From: Methylonatrum kenyense
Lineage (GTDB): Bacteria > Pseudomonadota > Gammaproteobacteria > Nitrococcales > Aquisalimonadaceae
DNA: 46,002 bases
Direction of reading: 5' to 3'
Assembly (NCBI RefSeq): GCF_023195885.1
Contig: NZ_JALPKO010000012.1
Coordinates: 1 to 46,002 of the forward strand
Below, piece after piece: positions 1 to 46,002 of this stretch; position 1 is the first letter of the stretch; every line of letters starts with the position of its first letter. The notes beneath the pieces were generated by a model. That model made no database searches and was not told the DNA's origin. It saw only the letters and a list, made by a program, of their open reading frames with translations. A program made the position numbers and the translations under genes.

Positions 1-1
1 A

Positions 2-55
2 CCGATCATCGGCCGCGCCTTCTACGCCGGCTTCCGCTACGACTTCGGCGGCTAA
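2..55 (+). CDS. C-terminal end of an outer-membrane receptor (partial)
   Basis: Only the last 17 codons are in the window. They read PIIGRAFYAGFRYDFGG and then TAA. The alternating aromatic pattern with a terminal Phe two residues from the end is typical of the last beta-strand of TonB-dependent receptors and other outer-membrane barrels. The family call rests on this short tail alone, and the body of the gene lies upstream of the window. The stop codon lies inside a CTAA directly followed by a transposon-like end, GGAAACGCTGAT. Confidence 0.5.
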   Translation, partial: PIIGRAFYAGFRYDFGG

Positions 56-76
56 GGAAACGCTGATCGATTCGCT
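56..76 (+). repeat. Solo terminal inverted repeat of the MITE family
   Basis: GGAAACGCTGATCGATTC matches the terminus of the 269-bp elements (GGAAACACTGATTTATTC) and is preceded by CTAA, which fits the YTAR target consensus. I find no matching right end before the ttcA stop at 147, so this is a solo end or a decayed remnant. Confidence 0.5.
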
Positions 77-146
77 CCCCGCGACTGCTCGCAACGGAGT
101 CTGACCGCCACAGGGACCGTGGCACCCCTCTCTGAATATGGTCTTC

Positions 147-986
147 TCAGAATCCGGAACGAAGACTGGCGAAGGCATCGGTTTCGTCGGTAACGGGGTC
201 CGGCATGTCTGCCGCCGACTCGCCCACCAGGCCGGCGAAGTCGTACAGCGAATCGTCGGCCAGATGCGAGGGCCGGACATTCTGCAGGCTGCGCAGAATG
301 ATGTTCAGCCGCTTCGGCTCATCCTGCTCCCACTGCCGCAGCATGCGCTGGATCTCCGCCCGCTTCAGGTTCTCCTGCGAGCCGCAGAGATTGCAGGGGA
401 TGATCGGGAAATCGCACAGTTCCGCATAGCGCTCCAGATACCGCTCGGGCACATAGCTCAGCGGCCGAATTACAACATGCTGACCGTCGTTGCTGCGCAG
501 CTTCGGTGGCATGGTCGCCAGCTTGCCGCCGTAGAACATGTTCAGGAACAGCGTCGCGATCAGGTCGTCCCGGTGGTGGCCGAGCGCGATCTTGGTCATG
601 CCCAGTTCAGTGGCCGCGGCATACAGGGCACCGCGGCGCAGGCGTGAACACAACGAGCACATGGTCTTGCCCTCGGGCACCACACGCTTCACCACGCTGT
701 AGGTGTCCTGTTCCAGGATCCTGTACCGCACCCCGCGGCTTTCCAGGTATTCAGGCAGGACGTGCTCGGGCCAGCCCGGCTGCTTCTGGTCGAGATTGAC
801 TGCGGTCAGCTCGAAGCGCACCGGTGCGCGGTCGCGGAGCAACAGCAACATGTCCAGCAGGGCATAGGAGTCCTTGCCGCCGGACAGGCAGACCATCACC
901 CGGTCGCCATCCTCGATCATGCGATAGTCGCTGATCGCGTTGGCGGTCAGGTAGGTCAGGCGTTTTTCGAGATTTTTCAGATTCAT
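147..986 (-). CDS. ttcA: tRNA 2-thiocytidine(32) synthetase TtcA
   Basis: TtcA is the cytoplasmic enzyme that adenylates and thiolates C32 of certain tRNAs, using a bound iron-sulfur cluster. The protein has 279 residues. It shows the PP-loop SGGKDS (residues 35-40), the first cluster CxxC in KTMCSLCSR (Cys110, Cys113) and the downstream PCNLCGSQ motif (Cys198, Cys201), all diagnostic for the family. The frame stays open to 1250, but the extra 88 codons are rich in Arg, Gly and Pro and unlike TtcA, so I start at [11 protein letters not shown]. coli TtcA is about 30 residues longer. The gene is divergent from the P-loop protein gene at 1236, with a 249-nt gap that must hold both promoters. Confidence 0.95.
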
Positions 987-1235
987 GGATCTGATCCAGG
1001 CAACGGGCTGATGCGGCCCGCTGTTATACCACCCGGGTCGCAAGGTCCTCAATTGGCGCGCTGACAGGCCGGCTCCGTTGAACGGGCGTGATTGCCCCGA
1101 GCTACCGGCTGCGCCACTATCTGCCGAGAAACCGTTGATCCGCCGCCCATCCGGTGGGCCAGGACACGCCCTAGCATCGGCATCAGACAAACCCTTCACC
1201 AGGGCCCGAGACACCCGCATCCGTGAACCCCCGGC

Positions 1236-2945
1236 ATGGCTGACCGACAAAGTTCCGAGTTCTCAGCGTGGCATCCCGGCCTGGAGGCCGACCTTCCCGC
1301 CCGCTACAAGCCGCTGGAAACCATCCATCGATCGGCCAACGTCGCGACCAGCCTGTCGGACATCCCGGAACTGATGGCCCTGACCGGGCTGGAAGAGGAG
1401 GAACTGGTTACCTTCCGGGCCGAACGGCTGGTGCTTCACGAACTGATTGTCCAGGTCACCGCCGATGTCGTGGTTCTGGAAGGCGAGGAAGAGGAACTCC
1501 TGGGCCAGCACTTTCGCGGCATAGCCCTGAAGATCCTGTCCGACTACCTGGCCCCTCACCTGCCGGCATTCCAGCAGGAGTTCGATCAGCTTTACGAGCA
1601 AATCCACGACCGCGTCGGCGTTATTCTTGCCGGGGCTTTCGCCCCGGAGCCGGCAACGACAGAGCCCGAGCCACGGTCCTGGTTTGCACGCTGGTTCTCC
1701 CGGCGCCGCCCCCCTCGCCCGCCCGCCGACACACGCTCCATCGAGGAACGTCACCTCGACCTGACCCAGGAAATCAAGGAAAAGGGCCTCGCGGCGGAGG
1801 ACAAGCTGGAACGGGCCATCTTCAAGAGCGCGTACCGCGTGCTGAACGCCATCGGCGGCACTCAGGGTCATATCGGGGTGGACCGGGAACTGCTGGCCAC
1901 GCTGATTACGCGGCATGTGTGCAACGACTTCGGCAGCCGTCACCTCGGCCGGCAGATCGCGCCCCATGTGGAGCGGGCCATCGAGGTCGAGGGTTACGAG
2001 CGGCTCCCCTGCGCCAGGGAACCGGTGCTGATCAGCCTCAAGGGCGCCTCCGCCTCCGGCAAGAGCTCACTGCGGCCCTTCCTCAAGGGTTTCCTGCGCG
2101 ACCTGGGCATTCAAGCGAACGAGTATGGCACCGTGTCACCCGATATCTGGCGCCGCCTGCTGCTTGACTACGAGGCCTTGGGCGAGGCCTACAAGTACGC
2201 CGGCCGTCTGGCAGGCAAGGAGGTCAAGCTGGTGGATGCCAAGCTCGACCGTTACATCCGTGACAAGGCCGAGCGCGACCAATCCATCCCCCACCTGCTG
2301 ATCGACCGCTTCCGCTTCGATAGCTTCGCCATGGAAAAGGTGCCGCAGCTGCTGGATGCCACCTACGCCAAGTACATCGCCACCATGTACTTCTATTTCA
2401 TCATCACGCCGCCGGAAGCGACCGTTGAGCGGGGCTGGGAACGCGGGCTGACTCGCGGACGCTACAAGGCCGTGGAGGATTTCCTGGGGCACTGCGTCGA
2501 AGCCTACGACGGCATGCCGAAGTTGCTGTTCAAGTGGCTGGACAGCCCGCAACCCCGTCTCGAATACCACTTCCTGGACAACAGCGTGGCCAAGCACACC
2601 CCGCCGACCACCATCGCCCACGGCAATCGCGAGGTACTCCACATCCTGGATCCGCTGGGCCTGGTCGACATCGATCGTTTCCAGAAGATCAACATCCACG
2701 CCACCCGTCCCGAGGACGTCTATCCGGACGACCACAGCCTGGCCATCGCCAGGAACTGCACCTTCATCAGGCAGTGCCTCGCCAAAGTTCCGGCGGTGCG
2801 CTTTGTCGACACCGACACCGGCCGGACCTACCTGCAGACCTCGGCAGGCCGCTTCTCGGTGGTGGATGCCGCGATCCTTCGGCAGCAGCGGCAGAATAAC
2901 GAGCTGGCCGAGCTTTTCACCGCCATCGGGGCGCCGGAGACCTGA
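1236..2945 (+). CDS. Zeta-toxin-like P-loop NTPase with a long N-terminal domain
   Basis: This 569-residue protein carries a clear Walker A motif, GASASGKSS (about residues 270-278), after a hydrophobic strand (PVLISLKG). Further on, the predicted strand HLLIDRFRF and the stretch [19 protein letters not shown] resemble zeta-toxin or polynucleotide-kinase-like NTPases. The first 260 residues are acidic and probably helical. They include a basic proline-rich patch ([12 protein letters not shown], about 152-163) that may be a linker or a contact with membrane or nucleic acid. True zeta toxins are about 270 residues and sit next to an epsilon antitoxin. No such partner is present, so a housekeeping kinase-like role is more likely than a toxin. 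The substrate cannot be told from sequence. The start is the first ATG of the frame, without a clear Shine-Dalgarno. Confidence 0.7.
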
Positions 2946-2996
2946 GGACGCACTCGTCCATTTCCCAACCTATGGTCAAGTCCGCAGGAAGCCGAC

Positions 2997-3899
2997 TCAG
3001 AAATTACGGGTTGTTGCCTGCGAGGGCTCGCCGCGCCGCACGGTGACGGTTTCGACGTTATCGAGCAGCTCATCCCGGATGGCGTCATCCTCTTCTTCCG
3101 GATCGTCATCCAGCGCGTTGCAGGTGTAGGAGATCTGGTAATCGCCGCTACGCAGCGGAGGGGTGATGTAGTTGCCATCGGCATCGGTGGAGACGACCAC
3201 CACCGGATCATTCTCGGAACCGGCCGGGCCGCGAATATCGCGCACACTGGCATCCTCGCGGAACACGTAGACCGCGCGCTGGTCCAGCTCCGCATCGCTA
3301 CAGGCAGCCACGTTTCCTTCCACATACCCCGCCTGGTCGAGCCGCACCACATAGCCGGCCGGACGAAACGCATAGGACACCACGCTGCCGCCCTCCCGCT
3401 CGGGGAGCAGCGCCGACAGGGTATTGATCACCAGAACCAGGTCGTTGCCACCGGCGAGCCGGACGCTGTACCGGGACTCGAAGGAGGCGTTGCCAATTTC
3501 CAGCGGCAGGCCATCGACTTCCGAGCCCGGCGGCTCGAACCCACTGATGGCACGAAGCACCAGCCCGCGGTAACTGCCGGTCGGCAGATCGAAGCCGGTA
3601 CTGATCAGCACACCGCCGGAGGTCGGGTCAACGAGTATATCCGGTTCGGTTTCGGCAAACTCCAAACGCTCGGTGGCGGCACCACTGCGCTGGAAATCGA
3701 CGCCGTCCAGGGTTAGCAGAAAGCTGTTGTAACCGCCCGCATCCGCAGCCAGCACGCTGATGGACGCCGACCCGTCCCCATTGCCGCCGCCGTTGTCATC
3801 GTCATCGCTGCTACCGCCAAAATTGCCGATTTCCAGCCGGCAACCGCCCAGCAGCAGGCTGGCAGCAACGAGGGGGATCAAGAGGACGTGCCTGGGCAT
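2997..3899 (-). CDS. DUF4382-like lipoprotein
   Basis: This 300-residue protein has a lipoprotein signal ending in the lipobox LLGGC (Cys19), followed by a low-complexity linker rich in Asp, Gly and Asn. The body (ISVLAADAGGYNSFLLTLDGVDFQR, shown here only as a beta-sandwich pattern) resembles DUF4382 proteins. The C-terminal half has a carboxypeptidase-regulatory or CNA-B-like repeat (VVVVSTDADGNYITPPL followed by GDYQISYTCNA). It is most likely anchored to the outer membrane; function is unknown. It follows a similar lipoprotein gene on the same strand, 90 nt downstream. The two share architecture and the xAVYVx...xTDxDGx...GDY core, so they are probably an old duplication. Confidence 0.7.
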   Translation of the reverse strand: MPRHVLLIPLVAASLLLGGCRLEIGNFGGSSDDDDNGGGNGDGSASISVLAADAGGYNSFLLTLDGVDFQRSGAATERLEFAETEPDILVDPTSGGVLISTGFDLPTGSYRGLVLRAISGFEPPGSEVDGLPLEIGNASFESRYSVRLAGGNDLVLVINTLSALLPEREGGSVVSYAFRPAGYVVRLDQAGYVEGNVAACSDAELDQRAVYVFREDASVRDIRGPAGSENDPVVVVSTDADGNYITPPLRSGDYQISYTCNALDDDPEEEDDAIRDELLDNVETVTVRRGEPSQATTRNF

Positions 3900-3905
3900 G
3901 AGAAA

Positions 3906-3951
3906 CCCCGATGGATCCGATTATCTCCTCAGAGTACCGAACCCATCGGGG
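3906..3951 (-). other. Inverted repeat in the leader of the second lipoprotein gene
   Basis: A 9-bp perfect inverted repeat (ccccgatgg at 3906-3914 and ccatcgggg at 3943-3951, loop of 28 nt) lies between the two lipoprotein genes. It ends 6 nt from the start codon of the downstream gene on the minus strand. The run of T after the stem is only three long, so it is a weak terminator. It could instead act as an attenuating leader hairpin. Confidence 0.35.
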
Positions 3952-3989
3952 CCTGTCAGGCGAGATGGAAGGAAGCGGGATTAAGCGTC

Positions 3990-5105
3990 TTATTCCCCGT
4001 TTTCTTCGTCTTCACCGTTCTCCTCTTCGTCTTCTTCTCCCGGATCTTCAAAGTTTTCCGTTGGGAAATTGACAACCGTTGCCTGGCCGGCTTCCACTGG
4101 GGCAGGTGACCAATCGACGAAGTCGATAGGAGTATCCCTTTCAGCATCATCCGAATCCGCGTCGAACGTTAACGCTACAGTGTAATCGCCTTCCGGAACA
4201 AAACCCGCTGAATAGAAATATCCCCAAGTCTCACCGTTCGACTCTTCATCCTCGATGGGCATGTACCTGACATTCGCCGTCGTTATCGGATTACCGTCCA
4301 GGTCTTCCCCATCCTCATCAGTCCTGATGTTGAGAAACTCAACGTCGTCTCCGATGCCTTCATATACATACACTGCTGCCCCTGGGCAGATGTAGTGATT
4401 TTTATCCTCATCAGGGTGCGGCATACACTGCTCGACGATCTCGTTGGGAATGATACTCGCGTCCACCTGCCCTCGAATTACGCCTACATCAGCGTTCTCG
4501 ATGATTCGAATACCCGTCCTCCGCAATCTGTGGAACCCATCCCACTGCGTTCCTACCCCACGAGTAATCATCTTACGAAGATCAAAATCGGCCGTTAGGG
4601 CCAAAACGCCACCTGGCGGGACGGTAAACGACCCTTGCGTTTGCACCCCCGCCGGTTCACCACCTGGGATGGCCAACCGTTGCTCAGGTTCGTCCGCGAA
4701 TCGGATCACCGAGGTGGTGACTTGACGATTTTGAGGGGGACCACTTTGGGATTCATCCGGCTCAATCAGAAACCGGATTTGGTTGTATTCACCGGCAGGA
4801 ACTTCTTCGCCGACGAACAGCGCTTCCGATTCCTCACCCTGCAACGCAAGAAGATCAATCTCGCGAACCGATTCGAACTCGATAAGTTCCTGTCGACCGG
4901 ACGGACCCCGCAATTCCACAGCCGTAAATCTCAGAAAAACGTTGGTTGCATTATCGATTGGGCCATCGGTCACCGCCAGACTAAGCTGCCCGGTTTCACC
5001 GCTACTACTACTGCTTCCGCCACTGCTACCGCTGTTACAGGCAAGCAAGGTCGCACTGGCGGCAACCAGGCCGAGCAGGCACAGACGTTTCAGATTGATC
5101 GTCAT
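3990..5105 (-). CDS. DUF4382 domain lipoprotein with acidic tail
   Basis: This 371-residue lipoprotein has a signal peptide ending in LLAC (Cys23) and a Ser/Gly linker (NSGSSGGSSSSSGE). The following segment, GQLSLAVTDGPIDNATNVFL, is the classic start of DUF4382, found in exported proteins of unknown function. A second beta-rich region (about residues 205-340) has the same xVYVx...TDEDGx...GDY pattern as the neighbouring lipoprotein. The last 25 residues are almost all Glu, Asp, Asn and Gly. The coding sequence looks more AT-rich than its surroundings, especially around 4150-4600, which may point to transfer or relaxed codon use. It is the first gene of a likely two-gene unit. Confidence 0.75.
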   Translation of the reverse strand: MTINLKRLCLLGLVAASATLLACNSGSSGGSSSSSGETGQLSLAVTDGPIDNATNVFLRFTAVELRGPSGRQELIEFESVREIDLLALQGEESEALFVGEEVPAGEYNQIRFLIEPDESQSGPPQNRQVTTSVIRFADEPEQRLAIPGGEPAGVQTQGSFTVPPGGVLALTADFDLRKMITRGVGTQWDGFHRLRRTGIRIIENADVGVIRGQVDASIIPNEIVEQCMPHPDEDKNHYICPGAAVYVYEGIGDDVEFLNIRTDEDGEDLDGNPITTANVRYMPIEDEESNGETWGYFYSAGFVPEGDYTVALTFDADSDDAERDTPIDFVDWSPAPVEAGQATVVNFPTENFEDPGEEDEEENGEDEENGE

Positions 5106-5500
5106 GAGAACCTCTCTATCGTTCGACTGTTACGAGGGCGCCGCTGTGAAGGGATTGTTTTGGCGCGCACGATTCAACGATAGATGAAGTTCGGACTGTT
5201 GATGGAGTGTGTATTTGGCGACAGTTTCAAGGTTGACGGCGACCCAAAGTGGGCAGGATGACCACCCGATCGCAGCGAGCACGGAGCGGCGTGGGAGGAG
5301 AAGGTTTTTCTCCGGCGCTGTTGGCGCGAAGCGTCGTCACGACGGAAAAAAGCTTGTCCTCCCACGGCACGGGGCCTGGGGGTCGTCGCGATAACGTGGG
5401 GGCCAGTGCAAGGTTTCGTCTGGCCTGACGTGCCTGCGGCCCAACAGGGCCAGCCGAAATCTTCCACTGCCCCTACCAGACTGAGAGTGGTTGCGCTGCC
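5106..5500. other. Intergenic region without a credible gene
   Basis: This 395-nt gap lies between the 3' end of metY and the start of the DUF4382 lipoprotein gene, both on the minus strand. No reading frame in it looks coding. The lipoprotein promoter should lie in its low end (5106-5230, visibly AT-richer). The middle holds a large imperfect palindrome, annotated separately. Confidence 0.6.
5290..5366. repeat. Long imperfect palindrome with two nested hairpins
   Basis: The arms are cgtgggaggagaaggttttt (5290-5309) continuing to 5313, and its near-complement at 5344-5366, about 23 nt each with a few mismatches. Between them sit two small hairpins, gcgc-tgttg-gcgc (about 5315-5327) and cgtcg-tca-cgacg (about 5332-5344, touching the outer arm). 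The transcript of either strand could fold into a branched structure. It may be a bidirectional transcription barrier after metY, an extragenic palindromic element, or a decayed mobile element. Nothing in the window repeats it. Confidence 0.55.
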
Positions 5501-6790
<1,290 letters not shown>

Positions 6791-6798
6791 TCAGGGTG

Positions 6799-7275
6799 TC
6801 AGCTTACGGTACCGAGGGGCCGCCGTGCGGAAATCACGCCGGTGTTGACGCCCATCCAGTTGAGGCCACCGAACAGCCGGCCATGCTCAATCTTGACGCA
6901 GCGGTCCATGACCACTTGCAGGCCGGCCGACGTGGCGCGTTCGGCCGCTGCCCGGTTGCAGACACCAAGCTGCATCCACAGCACGCTGGCGCCTGACGCA
7001 ACAGCGGCGTCCACCAGCGCCGACACCTCCTCGCTGCGCCGGAACACATCCACCATGTCCACCGGCTCGGGGATGCTGGCCAGATCCGGATAGCAGGGCT
7101 CGCCCAGCACCTCGTCGTAACCCGGATTGACCGGGATGATCCGGTAGCCGTGATCCTGCATGTACTTGGCCGCGAAATAGCTCGGCCGGTACCAGTTGGC
7201 CGACAGGCCGACCACCGCAATGCGCCGGCAGCGCTGCAGGATATCGCGCAAACTGTGAATATCATCCACCGACAT
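6799..7275 (-). CDS. CoA-binding domain protein (YccU family)
   Basis: A 158-residue single-domain protein with a Rossmann-like CoA-binding fold, like the N-terminal part of succinyl-CoA synthetase alpha. The nucleotide loop VVGLSANWYRPSY (about residues 21-33), PVNPGYDEVLGE and the late LWMQLGV and MDRCVKIEH segments match the YccU/YneT family. No catalytic activity is established for this family; CoA binding is inferred from homology. It starts 3 nt after the aminotransferase stop and ends 20 nt before metY, so the three genes are likely cotranscribed, linking it to amino-acid metabolism. Confidence 0.88.
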   Translation of the reverse strand: MSVDDIHSLRDILQRCRRIAVVGLSANWYRPSYFAAKYMQDHGYRIIPVNPGYDEVLGEPCYPDLASIPEPVDMVDVFRRSEEVSALVDAAVASGASVLWMQLGVCNRAAAERATSAGLQVVMDRCVKIEHGRLFGGLNWMGVNTGVISARRPLGTVS

Positions 7276-7278
7276 GGT

Positions 7279-8490
7279 TCAGAAGCGCTGCTTCTCCATC
7301 CACGGAATGATGCGTTCGAACGCCTCCTCGATCTTCTCCATGGAGGTGGAGTAACTGATCCGAAGCGAATTGATGCAGGATTCCCCGAAGGCATCGCCCG
7401 GCACCGTGCAGACACCGGTCTCGCGCAGCATGTTAAGCGCAACGGTATTGGCGTTCACATGCTCCGGCAGCGAGGGGAACATGTAGAACGCGCCCTGCGG
7501 CCAGTAGCCGGTCATGTGCGGCGTGTCCGCCACCAGGTGCACCAGACGATCCCGACGGGCAGCGTAGTCGGCCACCATGCCATCGATGCAACTCCGGCCC
7601 CCGCGCAGCGCGGCCACCCCGGCCCACTGCGCCGGCGTGTTGGCCACCGTGGTCGTGAACATGTGGTAGCGACGCAGCTTCTTGATCGCGCCCTGGCTGG
7701 AGATGATCCAGCCGATGCGCAGTCCCGCCATGCTGAAGGTCTTGGAGAAACTGGACACCACCATGATGTTGTCCAGGTCCACGGCGTGCCGCAACACGCT
7801 GGGGTATTCCATGTCGTCCAGGATCAGATGGTCATAGACCTCGTCGCTGAACACGTAGATGCCGCGATAGGCGCATTCCTCGCAGATCGCCTCGATGGTC
7901 TCCCGCGGGTAGATCGTGCCGGTCGGGTTGCTCGGTGAGTTCAGCACCACGCCATAGGTGTTCAGATCCATCGCATCGATCACTTCCTGGGGATCGAGTT
8001 GATGTCCGTGTTCGGCGCGGGTCGGAATGTACTTGACCTCGCCACCGTTAAGCCGGATCAGCGGTGCGTAAAGCAGGAAGGTCGGATCCGCACAGATGAA
8101 TTCACGCCCCGGCGCCGAAGTGGCGGTCAGCGCCAGATACATGGCCTCGGTGGCACCGGTGGTGATGAGGATGTTGTCCTCGGTGATCGTGCGGCCGCTG
8201 CGCTCTGAATAATAATCCGCCACCGCACTCAGCAGTTCGGGCAGCCCGGCATCCATCGTATAGCCGGTATGTCCGGCCTGCAGCGCCTCGACATGGGCCT
8301 TGATGATGTGATCCGGGGTTGGGAAATTCGGCTGGCCGATGGACAAATGGATCACATCGTCCATCTCGGCGGCCAGATTGACCATGCGCCGGATGCCGGC
8401 GACCGGAATGGCGCGCAGCGAAGGAGTCCAGGTGGCCTCCTCCATCTCCTCGACTTCCGTCAGATCGGCTTCCAGTGGAGTCACTGCCAT
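7279..8490 (-). CDS. Class I/II PLP-dependent aminotransferase
   Basis: This 403-residue fold-type I aminotransferase resembles the aspartate/aromatic group. Visible motifs are LSIGQPNFPTPDHI near the N-terminus, NSPSNPTGTIY (substrate and PLP contacts), SDEVYDHL, and the PLP lysine in SFSKTFSMAGLRIGW (Lys250). Arg in LRISYST near the C-terminus would hold the substrate carboxylate. I start at MAVTPLEADL, preceded by a GGGGGCAGGG purine run. The upstream extension of 26 codons is not aminotransferase-like. It is the first gene of the unit with the CoA-binding protein and metY. The amino donor cannot be read from sequence. Confidence 0.88.
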   Translation of the reverse strand: MAVTPLEADLTEVEEMEEATWTPSLRAIPVAGIRRMVNLAAEMDDVIHLSIGQPNFPTPDHIIKAHVEALQAGHTGYTMDAGLPELLSAVADYYSERSGRTITEDNILITTGATEAMYLALTATSAPGREFICADPTFLLYAPLIRLNGGEVKYIPTRAEHGHQLDPQEVIDAMDLNTYGVVLNSPSNPTGTIYPRETIEAICEECAYRGIYVFSDEVYDHLILDDMEYPSVLRHAVDLDNIMVVSSFSKTFSMAGLRIGWIISSQGAIKKLRRYHMFTTTVANTPAQWAGVAALRGGRSCIDGMVADYAARRDRLVHLVADTPHMTGYWPQGAFYMFPSLPEHVNANTVALNMLRETGVCTVPGDAFGESCINSLRISYSTSMEKIEEAFERIIPWMEKQRF

Positions 8491-8712
8491 CGCCCTGCCC
8501 CCGTTTCCGCTTGACCCGTGCTCCAGCCGACTATGTCTGCGCACCGCGAGGGGGTCAAGCATGCGCATTCAGGCGACGCAGCGTACCCGCGATTGTCCAC
8601 CGAGGCCGGGCCCCGCCTGCATTTGCGCACTTTGAAAATCGCATATTGACGCTGCTCGCAGGCGCTCGGTAACGTCGGCCGACGGAAACAGTCACGTCGC
8701 TGGGGGAATGGG
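8491..8712. promoter_or_regulatory. Shared divergent promoter region
   Basis: These 222 nt separate the divergently transcribed aminotransferase unit (minus) and hydroxyacid dehydrogenase unit (plus), so both promoters must lie here. The stretch at 8622-8650 is AT-richer (ttgcgcactttgaaaatcgc) and is the best place for a plus-strand promoter, but no clean -35/-10 pair stands out. Confidence 0.4.
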
Positions 8713-9687
8713 ATGACCGATCGACCGCGCATCGCGATTGTCACGGCGGCGGGGGAAAGCTGGCCACCGGGCCTGGACCCGCTGCGGGGTCAGGCCGAAC
8801 TGATGCTCGCCAACGACGAGCGCAGCCTGCGTGAAGCGCTTCCAGAAGCCGATATTCTGATGGTCACCGACTTCCGCACGGACCTGCTGGAAGACTGCTG
8901 GCCGGAGCAGCACCGCATTCGCTGGATCCATGCCACCAGCGCCGGCGTCGATGCATTGATGATCCCGCCCATCCGGCACAGCGACATTCCCGTGACCAAT
9001 GCCCGGGGCATTTTTGACCGTCCGATTGCCGAGTTCGTGCTTGGCCTGATCCTGTGTTTTGCCAAGGATTATCCCGGTTCGCTGCGCTACCAGGCGGAGC
9101 GCGCCTGGGTCCATCGCGAGACTGAGCGCATCGAGGGCAAGCGGGCGTTGATCGTCGGCGCCGGCTCCATCGGCCGTCAGATCGGCAAGCTTTTGAGCGC
9201 CGTCGGTCTGGCGGTGACCGCGATGAGCCGCTCGGCCCGGGAAGGCGACCCGGATTTCGACCGGGTGCATGCCGCCGAGCGGTTCCAGTCACTGCTGCCC
9301 GATGCCGACTACGTGGTGATCGCGGCGCCCCTCACGCCGGACACCGAGGGCCTGTTCGATGCTGATGCGTTCTCACGGATGCAGCCAACGGCACGCCTGA
9401 TCAACATCGGTCGCGGACCGATCGTGCGGACCGACGATCTGGTGGCGGCGCTGGACAGCGGTGAAATCGCCGGTGCCGGACTGGACGTGTTCGAACAGGA
9501 GCCGCTGCCGGCGAATCATCCGCTCTGGGACATGCCCAACGTCATTCTGTCGGCACACATGGCCGGCGACGTGATCGGCTGGAAGGAGGCGCTGAGCGAG
9601 CAGTTCATTGCCAACTTCGAGCGCTGGCAGGCCGGCGAGCCACTGCACAATCCGGTGGACAAAGAGCGTGGCTACGCCGCGCGCTGA
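8713..9687 (+). CDS. D-2-hydroxyacid dehydrogenase
   Basis: A 324-residue NAD(P)-dependent oxidoreductase that interconverts a 2-oxoacid and a D-2-hydroxyacid. The dinucleotide loop is GAGSIG (149-154). The catalytic triad is present: Arg234 in NIGRGPIV, Glu263 in DVFEQEPLP and His282 in ILSAHMAGD. The catalytic domain includes the conserved WIHATSAGVD segment. The substrate is not evident; the family includes glyoxylate/hydroxypyruvate reductases. It leads a plus-strand set with an amidase (38 nt on) and a semialdehyde dehydrogenase, which suggests catabolism of an amide-containing compound. Confidence 0.88.
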   Translation: MTDRPRIAIVTAAGESWPPGLDPLRGQAELMLANDERSLREALPEADILMVTDFRTDLLEDCWPEQHRIRWIHATSAGVDALMIPPIRHSDIPVTNARGIFDRPIAEFVLGLILCFAKDYPGSLRYQAERAWVHRETERIEGKRALIVGAGSIGRQIGKLLSAVGLAVTAMSRSAREGDPDFDRVHAAERFQSLLPDADYVVIAAPLTPDTEGLFDADAFSRMQPTARLINIGRGPIVRTDDLVAALDSGEIAGAGLDVFEQEPLPANHPLWDMPNVILSAHMAGDVIGWKEALSEQFIANFERWQAGEPLHNPVDKERGYAAR

Positions 9688-9725
9688 TGGCACAACGACG
9701 CCACTTCATAGGGGAATGACGAGGC

Positions 9726-11132
9726 ATGAACGGAAACACCCAGGTTGCCGACATGACGGCCATGGAAATGCTGCGGGCGTTCCGGCGCAAGGACCTCTCG
9801 CCGGTGGAGGCCGCCGAGGCGTGTCTGGCGCGGATCGAGACCTACAACCCGATGGTCAACGCCTTTTGCCTGGTTGATCCGGACGCCACGCTGCAGGCAG
9901 CGCGTGAATCCGAGGCACGCTGGCAGAAAGGTGCCCCGCTGGGCCGGGTGGACGGTGTGCCGACCGCGATCAAGGACGTGTTCATGGCCCGGGGCTGGTT
10001 CAACCGCAAGGGTTCACATGTGATCTCCGATGATCCTGCCACCGACGACGCGCCGGCCATCGCGGCACTGCGGCGCGAGGGCTTCGTGCCGGTGGGCAAG
10101 GTCACCACGCCCGAGTTCGGCTGGAAGGGCATTACCGACAGTCCGCTCTGTGGCATCACCCGCAACCCCTGGGATCCGGACAAGACGCCGGGCGGCTCCA
10201 GCGGCGGCAGTTCGGCGGCAGTGGCCCTGGGCATGGCGCCGCTCTCACTGGGCACCGATGCCGGCGGCTCGATTCGCATCCCCGCCGGTTTCACCGGCAT
10301 TTACGGTCTCAAACCCACCCAGGGCCGCTGTCCCATCTGGCCGCAAAGCCCGTTCGGTGCATTGGCGCATCCGGGACCGATGACTTGGACCGTCGAGGAC
10401 AGCGCACTGCTGATGAACTGCATTGCCAGTCCGGACCCGCACGACACCACGCTGCCGGAAACCTGCGAGGACTATCTGGTCGGCCTGTACGGCGGCGTCG
10501 CCGGTCTGCGGATCGCCTATAGCCCGAATTTCGGTTACATCAACGTGGACCCGGAAATTGCCGAGTCCGTACGTCGTGCGGTCGGCATGTTCGAGGAAAT
10601 GGGCGCGATCGTCGAGGAAATCGACCCTGGCTTCAGCGATCCGCTGGATGCCTTCGGCGTCCTGTTCTATGGCGGTGCGGCCAACGCCATGCGCGACCTG
10701 TCGGCCGAGCAGCGTGCGCAGATGGATCCGGGCCTGGTGGAGGTTGCCGCCTGGGCCGAGAAACTCAGCCTGCTGGATTACCTGGGGGCGCAGAATGAAC
10801 GGGCGGCCCTGATCGAACACATGAACCTGTTTCACAGCCGCTACGATCTGCTGCTGAACCCGGCACTGCCGATTCCGGCATTCAAGGCCGGCCTGGAGGT
10901 GCCCGAGGGCTGGCACAATCCGCGCTGGCCGAGCTGGACCCCGTTCACCTACCCGTTCAACATGACCGGGCAGCCCAGCGCGTCGGTGCCCTGCGGCTTT
11001 ACCAGTGCCGGCCTGCCAATCGGCCTGCAGGTCACCGGTGGACGGCACCGCGATGCGCTGGTGCTGCGCGCATCGCACGCCTATCAGGCCGTCAGCCCGC
11101 TCACCGACCGGCGGCCGACGCCGAATGCATGA
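9726..11132 (+). CDS. Amidase signature family hydrolase
   Basis: A 468-residue amidohydrolase with the full Ser-cisSer-Lys machinery. Lys83 is in VDGVPTAIKDVF, the Gly/Ser loop PGGSSGGSS gives cis-Ser158, and the nucleophile Ser182 lies in TDAGGSIRIPAG. It resembles free-standing amidases more than GatA: there is no gatB or gatC next to it, and the C-terminus (NMTGQPSASVPCGF) fits general amidases. The natural substrate is unknown. Its position between a 2-hydroxyacid dehydrogenase and a semialdehyde dehydrogenase suggests it releases ammonia from an amide in a short catabolic pathway. Confidence 0.9.
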   Translation: MNGNTQVADMTAMEMLRAFRRKDLSPVEAAEACLARIETYNPMVNAFCLVDPDATLQAARESEARWQKGAPLGRVDGVPTAIKDVFMARGWFNRKGSHVISDDPATDDAPAIAALRREGFVPVGKVTTPEFGWKGITDSPLCGITRNPWDPDKTPGGSSGGSSAAVALGMAPLSLGTDAGGSIRIPAGFTGIYGLKPTQGRCPIWPQSPFGALAHPGPMTWTVEDSALLMNCIASPDPHDTTLPETCEDYLVGLYGGVAGLRIAYSPNFGYINVDPEIAESVRRAVGMFEEMGAIVEEIDPGFSDPLDAFGVLFYGGAANAMRDLSAEQRAQMDPGLVEVAAWAEKLSLLDYLGAQNERAALIEHMNLFHSRYDLLLNPALPIPAFKAGLEVPEGWHNPRWPSWTPFTYPFNMTGQPSASVPCGFTSAGLPIGLQVTGGRHRDALVLRASHAYQAVSPLTDRRPTPNA

Positions 11133-11165
11133 TCCTTACACCGCGACCCGACAGGACTTAAGCCG

Positions 11166-12617
11166 ATGATCGAATCTCCACTCCTCCCGCATATCCAGGG
11201 CTATATCAACGGCGCCTGGGTCGGTGCCGACGGCGAACGCTCGGTCAAGGTGCACAACCCGGTGAACGGCGAGGTTCTGGCCGAGATCCCGAACATGAGC
11301 GCCGACCAGACCGACGAGGCGGTTGCCGCCGCACGCGCAGCGCTGGCCGAGCCGGCGAGCCTGGCCCAGCGCCGGGAATGGCTGGAAGCGATTGCCGCCG
11401 CACTGGTCGACAACAAGGAGGAAATGGGCCGGATCCTGACACTGGAACACGGCAAGCCCTGGAAGGAAGGCCAGGGTGAGGTGGAATATGCCGCCGGCTT
11501 CTTCAGCTTCGCGGCGAAAAACCTTGATGCCTTGAAATCCCATGCCCTGAGCGAGAAGCCCCGCGGCTGCAGCTGGATTATCCACTACCGTCCCGCCGGC
11601 GTGGTGGGCCTGGTCACGCCATGGAACTTCCCCGCCGGCATGATCGCGAAAAAGCTGTCCTCGGCCATTGCTGCCGACTGTCCCAGCGTGATCAAGCCGT
11701 CGAGCAAGACACCGCTGACCATGATCGCCCTGTTCACGCTGCTGGACCAGGCGGTTGGTTTGCCGAAGGGCAAGGTCAATCTGGTGATGGGGTCTGCCGG
11801 ACCGATCGGCGATACCCTGCTGCAGCATCCGGAGGTGCGGGTGGTCAGCTTCACCGGCTCCACCGAGGTGGGCAAGGACCTGATCCGTGGCTCCGCCGAA
11901 CAGGTCAAGAAGCTGTGCCTGGAGCTGGGCGGCAATGCGCCGTTCATCGTGTTCGACGATGCGGATCTGGACGCCGCCGCCGATCAGCTCATGGTCAACA
12001 AGTTTCGCGGTGGCGGCCAGACCTGTGTCTGCGCCAACCGCATTCTGGTCCAGGACAGCGTCGCCGACGCCTTTGCGACGAAGATTGTCGAGCGGGTCAA
12101 GCGACTCAAGGTCGGTGACGGCATGCAGCCGGACACGGACCTGGGACCGCTGATCGACCGGGCCGGCTTCGAGAAGGTCCGCCGCCATGTCACCGATGCT
12201 CTGGCCCAGGGCGCGGAGCTGGTGGCTGGCGAGGTGCCAGAGCCGCTGGAACATGACTGGGGCGGCTTCTACCCGCCGACGGTGCTGAAAGGCGCGACCA
12301 GTGACATGGCCTGCTGGAAAGAAGAAACCTTCGGCCCGCTGGTACCGCTGGTGTCGTTCGGCGATGAGGCGCAGGCCATCCGCCTGGCCAACGAAACCGA
12401 ATACGGACTTGCCAGCTACCTGTTTAGCCGCGACGAGGCACGCGCCGAACGGGTCATTCCAAGGCTGGAATTTGCCCATGTCGGCCACAACACCGGCACC
12501 GGCCCGGCGCCCGAAGCGCCATTCGGCGGCATGAAGCAGTCCGGTTTTGGCCGCGAGGGCGGGGTTGAAGGGCTGTTCGAGTTCATCGAACCGCAGACCG
12601 TACCACGCGGTGACTGA
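11166..12617 (+). CDS. gabD: Succinate-semialdehyde dehydrogenase-type aldehyde dehydrogenase
   Basis: A 483-residue NAD(P)-dependent aldehyde dehydrogenase. Key features are TPWNFPAGMIAKK (cofactor site), FTGSTEVGK, the general base Glu253 in LELGGNAPF, and the nucleophile Cys287 in GGQTCVCANR. Two cysteines two residues apart at the active site (C287, C289) are typical of GabD-type enzymes and can form a redox switch. It probably oxidises succinate semialdehyde to succinate, the step after GABA transaminase. A gabT gene is present, but 18 kb away at 30582. It closes the plus-strand hydroxyacid dehydrogenase/amidase set. Confidence 0.88.
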   Translation: MIESPLLPHIQGYINGAWVGADGERSVKVHNPVNGEVLAEIPNMSADQTDEAVAAARAALAEPASLAQRREWLEAIAAALVDNKEEMGRILTLEHGKPWKEGQGEVEYAAGFFSFAAKNLDALKSHALSEKPRGCSWIIHYRPAGVVGLVTPWNFPAGMIAKKLSSAIAADCPSVIKPSSKTPLTMIALFTLLDQAVGLPKGKVNLVMGSAGPIGDTLLQHPEVRVVSFTGSTEVGKDLIRGSAEQVKKLCLELGGNAPFIVFDDADLDAAADQLMVNKFRGGGQTCVCANRILVQDSVADAFATKIVERVKRLKVGDGMQPDTDLGPLIDRAGFEKVRRHVTDALAQGAELVAGEVPEPLEHDWGGFYPPTVLKGATSDMACWKEETFGPLVPLVSFGDEAQAIRLANETEYGLASYLFSRDEARAERVIPRLEFAHVGHNTGTGPAPEAPFGGMKQSGFGREGGVEGLFEFIEPQTVPRGD

Positions 12618-12665
12618 CGCAGCGGCCGGGCCCGGCGCGTCGGCAAGCCGGACCGGAGGCATCTG

Positions 12666-13370
12666 TCAGCTAAAGGTTCGCCGGCGCTCCAGGTAATCAT
12701 CGACAAAGGCCTGCAGGCGGGCCTGATCCAGCGGCTGCAATCCGCTCAGCAACACCCGCTTGGTGCCGTGGCCGACCGTCTGACCGCCACTGTGCACGGT
12801 GAAACGCAGGTGCTCTTCGCCGCGACGTCCGTTGACGTCCAGCGTGGCCTCGGTCAGGTCCATGGACACGTCGTCGGCCACCGGCCCGGTCAACTCGAAG
12901 GCCATGCTGTCGTAGATCACCAGCGGCCGGTCCGGGTTGAACATCACACCCTGCTCACGCATCAACGGCTCGAGAAACTCGGGAAAGTTGCGCCCTGAAA
13001 ACGCGGAGTACCGGCGCACAAAGGCCTCGGTCACCGCCGCATCACGAATCCCCTCACCCTCCCGTTCCACATCCAGATAGGTGCGTCCCTCGGCATCCGA
13101 CACCTGCAATTGATTGCCGTCATCCGCCGAAAGGCGTAACGGCAGGTCGCCGGTCACCATGCCCCGGAAATAGAAGGTCATGCGTGGATACAGGCCGTAG
13201 TGACCCAGGATCAGGGCGAACAGCAGATCTCCCGGCACGCAGTAGCGGCGTGCCCCCGGATCGTGGATCGGGTTGAAATCACCGGCAATCTCCTTGGCGA
13301 ACCGGCTGCCCTGTCGCTCGGATATCCGGACCAGGTCATCCGTGATGTTGTGATAACGGTCGAGAAACAT
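12666..13370 (-). CDS. DUF3581 family protein
   Basis: A 234-residue cytoplasmic protein of unknown function. The segment AKEIAGDFNPIHDPGARR followed by YCVPGDLLFALIL matches the DUF3581 family of gammaproteobacteria, and GDFNPIHDP recalls the hydratase motif of MaoC/hot-dog proteins. I therefore infer a hot-dog-like fold, without proof of enzyme activity. The frame is open for 57 more codons upstream, but that extension is Cys/Arg-rich and unlike the family, so I start at MFLDRYHNIT. It lies 142 nt downstream of the peptidase gene on the same strand and is convergent with gabD. Confidence 0.75.
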   Translation of the reverse strand: MFLDRYHNITDDLVRISERQGSRFAKEIAGDFNPIHDPGARRYCVPGDLLFALILGHYGLYPRMTFYFRGMVTGDLPLRLSADDGNQLQVSDAEGRTYLDVEREGEGIRDAAVTEAFVRRYSAFSGRNFPEFLEPLMREQGVMFNPDRPLVIYDSMAFELTGPVADDVSMDLTEATLDVNGRRGEEHLRFTVHSGGQTVGHGTKRVLLSGLQPLDQARLQAFVDDYLERRRTFS

Positions 13371-13512
13371 GCGCGGGGCCTTCCCTGTCAGCGTATTCCA
13401 GCGCCAATGGTCGACGAAGTCGCGGTCAGTTGGAAGTCGACCAGCGGTGAAAGGGTAAACCCGGTCATGGCAATCATGACAACGGCCGCAGCGGGAACAC
13501 TTTGGGAGACCA

Positions 13513-15609
13513 TTACCCTCCCTGGTCCTGCACCGGGACATCCCGACTCAAGGGTTCGTCCTCGGCCGGCCAGACACCCCTGCCGATGGCAACCCGGCCG
13601 GAATAGACCAGCCAGCTCTGCCGCGCCTGGCGCGGCAGGCTGTGCACGAGAGGCAGCATCGCCTCGGCATTGTCCGCAGAAACAGCCAGTACCGGATTGC
13701 CACCTTCCGTGCGCATGGTCCAGGCGCTCGCTGTGCCGCGCCCGGCCATTTCGGGCGGCTGCGGATCCAGTCCCAGTTCCTCGAGCAGCCCGGCCACCGC
13801 GTCGGTGCTACCGATTACCGCAAACGGTTCGTCCGCCAGCAAGGCAGTTTCACCATTGTCGATCCGACCCTGGCCACCGAAAAGCCGCCGCGCCAGACGA
13901 CCACTCATCGCCTCCACGTCCTCGTCACCACCGGCGGCGATGGTCACCAGAGGTTCGTCCTGAAGCGTGAGATCTCGCAGAATCGGTGGCGCCTCGTTCC
14001 GGGAAAGGCGCCGGAACACGTCACTGTCCGGATCGATGATCACGCTCTGCGGGCGACCGGACGCGGTCAGTGAAAACGCCTGCTCCGGGTCCGTCAGCTG
14101 CACCTCGAAACGCTGCCGCTCACCGCTCTCGAGCACCACGTCCACCGGCAGATCAAGCGAAAAAGCCGGTTCGGCCTGTCGCAGCGTGAACCCGACTTCA
14201 TAGTCCCCGTTGTCCAGCGGACTGGCGCCGACATCGGCTATATCCAGTTCTGGTGCACCCGGATTGTCCAGCCATTGGGAGAAGAATTGCCGTAAGTCCC
14301 GCCCGGCTGCCCGCTCGAAGGCTGAGATCAGGTCGGGCCAGTCGGCCTGCGCGAAACGATGGTTACTCCAGAAGCGCCGCAGCCCGTCCTCGAAGGCGTC
14401 ATCGCCGAGCTTCTGCCGCAGCATGTGAAACACATAGGCCGACTTGCTGTAGCCGACTATCAGACTGGGGTCACCCCGCCGCGAACGAAAATCGGCAATC
14501 GCGAAATCCCGTCCCTCGGGCAGGGCCGCATAGTCCCGCAGCCAGTCGCGCCGCATCTCCCGTCCGCCGTTCTCGCGGTGCCGGTTGGCCATCGTGTGAT
14601 CCGCCATGTAGGTGGTCAGTCCTTCGGACCAGTTGCCGCCGCCGTCGGCAAGCAACACGCCGTTACCCCACCAGTTGTGCAGGATTTCATGCGCCAGCGA
14701 CTGTACCGGGAAGAACGGCAGCGGCAGCACCCGACGGCCAACGTAAGTCAGTCCCGGGTAGCCGAGGCCGACGCCGATCGGCGCCGAAACGATGGCGAAT
14801 GCACTGAAGGGATACTCGCCGATGACGCCGGCGAACTCGTCGATGTACTGGGCGGACAAGGCCATGTACTCGCGGCCGAGGTCGCGCTGATCCGGCTCCA
14901 GGTAGGCACGCAGGGTCAAACCGTCGTGGTCCTTTTCCTGGATTTCCCACGGTCCGGCGAACAGCGACGGGGCCCGATGCGCGCCTTCGGTGACGAATCG
15001 CGCGCGATAGCGGCTGTTGCCCTGCTCTTCTGCCAGCAGCCGCCCCGCCACAACCGCGACATAGGGTGCACCCACCTCGACCTTGATCAGACTCGCCCCG
15101 GATTGACCGTCAAGCCCAGGGAACCAGGCGCTGCTGCCGGGCAGATAAGCACCGTCCTCGCCGGCCAGCGGCCGGCCTCCTACACCGCCCCGACCGGCAC
15201 CCCGAAAGCTGCCCAGCTCGCCCCGCCAGCCGATCTGCAGCCATTCCGCCTGCGCCGCTCCGCTGATCTGCCAGTGCCCGCGGCCATTGGCACGACCCAG
15301 CTCAAGCCGATTGCCGCCCTCGTCGAAAACGGCATCCGGACGCAAGCCCTGGGACAGGCTCAGATCAACCGCTTCGGCCCCGTCATGCCGGAACCAGCCT
15401 GCGCCATGAAGCTCACGCGCTGCCGGATCCAGCATCACCGAAAATCCACGCACGGCCCCGGCATCGCGGATACTGTCCAGATCGGGCGGTTGCTGGGCAA
15501 CCGAGGACATCGGTACCAGCGCGAAGATGAACAAGACAGTGGCAAGGACTGCACGGCTGGCACGGCGAAAGGAGCGGCACGGCACAATGCTGGCGACGGC
15601 TGACAGCAC
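13513..15609 (-). CDS. Secreted M1-like zinc metallopeptidase
   Basis: This 698-residue protein starts with a signal peptide (hydrophobic core about residues 20-38, then SSVAQQ). The zinc site is HEILHNWWGN (residues 307-311) with the third ligand Glu329 in NWSEGLTTY. The spacing is HExxH-X17-E, one residue shorter than in PepN-type M1 peptidases, and GLGYPGLTYVG replaces the usual GxMEN exopeptidase loop. Both features mark a distinct branch of gluzincins in which N-terminal exopeptidase specificity is uncertain. About 200 residues follow the catalytic domain, including a second module (DEPLVTIAAGGDEDVEAM onward) I cannot assign. The start is a GTG preceded by AGGTCC. Probable location is periplasmic or outer surface. 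Confidence 0.8.
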   Translation of the reverse strand: MLSAVASIVPCRSFRRASRAVLATVLFIFALVPMSSVAQQPPDLDSIRDAGAVRGFSVMLDPAARELHGAGWFRHDGAEAVDLSLSQGLRPDAVFDEGGNRLELGRANGRGHWQISGAAQAEWLQIGWRGELGSFRGAGRGGVGGRPLAGEDGAYLPGSSAWFPGLDGQSGASLIKVEVGAPYVAVVAGRLLAEEQGNSRYRARFVTEGAHRAPSLFAGPWEIQEKDHDGLTLRAYLEPDQRDLGREYMALSAQYIDEFAGVIGEYPFSAFAIVSAPIGVGLGYPGLTYVGRRVLPLPFFPVQSLAHEILHNWWGNGVLLADGGGNWSEGLTTYMADHTMANRHRENGGREMRRDWLRDYAALPEGRDFAIADFRSRRGDPSLIVGYSKSAYVFHMLRQKLGDDAFEDGLRRFWSNHRFAQADWPDLISAFERAAGRDLRQFFSQWLDNPGAPELDIADVGASPLDNGDYEVGFTLRQAEPAFSLDLPVDVVLESGERQRFEVQLTDPEQAFSLTASGRPQSVIIDPDSDVFRRLSRNEAPPILRDLTLQDEPLVTIAAGGDEDVEAMSGRLARRLFGGQGRIDNGETALLADEPFAVIGSTDAVAGLLEELGLDPQPPEMAGRGTASAWTMRTEGGNPVLAVSADNAEAMLPLVHSLPRQARQSWLVYSGRVAIGRGVWPAEDEPLSRDVPVQDQGG

Positions 15610-15772
15610 GGTGGACCTCGCGGTTTGGGGACAAAGACTGAGACGGCGAACCGGCCGTCGAAGTTCATGCGGCCGATTCAGTCCGGGTTAAGCAAGCGCC
15701 GGGCAATCTGTCAGCGTTCACAGAGAAACCGGGCCCGCGGGCTCGCCAGAAAAACGCTCAGGAGTTGGAACA

Positions 15773-16294
15773 ATGAAAACGCGAAACCTGCTTCTTTCCG
15801 CTGGTCTCCTTGGTGCCGCACTGGCGCTGCCGTTTACTGCCGGGGCGTATGATTCCCGCGTGCATTACGCCGATGTCACCCAGGTCATTCCGATCAAGGA
15901 AATGCAACGGGTGTCCTACCCGAGCCGGGAATGCCGCGATGAACAGGTTGTGCATCGGGAAGGCGGCTTGCAGGGCCGGGGCGGCATGCTGGTGGGTGGC
16001 GCCGTCGGCGGCCTTGCCGGCAGCCGCTTCGGCGGCGGTCGCGGGCAGACTGCGGCCACCGTTGCCGGCACGCTGCTGGGCGCTACGGTTGGCGACCAGC
16101 TGACGCGGACACCCGAGCGCTCGTACACCACCACCGAGCGCGTCTGTCACAATGTCGACCGCTGGTACGATGAGGAGCGGACTGTCGGCTATCGGGTACA
16201 ATACCGGTTCCGCGGCGATACCTACTGGACGGAAATGGATTACCACCCGGGCGACACCATCCGCGTCCGGCAGGACGTGACGCCGCTCGGTTAG
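15773..16294 (+). CDS. Exported glycine-zipper (17-kDa antigen-like) protein
   Basis: A 173-residue protein with a signal peptide (cut after TAGA, about residue 24) and a glycine-zipper stretch, GGMLVGGAVGGLAGSRFGGG, followed by AGTLLGATVGDQ (about residues 72-110). This pattern is typical of glycine zipper 2TM / Rickettsia 17-kDa antigen domains that sit in or at the outer membrane. Cysteines flank the zipper (ECRDEQ and RVCHN) and could form a disulfide. There is no lipobox. It is the first gene of a plus-strand run leading into the PepSY/two-component module, 38 nt upstream of the next start. Confidence 0.82.
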   Translation: MKTRNLLLSAGLLGAALALPFTAGAYDSRVHYADVTQVIPIKEMQRVSYPSRECRDEQVVHREGGLQGRGGMLVGGAVGGLAGSRFGGGRGQTAATVAGTLLGATVGDQLTRTPERSYTTTERVCHNVDRWYDEERTVGYRVQYRFRGDTYWTEMDYHPGDTIRVRQDVTPLG

Positions 16295-16332
16295 GCAAAC
16301 GCCGAGTGCGGCACAGGGAGTCGGATCGAGAC

Positions 16333-16662
16333 GTGACTGCGAGCAGCTTGCTACGGCGACGCGTGACGCGCTTTCTGGGCCGGGTCCTGGTTGTGGCCGC
16401 CGTGCTGGCCGGACTGCCGGCGGCCGGGCTCGCCAACCCGACCCACGCGCCCGCGATGCAGCCCGGTCAGCTGATTCCGGCAAGTGACCGCATGAGCCTG
16501 AGCCAGGCCACCCGCATGGTGCGCGAGGAAACGGGCGGGCGGGTACTCTCGGCGGAGGAAGTGCAGCGTGGCAACCGCACCGTCTACCGGATTCGGGTAT
16601 TGATGGGCGAGGGCCGGGTGCGCGTGGTCGAGGTTGACCCACGAAGCGGAAGGATGCGTTGA
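16333..16662 (+). CDS. Exported PepSY domain protein of two-component module 1
   Basis: A small exported protein (109 residues from GTG 16333; an earlier GTG at 16306 is also possible). After a basic N-terminus and hydrophobic segment (VLVVAAVLAGLPAAGLANP) comes a PepSY domain: SLSQATRMVREETGGRVLSAE and then TVYRIRVLMGEGRVRVVEVDPRSG. It ends 3 nt before the response regulator and is surely cotranscribed with it. PepSY proteins next to kinases are thought to act as periplasmic modulators of the sensor. That role here is inference from context. A matching PepSY gene sits beside the mirror-image system at 22473-22811. Confidence 0.75.
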   Translation: MTASSLLRRRVTRFLGRVLVVAAVLAGLPAAGLANPTHAPAMQPGQLIPASDRMSLSQATRMVREETGGRVLSAEEVQRGNRTVYRIRVLMGEGRVRVVEVDPRSGRMR

Positions 16663-16665
16663 ATC

Positions 16666-17352
16666 ATGCGCCTGTTGCTGGTGGAGGATGAACAGGAGCT
16701 GGCCAGCCAGCTTTGCAAACGGCTGCAGGACGAGGGCTTCGTCGTGGATCATGCCGCGGACGGACCATCAGGACTGCATTTCGCCACCGATTACCCCATT
16801 GACCTGGCGATTGTCGATCTCGGACTACCCGGCTTTTCCGGCCTGGAACTGATCCAGCGGCTGCGCGCCGATGGCTCCAGACTGCCGGTCTTGATCCTGA
16901 CGGCGCGCCAGGCCTGGCAGGACCGCGTTGCCGGCCTGGAGGCCGGAGCCGACGATTACCTGGGCAAGCCGTTCCGGATGGAGGAACTGCTGGCACGGGT
17001 CAATGCCCTGTTGCGGCGCGTTGGTGGCTGGGCGCATCCGGTACTGGAAGCCGGCCCGATCGCGCTGGATACGCGCAGCCAGACGGTCAGCCTGGCTGGC
17101 AAGGCACTCGATCTCACCGCCTACGAATACCGCTTGCTCGCCTACCTGATGCACCGACCCGACGAGGTGGTATCCAAGTTGGAGCTGACCGAACACCTGT
17201 ATCCGGATGATGCCGACCGCGACAGCAACGTGATCGAGGTTTTCATTCGCCGCCTGCGGCAGAAGCTGGATCCCGACAATTCGCTGCACCCGATCGAGAC
17301 ACTGCGCGGCCGCGGCTACTCGTTCCGGCTTGGCACTCCCCACCGTTCATGA
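16666..17352 (+). CDS. OmpR/PhoP-type response regulator, module 1
   Basis: A 228-residue regulator. The receiver domain (1-115) has the acidic pocket E7/D8, phosphoacceptor Asp51 in AIVDLGLPG, the switch Thr in LILTAR and Lys in LGKPF. The winged-helix DNA-binding domain (about 130-225) ends with SNVIEVFIRRLRQKL and ETLRGRGYSFRL. The sequence is closest to the PhoP/QseB group. Its last four bases overlap the kinase start (ATGA). The targets are not visible; the upstream PepSY and glycine-zipper genes are candidates. Confidence 0.93.
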   Translation: MRLLLVEDEQELASQLCKRLQDEGFVVDHAADGPSGLHFATDYPIDLAIVDLGLPGFSGLELIQRLRADGSRLPVLILTARQAWQDRVAGLEAGADDYLGKPFRMEELLARVNALLRRVGGWAHPVLEAGPIALDTRSQTVSLAGKALDLTAYEYRLLAYLMHRPDEVVSKLELTEHLYPDDADRDSNVIEVFIRRLRQKLDPDNSLHPIETLRGRGYSFRLGTPHRS

Positions 17353-18704
17353 ATCATTCGCTGCAGCGGCGGCTGCTGATCGTTGCCAGCCTGGTGCTGG
17401 CAGCCTTCCTCGGTACCACGGGTTTCGCCCTCGACCAGGCCTTCCGCACCAGCCTGATCCAGGCACAGCAGGACCGGCTGCAGGGCTTCCTGTACACCGT
17501 GCTTGCCGGCGCTGACGTTCGCGAGGGTCAACTGCAGGTGCCCGGTGACCTGCCGGAAGGACGCTTCCACCAGATCGGTTCCGGGCTCTACGCCGTGGTG
17601 CTGGACGACCAGGGGCGTACCACCTGGCGCTCCCGTTCGCTGATCGGCCAACGGCTGGACCTGGACCGGACGCTGCCGCCCGGCGAGCGGGATTTCTATC
17701 GCGCGGAACTGGACGGCGAACGGCTTGTGGGCCTGGCCTACGGGCTGTCGTGGGAAGACCCGGAAACCGGTGGCGGCGACTTCACCCTGCATGTGGCCGA
17801 GTCGATCACCTTCCGGCTGGAGGAACGCGCGGCCTACCGCCGCAGCCTGTGGACCTGGCTTGGCGGCGCCGGTGCCGGCCTGCTGGTCGCGCAATTGCTG
17901 GTCCTGCGCTGGGGGCTGCGACCGCTGCGGCGCGTCACCCGCGACCTGCAACTGATCGAGCGCGGCCGCAAGGACACGCTGGAAGGCAATTACCCACGTG
18001 AAGTCCAGGGCCTGACCGAGCGGCTGAACCAGCTGATTTGCTCGGAGCGGGAACGGACCACTCATTACCGGAACAGCCTGGCCGACCTGGCACACAGCCT
18101 GAAGACGCCGCTTGCGGTGCTGCGCACCACGCTGGAGTCGGACAGCAGCCAACCGCCGTCGCCACAAACCATGGAACAGATCGAGCGAATCCACGAAACC
18201 GTGGATTACCAGCTTGGCCGCGCTGCCCTGGCCGGGCCGCCACACTTCGGCGAAAGCACCCGGGTCCAGCCACTGGCGAGACGGGTCATGGACACGCTGC
18301 CGAAAACGCGGCCGGCGGGCCCACCGGCCACCACCTTCGACTGCCCCGGGGAGGCACGCTTTCCCGGTCCCGAAGGCGACCTGATGGAGATCCTGGGCAA
18401 TCTGGTGGATAACGCCTGCAAATGGTGTGATGACCGGATCAGCCTGCGCGTGGACTGGCAAGCCCACGGACGCGGCTGGCTGCTGACCCTGCAAATGGAA
18501 GACGACGGCCCGGGCGTTCCGGAATCGGCCCGCGAGCGCATCCTGCAGCGTGGCCAGCGTGCCGACGAAACCCGCCCCGGCCACGGCATCGGGCTGGCAA
18601 TGGTCAGCGAGCTGGTGGCCAACTACCGGGGCAAAATCCAGATTGACCGGTCCGACCGTCTGGGTGGCGCACGGTTCACGCTGACCCTGCCGGTCAATAC
18701 CTGA
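17349..18704 (+). CDS. Sensor histidine kinase, module 1
   Basis: A 451-residue inner-membrane kinase. TM1 is about residues 9-30, a periplasmic sensor spans about 31-165, and TM2 is about 167-187, followed by a HAMP-like linker. The dimerisation helix carries His249 in LADLAHSLKTPLAVLR. The ATPase domain has LGNLVDNACKWC (N box), EDDGPGVP (G1) and GHGIGLAMVSELV (G2). The LAHSLKTPLAV form of the H box is typical of PhoQ-like kinases and is shared with the module 2 kinase. It overlaps its regulator by 4 nt. The stimulus is unknown. Confidence 0.92.
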   Translation: MNHSLQRRLLIVASLVLAAFLGTTGFALDQAFRTSLIQAQQDRLQGFLYTVLAGADVREGQLQVPGDLPEGRFHQIGSGLYAVVLDDQGRTTWRSRSLIGQRLDLDRTLPPGERDFYRAELDGERLVGLAYGLSWEDPETGGGDFTLHVAESITFRLEERAAYRRSLWTWLGGAGAGLLVAQLLVLRWGLRPLRRVTRDLQLIERGRKDTLEGNYPREVQGLTERLNQLICSERERTTHYRNSLADLAHSLKTPLAVLRTTLESDSSQPPSPQTMEQIERIHETVDYQLGRAALAGPPHFGESTRVQPLARRVMDTLPKTRPAGPPATTFDCPGEARFPGPEGDLMEILGNLVDNACKWCDDRISLRVDWQAHGRGWLLTLQMEDDGPGVPESARERILQRGQRADETRPGHGIGLAMVSELVANYRGKIQIDRSDRLGGARFTLTLPVNT

Positions 18705-18812
18705 ACGGCAGCCCGCCTCCCCGCCAGCCACCTGCTTTTTTGTGATCATTTCAATTTGCAGCCGCGATAGGCACACTCTGCTTCTGCCGCTCCGTGACAA
18801 GCCCCGAGGCCC

Positions 18813-20411
18813 ATGCTTGAAGCCGTCCGAAAATCGCTAAACGACTTGCTGCAGCAGGTGGACGCAGACGAACTGCACCTGGGCCTGAAGGGGCTGGAGA
18901 AGGAGAGCCTGCGGGTCACTGCGGACGGCTCGATCGCGCAGACACCGCATCCGGCGGTTTTCGGTTCGGCCCTGACGCATCCGTGGATTACCACCGATTA
19001 CTCGGAGGCCCTGCTCGAATTCATCACGCCGCCGGCATCGGAACTGCAACACGGCCTGCAGTCCCTGGACGAAATCCACCGGCATGTCCTGTCCCATCTG
19101 GACGAGGAATTGCTGTGGACCAGCAGTATGCCCTGTGTGGTCCGCGGTGCCGACAATATTCCGATTGCCCGCTACGGCGACTCCAATATCGGCCGGATGC
19201 GGCATATCTACCGGCGCGGACTGGACTGGCGCTACGGCCGGGCGATGCAGGCGATCGCCGGAATCCATTTCAATTATTCATTCAGCGGCCCGGTGCTGCG
19301 GGCGCTGCAGGCGCAGCGCGGCCACCGCGGGCCGATTCGGGATTTCAGTTCCAAGGCCTATTTCGGCCTGATCCGCAATTTCCAGCGCTTCGGCTGGCTG
19401 ATTCCGCTGCTCTACGGTGCCTCGCCAGCCCTGTGCCGCTCCTTCGCCGGCAACCAGGAACTGGGCTTCAGCGAATTCAGTGACGACACCCTTTACGAAC
19501 CGTACGGCACGTCGTTGCGGATGAGCGACATAGGCTACAAGAACAAGGCCCAGGCCGCGCTGAACATCTCCTACGACAGCCTGGAGAGCTACGTCGCCAG
19601 CCTGAGCCGGGCCATCAACACCAGCGATGCGGAGTACGAACGCATTGGCGTGCGGGTGGAGGGCGAATACCGGCAGCTGAATACCAACGTGCTGCAGATC
19701 GAGAACGAATACTACAGCTTCATCCGGCCGAAGGCGGTGGCCCGCTCCGGCGAAAAGCCGACGCTGGCGCTCCAACGCGCCGGGGTGGAGTACATCGAGG
19801 TCCGGGCGCTGGACCTGAACCCGTTCGAGGCCATCGGCACCAACGTCGAGACACTGCGGTTCGTCGAGTGCCTGCTGTATCTTTGTCTGCTGCGCGACAG
19901 CCCACCGATCAGCCCCCGCGAACTGGGCGGCATCAACCGCAACCAGGGTCTGGTGGCGCGTTACGGCCGTGACCCGGACCTGGTGCTGCAGCATCAGCGG
20001 GATGCGCAGCTGCCACTGCGGGACTGGGCCCTGTCGCTTCTGGACGAGATGGCCCTGGTGGCCGCCGCGCTCGACAGGGGACGGACAGGCTCTCCCTACG
20101 CCGAGGCAATCGACAACGCCCGGCTTGCGGTGGAGGATACGTCCCGCACCCTGTCGGCGCAGGTGCTCGCGCAGATGCAGCAACGTGAGGAGGGATTCAT
20201 CGAATTTGCGCTGGCGCAATCCAGGCTGCACGCCCGACAGCTCAAGGCACGGCCGTTATCCGGGGAACAGGAAGCCATATTCACGGCCACGGCAGCGCAA
20301 TCGCTGAGCGAGCAACATGCCATCGAGGCCGCCGACGAGCTCAGTTTCGAGGACTATCTTGCCCGCTACATGGAGCAGGATGCGATTAGCGCACCGGAAT
20401 CAGTGCCGTAG
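18813..20411 (+). CDS. gshA: Glutamate-cysteine ligase (class I GshA)
   Basis: A 532-residue cytoplasmic ligase that catalyses the first and limiting step of glutathione synthesis. The start LGLKGLEKESLRV, the TDYSEALLEFITPP block (glutamate and metal site), HFNYSF, and YIEVRALDLNPFEAIG are typical of gammaproteobacterial GshA (E. coli 518 residues). It lies alone between two convergent two-component modules; its stop is 7 nt from the stop of the module 2 kinase on the other strand. A possible promoter lies in the 108-nt gap after the module 1 kinase, with an AT-rich tract at 18738-18760. Confidence 0.95.
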   Translation: MLEAVRKSLNDLLQQVDADELHLGLKGLEKESLRVTADGSIAQTPHPAVFGSALTHPWITTDYSEALLEFITPPASELQHGLQSLDEIHRHVLSHLDEELLWTSSMPCVVRGADNIPIARYGDSNIGRMRHIYRRGLDWRYGRAMQAIAGIHFNYSFSGPVLRALQAQRGHRGPIRDFSSKAYFGLIRNFQRFGWLIPLLYGASPALCRSFAGNQELGFSEFSDDTLYEPYGTSLRMSDIGYKNKAQAALNISYDSLESYVASLSRAINTSDAEYERIGVRVEGEYRQLNTNVLQIENEYYSFIRPKAVARSGEKPTLALQRAGVEYIEVRALDLNPFEAIGTNVETLRFVECLLYLCLLRDSPPISPRELGGINRNQGLVARYGRDPDLVLQHQRDAQLPLRDWALSLLDEMALVAAALDRGRTGSPYAEAIDNARLAVEDTSRTLSAQVLAQMQQREEGFIEFALAQSRLHARQLKARPLSGEQEAIFTATAAQSLSEQHAIEAADELSFEDYLARYMEQDAISAPESVP

Positions 20412-20418
20412 CCGCTAG

Positions 20419-21756
20419 CTAGGCCGTTCCGACCCGCACCTCGATGCGCACCGACAAACCACCCTCTGCCGACACGCCGAGCTGCATGTCACCGGCGTAA
20501 AGATCCACCAGTTCGCGGACGATCGCCATGCCGAGGCCGGAGCGGGACCGTTCGCTGTCGACCAGCTTACCGCGATCCATGGCCGCCCGGCGCTGCGCCT
20601 CGGACATACCGGGCCCGTCGTCCTCCACCAGCATCCACAGGCGACCGTCCCCGGCATCCACCGTCAGGCGGACCTGCGTATTGGCCCAGCGAACCGCGTT
20701 TTCCAGCAGATTCCCGGCGAGCTCCTGCAGATCATGCGGGTCCACGGACACCCGCAGGCGTTCATCGATCTTCGCATCCAGCGTCACACCCCGGCGTTCG
20801 GCCATCTTGCCGAGTCCGTCAAGCACCGGGGCCAGCGCGGTGGTCACCATGATCTGGCCGGAGAAACCGGCGGAGCCGGCAGCCGAAGCCCTTGCCAGAT
20901 GGTGCCGCACGGCCTCGTCGACCCGCTTGAGCTCGCGCTCGAAACGTCCCTGCTCTCGCTCCGGAAGCTGCGCCAGTTGGGTCCGCATGACCGCGAGCGG
21001 GGTCTTGATCGCATGTGCCAGATTGCCGGCCGCATTGCGGCCCCGCTCGATCAATCGGCGGTCCCTGTCCAAGACACGATTCATGGTCTCGGCGAGGCCA
21101 CGAAGATCCGCAGGCAGGCGCGTATCCAGCGCCGCCCGCTGCCCGGTTTGCACTTCGTGCAGGTCCGCACGCATGCGTCGCAACGGTGCCAGCCCCCAGC
21201 GCAGTTGGACGGCAATCAACAGCAACAGCAATACGCCAAGACTGGCCAGGGAAATCAGCAGCAGGCGCCGGAAACCGGCCACTTCCGCCTGCACCTCGGT
21301 GGTCGGCCCGGCGACCACGACCTGCAAGGGCTGCGGGTAATCCGGCAGCCGCAAGCGGCGCTGCACCTGCCGCACCGGCTGCTCCCGTGGCCCCATGGCA
21401 TCGCCGGCCATGACCTCACCCGAGACGCCGCCGGCAAGCGGCGGCAGATCCTCGTCCCACAGCGAACGTGACGACAGCAGTGGACCCTCCGGGTCGGATA
21501 CCTGCCAGTACCAGCCGGAGAACACCTGCTCGAAACGGGCATCGCCCAGCGAACGCGACAGGTCCAGCCGGCCATCGGCGTCGGCCCGTATCGCACTGGA
21601 TGTGACGTGGAGCATGGCCTTCAGACGCTCGTCAAAGGCCTGGTTGACCGCCGACTGAAAGGCGAGCGACAGGGCAATGCCGGCCAGCGGCAGGATCAGC
21701 AGCACGAGCAGCCATGAGGCCAGCAACAGGCGTGCAACCAGGGGCCAGTGCTTCAT
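20419..21756 (-). CDS. Sensor histidine kinase, module 2
   Basis: A 445-residue inner-membrane kinase. TM1 is about residues 10-33, the periplasmic region about 34-160, and TM2 about 163-184. The H box is NLAHAIKTPLAVMRTQ (His248), followed by LAGNLLENAVRWA (N box), VEDDGPGMS (G1) and RSGLGMAIVRELVDLY (G2). The layout, length and H box mirror module 1. The GTG/ATG start overlaps the end of its regulator by 4 nt. Ligand unknown; the PhoQ-like form suggests sensing of cations, peptides or envelope state, which is inference. Confidence 0.92.
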   Translation of the reverse strand: MKHWPLVARLLLASWLLVLLILPLAGIALSLAFQSAVNQAFDERLKAMLHVTSSAIRADADGRLDLSRSLGDARFEQVFSGWYWQVSDPEGPLLSSRSLWDEDLPPLAGGVSGEVMAGDAMGPREQPVRQVQRRLRLPDYPQPLQVVVAGPTTEVQAEVAGFRRLLLISLASLGVLLLLLIAVQLRWGLAPLRRMRADLHEVQTGQRAALDTRLPADLRGLAETMNRVLDRDRRLIERGRNAAGNLAHAIKTPLAVMRTQLAQLPEREQGRFERELKRVDEAVRHHLARASAAGSAGFSGQIMVTTALAPVLDGLGKMAERRGVTLDAKIDERLRVSVDPHDLQELAGNLLENAVRWANTQVRLTVDAGDGRLWMLVEDDGPGMSEAQRRAAMDRGKLVDSERSRSGLGMAIVRELVDLYAGDMQLGVSAEGGLSVRIEVRVGTA

Positions 21757-22430
21757 GAGCCGGCCGCAGTCGTCGGACCGACCACCCGGTAGCCACGGCC
21801 GCGCACAGTTTCGATCAGATCCGACCCCAGCTTGCGCCGCAGCCGGCTGATCTGCACATCAATGACATTGGAATCCGGCTGCTGGTCCCGCTCGTAGACG
21901 TGCTCCACCAGCTCCAGGCGGCTGACCAGCCGCGGCATGGCGTGCAGCAGGTATTCCAGCAATCGCAGTTCCTGCGCGGTGAGACTCACCGGCAGGCCGG
22001 ACTGGGTCAGCACGCCGGTATGCGTGTCCAGCGCCAGGTCACCCACACGCAACACCGGGTGCGCGTGTCCATGCGCACGGCGCAGCAGCGCACGCAGGCG
22101 GAACAGCAGCTCACCGGTTTCGAAAGGCTTGGTCAGATAGTCATCGGCACCGGCGGAAAAACCGGCCGCCTTGTCCGACCAGCGGCCGCGGGCGGTCAGC
22201 ACCAGCACGGGCAGATTGATGCCCTGCTCCCGCCAGCGGGACAACCACGCCGTGCCATCGCCGTCCGGCAGCCCCAGGTCCAGCACGATGACATCATAGT
22301 GCTCGGTGGCGATCAGGAAATCGGCCTCGGCACCGGTAGCCGTGTGATCCAGCAGCACACCGGCTTCGCTCATCGCCTCGCCCAGGGCCTCGGCCAGTCC
22401 CAGGTCATCCTCGACCAGCAGGATCTTCAT
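21753..22430 (-). CDS. OmpR/PhoP-type response regulator, module 2
   Basis: A 225-residue regulator with phosphoacceptor Asp51 (IVLDLGLPDGDG), LVLTAR, LTKPF and a winged helix ending SNVIDVQISRLRRKL and ETVRGRGYRVV. It shares with the module 1 regulator the interdomain HAHPVLRVGDLALDT block (WAHPVLEAGPIALDT there), so the two are likely paralogs that have diverged considerably. It sits 42 nt after the PepSY gene and 4 nt overlaps the kinase. Confidence 0.92.
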   Translation of the reverse strand: MKILLVEDDLGLAEALGEAMSEAGVLLDHTATGAEADFLIATEHYDVIVLDLGLPDGDGTAWLSRWREQGINLPVLVLTARGRWSDKAAGFSAGADDYLTKPFETGELLFRLRALLRRAHGHAHPVLRVGDLALDTHTGVLTQSGLPVSLTAQELRLLEYLLHAMPRLVSRLELVEHVYERDQQPDSNVIDVQISRLRRKLGSDLIETVRGRGYRVVGPTTAAGS

Positions 22431-22472
22431 GCCGCAGCCCCGTGCCGGCCGGACGGCCTGATCAACGGTCGC

Positions 22473-22811
22473 CTAGCGGGCCTGATCACGCCGCATCTCA
22501 CGGATATTGACCCCACGGATGCTACGCAGCTCGCCGCTTGCCGCATCGAACAGGAATTCGACACGCTGGCCACTGGGACCCAGCAAGTCGATTTCATACA
22601 CCAGTTCATCATCATGGACTTCCAGTTCCACCTCGATCACCTGCCCCCGGTAGCGCTCGTCGAGCCAGTCGAGGATCGTTGTCAGCGGCACGATCCGGCC
22701 CTCGGCAACCGCCTCGCGCAGCTCCGGTCGGGCCTCGTCCGCGCCCAGCGGAGCACCAACGAGGCCCGTCGCCAGACAGCATGCCATACAGAATCGAAGG
22801 AAATTTTCCAT
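22473..22811 (-). CDS. Exported PepSY domain protein of two-component module 2
   Basis: A 112-residue exported protein with an N-terminal signal (FLRFCMACCLATGLVGAPLGA). The PepSY domain is REAVAEGRIVPLTTILDWL, then EVELEVHDDELVYEIDLL and FLFDAASGELRSIRG, close to the canonical PepSY pattern. It precedes the regulator and kinase in the same order as module 1. The 269-bp MITE at 22820-23088 ends, with its target duplication, only 4 nt from the ATG, so its ribosome-binding region is the element junction (CCCTAGGCGC) and its promoter must lie inside or beyond the element. Confidence 0.78.
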   Translation of the reverse strand: MENFLRFCMACCLATGLVGAPLGADEARPELREAVAEGRIVPLTTILDWLDERYRGQVIEVELEVHDDELVYEIDLLGPSGQRVEFLFDAASGELRSIRGVNIREMRRDQAR

Positions 22812-22819
22812 GCGCCTAG

Positions 22820-23088
22820 GGAAACACTGATTTATTCCCGCGTCTGCGCCCGAGACCGGTTTTGGTCATCTGGCAAGGCGCGGTGCCGGTTCGGTAGCCC
22901 GAGCTACCGGGCCGGTGGCGTAACACAGTCAGGGGCCAAAACCGGCCGGGCCCTTCGGGTTGGGCCGCATTTTCCCGACTGCTGCGTTGCGCTGCTTGAC
23001 CGCAGAACGACTGCGGCGCTGCACAGCGCGCCTTGCCTCGGAAAAAATGCGGACTCCAACGCAGGCGCGCGAATAAATGATTGTTTCC
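22820..23088. mobile_element. 269-bp MITE-like element, copy A (CTAG target duplication)
   Basis: The ends are GGAAACACTGATTTATTC (22820-22837) and its imperfect complement GAATAAATGATTGTTTCC (23071-23088). CTAG flanks both sides (22816-22819 and 23089-23092). The interior shows two large foldable arms. Arm 1 is ccggttttgg (22856-22865) with ccaaaaccgg (22936-22945), enclosing a ggtagc/gctacc hairpin. Arm 2 is ccgcattttcccga (22965-22978) with tcggaaaaaatgcgg (23038-23052). It has no coding capacity. It is about 93-95% identical by eye to copy B at 44736. The 4-bp YTAR duplications fit IS5-group transposition in trans. Confidence 0.85.
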
Positions 23089-23092
23089 CTAG

Positions 23093-23225
23093 AGTGTCAG
23101 CAGACAGATGAATCGGTTATGAACAGGGTATTCAGATCACGGCAAGACGGGGTCTGTTGAAATAGGCGCCGTATCCCGAGATCCGGGACGCATCGACCTA
23201 GTCCCCAATGCCTGATGGAGGCCCC
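23093..23225 (+). promoter_or_regulatory. Leader and promoter region of the BOF/PepSY gene
   Basis: These 133 nt between the MITE copy and the BOF/PepSY gene must hold its promoter. The AT-rich part is 23100-23160. The start codon ATG 23226 is preceded by GGAGG (tgatGGAGGccccATG), which is a strong ribosome-binding site and fixes the start. Confidence 0.5.
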
Positions 23226-24086
23226 ATGTACAAAGCATTCACTACCGTGATCGGCGTCGCCACCCTGCTGACAGGGGCCGCCATCGCACAGACCGATATC
23301 GGCGACTTGACCAATGACGACACGGTCACGATCCGTGGCGAGGTGACCAGCGTCTGGGGCAACGACTTCGTGCTGCGAGACGACAGCGCCGACATCCTGG
23401 TGGAGGCAGGCCCGACCTGGTACCACGAAATCGGCATCGAGGCCGGCGAGACGCTGGAGGTGACCGGGCAGCAGCACGGCGAGCGGTTCAGCGCGTTTAC
23501 CATCGAGCGGCCGAATGGCCAGTTGATCCGCGTGCGGCCGGAGTCGGGCCAGGCGCCCTGGGCAGGCCGCCGCGAGGCGGCACCGACGGAGGATGCCGCC
23601 GAGGCCGCGCCCGCACCACCGGCGGAAGCCGGACGCACACCCGGGGCCGAAGCGCCGGAACAGGCACCGGCCGCCACGCCGCAGCACAGCTATGGCATGA
23701 GCCGCGAGGACGTGGAACGGGCACTGTCCATTGCGCTGGACTACGGCTTTGTCACGTTCGACGAGGTGGAATACGAGGGCGATGGCATCATCGAGGTCGA
23801 GGGCTGGCTGGAGGACGGCTGGGAGGCGGAAATCGAGATCCATATCTCCAGCGGGGAAATCGTCAAGGAGAAGCGGGAACGCTCCAGCAGCGGCCCGGGA
23901 CTCAGTGCCGACCAGATCCTGCAATCCATGGACGTGGCCGCAGCCGAGGGCATGGTCCGCTTCGACGAGATCGAGAAGGACGGCAGCAACGAGATCGAGG
24001 TGGAGGGCTGGGACGCCAGCGGCCGGGAGATGGAGATCGACATGGATGCCCAGACCTTCCGCATCCTGAAAATCGATATCGACTGA
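23226..24086 (+). CDS. Exported BOF (YgiW-like) plus double PepSY protein
   Basis: A 286-residue exported protein. After a signal peptide (AFTTVIGVATLLTGAAIAQ) comes an OB-fold of the BOF/YgiW type, IGDLTNDDTVTIRGEVTSVW with FVLRDDSADILVEAG (about 23-95). An Ala/Pro/Glu-rich linker follows (about 108-155). Two PepSY-like repeats come next, SREDVERALSIALDYGFVTFDEVEYEG and SADQILQSMDVAAAEGMVRFDEIEKDG (about 160-220 and 223-286). The repeats are very acidic. BOF proteins bind ligands or cations in the periplasm in known cases. Start chosen for its GGAGG site. Close to two PepSY-linked kinases and a Cpx-like system, it may be a shared periplasmic sensor or target. Confidence 0.8.
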   Translation: MYKAFTTVIGVATLLTGAAIAQTDIGDLTNDDTVTIRGEVTSVWGNDFVLRDDSADILVEAGPTWYHEIGIEAGETLEVTGQQHGERFSAFTIERPNGQLIRVRPESGQAPWAGRREAAPTEDAAEAAPAPPAEAGRTPGAEAPEQAPAATPQHSYGMSREDVERALSIALDYGFVTFDEVEYEGDGIIEVEGWLEDGWEAEIEIHISSGEIVKEKRERSSSGPGLSADQILQSMDVAAAEGMVRFDEIEKDGSNEIEVEGWDASGREMEIDMDAQTFRILKIDID

Positions 24087-24097
24087 GGTAATGACTG

Positions 24098-24131
24098 CGC
24101 CGATGAGCCTCGGGCAAGGAGGCCATCGGCG
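24098..24131. terminator. Bidirectional terminator-like hairpin
   Basis: Between two convergent stops, cgccgatg (24098-24105) pairs with catcggcg (24124-24131) and gcctc (24107-24111) pairs with gaggc (24119-24123). This gives a 13-bp stem with one bulged A and a 7-nt loop. There is no long T run on either side, so efficient intrinsic termination is not certain. Confidence 0.5.
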
Positions 24132-24140
24132 GGTTGTCGC

Positions 24141-24395
24141 TCAATGGCGGTCCGGCAGCGTGATGTTGAGTTCCAGGACTTCGCAGTCGCCCTCGCGATC
24201 CAGCTGGATCTGGACCGCATCCTGATCCACCTCCACGTAGCGGCGAATCACTTTCAGGATCTCGCTCTGCAACTCCGGCAGATAATCCGGTCCGCCACGA
24301 GTGGCCCGCTCCCGGGCGACAACAATCTGCAAACGCTCCTTGGCAACATTGGCGGAACGCTTCCTCTGGGATCGGAAGTAATCGAGAAAGCTCAT
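24141..24395 (-). CDS. minE: Cell division topological specificity factor MinE
   Basis: An 84-residue protein that stimulates the MinD ATPase and drives pole-to-pole oscillation. The N-terminal membrane-binding helix MSFLDYFRS, the MinD contact helix NVAKERLQIVVARERA, and the dimerisation part PELQSEILKVIRRYV are all present. The frame is open upstream but that overlaps minD, so the start is at MSFLDY, 4 nt after the minD stop. Last gene of minCDE. Confidence 0.97.
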   Translation of the reverse strand: MSFLDYFRSQRKRSANVAKERLQIVVARERATRGGPDYLPELQSEILKVIRRYVEVDQDAVQIQLDREGDCEVLELNITLPDRH

Positions 24396-24399
24396 CGCA

Positions 24400-25215
24400 T
24401 CAACCTCCGAACAGGCGGCCGAACAGGCCTTTTTTCTCAAGCTGCAGGAAGCGATGCGGGCGATCCTCGCCGAGGAATCGGGCAACCGAATCCTGATAGG
24501 CCTGACCGGCATCGGAGTCTTCTTCCAGAATCACGGGTACACCGGCGTTGGAGGCGTTCAGCACCGCCTGGCTTTCCGGAATCACGCCGAGCAGGTCTAT
24601 GGCCAGGATTTCCTTGACGTCCTCGACACTGAGCATCTCGCCCTTCTGCACCCGCTGCGGGGAATAGCGGGTCAGCAGCAACTGTTCGCGGACCGGCGGA
24701 TCACCGTTCGCCGCCCGTCGGGTCTTGCTGGCAAGGATGCCGAGCACGCGATCCGAATCGCGCACCGAGGATACCTCGGGGTTGGTGACGATGATTGCCT
24801 CGTCGGCGTAGTACATCGCCAGCAACGCGCCCCGTTCGATGCCTGCCGGGGAATCGCAGATGATGTAATCGAAGTCCTTCGACAGTTCGGTGAGCACCCG
24901 CTCGACGCCTTCCTCGGTCAGGGCGTCCTTGTCCCGGGTCTGCGACGCGGCAAGGATGAACAGGTTGTCGACCCGCTTGTCGCGAATCAGCGCCTGGTTC
25001 AGGCTCGCCTCTTCGTGAATCACGTTAATGAAGTCGTAGACGACCCGGCGCTCGCAACCCATGATCAGGTCCAGGTTGCGCAGTCCCACGTCGAAGTCCA
25101 CCAGCACCGTGCGATGCCCGGCCTTCGCCAGGCCCGCGCCTATCGCGGCACTGGTCGTGGTCTTGCCGACCCCGCCCTTGCCGGAAGTGACGACAACAAT
25201 CTTTGCCACGTTCAT
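24400..25215 (-). CDS. minD: Septum site-determining ATPase MinD
   Basis: A 271-residue ParA/MinD-type ATPase. The deviant Walker A is SGKGGVGKTT (11-20) with the signature Lys13. Walker B/switch segments are VDFDVGLRNLDL and YIICDSPAGIE. The C-terminal amphipathic membrane-targeting helix is KKGLFGRLFGG. It binds membrane in the ATP form and recruits MinC and MinE. It starts 44 nt after minC. Confidence 0.98.
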   Translation of the reverse strand: MNVAKIVVVTSGKGGVGKTTTSAAIGAGLAKAGHRTVLVDFDVGLRNLDLIMGCERRVVYDFINVIHEEASLNQALIRDKRVDNLFILAASQTRDKDALTEEGVERVLTELSKDFDYIICDSPAGIERGALLAMYYADEAIIVTNPEVSSVRDSDRVLGILASKTRRAANGDPPVREQLLLTRYSPQRVQKGEMLSVEDVKEILAIDLLGVIPESQAVLNASNAGVPVILEEDSDAGQAYQDSVARFLGEDRPHRFLQLEKKGLFGRLFGG

Positions 25216-25259
25216 GTCCTCCAGATGGAAATTCCCCCGGCAACCCGGCCGTTTCCGTC

Positions 25260-25982
25260 CTACAGTGCCCGGATGTCCAGGCTGTCCCCGTCCAGCGCAA
25301 TCTGCACGGCCTTGCCGCGGAGCGCATCCTCGAACTGCTCACTGACGCTGTAGGTCCCGTTGATCGAAACCAGCTCGGCCCGGAACGACCGACAGAAGAT
25401 GCGGGCACCGGTGTCACCACGAACACCAGCCAGGGCGCGCCCGCCGAGGCTGCCGTAAATGTGGATGTGCCCGTCCGCCAGCACCTCGGCACCGGGACTA
25501 ACGGCGCTCATTACCACCAGATCACCGCCCCGCGCGTAGATCTGCTGGCCGGAGCGCACCGGCTGCGTCACGATCATGCCGGCTTCGGTTGCCACCGCCT
25601 TCGGCCCGGACTCGTCGCCCGTCTGCCGGCGCCTGGACTCACCGCCGGCACTGTCGCGATCAGCAGGAAACACGGCCAGGCCGGCCGCTGCGGCCGCCTC
25701 GCGCCAGTCCTCGCCACCGCCACGGATGCCCACGGGAACGAACTGACGGGCCTGAAGCAGGCCGGACAACCCGGCGAGATCGAGGTAGAGATCGCTGTCG
25801 GCAACAGCCTCGACATCGAGAATCACGGGCAGAAATCGGAAGAAATCCGGGGCTTCCTGCACACGGCGATCCAGTTCCCTCGCCAGCACCTCCACTGAGG
25901 GATCCAGCAGCCGAAGCACGGTCAGGGTCATCATGCGACCCTTGAGTTCAAGTACCGGTTTGACTGCCTGTGCGCCTGCCAT
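25260..25982 (-). CDS. minC: Septum site-determining protein MinC
   Basis: A 240-residue FtsZ antagonist. The N-terminal domain begins VLELKGRMMTLTVLRLLDP. The C-terminal beta-helix is recognised by GQQIYARGGDLVVMSAVSPGAEVLADGHIHIYG (only described here as a pattern), with the RGD segment and the GRALAGVRGD turn that bind MinD. I start at MAGAQAVKPV (25982); a start at 26018 would overlap the kinase stop. It follows the kinase gene by 32 nt, so the TCS transcript may read into minCDE. Confidence 0.96.
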   Translation of the reverse strand: MAGAQAVKPVLELKGRMMTLTVLRLLDPSVEVLARELDRRVQEAPDFFRFLPVILDVEAVADSDLYLDLAGLSGLLQARQFVPVGIRGGGEDWREAAAAAGLAVFPADRDSAGGESRRRQTGDESGPKAVATEAGMIVTQPVRSGQQIYARGGDLVVMSAVSPGAEVLADGHIHIYGSLGGRALAGVRGDTGARIFCRSFRAELVSINGTYSVSEQFEDALRGKAVQIALDGDSLDIRAL

Positions 25983-26014
25983 TGTGCCCCTGTCGCGGTA
26001 GGCCGGTGACCCCC

Positions 26015-27400
26015 TCACCGGTCAGAAAGCCGGGATGATGACATAGAGGATGGGTCGCTGGATACGGCGGATTCCAACGGTAGCCGAATGGCGACAGTCA
26101 GGCCGCCGGCATCATTGTTCCGCGCCTGGATCGTGCCACCGTGGCTGACCACCGCCCGGCGTGCGATCGCCAGTCCGAGTCCGTGGCCGCCAGAGGTCCG
26201 TTCCCGGGCCGCCGAAACCCGGACGAAGGGCTCGAAGATCGAGTCCAGTTCGGCTTCCGGAACTCCGGGGCCGAGGTCATCGACCACGATCCGAACCGCA
26301 TTCTCCTCACGTCGCGCGGAGACTGAGACCCGGCTCTTCGGCGGGGTATAGCGCACGGCATTGCGGATGACGTTGTCCAGCGCCGAGCGCAGCAGGCCCG
26401 AGTCGGCCTCCTTCAACAACAGCGCGTCCGGCACATCCAGCACCACATCACGATCCGTCGCTTTCGCCTCGAACACGGCGTCATCACAGATGCTCTGCAA
26501 CAGTGCGCCGACATCCACCGTCTCGCGCTCGCCGGATGGAAGTCCGGCATCCAGTCGCGCCATGGCCAGCACCTGGCCGATCAGTTCATCGAGTTGTTCG
26601 ATGTCCTGCTCCAGGCGCTCCAGGTGGGTATCGTCGGCCCGGGCACCGTCACGCCGGACCAGTTCGAGTGCCACCTGCATTCGCGCCAGCGGCGAACGCA
26701 GCTCGTGCGATATATCACGCAGCAGGCGGGTGCGCCCCTCCAGCGCCTTCTGCAGCCGCGAGGCCATCCGGTTGAAGTCGCGGGCCAGGGCGTCCAGTTC
26801 ATCACCGCCGGTTTCTCGAACGGGCACGCGTGTTTCCAGCTCGCCGTCAGCGAGCCGCCGGCTTGCCTCCCGTACCCGGTGCAGCGGCCGGCTGAGCTGG
26901 GCCGCGAACAGTGCCGAGACACCGGCGGTTACGCTCAGCGCAATCAACAAACGGACCCAGAGCGGCAGGTCGAGCAGGCCCAGGCGACTGCGCATGGCCA
27001 CCAGGCGACCGGGCTCCCAGCCTTCCAGGTCCACATCCAGGATGCGGTAGACGAAACGGTCCGTCTGACCGATCGCGCTCTCGCCGGGTTGCAAGGGATG
27101 ATCCAGTGCCTGCCGCAATTCATCGGGCAAGCGCCGGCCGTCCTCCGGGTTCTCCTCGTCACGCAGCAGGGTCAGGCGCATCGGCTGCTCGCGGGAGGCC
27201 GCACGCAGGAAGCCGACCACTTCGCCCTCGCCCTCCTCGCGGTAAAGGCGCTGAATCTCCGAGGCGTAATCCTTCAATTCAGCTTCGTCGGGCAGGCCGG
27301 TGTCGACCATCCAGAAGCGCTGCGTGATCATCAGCGCGGCGCCCATGGTCAGCAGCGCCAGCCAGAACCAGAAGAACAGCTTCTGGAACAGACTCCCCAT
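26015..27400 (-). CDS. CpxA/RstB-like sensor histidine kinase
   Basis: A 461-residue inner-membrane kinase. TM1 is about residues 8-27, the periplasmic part about 30-147, TM2 about 148-168, and HAMP runs through LSRPLHRVREASRRLADGEL. The H box is LLRDISHELRSPLARMQ (His232), followed by LDNVIRNAVRYTP (N box), VVDDLGPGVP (G1) and GGHGLGLAIARRAV (G2). The SHELRSPLARMQ and HAMP forms are closest to CpxA. It overlaps the regulator by 1 nt and lies opposite a CpxP/Spy-like gene, supporting an envelope-stress role. The long Ser-rich C-terminal tail is unusual. Confidence 0.9.
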   Translation of the reverse strand: MGSLFQKLFFWFWLALLTMGAALMITQRFWMVDTGLPDEAELKDYASEIQRLYREEGEGEVVGFLRAASREQPMRLTLLRDEENPEDGRRLPDELRQALDHPLQPGESAIGQTDRFVYRILDVDLEGWEPGRLVAMRSRLGLLDLPLWVRLLIALSVTAGVSALFAAQLSRPLHRVREASRRLADGELETRVPVRETGGDELDALARDFNRMASRLQKALEGRTRLLRDISHELRSPLARMQVALELVRRDGARADDTHLERLEQDIEQLDELIGQVLAMARLDAGLPSGERETVDVGALLQSICDDAVFEAKATDRDVVLDVPDALLLKEADSGLLRSALDNVIRNAVRYTPPKSRVSVSARREENAVRIVVDDLGPGVPEAELDSIFEPFVRVSAARERTSGGHGLGLAIARRAVVSHGGTIQARNNDAGGLTVAIRLPLESAVSSDPSSMSSSRLSDR

Positions 27401-28113
27401 CAGCCCCCCGGAGCATCCGCGGTGGAATTCGCGGTGATGTACTGGTACCCACCGCCACGCACGGTCTTGATCCGCAGGCTGCCGTCGGCGAACGGCCCGA
27501 GCTTTCGGCGCAAATTGCTGATGTGCATGTCAATGCTGCGGTCGAAGGGCTGCAGCGGTCGACCGAGCGCCTCTCGACTGATCCGGTCCTTGTCCACCAG
27601 TTGCCCGGCCTGGGCAATCAGGCAATGCAACACATCGAACTCGGTGCCGGTAAGGTCAATCGATGCCGAACCGACCCGAACTTCCCGGCGGCCGCTGTCA
27701 AGGCAGAGATCACCGACTTCGAGCACCGTGGATGGTCCGGCTTCCGCTGCCGCCTGGCCGCGGCGCAGCAAGGCGCGGATACGCGCCACCAACACCCGGG
27801 GGTTGCAGGGTTTCGGCAGGTAATCGTCGGCCCCAAGCTCCAGGCCGACCACGGTATCCACATCATCACCGCGGGCAGTCAGCATCAGCACCGGCACGCT
27901 CTGGTCACGGCGCAGTTCGCGCAACACCGCGAAGCCGTCACGCCCGGGCAGCATGACATCAAGGACCAGGGCGTCGTAACCGCCGGCCGTGGCCATCCGC
28001 AAGCCGTCGTCACCGTCGTAGGCACTGTCGACCTCGAATCCGTCGCCGCCGAGATATTCGGCCAGCATGGCGTTCAGTTCGCGGTCGTCATCCACCAGCA
28101 GCAGGCGCGGCAT
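27400..28113 (-). CDS. CpxR-like OmpR-family response regulator
   Basis: A 237-residue regulator. The acidic pocket is D8-D10, the phosphoacceptor is Asp52 (LVLDVMLPGRDG), with MLTAR and LPKPC. The DNA-binding domain contains LTGTEFDVLHCL and ends IDMHISNLRRKLGP and KTVRGGGYQYI. KPCNPR and DVMLPGRDGF are CpxR-like. I start at MPRLLLVDDD (28113); an upstream ATG at 28176 is possible but adds a non-homologous Cys-rich stretch. Divergent from the Spy-like gene, 189 nt away. Confidence 0.92.
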   Translation of the reverse strand: MPRLLLVDDDRELNAMLAEYLGGDGFEVDSAYDGDDGLRMATAGGYDALVLDVMLPGRDGFAVLRELRRDQSVPVLMLTARGDDVDTVVGLELGADDYLPKPCNPRVLVARIRALLRRGQAAAEAGPSTVLEVGDLCLDSGRREVRVGSASIDLTGTEFDVLHCLIAQAGQLVDKDRISREALGRPLQPFDRSIDMHISNLRRKLGPFADGSLRIKTVRGGGYQYITANSTADAPGG

Positions 28114-28302
28114 CGATCCACCTCCGGTTCCGCAGGCGCGGTAAGCACACCGCGTGTCTGTCAGCGATTCTGCCACAGTGCCCTGCGCTGCATACGCAGA
28201 TTGACATTTTCTTACCGAGCTTTGCCCGTTACTGACCCATTCCGGCCGAGGCCGCGTCTAGGCTTGAAACGTCGCAAGCAGAACTGACGCAGGGAGTACC
28301 AC
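28114..28302. promoter_or_regulatory. Divergent promoter region between CpxR-like and Spy-like genes
   Basis: The region carries repeated GTAA/TTAC words: gtaag at 28141, ttac at 28212-28215, and gttac at 28228-28232. Cpx boxes are direct GTAAA repeats about 5 nt apart; the spacing here is longer, so a true Cpx box is not proven. A perfect TTGACA lies at 28201-28206 but lacks a matching -10 hexamer at 17 nt. Confidence 0.4.
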
Positions 28303-28776
28303 ATGAAACGCTCGATTCTGATTTCCGGCCTGATTCTTGGTCTCGGACTGAGTGGGCCGGCGCTGGCCGATGAAACCGGTGAACGCGGCTACAAGGACCG
28401 CGGCGACCGGAGCGGCCATATGCAGCGCTGGACGCGGCAGCTGGATCTGACCGAAAGCCAGCAGGAACAGCTCAAGGCGACCCGCCAGTCCTACGGACCG
28501 GAGCTGCGCAGCCTGCATGGCGAGATCCGCGAACAACGCGAGGCGCTGCGCGCCAGCAGCCGCGACGGTTTCAACGAGGAGGCCGCCCGCAGCAGCGCCG
28601 ACCGCCTCGGTGAACTGATGGCCGAGCGCGCCTTTCTGCAATCACGGATGCGTGCCGATGTCGGCGAAATCCTGACTGACGAACAAAAGGCGAAGATCGC
28701 TGAACGTCGCGAAGCCCGGGCCGAGCGCGGCAACAAGGGCTGGCGTGGCCATGGCCGACACCGGCACAACGGCTGA
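28303..28776 (+). CDS. Spy/CpxP-family periplasmic chaperone
   Basis: A 157-residue periplasmic protein: signal peptide (ILISGLILGLGLSGPALA), then a helical body with two LTxxQ signature motifs, LTESQQEQL (about 48-56) and LTDEQKAKI (about 126-134). The tail is rich in Arg, Gly and His (GWRGHGRHRH), which might bind metal. Spy/CpxP proteins chaperone unfolded envelope proteins or silence CpxA. Position opposite a CpxRA-like pair supports induction by and feedback on that system. A GGGAG purine run precedes the ATG. Confidence 0.88.
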   Translation: MKRSILISGLILGLGLSGPALADETGERGYKDRGDRSGHMQRWTRQLDLTESQQEQLKATRQSYGPELRSLHGEIREQREALRASSRDGFNEEAARSSADRLGELMAERAFLQSRMRADVGEILTDEQKAKIAERREARAERGNKGWRGHGRHRHNG

Positions 28777-28804
28777 CCCGAACCTCTTCTCCGCTCTCCG
28801 CTTT

Positions 28805-28834
28805 CGGCCCGCGCCCTGCGGGCCGTCTTTTTTT
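28805..28834 (+). terminator. Intrinsic terminator of the Spy-like gene
   Basis: Perfect 8-bp stem cggcccgc (28805-28812) / gcgggccg (28818-28825), 5-nt loop, then tcttttttt (28826-28834). It lies 28 nt after the stop codon. Confidence 0.9.
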
Positions 28835-28851
28835 CCGGCGCCCCGGCCAGC

Positions 28852-29691
28852 CTACTGTCGGTACCAGCGCCCGTGGGCGGGGGCCGCATCCGCCTCACTG
28901 CTGCGGAACGGGTTGATATCCAGGCCTCCGCGGCGCAGGTAGCGGGCTTCGATGGTCAGCCGATCCGGCGTGCACAGGCGGTGGATGTCCACGAACATCC
29001 GTTCCACGCAGTGTTCGTGGTAATCCTGGTGCTGGCGAAAGGAAATGATGTAGCCCAGCAATGCCGCATGGTCGATGGCGGGTCCGGCGTAGCTGACCGC
29101 CAGCGTGCCCCAGTCCGGCTGACCGGTCACCGGACACAGGGAACGCAGCAGGTGACTGTGCACGCTCTCCTCCACCGTGCCACGGCGTTGGTCCAGGAGC
29201 AGAAGCTCCGGCGCCGCCTGGTACTCCCGGACCACCAGCGCGATGTCATCCAGGCACTGCCCTGGCGGTGCCTGCAATGGCAGGTCGCCGGCATCGGGCG
29301 CAACCAGTTCCACTGCCACCCTGGCGCCGGCTGCGGCCGACAGGTCACGGGCAATCACTGCAGCTACGTCGTCGGGGTGCTCAAACCGTTCCTGATTGAA
29401 TCCGTTGAGATAAAGCTTCAGCGACTTGGATTCGACCAGGTTCGGTGAAGCCACCGGCAGCTGAAGCCGGGCTCGGGCGACCCGCGGCTTGCCACCCGGC
29501 TCCAGCCAGGACACTTCCCAGGCATTCCAGACGTCACAACCGGTAAACGGCAGGGATGCAGTCAAGCCAAGTCCTGCACGAGTGTCCCCACGGGGAATGG
29601 GGAAAAGCAGACCGGGATCGTAGACACAGGCGTATTCCACCGCCTGACCAAGGGGGTTGTGGCGATTTTTGCCAGCATGCTCACTGCTCAT
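28852..29691 (-). CDS. queF: NADPH-dependent 7-cyano-7-deazaguanine reductase (type II QueF)
   Basis: A 279-residue cytoplasmic enzyme that reduces preQ0 to preQ1 in queuosine tRNA modification. Visible are the QueF substrate motif ESKSLKLYLNGFN and the catalytic Cys in LRSLCPVTGQPDWG, plus YHEHCVERMF. The length marks the tandem T-fold (YqcD/E. coli) type. Start is at MSSEHAGKNRH, conserved in the family. Upstream, 35-45 nt before the ATG, is a run of 11 G on the coding strand (29726-29736 on the plus strand as C). Confidence 0.95.
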   Translation of the reverse strand: MSSEHAGKNRHNPLGQAVEYACVYDPGLLFPIPRGDTRAGLGLTASLPFTGCDVWNAWEVSWLEPGGKPRVARARLQLPVASPNLVESKSLKLYLNGFNQERFEHPDDVAAVIARDLSAAAGARVAVELVAPDAGDLPLQAPPGQCLDDIALVVREYQAAPELLLLDQRRGTVEESVHSHLLRSLCPVTGQPDWGTLAVSYAGPAIDHAALLGYIISFRQHQDYHEHCVERMFVDIHRLCTPDRLTIEARYLRRGGLDINPFRSSEADAAPAHGRWYRQ

Positions 29692-29725
29692 CCGGACCTC
29701 GAGGCTGTTCGTTGCAGACAGGCTG

Positions 29726-29736
29726 CCCCCCCCCCC
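29726..29736. repeat. 11-nt C/G homopolymer tract
   Basis: Eleven consecutive C on the plus strand, between the methyltransferase stop (29759) and queF start (29691). Such tracts can slip during replication and change promoter spacing. Confidence 0.85.
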
Positions 29737-29758
29737 GGAGATACCCTGCGAATAAAGC

Positions 29759-30412
29759 CTACGCAACCTCAGCCGTGGCCTGCTCCTCGGACAACGGACC
29801 GTTGCAGTAGTGCACCAGTTTCCAGTAGCCGAAAATGTTGGCGTTACGGACGTCCAGCCGACGGAAGTCCTCCATTTCCGGCAGGCTGTCCAGATCCATG
29901 TCCGGACGGAAACCGAGCATCCGGGACAACGGCCGCAGGCCTTTTTCCAACCCGCGCAGCAGCGGGTTCCTGGAAGCGAAGTGATTGATGATCACGATAT
30001 CACCGCCTGGCCTGCATACCCGTCGCATTTCGTCCACCAGCTTGTCCGGATTCGGTACGACCGAGGCGACGTACATTGCGACCACGGCATCGAACGATGA
30101 GTCCTCGAACGTCAGCGCCTCGGCATCCATCTCCAGCAGGGCTTCCACCTGATCCAGGCCCTGGTTCTCCACGCGCTCGCGTGCCTTGGCCAGCATTTCC
30201 GGCGAGACGTCGATCCCCACCACGCGGGAATCCTCCGGGTAGAAGGGCAGGGACAGACCAGTGCCGACCCCTACCTCGAGCACACGCTGGCCACCCTCGA
30301 TGTCGAGCACCTGCATCGCGAGTTTTCGCCCCGGAGCAAATACCGGACCGAAGATGCGATCGTAATGCTTGGCGTATCGACGATAACTGCTGCGGATTGA
30401 TTCGAGGTCCAT
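29759..30412 (-). CDS. SAM-dependent methyltransferase, PmtA-like
   Basis: A 217-residue class I methyltransferase. The SAM site is VLEVGVGTGLSLPFYP (motif I), VVGIDVSPEML (II), and FDAVVAMYVASVVP (post II). The N-terminus SYRRYAKHYDRIFGPVFAPGRK is very like Rhodobacter-type phosphatidylethanolamine N-methyltransferases, which make phosphatidylcholine. Related UbiE-like enzymes methylate quinones, so the substrate is an inference. Start at MDLESIRSSY. It lies downstream of a 95-bp transposon-like element that separates it from gabT, and 67 nt upstream of queF. Confidence 0.75.
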   Translation of the reverse strand: MDLESIRSSYRRYAKHYDRIFGPVFAPGRKLAMQVLDIEGGQRVLEVGVGTGLSLPFYPEDSRVVGIDVSPEMLAKARERVENQGLDQVEALLEMDAEALTFEDSSFDAVVAMYVASVVPNPDKLVDEMRRVCRPGGDIVIINHFASRNPLLRGLEKGLRPLSRMLGFRPDMDLDSLPEMEDFRRLDVRNANIFGYWKLVHYCNGPLSEEQATAEVA

Positions 30413-30447
30413 CGGGGCTCCCGGGCTTATTGGAGTTGTCTTGCTAA

Positions 30448-30542
30448 GGAAACGCTGATCCATCCGACCGAACCGGAACCGCGAAGCGCCGGTTGACCAT
30501 AAGCGATCTCGCACACAGATACCGCAGGGTATCAGTGTTTCC
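30448..30542. mobile_element. 95-bp short relative of the MITE family
   Basis: The left end is GGAAACGCTGATC (30448-30460), preceded by CTAA. The right end is GATACCCTGC-like in reverse: ggtatcagtgtttcc (30528-30542), followed by TAA. The outer 12-13 bp match the ends of the 269-bp elements. The CTAA duplication is one base short on the right side, so the element is slightly decayed. It sits between gabT and the methyltransferase. Confidence 0.6.
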
Positions 30543-30581
30543 TAATCTACCGAAGCGAGCGTGCCTTGCAATGCCACCGCC

Positions 30582-31889
30582 TCAGCCGCGCGTCTCCTTC
30601 AGCACATCCTCGAACACATCCATCGCGAAATCGATCTGCTCGCGGGTGACGATCAGCGGTGGCAACCAGCGCACGATCTGGCCACCGTAGGCGCCGCAGC
30701 GAATCAACAACAGGCCGCGCTTCTCCGCCGCCTTGAGGACCCGCATGGCGCGGTCGCCGTCGGGTTTGCCATCGGCACTCACCATCTCGGTACCGATCAT
30801 CAGCCCCTTGCCACGCACATCGCCGATCTCGGGGAAGGCCGCCTGGATCTGGTCGAGCCGCTGCCGGAGATGCGCGCCCTGCTCGGCGGCATTCTCCACC
30901 AGACCCTCCTCTTCGATCACGTCCAGTGTCGCCAGCGCCGCGGCACAAGCCACGGCGTTGCCGCCGTAGGTGCCGCCCTGGGAGCCCGGGAAGCCTTTGC
31001 CCATCAACTCCTGATTGGCGCCCATGGCGGACAGCGGGAAACCGCTGGCCAGGCCCTTGGCGGTGATCACGATGTCCGGATGCGCACCATAATGTTCGTG
31101 AGCCCAGAACTTGCCGGTGCGACCGTACCCGGACTGGATCTCATCGGCGATCAGCAGCAGCTTGTGCGCGTCACAGCGTTCACGCAGGCCCTGCATGAAA
31201 GCCGTATTGGCCGGCACATAACCCGACTCACCCTGTACTGGTTCAACCAGCATGGCCGCCGTCTCGCAAGGCGAGCTCTGGGTGGCAAGGATGTTGTCGA
31301 GTTCGCGCAGGCAGAAGTCCGTGGCGGTCTTCTCATCCATCTGCAAGCGATAGGTATTCGGGAAAGGTGCAACAACGACACCACCCATCATCGGCTGCAG
31401 ACCGGCGCGCAGACCGACGCTTGAGGTGGTGACCGACAAGGCGCCCATCGTGCGGCCATGGAAACCGCCCTGGAAGGTGATGATATTCGGTCGCCCGGTC
31501 GCATGCCGTGCCAGCCGCAGCGACGCTTCCACCGCCTCGGTGCCGGCATTGGAGAAGAACAGCGAATCGATGTCGCCCGGCATGCGTTCGGCAAGGCGCT
31601 CGACCAGGGCCAACATCGGCTGATGCTTAACGATGGCGTACTGGCCGTGGACCAGCTTGCCCGCCTGCTCCTGGGCCGCCGTGACCACCTTTGGGTGGCA
31701 GTGACCGGTGGCAGTAACGCCGATCCCGGAGCTGAAATCCAGGTAACGCTTGCCTGCGGTGTCGTGGATGTAGGCGCCTTCCCCGTGGGACACGACAATG
31801 TCGCTGGACTGCTTCAGCAGCGGCGACAGGTGCCCGGTCTTGTCACTCGGCGTATTTGCGCCGCCATCATGCTTCGGGTTGAACGCCAT
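30582..31889 (-). CDS. gabT: 4-aminobutyrate-type class III aminotransferase
   Basis: A 435-residue PLP enzyme. It has the class III pattern: FSSGIGVTATGHCHP, FFSNAGTEAVEASL (PLP phosphate), FQGGFHGRT, VEPVQGESGY, ADEIQSGYGRTG, and PLP Lys278 in VITAKGLASGFPLSA. It probably transfers the amino group of GABA to 2-oxoglutarate. Other omega-amino substrates are possible. Start MAFNPKHDGG follows a perfect GGAGG at 31896-31900. Its partner-type gene gabD is 18 kb away. Confidence 0.88.
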   Translation of the reverse strand: MAFNPKHDGGANTPSDKTGHLSPLLKQSSDIVVSHGEGAYIHDTAGKRYLDFSSGIGVTATGHCHPKVVTAAQEQAGKLVHGQYAIVKHQPMLALVERLAERMPGDIDSLFFSNAGTEAVEASLRLARHATGRPNIITFQGGFHGRTMGALSVTTSSVGLRAGLQPMMGGVVVAPFPNTYRLQMDEKTATDFCLRELDNILATQSSPCETAAMLVEPVQGESGYVPANTAFMQGLRERCDAHKLLLIADEIQSGYGRTGKFWAHEHYGAHPDIVITAKGLASGFPLSAMGANQELMGKGFPGSQGGTYGGNAVACAAALATLDVIEEEGLVENAAEQGAHLRQRLDQIQAAFPEIGDVRGKGLMIGTEMVSADGKPDGDRAMRVLKAAEKRGLLLIRCGAYGGQIVRWLPPLIVTREQIDFAMDVFEDVLKETRG

Positions 31890-31895
31890 CTCACA

Positions 31896-31900
31896 CCTCC
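31896..31900 (-). promoter_or_regulatory. Ribosome-binding site of gabT
   Basis: GGAGG on the minus strand, 6 nt before the ATG at 31889. It rules out the longer frame starting at 31961. Confidence 0.8.
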
Positions 31901-32039
31901 AGGTCACATCGCCGCCGCCTGCAGGTACTGCCTGGGCGGCTGGTCCGGGTGCCTCGCACACCGGGCAGGATTCGGCAGTCTACACCCCGGTCTTTTTGCG
32001 CTTCAATGCAGCATTCCAGGCGAGATCAAGGGAATCACT

Positions 32040-32050
32040 CAGTGTTTCCC
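32040..32050 (-). repeat. Solo end of the MITE family
   Basis: TCAGTGTTTCC-like right end (cagtgtttcc) in the gap between the tartrate-type dehydrogenase stop and the gabT leader. No matching left end within 150 nt upstream and no YTAR duplication. Confidence 0.35.
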
Positions 32051-32061
32051 AAGGCCCGCTG

Positions 32062-33249
32062 TCACGCGGCTGCTCCGGCCTCCGCCAGGCGCGTTACCGC
32101 ATCGGCGATCTCCGTGGTAGAGCGCGGCGTCGTGCCGTTGTCTCGCAGATCCGCTTCGACCGCATTACGCAGCACGGTCGCGCAGCGCTCGGCTGCCGGA
32201 TCCTCCTCGCCCATCCAGTCCAGCATCATCGCCGCGGTCAGCATCATCGCCGCCGGACCCGCCTTGTTCTGACCTGCGATATCTGGCGCACTGCCGTGGG
32301 TCGGCTCGAACATCGGTGGCTGCGAGCGGTCCGCGGGATTCAGGTTGCAGGACGGCGCCACCCCCATGCCGCCGCACAGCACGGCAGCCAGGTCGGTCAG
32401 GATGTCGCCCTGCAGGTTGCTCGCGACCACGACGTCGAACTGCCAGGGCGCGGTAACAAACTTCATGCAGGCGGCATCCACCAGTTCGTGATGCACGGCG
32501 ATATCCGGGTAATCCGCGGCAACGGCGGCGAAGGCCTCCGTGTACATCTCGCCCCAGTATTTCAGGGCATTGCGCTTGGTAATCAGGCAGACCTGGCCCT
32601 GGGCCTCACCGCCGCTGGCAAGGGGAAACCGCCGCATCGGGCGTGAGCCGTTGCGCCGCAGCGTGGCCCGCGCCCGGGCCCGCTCGAATGCGTGTCGAAA
32701 GATGCGTTCCGCCCCGGACCGGGTGAACACTTCCATCTGGGTCGCAACCTCTTGCGCGCTGCCGGGCCGCAGCCGTCCGCCCTGACCAACGTACTCTCCC
32801 TCGCTGTTCTCGCGGATCACCAACATGTCCACGTCCCGGGCGCGGGGGTCCTTGAGGTATTGCGGCGCGCCATCCAGAAGTTTTGCCGGGCGCTCGCAGG
32901 CCCACTGGTCGAAGCCCTTGCGGATATCAAGCAGTGGCGCCAGGGATTCGCCATCCGACAACAGATAGCGATTCGGATCGTTGCCCGGGCCCGGGTCGCC
33001 GAGCGCGCCGAGCAACAGGGCGTCGTGCGTCGCAAGCGTCTTTTTCCAGTCTGCAGGCATCATCTCGCCATGGGCCTGATGCCAGGCATGCGATGGCCAG
33101 TCGTAAGGCGTGAGGCGCAAGGCAAGGCCCTGTTGCTCGGCAAGCCGTTCCACCAGCCCGGAGGTCACCGCCATGACTTCCGGCCCGATACCGTCCCCCG
33201 GCAGCACGGCCACTGACCATTGCCTGCCCTGCTGTTGCACATCGGTCAT
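32062..33249 (-). CDS. Tartrate/D-malate-type decarboxylating dehydrogenase
   Basis: A 395-residue member of the isocitrate/isopropylmalate dehydrogenase family. Features are LPGDGIGPEV, the substrate arginine and glutamate region VIRENSEGEYVGQGGR, the catalytic Lys in ITKRNALKYWG, ASNLQGDILTDL (metal Asp) and FEPTHGSAPDIAGQ (NAD adenine). RENSEGEY with xGGR and no leuB partners nearby favours the tartrate dehydrogenase/D-malate group over LeuB. An Arg-rich insertion (LRRNGSRPMRRFPLASGGEA) between the regulatory helix and the catalytic Lys is unusual. Start MTDVQQQGRQ lies downstream of a GAGG. Confidence 0.82.
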   Translation of the reverse strand: MTDVQQQGRQWSVAVLPGDGIGPEVMAVTSGLVERLAEQQGLALRLTPYDWPSHAWHQAHGEMMPADWKKTLATHDALLLGALGDPGPGNDPNRYLLSDGESLAPLLDIRKGFDQWACERPAKLLDGAPQYLKDPRARDVDMLVIRENSEGEYVGQGGRLRPGSAQEVATQMEVFTRSGAERIFRHAFERARARATLRRNGSRPMRRFPLASGGEAQGQVCLITKRNALKYWGEMYTEAFAAVAADYPDIAVHHELVDAACMKFVTAPWQFDVVVASNLQGDILTDLAAVLCGGMGVAPSCNLNPADRSQPPMFEPTHGSAPDIAGQNKAGPAAMMLTAAMMLDWMGEEDPAAERCATVLRNAVEADLRDNGTTPRSTTEIADAVTRLAEAGAAA

Positions 33250-33455
33250 GCTCGGCTCCTCGCCTCGAGAAATTCGGCTACCAACCGGGTTCACAATCGA
33301 CGACCGGCAGACGGAATTCAAGCGGCCGGCTATTTGGTACAATTCAAGCTATTCCAGTCCTGGAGCAGGATGACCCGTAGCGGTCTCGAACACCGAAACG
33401 AACAGTAGTCGGTGATTCCCCAGGTGACAGTGATGCGCCGGATGGCGCAATCAGC

Positions 33456-33460
33456 GGAGG
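33456..33460 (+). promoter_or_regulatory. Ribosome-binding site of sufT
   Basis: GGAGG, 5 nt before the ATG at 33466. It favours this start over GTG 33412 and ATG 33433 or 33442 in the same frame. Confidence 0.75.
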
Positions 33461-33465
33461 CAGAC

Positions 33466-34017
33466 ATGTACCACCCACGCGGCGAACCCGTGGTATTCAG
33501 CCGTGACTGCGAGGCTGTGGTAATCCCCGCAGGTGATACCGGCACCATCCCGGCTGGCGCCGAAGGCACTCTCACGCAGGCCCTGGGCGGCAGCTACACC
33601 GTCTACCTGCAGGGCAATCTTTTCCGTATCGCCGGCAAGGATGGCGACGCCATCGGCCAGGAAGCCGCACAGGCGCCGGAACTGCCTGACGGCGCAACGG
33701 ATGGCGATGTCGAGCAGCTGATCTGGGACCAGCTTCACACCTGCTTCGACCCGGAGATCCCGATCGACATTGTCGAACTGGGCTTGGTCTACAGCTGCGT
33801 CGTGCGCAAGGAAGACGACGGGCAGCGGGAGGTGGACATCGAAATGACCCTGACCGCGCCGGGTTGCGGCATGGGGGAGATCCTGGCCAGCGACGTGCGC
33901 AGCAAGGTCGAGATGGTCCCGACTATCCGCAAGGCCAACGTGGAACTCGTGTTCGACCCGCCGTGGACCTCGGACATGATGTCGGAAGCCGCCCGCCTGC
34001 AGACCGGGATGTATTGA
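33466..34017 (+). CDS. sufT: Iron-sulfur cluster assembly factor SufT
   Basis: A 183-residue protein. The N-terminal half (VVFSRDCEAVVIPAGDTG, GTLTQALGGSYTVYL, GNLFRIAGKD) and the C-terminal DUF59/MIP18 domain (DPEIPIDIVELGLVY, TLTAPGCGMGEILA, VELVFDPPW) are those of SufT. SufT helps maturation of Fe-S proteins under high demand. It is usually near suf genes, but none is visible here. It stops 2 nt before the quinone oxidoreductase start, so the two are cotranscribed. Confidence 0.88.
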   Translation: MYHPRGEPVVFSRDCEAVVIPAGDTGTIPAGAEGTLTQALGGSYTVYLQGNLFRIAGKDGDAIGQEAAQAPELPDGATDGDVEQLIWDQLHTCFDPEIPIDIVELGLVYSCVVRKEDDGQREVDIEMTLTAPGCGMGEILASDVRSKVEMVPTIRKANVELVFDPPWTSDMMSEAARLQTGMY

Positions 34018-34019
34018 CC

Positions 34020-35021
34020 ATGCCCCGCGCCTGGCGCCTGACCGGTTCAGGCGATGTCGACGTGCTGGCGCTTGAAGAATTCGAAGTCCCAGCCCTGGGG
34101 CCTCTGGATGTGCAGGTCGGTGTGCATGCTGCCGGTCTCAACCGCGCCGACATCCTGCAGCGCCGGGGCATCTACCCGGCACCAGCCGGCGCCCCCGCGG
34201 ACATTCCCGGCCTCGAATACGCGGGGAGAGTCGAGGCAGTTGGCGCACGCGTCACGCATCGAAAACCCGGCGACCGGGTCATGGGCCTGGTCGGTGGCGG
34301 CGCCTATGCCGAACAGCTGGTGGTTAACGAACGCGAGACGATCGCCATCCCGGCCGGACTGTCCGATACCGACGCGGCTGCCACCACCGAGGCCTTTCTG
34401 ACCGCCTACCGCGCGCTGTTCATCGAGGGTGGCCTGAATGCCGGCGACTGGTGTCTGATCCGAGCCGCGACCTCCGGCATCGGCATCGCCGCCATGCAGC
34501 TCAGTCGTTATTTCGGGTGTCGCAGTATCGGGACCGGTCGAAATCGCGAACGCCTGGAAGCCGTCGCCGGCTACGGCCTCGATGCGCTGGCCGTGGACGG
34601 CGAGGACACGTTGTCTGGTCTGGTGGCAGAACACGCCGGCGACGGCGTTGCGGTGGTGCTGGACCTGATCGGCGGCAGTGGTGCCGTCAAGGAAAACCTA
34701 GCCAGCCTGCGGCCCGAGGGCGTGCAGGTTCTGGTCGGCCTGATGGCCGGCCCCAAGGACCAGATCAACCTGGCTCCGGTGCTTTTCCGACGACTGACAC
34801 TGCGCGCCATGACCATGCGCAGTCTGCCCCTGGAGCGCCGGATCGAGCTCGCACAACTGTTTGAACGAAGGCTAAGTGCCGCGTTCAGCAATGGCGCCTT
34901 GCGACCGGTGGTCGACACCACCCTGCCATTCGAACAGGCCAGAGAGGCCCAGCAACTGATGGAATCCGGCCGCCACACCGGCAAGATCGTGCTGCGAATG
35001 GACGGGCCGGGAACGCACTGA
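34020..35021 (+). CDS. NAD(P)H quinone oxidoreductase (PIG3/Qor-like MDR)
   Basis: A 333-residue zinc-free medium-chain dehydrogenase/reductase. AAGLNRADILQRRGIYPAP, PGLEYAGRVEAVG, GDRVMGLVGGGAYAEQ and VLDLIGGSGAVKENL match the PIG3/quinone reductase group. The dinucleotide loop reads RAATSGIGIAAMQLS, where most relatives have HGGASGVG; NADPH is likely the cofactor. It forms a pair with sufT and is convergent with the small exported protein gene at 35035. Confidence 0.86.
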   Translation: MPRAWRLTGSGDVDVLALEEFEVPALGPLDVQVGVHAAGLNRADILQRRGIYPAPAGAPADIPGLEYAGRVEAVGARVTHRKPGDRVMGLVGGGAYAEQLVVNERETIAIPAGLSDTDAAATTEAFLTAYRALFIEGGLNAGDWCLIRAATSGIGIAAMQLSRYFGCRSIGTGRNRERLEAVAGYGLDALAVDGEDTLSGLVAEHAGDGVAVVLDLIGGSGAVKENLASLRPEGVQVLVGLMAGPKDQINLAPVLFRRLTLRAMTMRSLPLERRIELAQLFERRLSAAFSNGALRPVVDTTLPFEQAREAQQLMESGRHTGKIVLRMDGPGTH

Positions 35022-35034
35022 TCCGTAGCAAGCG

Positions 35035-35580
35035 CTAATCCTTGAGAACGTAATCCTTGAGTACAACGGCTCGCACCTCCGAGCCCTGCTCGAAGGTGGT
35101 GTGGATCATTCCCACACCGGGAGCAAACACGCTGCGCGTGTAGAGGTCATCACCGAATTCGAAGGTGTAAACATAACAGTCGAAAGTGCCTGCGGGCACG
35201 GTCATCGGTTCCTCGCAGGCCTCGTAGTCAACCACCAGGCCGTCATAAGGATACCAGTCCGGAGCCGTTGCCGGATCCGCCAGCGCGACCATGTGTCCCG
35301 GCGCCTCATCCCGCGGTTCGCTGTTTGCCTGCCACTGCTCCGGCCCGACATTGCGCAGCCAGTAGCCGTAACCGAATTCCTCGTAGCGGTACCAGGTCTC
35401 GCCGTCGACGGTGCGGCTTTCGGTAACGAGGGCCTCCATGGTCACCGAGGGATCATCCTCGGAGATGAAAATCCAGCGGTTGCCGTCGGCCAGCGGCAGC
35501 AGTGGCTCTGCCTGGACCAGGCCGACGGTCGCCAGCAGAACAAACGCGGCCGACATCCGCAGCGGTGTCATACGGATCAT
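35035..35580 (-). CDS. Exported protein of unknown function
   Basis: A 181-residue protein with a signal peptide ([16 protein letters not shown]). The body starts [12 protein letters not shown] and is rich in aromatic and acidic residues; two cysteines (YEACEEP and FDCYVY) could form a disulfide. The pattern of LADGNRW near the N-terminus and [12 protein letters not shown] resembles secreted beta-rich proteins of unknown function. It overlaps the yaiI stop by 4 nt, so it belongs to the same operon. Confidence 0.65.
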
Positions 35581-36056
35581 GATTGCTCTCGCTCGTCAGG
35601 CTGCTCTGGAGTGTGATGGCGCGTGACCAGCCGGTCCAGCTCGTCGGCAAAGGCCTTGCGTTCGGACGTCCCCAACGGTGGCGGGCCACCGGTTTGAACG
35701 CCGCTGGCTCGCAGCGTTTCCATGAAGTCCCGCATGTTCAGCTTCGCGCCGATGGACTGTTCGGTGTATCGCTCCCCGCGGGGGCTGAGCACAAAGGCCT
35801 TCTTCTGCAGGACCTCGGCGGCCAGCGGGATGTCCGCGGTGATCACCAGGTCCCCGGCCCGGGCACGGCGGACAATCTCCTGATCGGCAACATCGAAGCC
35901 GGAGGCGACCTGCAGCGACTGAATCCACGGTGAACGCGGCGCCGGTATCGGCTGGTTCGCAACCAGCGTCACCGGCAACTGGCGGCGCCCTGCCGCGCGA
36001 AACAGGATGTCGCGAATCACCACCGGGCAGGCATCGGCATCAACCCAGACATGCAT
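35577..36056 (-). CDS. yaiI: YaiI/YqxD family protein (DUF188)
   Basis: A 159-residue cytoplasmic protein with the family start [16 protein letters not shown], then [29 protein letters not shown] and [13 protein letters not shown]. The DUF188 family has a PIN-like fold with conserved acidic residues and may be a nuclease. The role is unproven. The start overlaps the diguanylate cyclase stop by 1 nt. Confidence 0.92.
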
Positions 36057-38422
36057 CAGTCATCGTCCCCCGGTGGGTTTACCGCGTCATCGCCGCAGAC
36101 CTGGTCCCGTCCGGCACGCTTGGCCCGGTAGAGTCGGTGGTCAGCCAGCGCAATCAGCGCATCGGCCGTCACCTGGCCCGGCGCGAATTCCGAAGACGCG
36201 GCAACGCCCGCGCTGGCCGTCAGGCGGAATGTATTCCCGCGCCAACGGCAGACCATGCTGCGCAGGGCATCGATATAGCGGGACGCGGCCTGTACGGCCT
36301 CGTCGATCGTCACATCACCGATCAGCACGGCGAACTCCTCGCCACCATAACGCACCACGACATCGTCACTACGCTGATTCTGCCGCAGCGTCGTTGAAAC
36401 GCTGCGCAGCAGGGCATCGCCGGCCTGGTGCCCGTGGGTGTCATTGAATTCCTTGAAATGATCGAGATCGACCATCGCCAGCGCAAACGATGGGACGCCG
36501 GCCTCGCCATCGGCGATCAGCTCCTGCAGCCGCGCATCCAGATAGCGGCGATTGTACAGCCCGGTCAGCGCATCGGTACGGCTCTCGCGAAGCAGGGCGC
36601 GGTCCGTCCGGTTGCGCTCCAGGGCCTCGGTCAGCAGGCCGGCCAGGGTGAGCATCAGATGGGATTCCTCGCCGGAAAACGCCTGCGGCTCCAGGTAATC
36701 GAAACCCAGGAACCCCGAGACACGCCCCTGGTGTCCGATCGGCACGCACAACAGCGCACGGATGTCCTGCGAGCCGAGAAACTGTTTCTCGGCGGCGGCC
36801 TCCTCAGGTAACTCATTCAGCTCCGGGATCATCAATGGGTTGAAGCGATGAATCCGCTCTCTCATCTGGCTTTGCCACCAGGGCATGTCAGCCACCACCA
36901 GATTCTGGCATTCATCGAACACCGAGCGGACGCCAGCTGCGCACCATTCATGGGTGTTCGTCATGATGCGTCCGCCGTCCAGGAACCGGAAGACATAGGC
37001 ACGCTGCGCACCCATCAACTGACCCGCCTCACGCAGCAAGTAGTCGATGCCGGCATGGATGTCATTGACGCTGGATTTCAGGAACAGGCTGGAGACTTCG
37101 GTGGAAAGACGCTGAACACCGTCCAGTCGCGCCCTCGCCTGCTCGTAACGCTTGCGTTCGGTAATATCGATGACCGTCCCGGCCAGCGCCGGCCGACCCT
37201 CGTAGACTGCCTGCCGGACCACGGATTCGACCCAAACAACCCGGCCGTCCGGCCGTACCAGCCGATCCTCGAAACGCCCTCCCTCCAGCTCGCCATCCAT
37301 GATCCGCTGGACCCGCTGACGGACGCGTTCGCGATCCTCGGGATGCACATAGGGCAGGAAGGAGTGCCCCACGAGTTGCGAGCGGCTGACGCCAAACAGG
37401 TCGGCCATGGCGTGGTTGACCGCCCGGGTCTTGCCATCGACGCCGATGAACAGGCCCACGGCCGAGCTGTCGGCCAGGGTTCGGAACAAGGCTTCCCGCT
37501 CCTCCAGCGTTGCGGTCTTTTCGGCAACCCGCCGTTTGAGTAGTCGCTGGTCACGGAACAGCACCGCCACCGCAGTTCCCAGGACCAGCACCGTCAAAAG
37601 GGGCCAGAGCCATCCCGGCACGACCTCGACTGTCTCGGTCCGCACCCAGCGCTGGGCCGAGCGACGAATGCCCTCGTCACCCAGGTCCGCCACCGCTGCA
37701 TCGATGGAATCACGCAGTGCCGAATTGCCGCCGGCAACGGCAAACTTGAGTTGTTGCGCGTACAGGCGGGTCATCGGCCGGAAACGGGCCGGATCACCAT
37801 GCCGGTCCAGCAGGTAAAGCGCGACCGGATAATCGGCGGCGAAGGCCTCCAGTTCGCCATCCATCGCCGCCCGGACCATCGCGTCGTTGTTCTTGAAGGA
37901 CTGGAGCCGGAGTTGCGGATACTCGCTACGCATGAACTCCCGTTCAAAGCTGCCGTCGACGACTCCGACCGGCATCCCGGTCAACTCCTCCACGGATTCG
38001 ACCATCAGATTGCCGATGACGAAGAGGTAGGTACTCAAGGGCAGCAAATCAGCACCGAATTCGAGAAACCTCTCCCGCTCGGGCGATTGGAACAGGCCGC
38101 CATGCACGTCCGCGCGTCCGTCCCGCACCGCCTCGATCGAATCACCCCAGTCCACCAGCAGGAACTCCACCGGTCGATCGAGTTGCCTGCCGATGTCCTG
38201 CCAAACCTCAATCAGCGCACCCTGCGGTTCGCCCCTTTGGTCTTCAAAAGCAAATGGTGGCCAAGCGTGATCCTGCGCCACAACCAGCGGCTCCGGCTCG
38301 TCGGCAACCGCCAGCGGCACCGGTGCCAGGACCAGGAGCGGAACCAGCAACAGCAGACCGAGCCGGGGCCAGCGCTGCCGAGCGCGGCGCCTGTCGGGGG
38401 CCAGCCACAGGACCGTGGTCAT
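36056..38422 (-). CDS. Diguanylate cyclase with periplasmic SBP3, PAS, GAF and GGDEF domains
   Basis: A 788-residue membrane enzyme. Order: N-terminal signal anchor (about 18-40), a solute-binding family 3 sensor ([21 protein letters not shown] onward, about 44-260), one TM (about 270-292), PAS (about 310-425, [13 protein letters not shown]...), a GAF domain (about 440-600), and GGDEF (about 610-770). The catalytic motif is RYGGEEF (GGEEF at about 693-697), with an RxxD product-inhibition site (RSDD) 5 residues before it, so it should be an active, feedback-inhibited cyclase. It overlaps the flavoprotein gene by 4 nt and yaiI by 1 nt. The periplasmic part likely senses an amino acid or similar ligand. 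Confidence 0.9.
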
Positions 38423-39627
38423 GCTGCCACACCCGCCGCATGTCCGGAGGCCCAGGCCCACTGGAAATTGTGCCCCCCCAGATGCCCGGTGACGTCGACC
38501 ACTTCACCGATGAAGTAGAGGCCCGGGTGTCGCCGGCATTCCATGGTCTTCGACGACAGGGCGTCGGTATCGACGCCGCCGAGCGTGACCTCAGCGGTGG
38601 CATAACCCTCGGTACCATCGGGCCAGACCTGCCACTGCTGGCAACGCGCGGCGATTGCGGCCAATTGGCGATCGCCGATTGACTCCAACGACGTGTCCGG
38701 CAGTCCTGCACGGATCCATTCGGCTGCAACCCGGCGGGTGAGAAATGCCGCCAGGGTATTTCGCAAGGTTCGTTTCGGCCTGGCCGCACGCTGCTGTCGC
38801 AGGTAGTCGGCCAGGTCTCCGCCCGGGTAAAGATCAATTGCCAGTGCCTCGCCCGGCTGCCAGTAGCTCGACGCCTGCAACACGGCCGGTCCGCTCAGCC
38901 CGCGATGGGTGAAAAGCAGTGCTTCACGAAACACCTGCGAACCGGCACATACTGCGGCCCGCAACGCGACGCCGGACAAGGTGGCAAGTGGTTTGCGTTC
39001 GCGCTCGGGCAAGGTCACGGGCACCAGCCCGGCTCTGGTCGCCCGTACCGGCAGGCCAAGAGCCCGGGCAAGTTCGAGGCCAAACCCTGTCGCACCCATG
39101 CGCGGGATCGACAAACCGCCGGTGGCGACCACCAGGGATTCGCACGCGATCGCGCCACCCGGACCATGCAGATGATGGGGCGGCCCCAGTTGCTCGACGC
39201 TCAGCGGATGCCGGGTTCGAATGGTGACGCCGAGCTGGCGGCATTCCTGAACCAGCATCTGCAGGATGTCCTTTGACGAACGGTCGCAGAACAGCTGGCC
39301 AAGTGTCTTTTCGTGATAGGGGATGCCGTACCGTTCCACCATGGCGATGAAATCCCACGGCGTGTAACGGCTCAGCGCCGACTTCATGAAATGCGGATTG
39401 GCTGAAAGAAAATTATCCGGCCCGCAATGCATATTGGTGAAATTGCAGCGCCCGCCACCGGACATCAGGATTTTCTTGCCAACCTTGTTCGCATGATCGG
39501 CAACAAGCACGCGCCGTCCGCGCTGGCCTGCCACCAGACCACACATCAGTCCGGCAGCACCGCCGCCGATGATGACAAGATCAAACTGCTCCCGCACACG
39601 GCCGCCGCCGCCCATCACGCGTCCCAT
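38419..39627 (-). CDS. HI0933/YhiN-family flavoprotein
   Basis: A 402-residue FAD-binding protein. The Rossmann motif is DLVIIGGGAAGLMCG near the N-terminus. KVGKKILMSGGGRCNFTN is the family hallmark, and the C-terminus has GGVDTDALSSKTMECRR, GLYFIGEVVDVTGHLGG and WAWASG. The reaction is unknown; some homologs reduce flavins or dehydrate. First gene of the four-gene operon. The start at 39627 or an ATG 12 nt downstream are both possible. Confidence 0.9.
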   Translation of the reverse strand: MGRVMGGGGRVREQFDLVIIGGGAAGLMCGLVAGQRGRRVLVADHANKVGKKILMSGGGRCNFTNMHCGPDNFLSANPHFMKSALSRYTPWDFIAMVERYGIPYHEKTLGQLFCDRSSKDILQMLVQECRQLGVTIRTRHPLSVEQLGPPHHLHGPGGAIACESLVVATGGLSIPRMGATGFGLELARALGLPVRATRAGLVPVTLPERERKPLATLSGVALRAAVCAGSQVFREALLFTHRGLSGPAVLQASSYWQPGEALAIDLYPGGDLADYLRQQRAARPKRTLRNTLAAFLTRRVAAEWIRAGLPDTSLESIGDRQLAAIAARCQQWQVWPDGTEGYATAEVTLGGVDTDALSSKTMECRRHPGLYFIGEVVDVTGHLGGHNFQWAWASGHAAGVAA

Positions 39628-40217
39628 CTCTGCTCAACGTCATATTCACATGAAATCAAATCGTCCGCATGCAACGTCGGGCACGCCGATGGACGTCAGG
39701 TCATGGTCGGATTATTCAATACGGTCGATGTACCGCCAACGTACTACATCACTTTTTCGACATTTTCCAAAAACCCCCCTGACAAACGCTTGATCAAAAG
39801 GAAAAATCCGGAACGGATTGCTCCTCGAGCTTCGAAACCGTGACCAGGCCACCGCAGCGAGCAAAACAATTCTGACTCCTGCGGGCTGGCTAATGACGGC
39901 ACGATAAGGCCAGCGCGCCAACACCCATGCGGCCGCATTTCGGGACTCACCTTGACAGCGCGATGGAAGGCCTCGCCTTATCTGGCGGCGTTACGGAAAC
40001 ACTGATCTACTCGCGCATCCTGGGTCGATTACGGGGAATGCGACGAAATCACGGTAACCGCGACTATCGGAATCACCCAGCAAAACGGAACCAACAGTCC
40101 ACACCCGCTGTTCCAGCGTTCCGCCATGGCCATGTATGCCGCGAAGAACGCCGGCAGCGACCGAATCAGCGCGTCGGGTCCCGACTGATAGCGGCATGAG
40201 CCGGTACACTCTGCTGC
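39628..40217. other. 590-nt intergenic region with a solo MITE end
   Basis: No reading frame here looks coding. The part nearest the flavoprotein gene (39640-39810) is AT-richer than average and likely holds the minus-strand promoter of the four-gene operon. A transposon-like end lies at 39995. The rest, up to the GTG of the transporter gene, shows no clear promoter. Confidence 0.5.
39995..40013 (+). repeat. Solo terminal repeat of the MITE family
   Basis: GGAAACACTGATCTACTC matches 16 of 18 positions of the 269-bp element terminus. The preceding TTAC differs from YTAR at one base. No convincing right end is seen before 40217. Confidence 0.5.
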
Positions 40218-41705
40218 GTGAGCAAGCAGCTGGAGTCACTTTTGATCCCATCGAACGCGAGCGCGGAACGCAGAAGCCAGTGGCTCGGGCTCGCCCTGGG
40301 ACCGCTGCTGGCCGCACTGGTGTACTGGCTGATACCGGACGCCGACAGCGGAGGCCTGGAACCGGCCGGCCGCGCAACTGCTGCGGTCGGTGTGCTGATG
40401 GCCACCTGGTGGCTCAGCGAAGCTTTGCCGCTGCCAGCGACTGCGCTGCTTCCGCTGGCACTTTTCCCGCTGCTGGGCATCAGCAATTCCGCCGATGCCG
40501 CCGCGCCCTACGCCAGTGACGTCATCTTCCTGTTCATGGCCGGATTTCTGCTCGGCCTGGGCATGGAACGCTGGGGACTGCACCGTCGTGTGGCCTTGCG
40601 CATCATCGTTGCCGTTGGCACCGCGCCAAAACGCCTGGTCGCCGGGTTCATGCTGGCCGCCGCAATCCTCAGCATGTGGATCTCGAACACGGCGGCCACC
40701 ATCATCCTGTTGCCGGTAGCCGTGAGTATCGTCCGCATGCTGCAGAATCCGGCCCAGGACGATCAGGCCACCGTGGCCCGGTTTGCCACCTGCCTGGTTC
40801 TGGCCATTGCCTACAGTGCCTCGATTGGCGGTGTTGGCACCCTGATCGGCTCGCCACCGAACCTGGTGGCTGCCGGATTCCTCGAACGCCAGCTCGACTG
40901 CAGCATCGGCATGTTGGACTGGATGCGCTTCGGCCTGCCGCTTGTCGTCGTGTTCCTGCCCCTGGCCTGGGCCTATCTGGTCTGGTTTGCCTTCCCGTTG
41001 CGCATGCACCATGCGAGCGGCGATACGCAGGTTCGCCAGCAACTCGACCTGCTGGGCCGGATGAGTCGCGGAGAGAAAGTCATCAGCTTCGTTTTCGGAC
41101 TGACCGCGCTGGGCTGGATCCTGCGACCGCAATTGAATGCCGTGCCCGGCCTGGAGCTCCTGAGTGACGCAGCCATCGGCATGATCGGCGCGCTGAGCCT
41201 GTTTCTGATCCCGGTTCATCGCGGTGCACGCGCCATGGACTGGGATACCGCATTACGCCTCCCCTGGGGCGTGCTGCTGCTGTTCGGCGGTGGCCTGAGC
41301 CTCGCCGCGGCCATCGGCAGCCACGATGTTGACCTGTTCATTGCCGGAGGCATCCGCGCGCTCGGCGACATTCCCCTGTGGGCGCTTCTGCTGCTGGCCG
41401 TGACGCTGGTCAAGTTCATGACGGAGCTCACCAGCAACACGGCGATCGCAACAACGTTCATTCCGGTGCTCGCGGCAGTGGCCGTCGGCATGGGCGCACC
41501 ACCGGAAATGCTGGTCATCGGCGTCGCACTGAGCGCCAGCTATGCCTTCATCATGCCGGTGGCGACACCACCGAACGCCATCGTCTTTTCATCCGGATAC
41601 GTCAGCATTCGACAGATGGCGCGGGCCGGGCTGGGACTGAATATCCTCGCCATACCGCCGGTGGTCCTGGTGGCCTGGCTGGCGGCGCCGGGTCTATGCA
41701 ACTGA
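40218..41705 (+). CDS. SLC13/DASS-family sodium:dicarboxylate-type symporter
   Basis: A 495-residue polytopic inner-membrane protein with about 11-12 hydrophobic segments. The paired DASS signatures are present: MWISNTAATIILLPV (SNT at 156-158) and LTSNTAIATTFIPV (about 405-418). The final MPVATPPNAIVFSSGYV matches the second substrate/sodium loop. Likely substrates are C4-dicarboxylates, but sulfate or other anions cannot be excluded. The start is a GTG with weak ribosome-binding signal. Monocistronic. Confidence 0.9.
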   Translation: MSKQLESLLIPSNASAERRSQWLGLALGPLLAALVYWLIPDADSGGLEPAGRATAAVGVLMATWWLSEALPLPATALLPLALFPLLGISNSADAAAPYASDVIFLFMAGFLLGLGMERWGLHRRVALRIIVAVGTAPKRLVAGFMLAAAILSMWISNTAATIILLPVAVSIVRMLQNPAQDDQATVARFATCLVLAIAYSASIGGVGTLIGSPPNLVAAGFLERQLDCSIGMLDWMRFGLPLVVVFLPLAWAYLVWFAFPLRMHHASGDTQVRQQLDLLGRMSRGEKVISFVFGLTALGWILRPQLNAVPGLELLSDAAIGMIGALSLFLIPVHRGARAMDWDTALRLPWGVLLLFGGGLSLAAAIGSHDVDLFIAGGIRALGDIPLWALLLLAVTLVKFMTELTSNTAIATTFIPVLAAVAVGMGAPPEMLVIGVALSASYAFIMPVATPPNAIVFSSGYVSIRQMARAGLGLNILAIPPVVLVAWLAAPGLCN

Positions 41706-41917
41706 ACAGCGCATATCGGCAACCCTACTGGGTTCGGTTCCTCCCCGATAATCCGGGGCCCCTACGGCGGCCGGCACCTGAGCAGCCACGGATTGGTCAC
41801 GAACAGTAACAGGTCACATTGCATCGCCAGATTGCTCATACTCTGAAGGGACAGGGCGTTAGCGTGGCGCGGCGTACGCGCCGGTGCATTTCCGGCGAAA
41901 GGGTGGCTTGTCGGCTT

Positions 41918-44095
41918 ATGCGGGACGATCATCGCGGCAAGGTCCGTCGGCCGCGCTTGCTCATTCTGGATGATGATGCGTCGACCGGTGGGAGGATTCA
42001 GGAGATCGCCCTGTCGATGCATATCGATGCGGTCCAGACCATGAGCCCGAAGGCGTTCTTCGAGCTGGTGCAAACGTGGACGCCGGACCTGATTGTCCTC
42101 AACCCGGAAATGCCGCAGGTCGACGGTGGCGAGCTCATTGATCGGCTCGCCTCGAACGGCTGCGGCGCCGGCCTGATTTTTACCGGAGGCTCAGGACAAC
42201 GGCATCTCGAGGCCGCCGAGGATGCAGCCAGGGCGCACGGACTCTCCATAGCCGGGGTACTGCCCAGGCCGCTTGTGGCCAGCACAGCACGAGACCTGCT
42301 GATCAAGTCCGCGGCAGCAGCAGGGCTATCGGAAGCCGCACCGAAAGCACCAAAGCAAGCGCCGCAGGCCATGCAGGCACTGGCGGATGATCTTCGACAG
42401 GCATTGGCGGACGGGGCGATCCGGATCGTCTGTCAACCCAGAATCCATTGCCATTCCGGCGTGTTGATCGGCTTCGAGGCGCTGGCCCGGTGGCGGCACC
42501 CTGAACGGGGAGTCGTTGATCCTGAAATCTTCATACCACTGGCAGAGAAGCACGGCCTGATCGATGAGCTCACCGGGCAGGTCGCTGACCAGGCCTTCCA
42601 GTGGCTGGCCGGTTTCACAGCGCCGGAGACAATACGGCACTGCGGCGATATTGCGCCTGGTCGCGTGTCCTTGACCCTGAACATCTCGGCCTGCTCGCTG
42701 GACAAGCCGCTGCTGTTTCAACAGCTGGTCCAGCGTTGTCGTGATCTGCGCCTTGAGCCCGGCCGGATTGTACTGGAGCTCACCGAGAGCCGCGCCATGC
42801 AGGATGCCGATACCATCGTCGACACTCTCAGCCGGTTGCACCGCAACGGCTTTGATCTGACGGTCGATCATGTTGGCGCCGGTCATTTGTCGATTGCGGG
42901 ACTGGTGCGCCTGCCATGCTCCGAAATCAAGATCGACCGGCGAGTCGTGGTCGATGCCGCCGAATCCGCCGAATCCAGGGCTATCATCCGTTCGCTGGTG
43001 GCGCTGGGGCACAGCCTCGGCGTGCGGCTGGCCGCCGGAGGTGTTGGCAACGCCGACACGCTGGATTTTCTGCGCGAGATGGAATGCGATTTCGCTCAGG
43101 GCGATCACATTGCACCCCCGCTCGAGCCCAATGCCGTCATGGACTGGTTCATCGAGCGCGAGCGGGGTCGGGAAATGGATCGGCTGGCGGCACTGTACGC
43201 ACTGCATCTGCTCGACACGCCCGCGGACCATCGTTTCGATCGGATCACGCGCCTTTGCCGGCAACTGTTCGGAGTCCCCACGGCATTGATCAGCCTGGTG
43301 GACCAGGATCGCCAATGGTTCAAATCCCGCAGCGGCCTGAATACCCGTGAGACACCGCGCACCGTGAGCTTCTGCAGCCATGCGATACAACAGGCGGATC
43401 CGCTGGTGGTGTCTGATACCAGGCAGGATCCGCGCTTTCGCGATAATCCGCTGGTCAGCGGACCACCGGGCATCCGCTTTTACGCCGGACAGCCATTATC
43501 CCTCCCGGGCGGCGAACGCCTGGGAACGCTCTGCCTCATTGACTACGTGCCGCGACGGCTGACCGCGGATGATCTCGGGCAGCTGGCGATCCTGGCTGGA
43601 TTGGCGGAACAGGAGGTTCTTGCCAGCCGGGCGGATAACGCGCAGGACAACGGCATCTGCGATCACGACACGCTGCTGGCCAGAACCGACAGCGCCCTGA
43701 CTCTTTGCACACAGCTGGACCTTCAGGCAATCGCCATTCGGGTTCGTCCCGACTCACGCGACCTTGCCAGCGCCGGCCAGAGGGGGCAGTCACCGGAACT
43801 GATCGCCGCATTCGAGAGACTGTTGGCCGACACCCTGGAGGTGGCGGATGTGATCGGTTGGCTGGACGAGGAACAGCTACTGGCCGTCATTCTTGGTGCC
43901 GACCGCTACACTGCCACTGAGGCGCTGACCCGGCTGGCGGAAGCGATGGATCGGTGGAATCGCAGCCGTGATCAAGACGTACCGGTCGTCGAGTGTCTGC
44001 TGTCGGCAGAACGCCTACCCACGAACCGCCAGTTGTGCGCAATTGACGCCCTGCGCTGCGCATCGCTGCTGGCGGAAACGCGGGTCAGCAGTTGA
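41918..44095 (+). CDS. REC-EAL-GAF-GGDEF protein with degenerate catalytic motifs
   Basis: A 725-residue soluble protein from ATG 41918 (the frame is open to TTG 41819; the extra 33 residues look non-homologous). Domains: receiver-like (about 8-125) with DDD near the start but Asn62 where the phosphoacceptor Asp should be (LIVLNPEMP). EAL (about 150-410) keeps EAL (187-189), LNIS, ELTES and KID, but has DHVGAG for DDFGTG and AAGGVG for the AEGVE block, so two key acidic residues or more are lost. GAF (about 420-565) follows. The C-terminal domain looks GGDEF-like, with DEEQL (650-654) where GGDEF belongs. It is probably a c-di-GMP receptor or scaffold, not an enzyme. Confidence 0.8.
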   Translation: MRDDHRGKVRRPRLLILDDDASTGGRIQEIALSMHIDAVQTMSPKAFFELVQTWTPDLIVLNPEMPQVDGGELIDRLASNGCGAGLIFTGGSGQRHLEAAEDAARAHGLSIAGVLPRPLVASTARDLLIKSAAAAGLSEAAPKAPKQAPQAMQALADDLRQALADGAIRIVCQPRIHCHSGVLIGFEALARWRHPERGVVDPEIFIPLAEKHGLIDELTGQVADQAFQWLAGFTAPETIRHCGDIAPGRVSLTLNISACSLDKPLLFQQLVQRCRDLRLEPGRIVLELTESRAMQDADTIVDTLSRLHRNGFDLTVDHVGAGHLSIAGLVRLPCSEIKIDRRVVVDAAESAESRAIIRSLVALGHSLGVRLAAGGVGNADTLDFLREMECDFAQGDHIAPPLEPNAVMDWFIERERGREMDRLAALYALHLLDTPADHRFDRITRLCRQLFGVPTALISLVDQDRQWFKSRSGLNTRETPRTVSFCSHAIQQADPLVVSDTRQDPRFRDNPLVSGPPGIRFYAGQPLSLPGGERLGTLCLIDYVPRRLTADDLGQLAILAGLAEQEVLASRADNAQDNGICDHDTLLARTDSALTLCTQLDLQAIAIRVRPDSRDLASAGQRGQSPELIAAFERLLADTLEVADVIGWLDEEQLLAVILGADRYTATEALTRLAEAMDRWNRSRDQDVPVVECLLSAERLPTNRQLCAIDALRCASLLAETRVSS

Positions 44096-44110
44096 GAAAA
44101 CACGGATTGA
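44093..44110 (+). repeat. Degenerate MITE-family end
   Basis: GAAAACACGGATTGATTG, starting at about 44097, matches about 14 of 18 positions of the element terminus and directly follows the stop codon of the degenerate EAL gene. It may be a decayed end or chance. Confidence 0.25.
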
Positions 44111-44135
44111 TTGGCAGTCCTGCCTGCTGATCGGA

Positions 44136-44612
44136 TCAGGCCACGTCGCTCCGGTGTTCCTCCTCCTTCTGCAGCGTATCCGCCAGTCTGTGCAAGGTTG
44201 CTCGCAGCGCGGCCAAGTCCTGCCCGGTAAGACCGGTTGCGTCGGCGACAGCGCGTTGAATGTCGGCGGTGCATGGCTGCAGCTCCTGTCCCGCGGCAGT
44301 CAACCGGACGAGTACCGTGCGCTGGTTGTCTTTCGGTCGTACCCGCCGAATGAGACTCATTGACTCAAGCCGTTTCAGGATGGGGGTCAGCGACGACGGA
44401 TCCAGGTTAACCCTGGCCGCAAGACGACTCGCCGACAGGCCATTTTCTTCCCACAAGGCCAGCATCACCAGATACTGCGAGTGATTCAGGCCAGTCGGTT
44501 CGAGACGCCTGGCGAACGTCCTCGTGATCGCACGACTGGCTCGACACAGCGCAAAGCAGAGCTGCTCTTCGAGCAACAGGTTGCGGAATTGCGGTGTTGT
44601 CTGATTGTTCAT
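44136..44612 (-). CDS. MarR-family regulator, OhrR-like
   Basis: A 158-residue winged-helix repressor. The N-terminal LLEEQLCFALCRASRAI carries Cys19 at the place of the peroxide-sensing Cys of OhrR, and the wing region (RRVRPKDNQRTVLVRLTAAG) is MarR-like. A later Cys114 could pair with it as in two-Cys OhrR proteins, and Cys23 is extra. OhrR represses the organic-hydroperoxide reductase gene ohr, but no ohr gene is in the window. It is isolated between the degenerate EAL gene and the MITE. Confidence 0.85.
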   Translation of the reverse strand: MNNQTTPQFRNLLLEEQLCFALCRASRAITRTFARRLEPTGLNHSQYLVMLALWEENGLSASRLAARVNLDPSSLTPILKRLESMSLIRRVRPKDNQRTVLVRLTAAGQELQPCTADIQRAVADATGLTGQDLAALRATLHRLADTLQKEEEHRSDVA

Positions 44613-44735
44613 GGCTTCTCCAGTATTGCGCTAATTTGTTTTGTGTCTAATCTTTTGCCGTTAATTATTTGACTTCTTTGGCAAAGCTTCACCGGCCCGG
44701 CACGAATGATTACCCCCGCGCGAATGAATCGTTAA

Positions 44736-45004
44736 GGAAACACTGATTTATTCCCGCGTCTGCGCCCGAGACCGGTTTTGGTCATCTGGCGAGGCGCGGT
44801 GCCGGTTCGGTAGCCGTCGCTACCGGGCCGGTGACGCAACACAGCCAGGGGCCAAACCGGCCGGGCCCTTCGGGTTGGGCCGCATTTTTCCCGAATGCTG
44901 TGTTGCGCTGCTTGACCGCAGAATGACTGCGGCGCTGCGCAGCGCGCCTTGCCTCGGAAAAAATGCGAACGCCAACGCAGGCGTGCGAATAAATCAGTGT
45001 TTCC
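44736..45004. mobile_element. 269-bp MITE-like element, copy B (TTAA target duplication)
   Basis: The ends are GGAAACACTGATTTATTC (44736-44753) and its near-perfect complement GAATAAATCAGTGTTTCC (44987-45004). TTAA flanks both sides (44732-44735 and 45005-45008), which extends the inverted repeat to 22 bp. It has the same length as copy A and the same two-arm fold, with a ggtagc/gctacc stem (44809-44814, 44819-44824) whose loop differs (cgtc for ccga) while the stem is kept. No coding capacity. It lies 123 nt upstream of the OhrR-like start and 108 nt upstream of the small exported protein gene. Confidence 0.87.
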
Positions 45005-45112
45005 TTAAACATCTCACTTCAAAGCTTAGTATCTCGTCGCGCGGCAGTTGACCGCCATCCATTGCGTTGCAGACACTGAGCTGCTAATGCAGACAACGAC
45101 GGAGAGAAGCCG

Positions 45113-45433
45113 ATGGCCCCACGACGGATTCGCGGCATTCAACTCAGCTTCGCGCTGATCGCTTTCCTGCTCCCGGGTTTGGCCCTGGCGGAGGCACCCC
45201 GGGAGATGATCGACGACGCCCTGGGCAGCCTGGAAATGCTGGCCGCGCAGATGGCCGAGCAACGCGACGCCCACGGCGACCAGTACCAGCAACAGTTTCG
45301 CGACGGCTATGCCGAGCTTATCGATGACCTGAGCTACCACCTGGAAGCCACCGGTAATGCCACGAGCAGTCAGGTCGACGACTTCCGCAGCGATGCCGAG
45401 GCAATCGGCCGGGAGCATGACCTGCTGGACTGA
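45113..45433 (+). CDS. Small exported helical protein of unknown function
   Basis: A 106-residue protein with a signal peptide (LSFALIAFLLPGLALAEA) and an acidic, largely helical mature part of about 80 residues (REMIDDALGSLEMLAAQMAEQ...). No cysteine and no lipobox. I do not recognise a family. The ATG 45113 is preceded by ggagag at an acceptable distance. Confidence 0.6.
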   Translation: MAPRRIRGIQLSFALIAFLLPGLALAEAPREMIDDALGSLEMLAAQMAEQRDAHGDQYQQQFRDGYAELIDDLSYHLEATGNATSSQVDDFRSDAEAIGREHDLLD

Positions 45434-45494
45434 GCCGGGGAACGGCTGACTCTTGCGTTCGCCGCCGGCGGTGGCTGCATTTTCCAGCCGTTCG

Positions 45495-45845
45495 CTAGTG
45501 TTCGGCTGGTGCAATGGCGCGACTGAACCCCAGCGCTTCCGCGTCCTCAACGTCATCGGCGCGGATGCGCGCAAAATGCCGGGCCGCATAGATCGGGCAG
45601 TCACAGCCCATGCATACGGCCTGTCGTTTTTCGCTGCGTTCGAAAACGCGGATGCCGGCTTCCTCCAGCATCGCCAGGCTGTCCGGTACCGGGTATTCCT
45701 CACGCGGCTCGCATTGGCGGCCGCCAGAGAACTCCTTCGCCACCCAGGCATAGGTCCCCTCCAAAATCGGCGGGCCGTTGGAGCTGGCACAGGCCATCAG
45801 CGCCACAACAACGCCGGTCAGGCCCAGCGTTCGCGCAAAGCGCAT
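45495..45845 (-). CDS. Small Cys-rich lipoprotein of unknown function
   Basis: A 116-residue protein starting at MRFARTLGLTG, with a lipobox LMAC (after VVVAL) and about 95 mature residues. It contains a cluster CMGCDCPIYAARHF that looks like a metal or haem/cluster ligand set, and a further Cys in RQCEPREEY. The frame opens at 45878 with 11 additional codons that would spoil the signal peptide. Convergent with the small exported protein gene. Confidence 0.55.
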   Translation of the reverse strand: MRFARTLGLTGVVVALMACASSNGPPILEGTYAWVAKEFSGGRQCEPREEYPVPDSLAMLEEAGIRVFERSEKRQAVCMGCDCPIYAARHFARIRADDVEDAEALGFSRAIAPAEH

Positions 45846-46002
45846 CCAGCCTCCGCCTGCAAGCCTTATACGCTCCACCCACCAGCCTCCTCTGCCCGGA
45901 TCAAGAAAAAGCGAATCTGCTGCATTCTCCGCACTCCGAATCTTTTAGGTAATTCCTAACCAACTTGTACCAGAGTTGGTTGAATTGTTTCGGCGTCAAT
46001 CG
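45846..46002. promoter_or_regulatory. Window end with an 8-bp palindrome
   Basis: An AT-richer stretch upstream of the lipoprotein gene. A perfect inverted repeat aaccaact (45958-45965) / agttggtt (45974-45981) with an 8-nt spacer could be an operator or hairpin. No gene can be assigned before the window ends. Confidence 0.4.

Follow-up and report, generated by a model that had tools for sequence, protein, structure and literature searches.

One folded core lies behind different transposon ends, and two copies of a MITE that carries it are present in the window, the 46,002-nt stretch of Methylonatrum kenyense DNA that was analysed. The interior of this element is constrained in structure, and its fold and arm tips are for the most part common to elements with other ends across the phylum, a hint that the folded shape has a role of its own. 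The core has a fair chance of being a class in its own right. As proposed here, the class would be defined by fold and tip sequence rather than by ends, with a junction of two arms of ~99 nt and heads of 62 nt, on opposite strands as a rule, and throughout Pseudomonadota it would be flanked by ends that belong to several transposase groups. It would be a structured nucleic-acid module that a common cell factor recognises, and the part preserved by selection as the ends and the letters of the stems vary, a proposal that is given about an even chance of being right. MITE interiors are usually taken as leftovers, and here the interior outlasts the ends. A search of open PubMed Central by title and abstract start returned no description of this core; an earlier description is possible, as subscription papers and ISfinder were outside the scope of that search.

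The two copies and their family in the host genome

The MITE copies occupy positions 22820-23088 and 44736-45004 on the forward strand, are each 269 bp long, and align with 252 matches over 270 columns. Both start at the 5' end with GGAAACACTGATTTATTC, from which the right end of copy 1 differs by two letters. Perfect 4-bp palindromic duplications surround the copies, CTAG for copy 1 (22816-22819 and 23089-23092) and TTAA for copy 2 (44732-44735 and 45005-45008). Hence, the coordinates and letters given in the first-pass annotation for two equal-length copies, each with its own duplication, are as claimed. In the related genome G002, both flanks of the copy 1 site align, the element is absent, and a single YTAR (CTAA) stands at the junction. 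The element is also not seen in the G002 region matching copy 2, where the junction has diverged and its base position is blurred. Independent insertion, which the first-pass annotation had deduced from the two different duplications, is thus upheld by the differing flanks and duplications and by the empty site with its single YTAR. The same evidence refutes the alternative that the copies are duplications of one chromosomal locus without any insertion, in favour of which nothing was found and which is left with a negligible probability.

The host draft genome (G000) consists of 29 contigs with 2,953,873 bases. When it was searched with the 269-bp sequence, the best 40 of 239 candidates were scored as places, in addition to minor matches. 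An 18-letter terminus, allowed up to two mismatches, gave 112 forward and 104 reverse matches, 216 in the 2.95-Mb genome, and the reversed pattern gave none in either direction in the same genome, so the terminus matches are not due to chance. Taken with the 40 scored places, they therefore indicate a large family that is not made up of full-length copies alone. Other forms in the genome include single-arm elements of 165, 170 and 172 bp, armless 50-bp elements and lone ends. A 330-bp element (L048, 1501-1830) has the ends of the family and an interior with other palindromes.

Among the first 30 copies, a perfect 4-bp duplication was found in 12 when the ends were cut by BLAST and in 14 when they were set by the terminus. 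A mechanical extraction of 138 elements from 12 genomes, which includes some overlapping or spurious pairs, gave 54 with a perfect duplication (TTAA 26, CTAG 23, CTAA 3, CTGG 1 and TTAT 1), 52 of which conform to YTAR, and 68 with YTAR on both sides. Such a YTAR target duplication is the rule for the IS5 group. The genome-wide search with aligned flanks, which had been suggested as a check, thus found YTAR duplications to be widespread, and the element is a MITE in all testable features. Insertion sites are mostly intergenic, as judged by a crude test in which 11 of 34 sites, as compared with 245 of 340 control points taken from these flanks, are covered by an ORF at least 200 aa long.

Adjoining elements lie only 4 bp apart at L247 and L252 (G001) and at L048 (G000), which would fit reuse of the palindromic target next to an end. 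A number of draft contigs in G001, G002 and G235 end inside or beside family elements, and assemblies therefore undercount them.

The MITEs Chunjie, QMITE and Correia/NEMIS are described, in the portions of PMC10969869 and PMC4853749 used here, as short and gene-less, with inverted repeats, target duplications, many intergenic copies and a stable fold. All of these traits are also found in the present element. Unlike in those MITEs, its interior has a near-fixed architecture and conserved tips that are common to differing ends across the phylum.

Fold, covariation and the arm tips

Each copy folds into a junction composed of a closing stem, arm 1, the 7-nt mini-hairpin CCTTCGG and arm 2. The closing stem is formed by inverted repeats of 28 nt, paired over 25 and 27 bp in the window copies, which lie at 22820-22847 (+) and 23061-23088 (-) in copy 1 and at 44736-44763 (+) and 44977-45004 (-) in copy 2; all of these were assigned from the MFE fold, the first also from the terminus pattern. 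On the forward strand, arm 1 spans 22848-22951 (104 nt) in copy 1 and 44764-44866 (103 nt) in copy 2, the mini-hairpin spans 22952-22958 and 44867-44873, and arm 2 spans 22959-23060 (102 nt) and 44874-44976 (103 nt), respectively. A two-arm interior had been read from the letters, and the fold recovers it in both copies with arms of 102-104 nt on the closing stem. The further reading that the loop of arm 1 diverged while its stem was kept is also correct, the loop being CCGA in copy 1 and CGTC in copy 2 on a GGTAGC/GCTACC stem unchanged in both. The RNA folding z-scores of the two copies are -8.97 and -10.16, and none of 200 shuffles was equally stable.

The same junction was found in 98 of 112 full-length elements of the near family, the exception being G003 with 2 of 8. 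From these 112, 43 elements of G000, G001, G002, G003, G006 and G011 were chosen for spread and aligned. The RNAalifold consensus contains 78 pairs, of which 37 show pair-keeping changes on both sides. In this consensus, the poorly aligned outer half of arm 2 is unpaired, although single folds do pair it. Comparisons with shuffles overstate significance since the sequences are related, and with this reservation paired cells amount to 96.5% versus 86.0% shuffled, double-change cells to 353 versus 127.5 shuffled and no more than 69 at every slide of partners, and further pair types to 87 versus 79.9 shuffled, a value reached in 3 of 500 shuffles. Seven elements from two families (in G010, G004 and G038) have nearly invariant arm tips and stems that differ more.

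Each arm ends in a head, roughly 62 nt long, with the form GCGTTGC-helix-CTTG-hairpin-TGCG-helix-GCGCCTTG, in which the letters of the two internal loops are conserved. A covariance model of the arm 2 tip (R1, 62 nt) was trained on 32 heads, including those of L067 and of both window copies, which match by construction; its E-values are rough. The head of arm 2 (H2) lies on the forward strand at 22979-23040 in copy 1 (85.1 bits; L001 1660-1721) and at 44895-44956 in copy 2 (90.2 bits, E 1.9e-22). The head of arm 1 (H1) was placed on the reverse strand by alignment, at 22869-22934 in copy 1, where its columns are the counterpart of the H1 of relatives, and at 44785-44850 in copy 2. The H1 heads of relatives are matched by the H2 model on the opposite strand, and H1 of copy 1 gave no match to R1 at E 0.05.

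The element carried a second head on its other strand at 21 of 33, 5 of 19 and 12 of 24 loci in three sets, of which the first and third have one element in common, and the spacing between the two heads is most often about 107 bp. Both arm tips are therefore of one kind. Orientation was assigned with R1 and not with a loose head pattern, which gave nested matches. Both heads are on the same strand in L067 (1503-1670, G034) and L077 (1499-1665, G010), and L066, from the same genome as L077, has the usual arrangement; evidently, one arm can flip. Opposite orientation is thus a rule with exceptions.

Among 55 distinct heads (A5, fitted to the model's structure), double-change cells number 180 as compared with 51.9 shuffled and at most 21 slid, and further pair types are not above shuffles (31 versus 30.9; 288 of 500). 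Over 26 genomes, identity is 0.72 in the heads and 0.56 and 0.55 in the adjoining 20-nt stems, with a shuffled baseline of 0.51. The stems fold at -29.8 kcal/mol with their own partner versus -11.8 kcal/mol with swapped partners, and 23 of the 26 genomes lie more than 2 sd below.

Palindromes could also be self-correcting, through template switching or the repair of hairpins, in which case the stems would stay paired unselected, the core would have no function and the rest would be common descent. Self-correction would yield double changes in stems and inverted repeats alike, and the armless 50-bp forms fit a loss of hairpins in place rather than the spread of armless elements, since a perfect duplication is present in none of the three loci fetched, a number too small for a conclusion. 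However, self-correction would erase the internal loops and mismatches of the heads, which are kept while the stems drift, and it leaves unexplained why arms behind different ends have an interquartile range of 97-101 nt. This explanation is considered unlikely. Selection on structure, at which the arm 1 loop had hinted, is accordingly supported beyond arm 1 by the covariation analysis suggested at the outset (353 double-change cells, 37 of 78 pairs), by the comparison of heads with stems and by the shared fold, with self-correction still a rival for the stems.

One core behind different ends

R1 matches 61 of 369 genomes of the class at E 1e-4, 16 of them with at least 10 matches each among the best 14 candidates per genome. 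In a sample of the phylum, it matches 29 of 398 genomes, 18 of which are outside the class, among the best 13 candidates per genome. The two samples overlap, and G000 and G404 are positive in both. Viral contigs, scanned to check specificity rather than to survey them, gave no match to the strict head pattern and at least 120 stretches with a loose spaced pattern; of 80 loci listed, 12 pass R1 at E 0.01 and five (L392, L408, L394, L458 and L454) score as heads at E below 1e-8. Four elements were searched against a plasmid collection, where three had no match and one had a 57-base partial match to an Azotobacter plasmid.

Bounding inverted repeats were found around the heads at 57 of 62 scanned loci; the other five are L322, L330, L335, L366 and L372, and L316, L377, L378, L384 and L344-L347 were left out of that scan. 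As judged by single folds without size selection, a closing stem of 24-36 bp carries two arms, each 80 nt or longer, in 48 of the 57 bounded loci, the 57 coming from 41 genomes and the 48 from 33. In these 48 loci, the median arm length is 99 nt (IQR 97-101, range 93-170), and 38 have a mini-hairpin of at most 12 nt between the arms. The remaining nine (L315, L317, L331, L337, L340, L349, L351, L354 and L355) do not have a 20-bp stem bearing two arms of that length, and in some short ones among them (96-107 bp) the bounding repeat may itself be an arm. A hand-picked set of 30 bounded elements included 29 with the two-arm junction, the unselected 48 of 57 being the fairer count.

The ends behind which this core is found are of several kinds. 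The first, GGGAAACRCTGAT and the like with YTAR, is present at L315, L318, L329 and L379 and in the family of the window. The second consists of CTAG-TGTCCTGTC (L338), CTAG-TGTACTGCTTCACTC (L332) and CTAG-TACTCTTTCAAGG (L327), and the third of TTAA-CCCGGCAAC (L321, L323 and L325). The fourth comprises GAGCCTGTCTCAT, GAACGTGTTTACG and the like, and further kinds exist. At ends of the fourth kind, 3-bp duplications of TAA or TTA (TNA) were found at 7 of 14 resolved loci in genomes G606 and G775, 16 loci having been tried and two of them having no resolved ends. A TNA duplication is the rule for the IS427 and IS1031 groups, which belong to the same family as the IS5 group, and the GAGCCTGTCTCAT- and GAACGTGTTTACG-like ends with TNA on this core are presumably of the IS427/IS1031 type. 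An autonomous element with ends AGTACTCTTTCAAGG was not recognised by eye among the terminus places listed for four draft genomes.

The occurrence of the same arm lengths, junction and tips despite clearly different inverted repeats points to a role of the folded DNA or RNA in spread, or to a host factor, and the 62-nt head provides a sharp handle for finding that role or factor.

The putative mover and the working of the core

The first-pass annotation had proposed that an IS5-type transposase encoded elsewhere may move the element. An IS of 1202 bp with ends GGAAACGCTGATTTATTCGC and GGAAGCGCTGATCTAATGCC and YTAR flanks is indeed present in relatives, in four copies in G004 and in one copy, with slightly changed ends, in G011. 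Its 327-aa product matches DDE_Tnp_1 and DUF772 above cut-off and the NCBIfam model 'IS5 family transposase' with 339.5 bits (cut-off 140). This IS5-group element (L085) has the same end GGAAACGCTGATTTATTCGC, YTAR flanks and an IS5-family transposase; it codes for that transposase, whereas the MITE is gene-less, and no head was found inside it. In the host genome, profile searches with PF01609 and PF05598 gave no matches, and profile and protein searches found no intact IS with the same ends in the draft. The protein search revealed one 47-aa IS5-type transposase fragment with an internal stop (G000:C24:201810-202085; L214), and a YTAR-flanked terminus-like sequence, GGAAATGCTGATTTATTTCG, lies 135 bp from it. 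The simplest reading is that the mover was formerly present in this genome and has since decayed.

Related transposases with like ends and YTAR flanks were found in Thiobacillus (a MAG), Telluria, Duganella, Herbaspirillum and Methyloversatilis. When 60 loci around such transposases were searched for heads, three weak matches were obtained, all outside the bounded IS, which is present in part and not all of those loci. Since no head was detected within the autonomous IS, the heads are seemingly not needed for recognition by the transposase as such.

The explanation regarded as somewhat probable is that of a MITE with IS5-group ends and a folded core that acts as nucleic acid, its heads being recognised by a common cell protein. 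An IS5-family transposase would have cleaved the GGAAACRCTGATTTATTC ends and linked these to YTAR targets, of which 4 bp would be duplicated; the ends, the duplications, the empty site and the matching IS in relatives all point to such transposition. The interior is a folded core and no decayed gene, common to many MITEs with different ends, as folding, covariation and the head model show. It is built of a closing stem formed from the inverted repeats, two arms of near-fixed length and a conserved head at each tip, the two heads usually on opposite strands. Most likely, the core acts as folded DNA, extruded or single-stranded during replication. A common cellular protein, the putative partner, may recognise the heads, and such recognition would help the elements to spread or to be tolerated, whichever transposase moves them. 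The nine bounded loci without the two-arm fold, and G003, where only 2 of 8 elements have the junction, stand against this explanation.

The core may instead work as RNA, being co-transcribed with its neighbours so that the arms provide a structure that stabilises, processes or terminates the mRNA. The plus strand is more stable as RNA than the minus strand in 93 of 112 copies, with a mean advantage of 9 to 14 kcal/mol in G000, G001, G002, G006 and G011, and the plus strand folds better in genera g3 and g4 and, within this genus, in three of four genomes. The mostly intergenic insertions are consistent with transcription, and in L067 and L077, with both heads on one strand, a single transcript could carry both. 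Stable folds of MITE transcripts have been described, in the part of PMC10969869 used here. However, no plus-strand preference, or the opposite one, is found in G003 (2 of 8), G010 (1 of 2), G004 (1 of 2) and G038 (0 of 4), and because the preference fails in these four genomes it is treated only as a rival; within a clade, moreover, a strand preference reflects few independent changes. The heads are on opposite strands as a rule, so that most elements look much the same from either strand, a symmetry more in keeping with DNA than with a transcript; this argument is weakened by the same-strand heads of L067 and L077. No Rfam family was matched at gathering score in 8 element loci or in the window; the best match inside an element, M23, is weak and below its cut-off. 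A function as RNA is judged possible and rather less probable than not.

REP doublets are paired inverted hairpins, and the two heads per element, usually inverted, resemble them. The heads could thus be REPIN-like sites kept by a single-strand (HUH) transposase, the IS5-like ends being secondary, and the many intergenic copies are likewise REPIN-like traits. Paired hairpins in many intergenic copies, as reported for REPINs and BIMEs in the part of PMC2817692 used here, are a trait in common with the present element, which unlike these has inverted-repeat bounds, target duplications and longer heads with internal loops. The duplications, namely perfect 4-bp YTAR in 52 of 138 elements and 3-bp TNA in 7 of 14, are marks of DDE transposition, and no regular GTAG or CGTC tag was found beside the heads, only 10 of 82 loose head matches having one within 6 nt of the head edge. 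Single-strand transposition of such sites is therefore very improbable, and a core carried by DDE-type ends is preferred.

Like the present core, the attC sites of integrons are hairpins folded from a single strand, with some bases left unpaired and with stems that vary; they contain a pair of boxes, RYYYAAC...GTTRRRY. None of 28 elements has these boxes 30-110 nt apart on either strand (0.00 per element in letter-shuffled controls), and identity with attC was rejected.

Two further loci concern the heads. In G011, a different, one-armed MITE (L080, 326-514) with ends TTAA-GGAGCCTCTGATCTATTCGC lies near an autonomous IS and has, by alignment, a head like that of arm 1, with no R1 match at E 0.05. 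At L336 (1326-1422), a small SRP RNA gene adjoins a head-bearing element.
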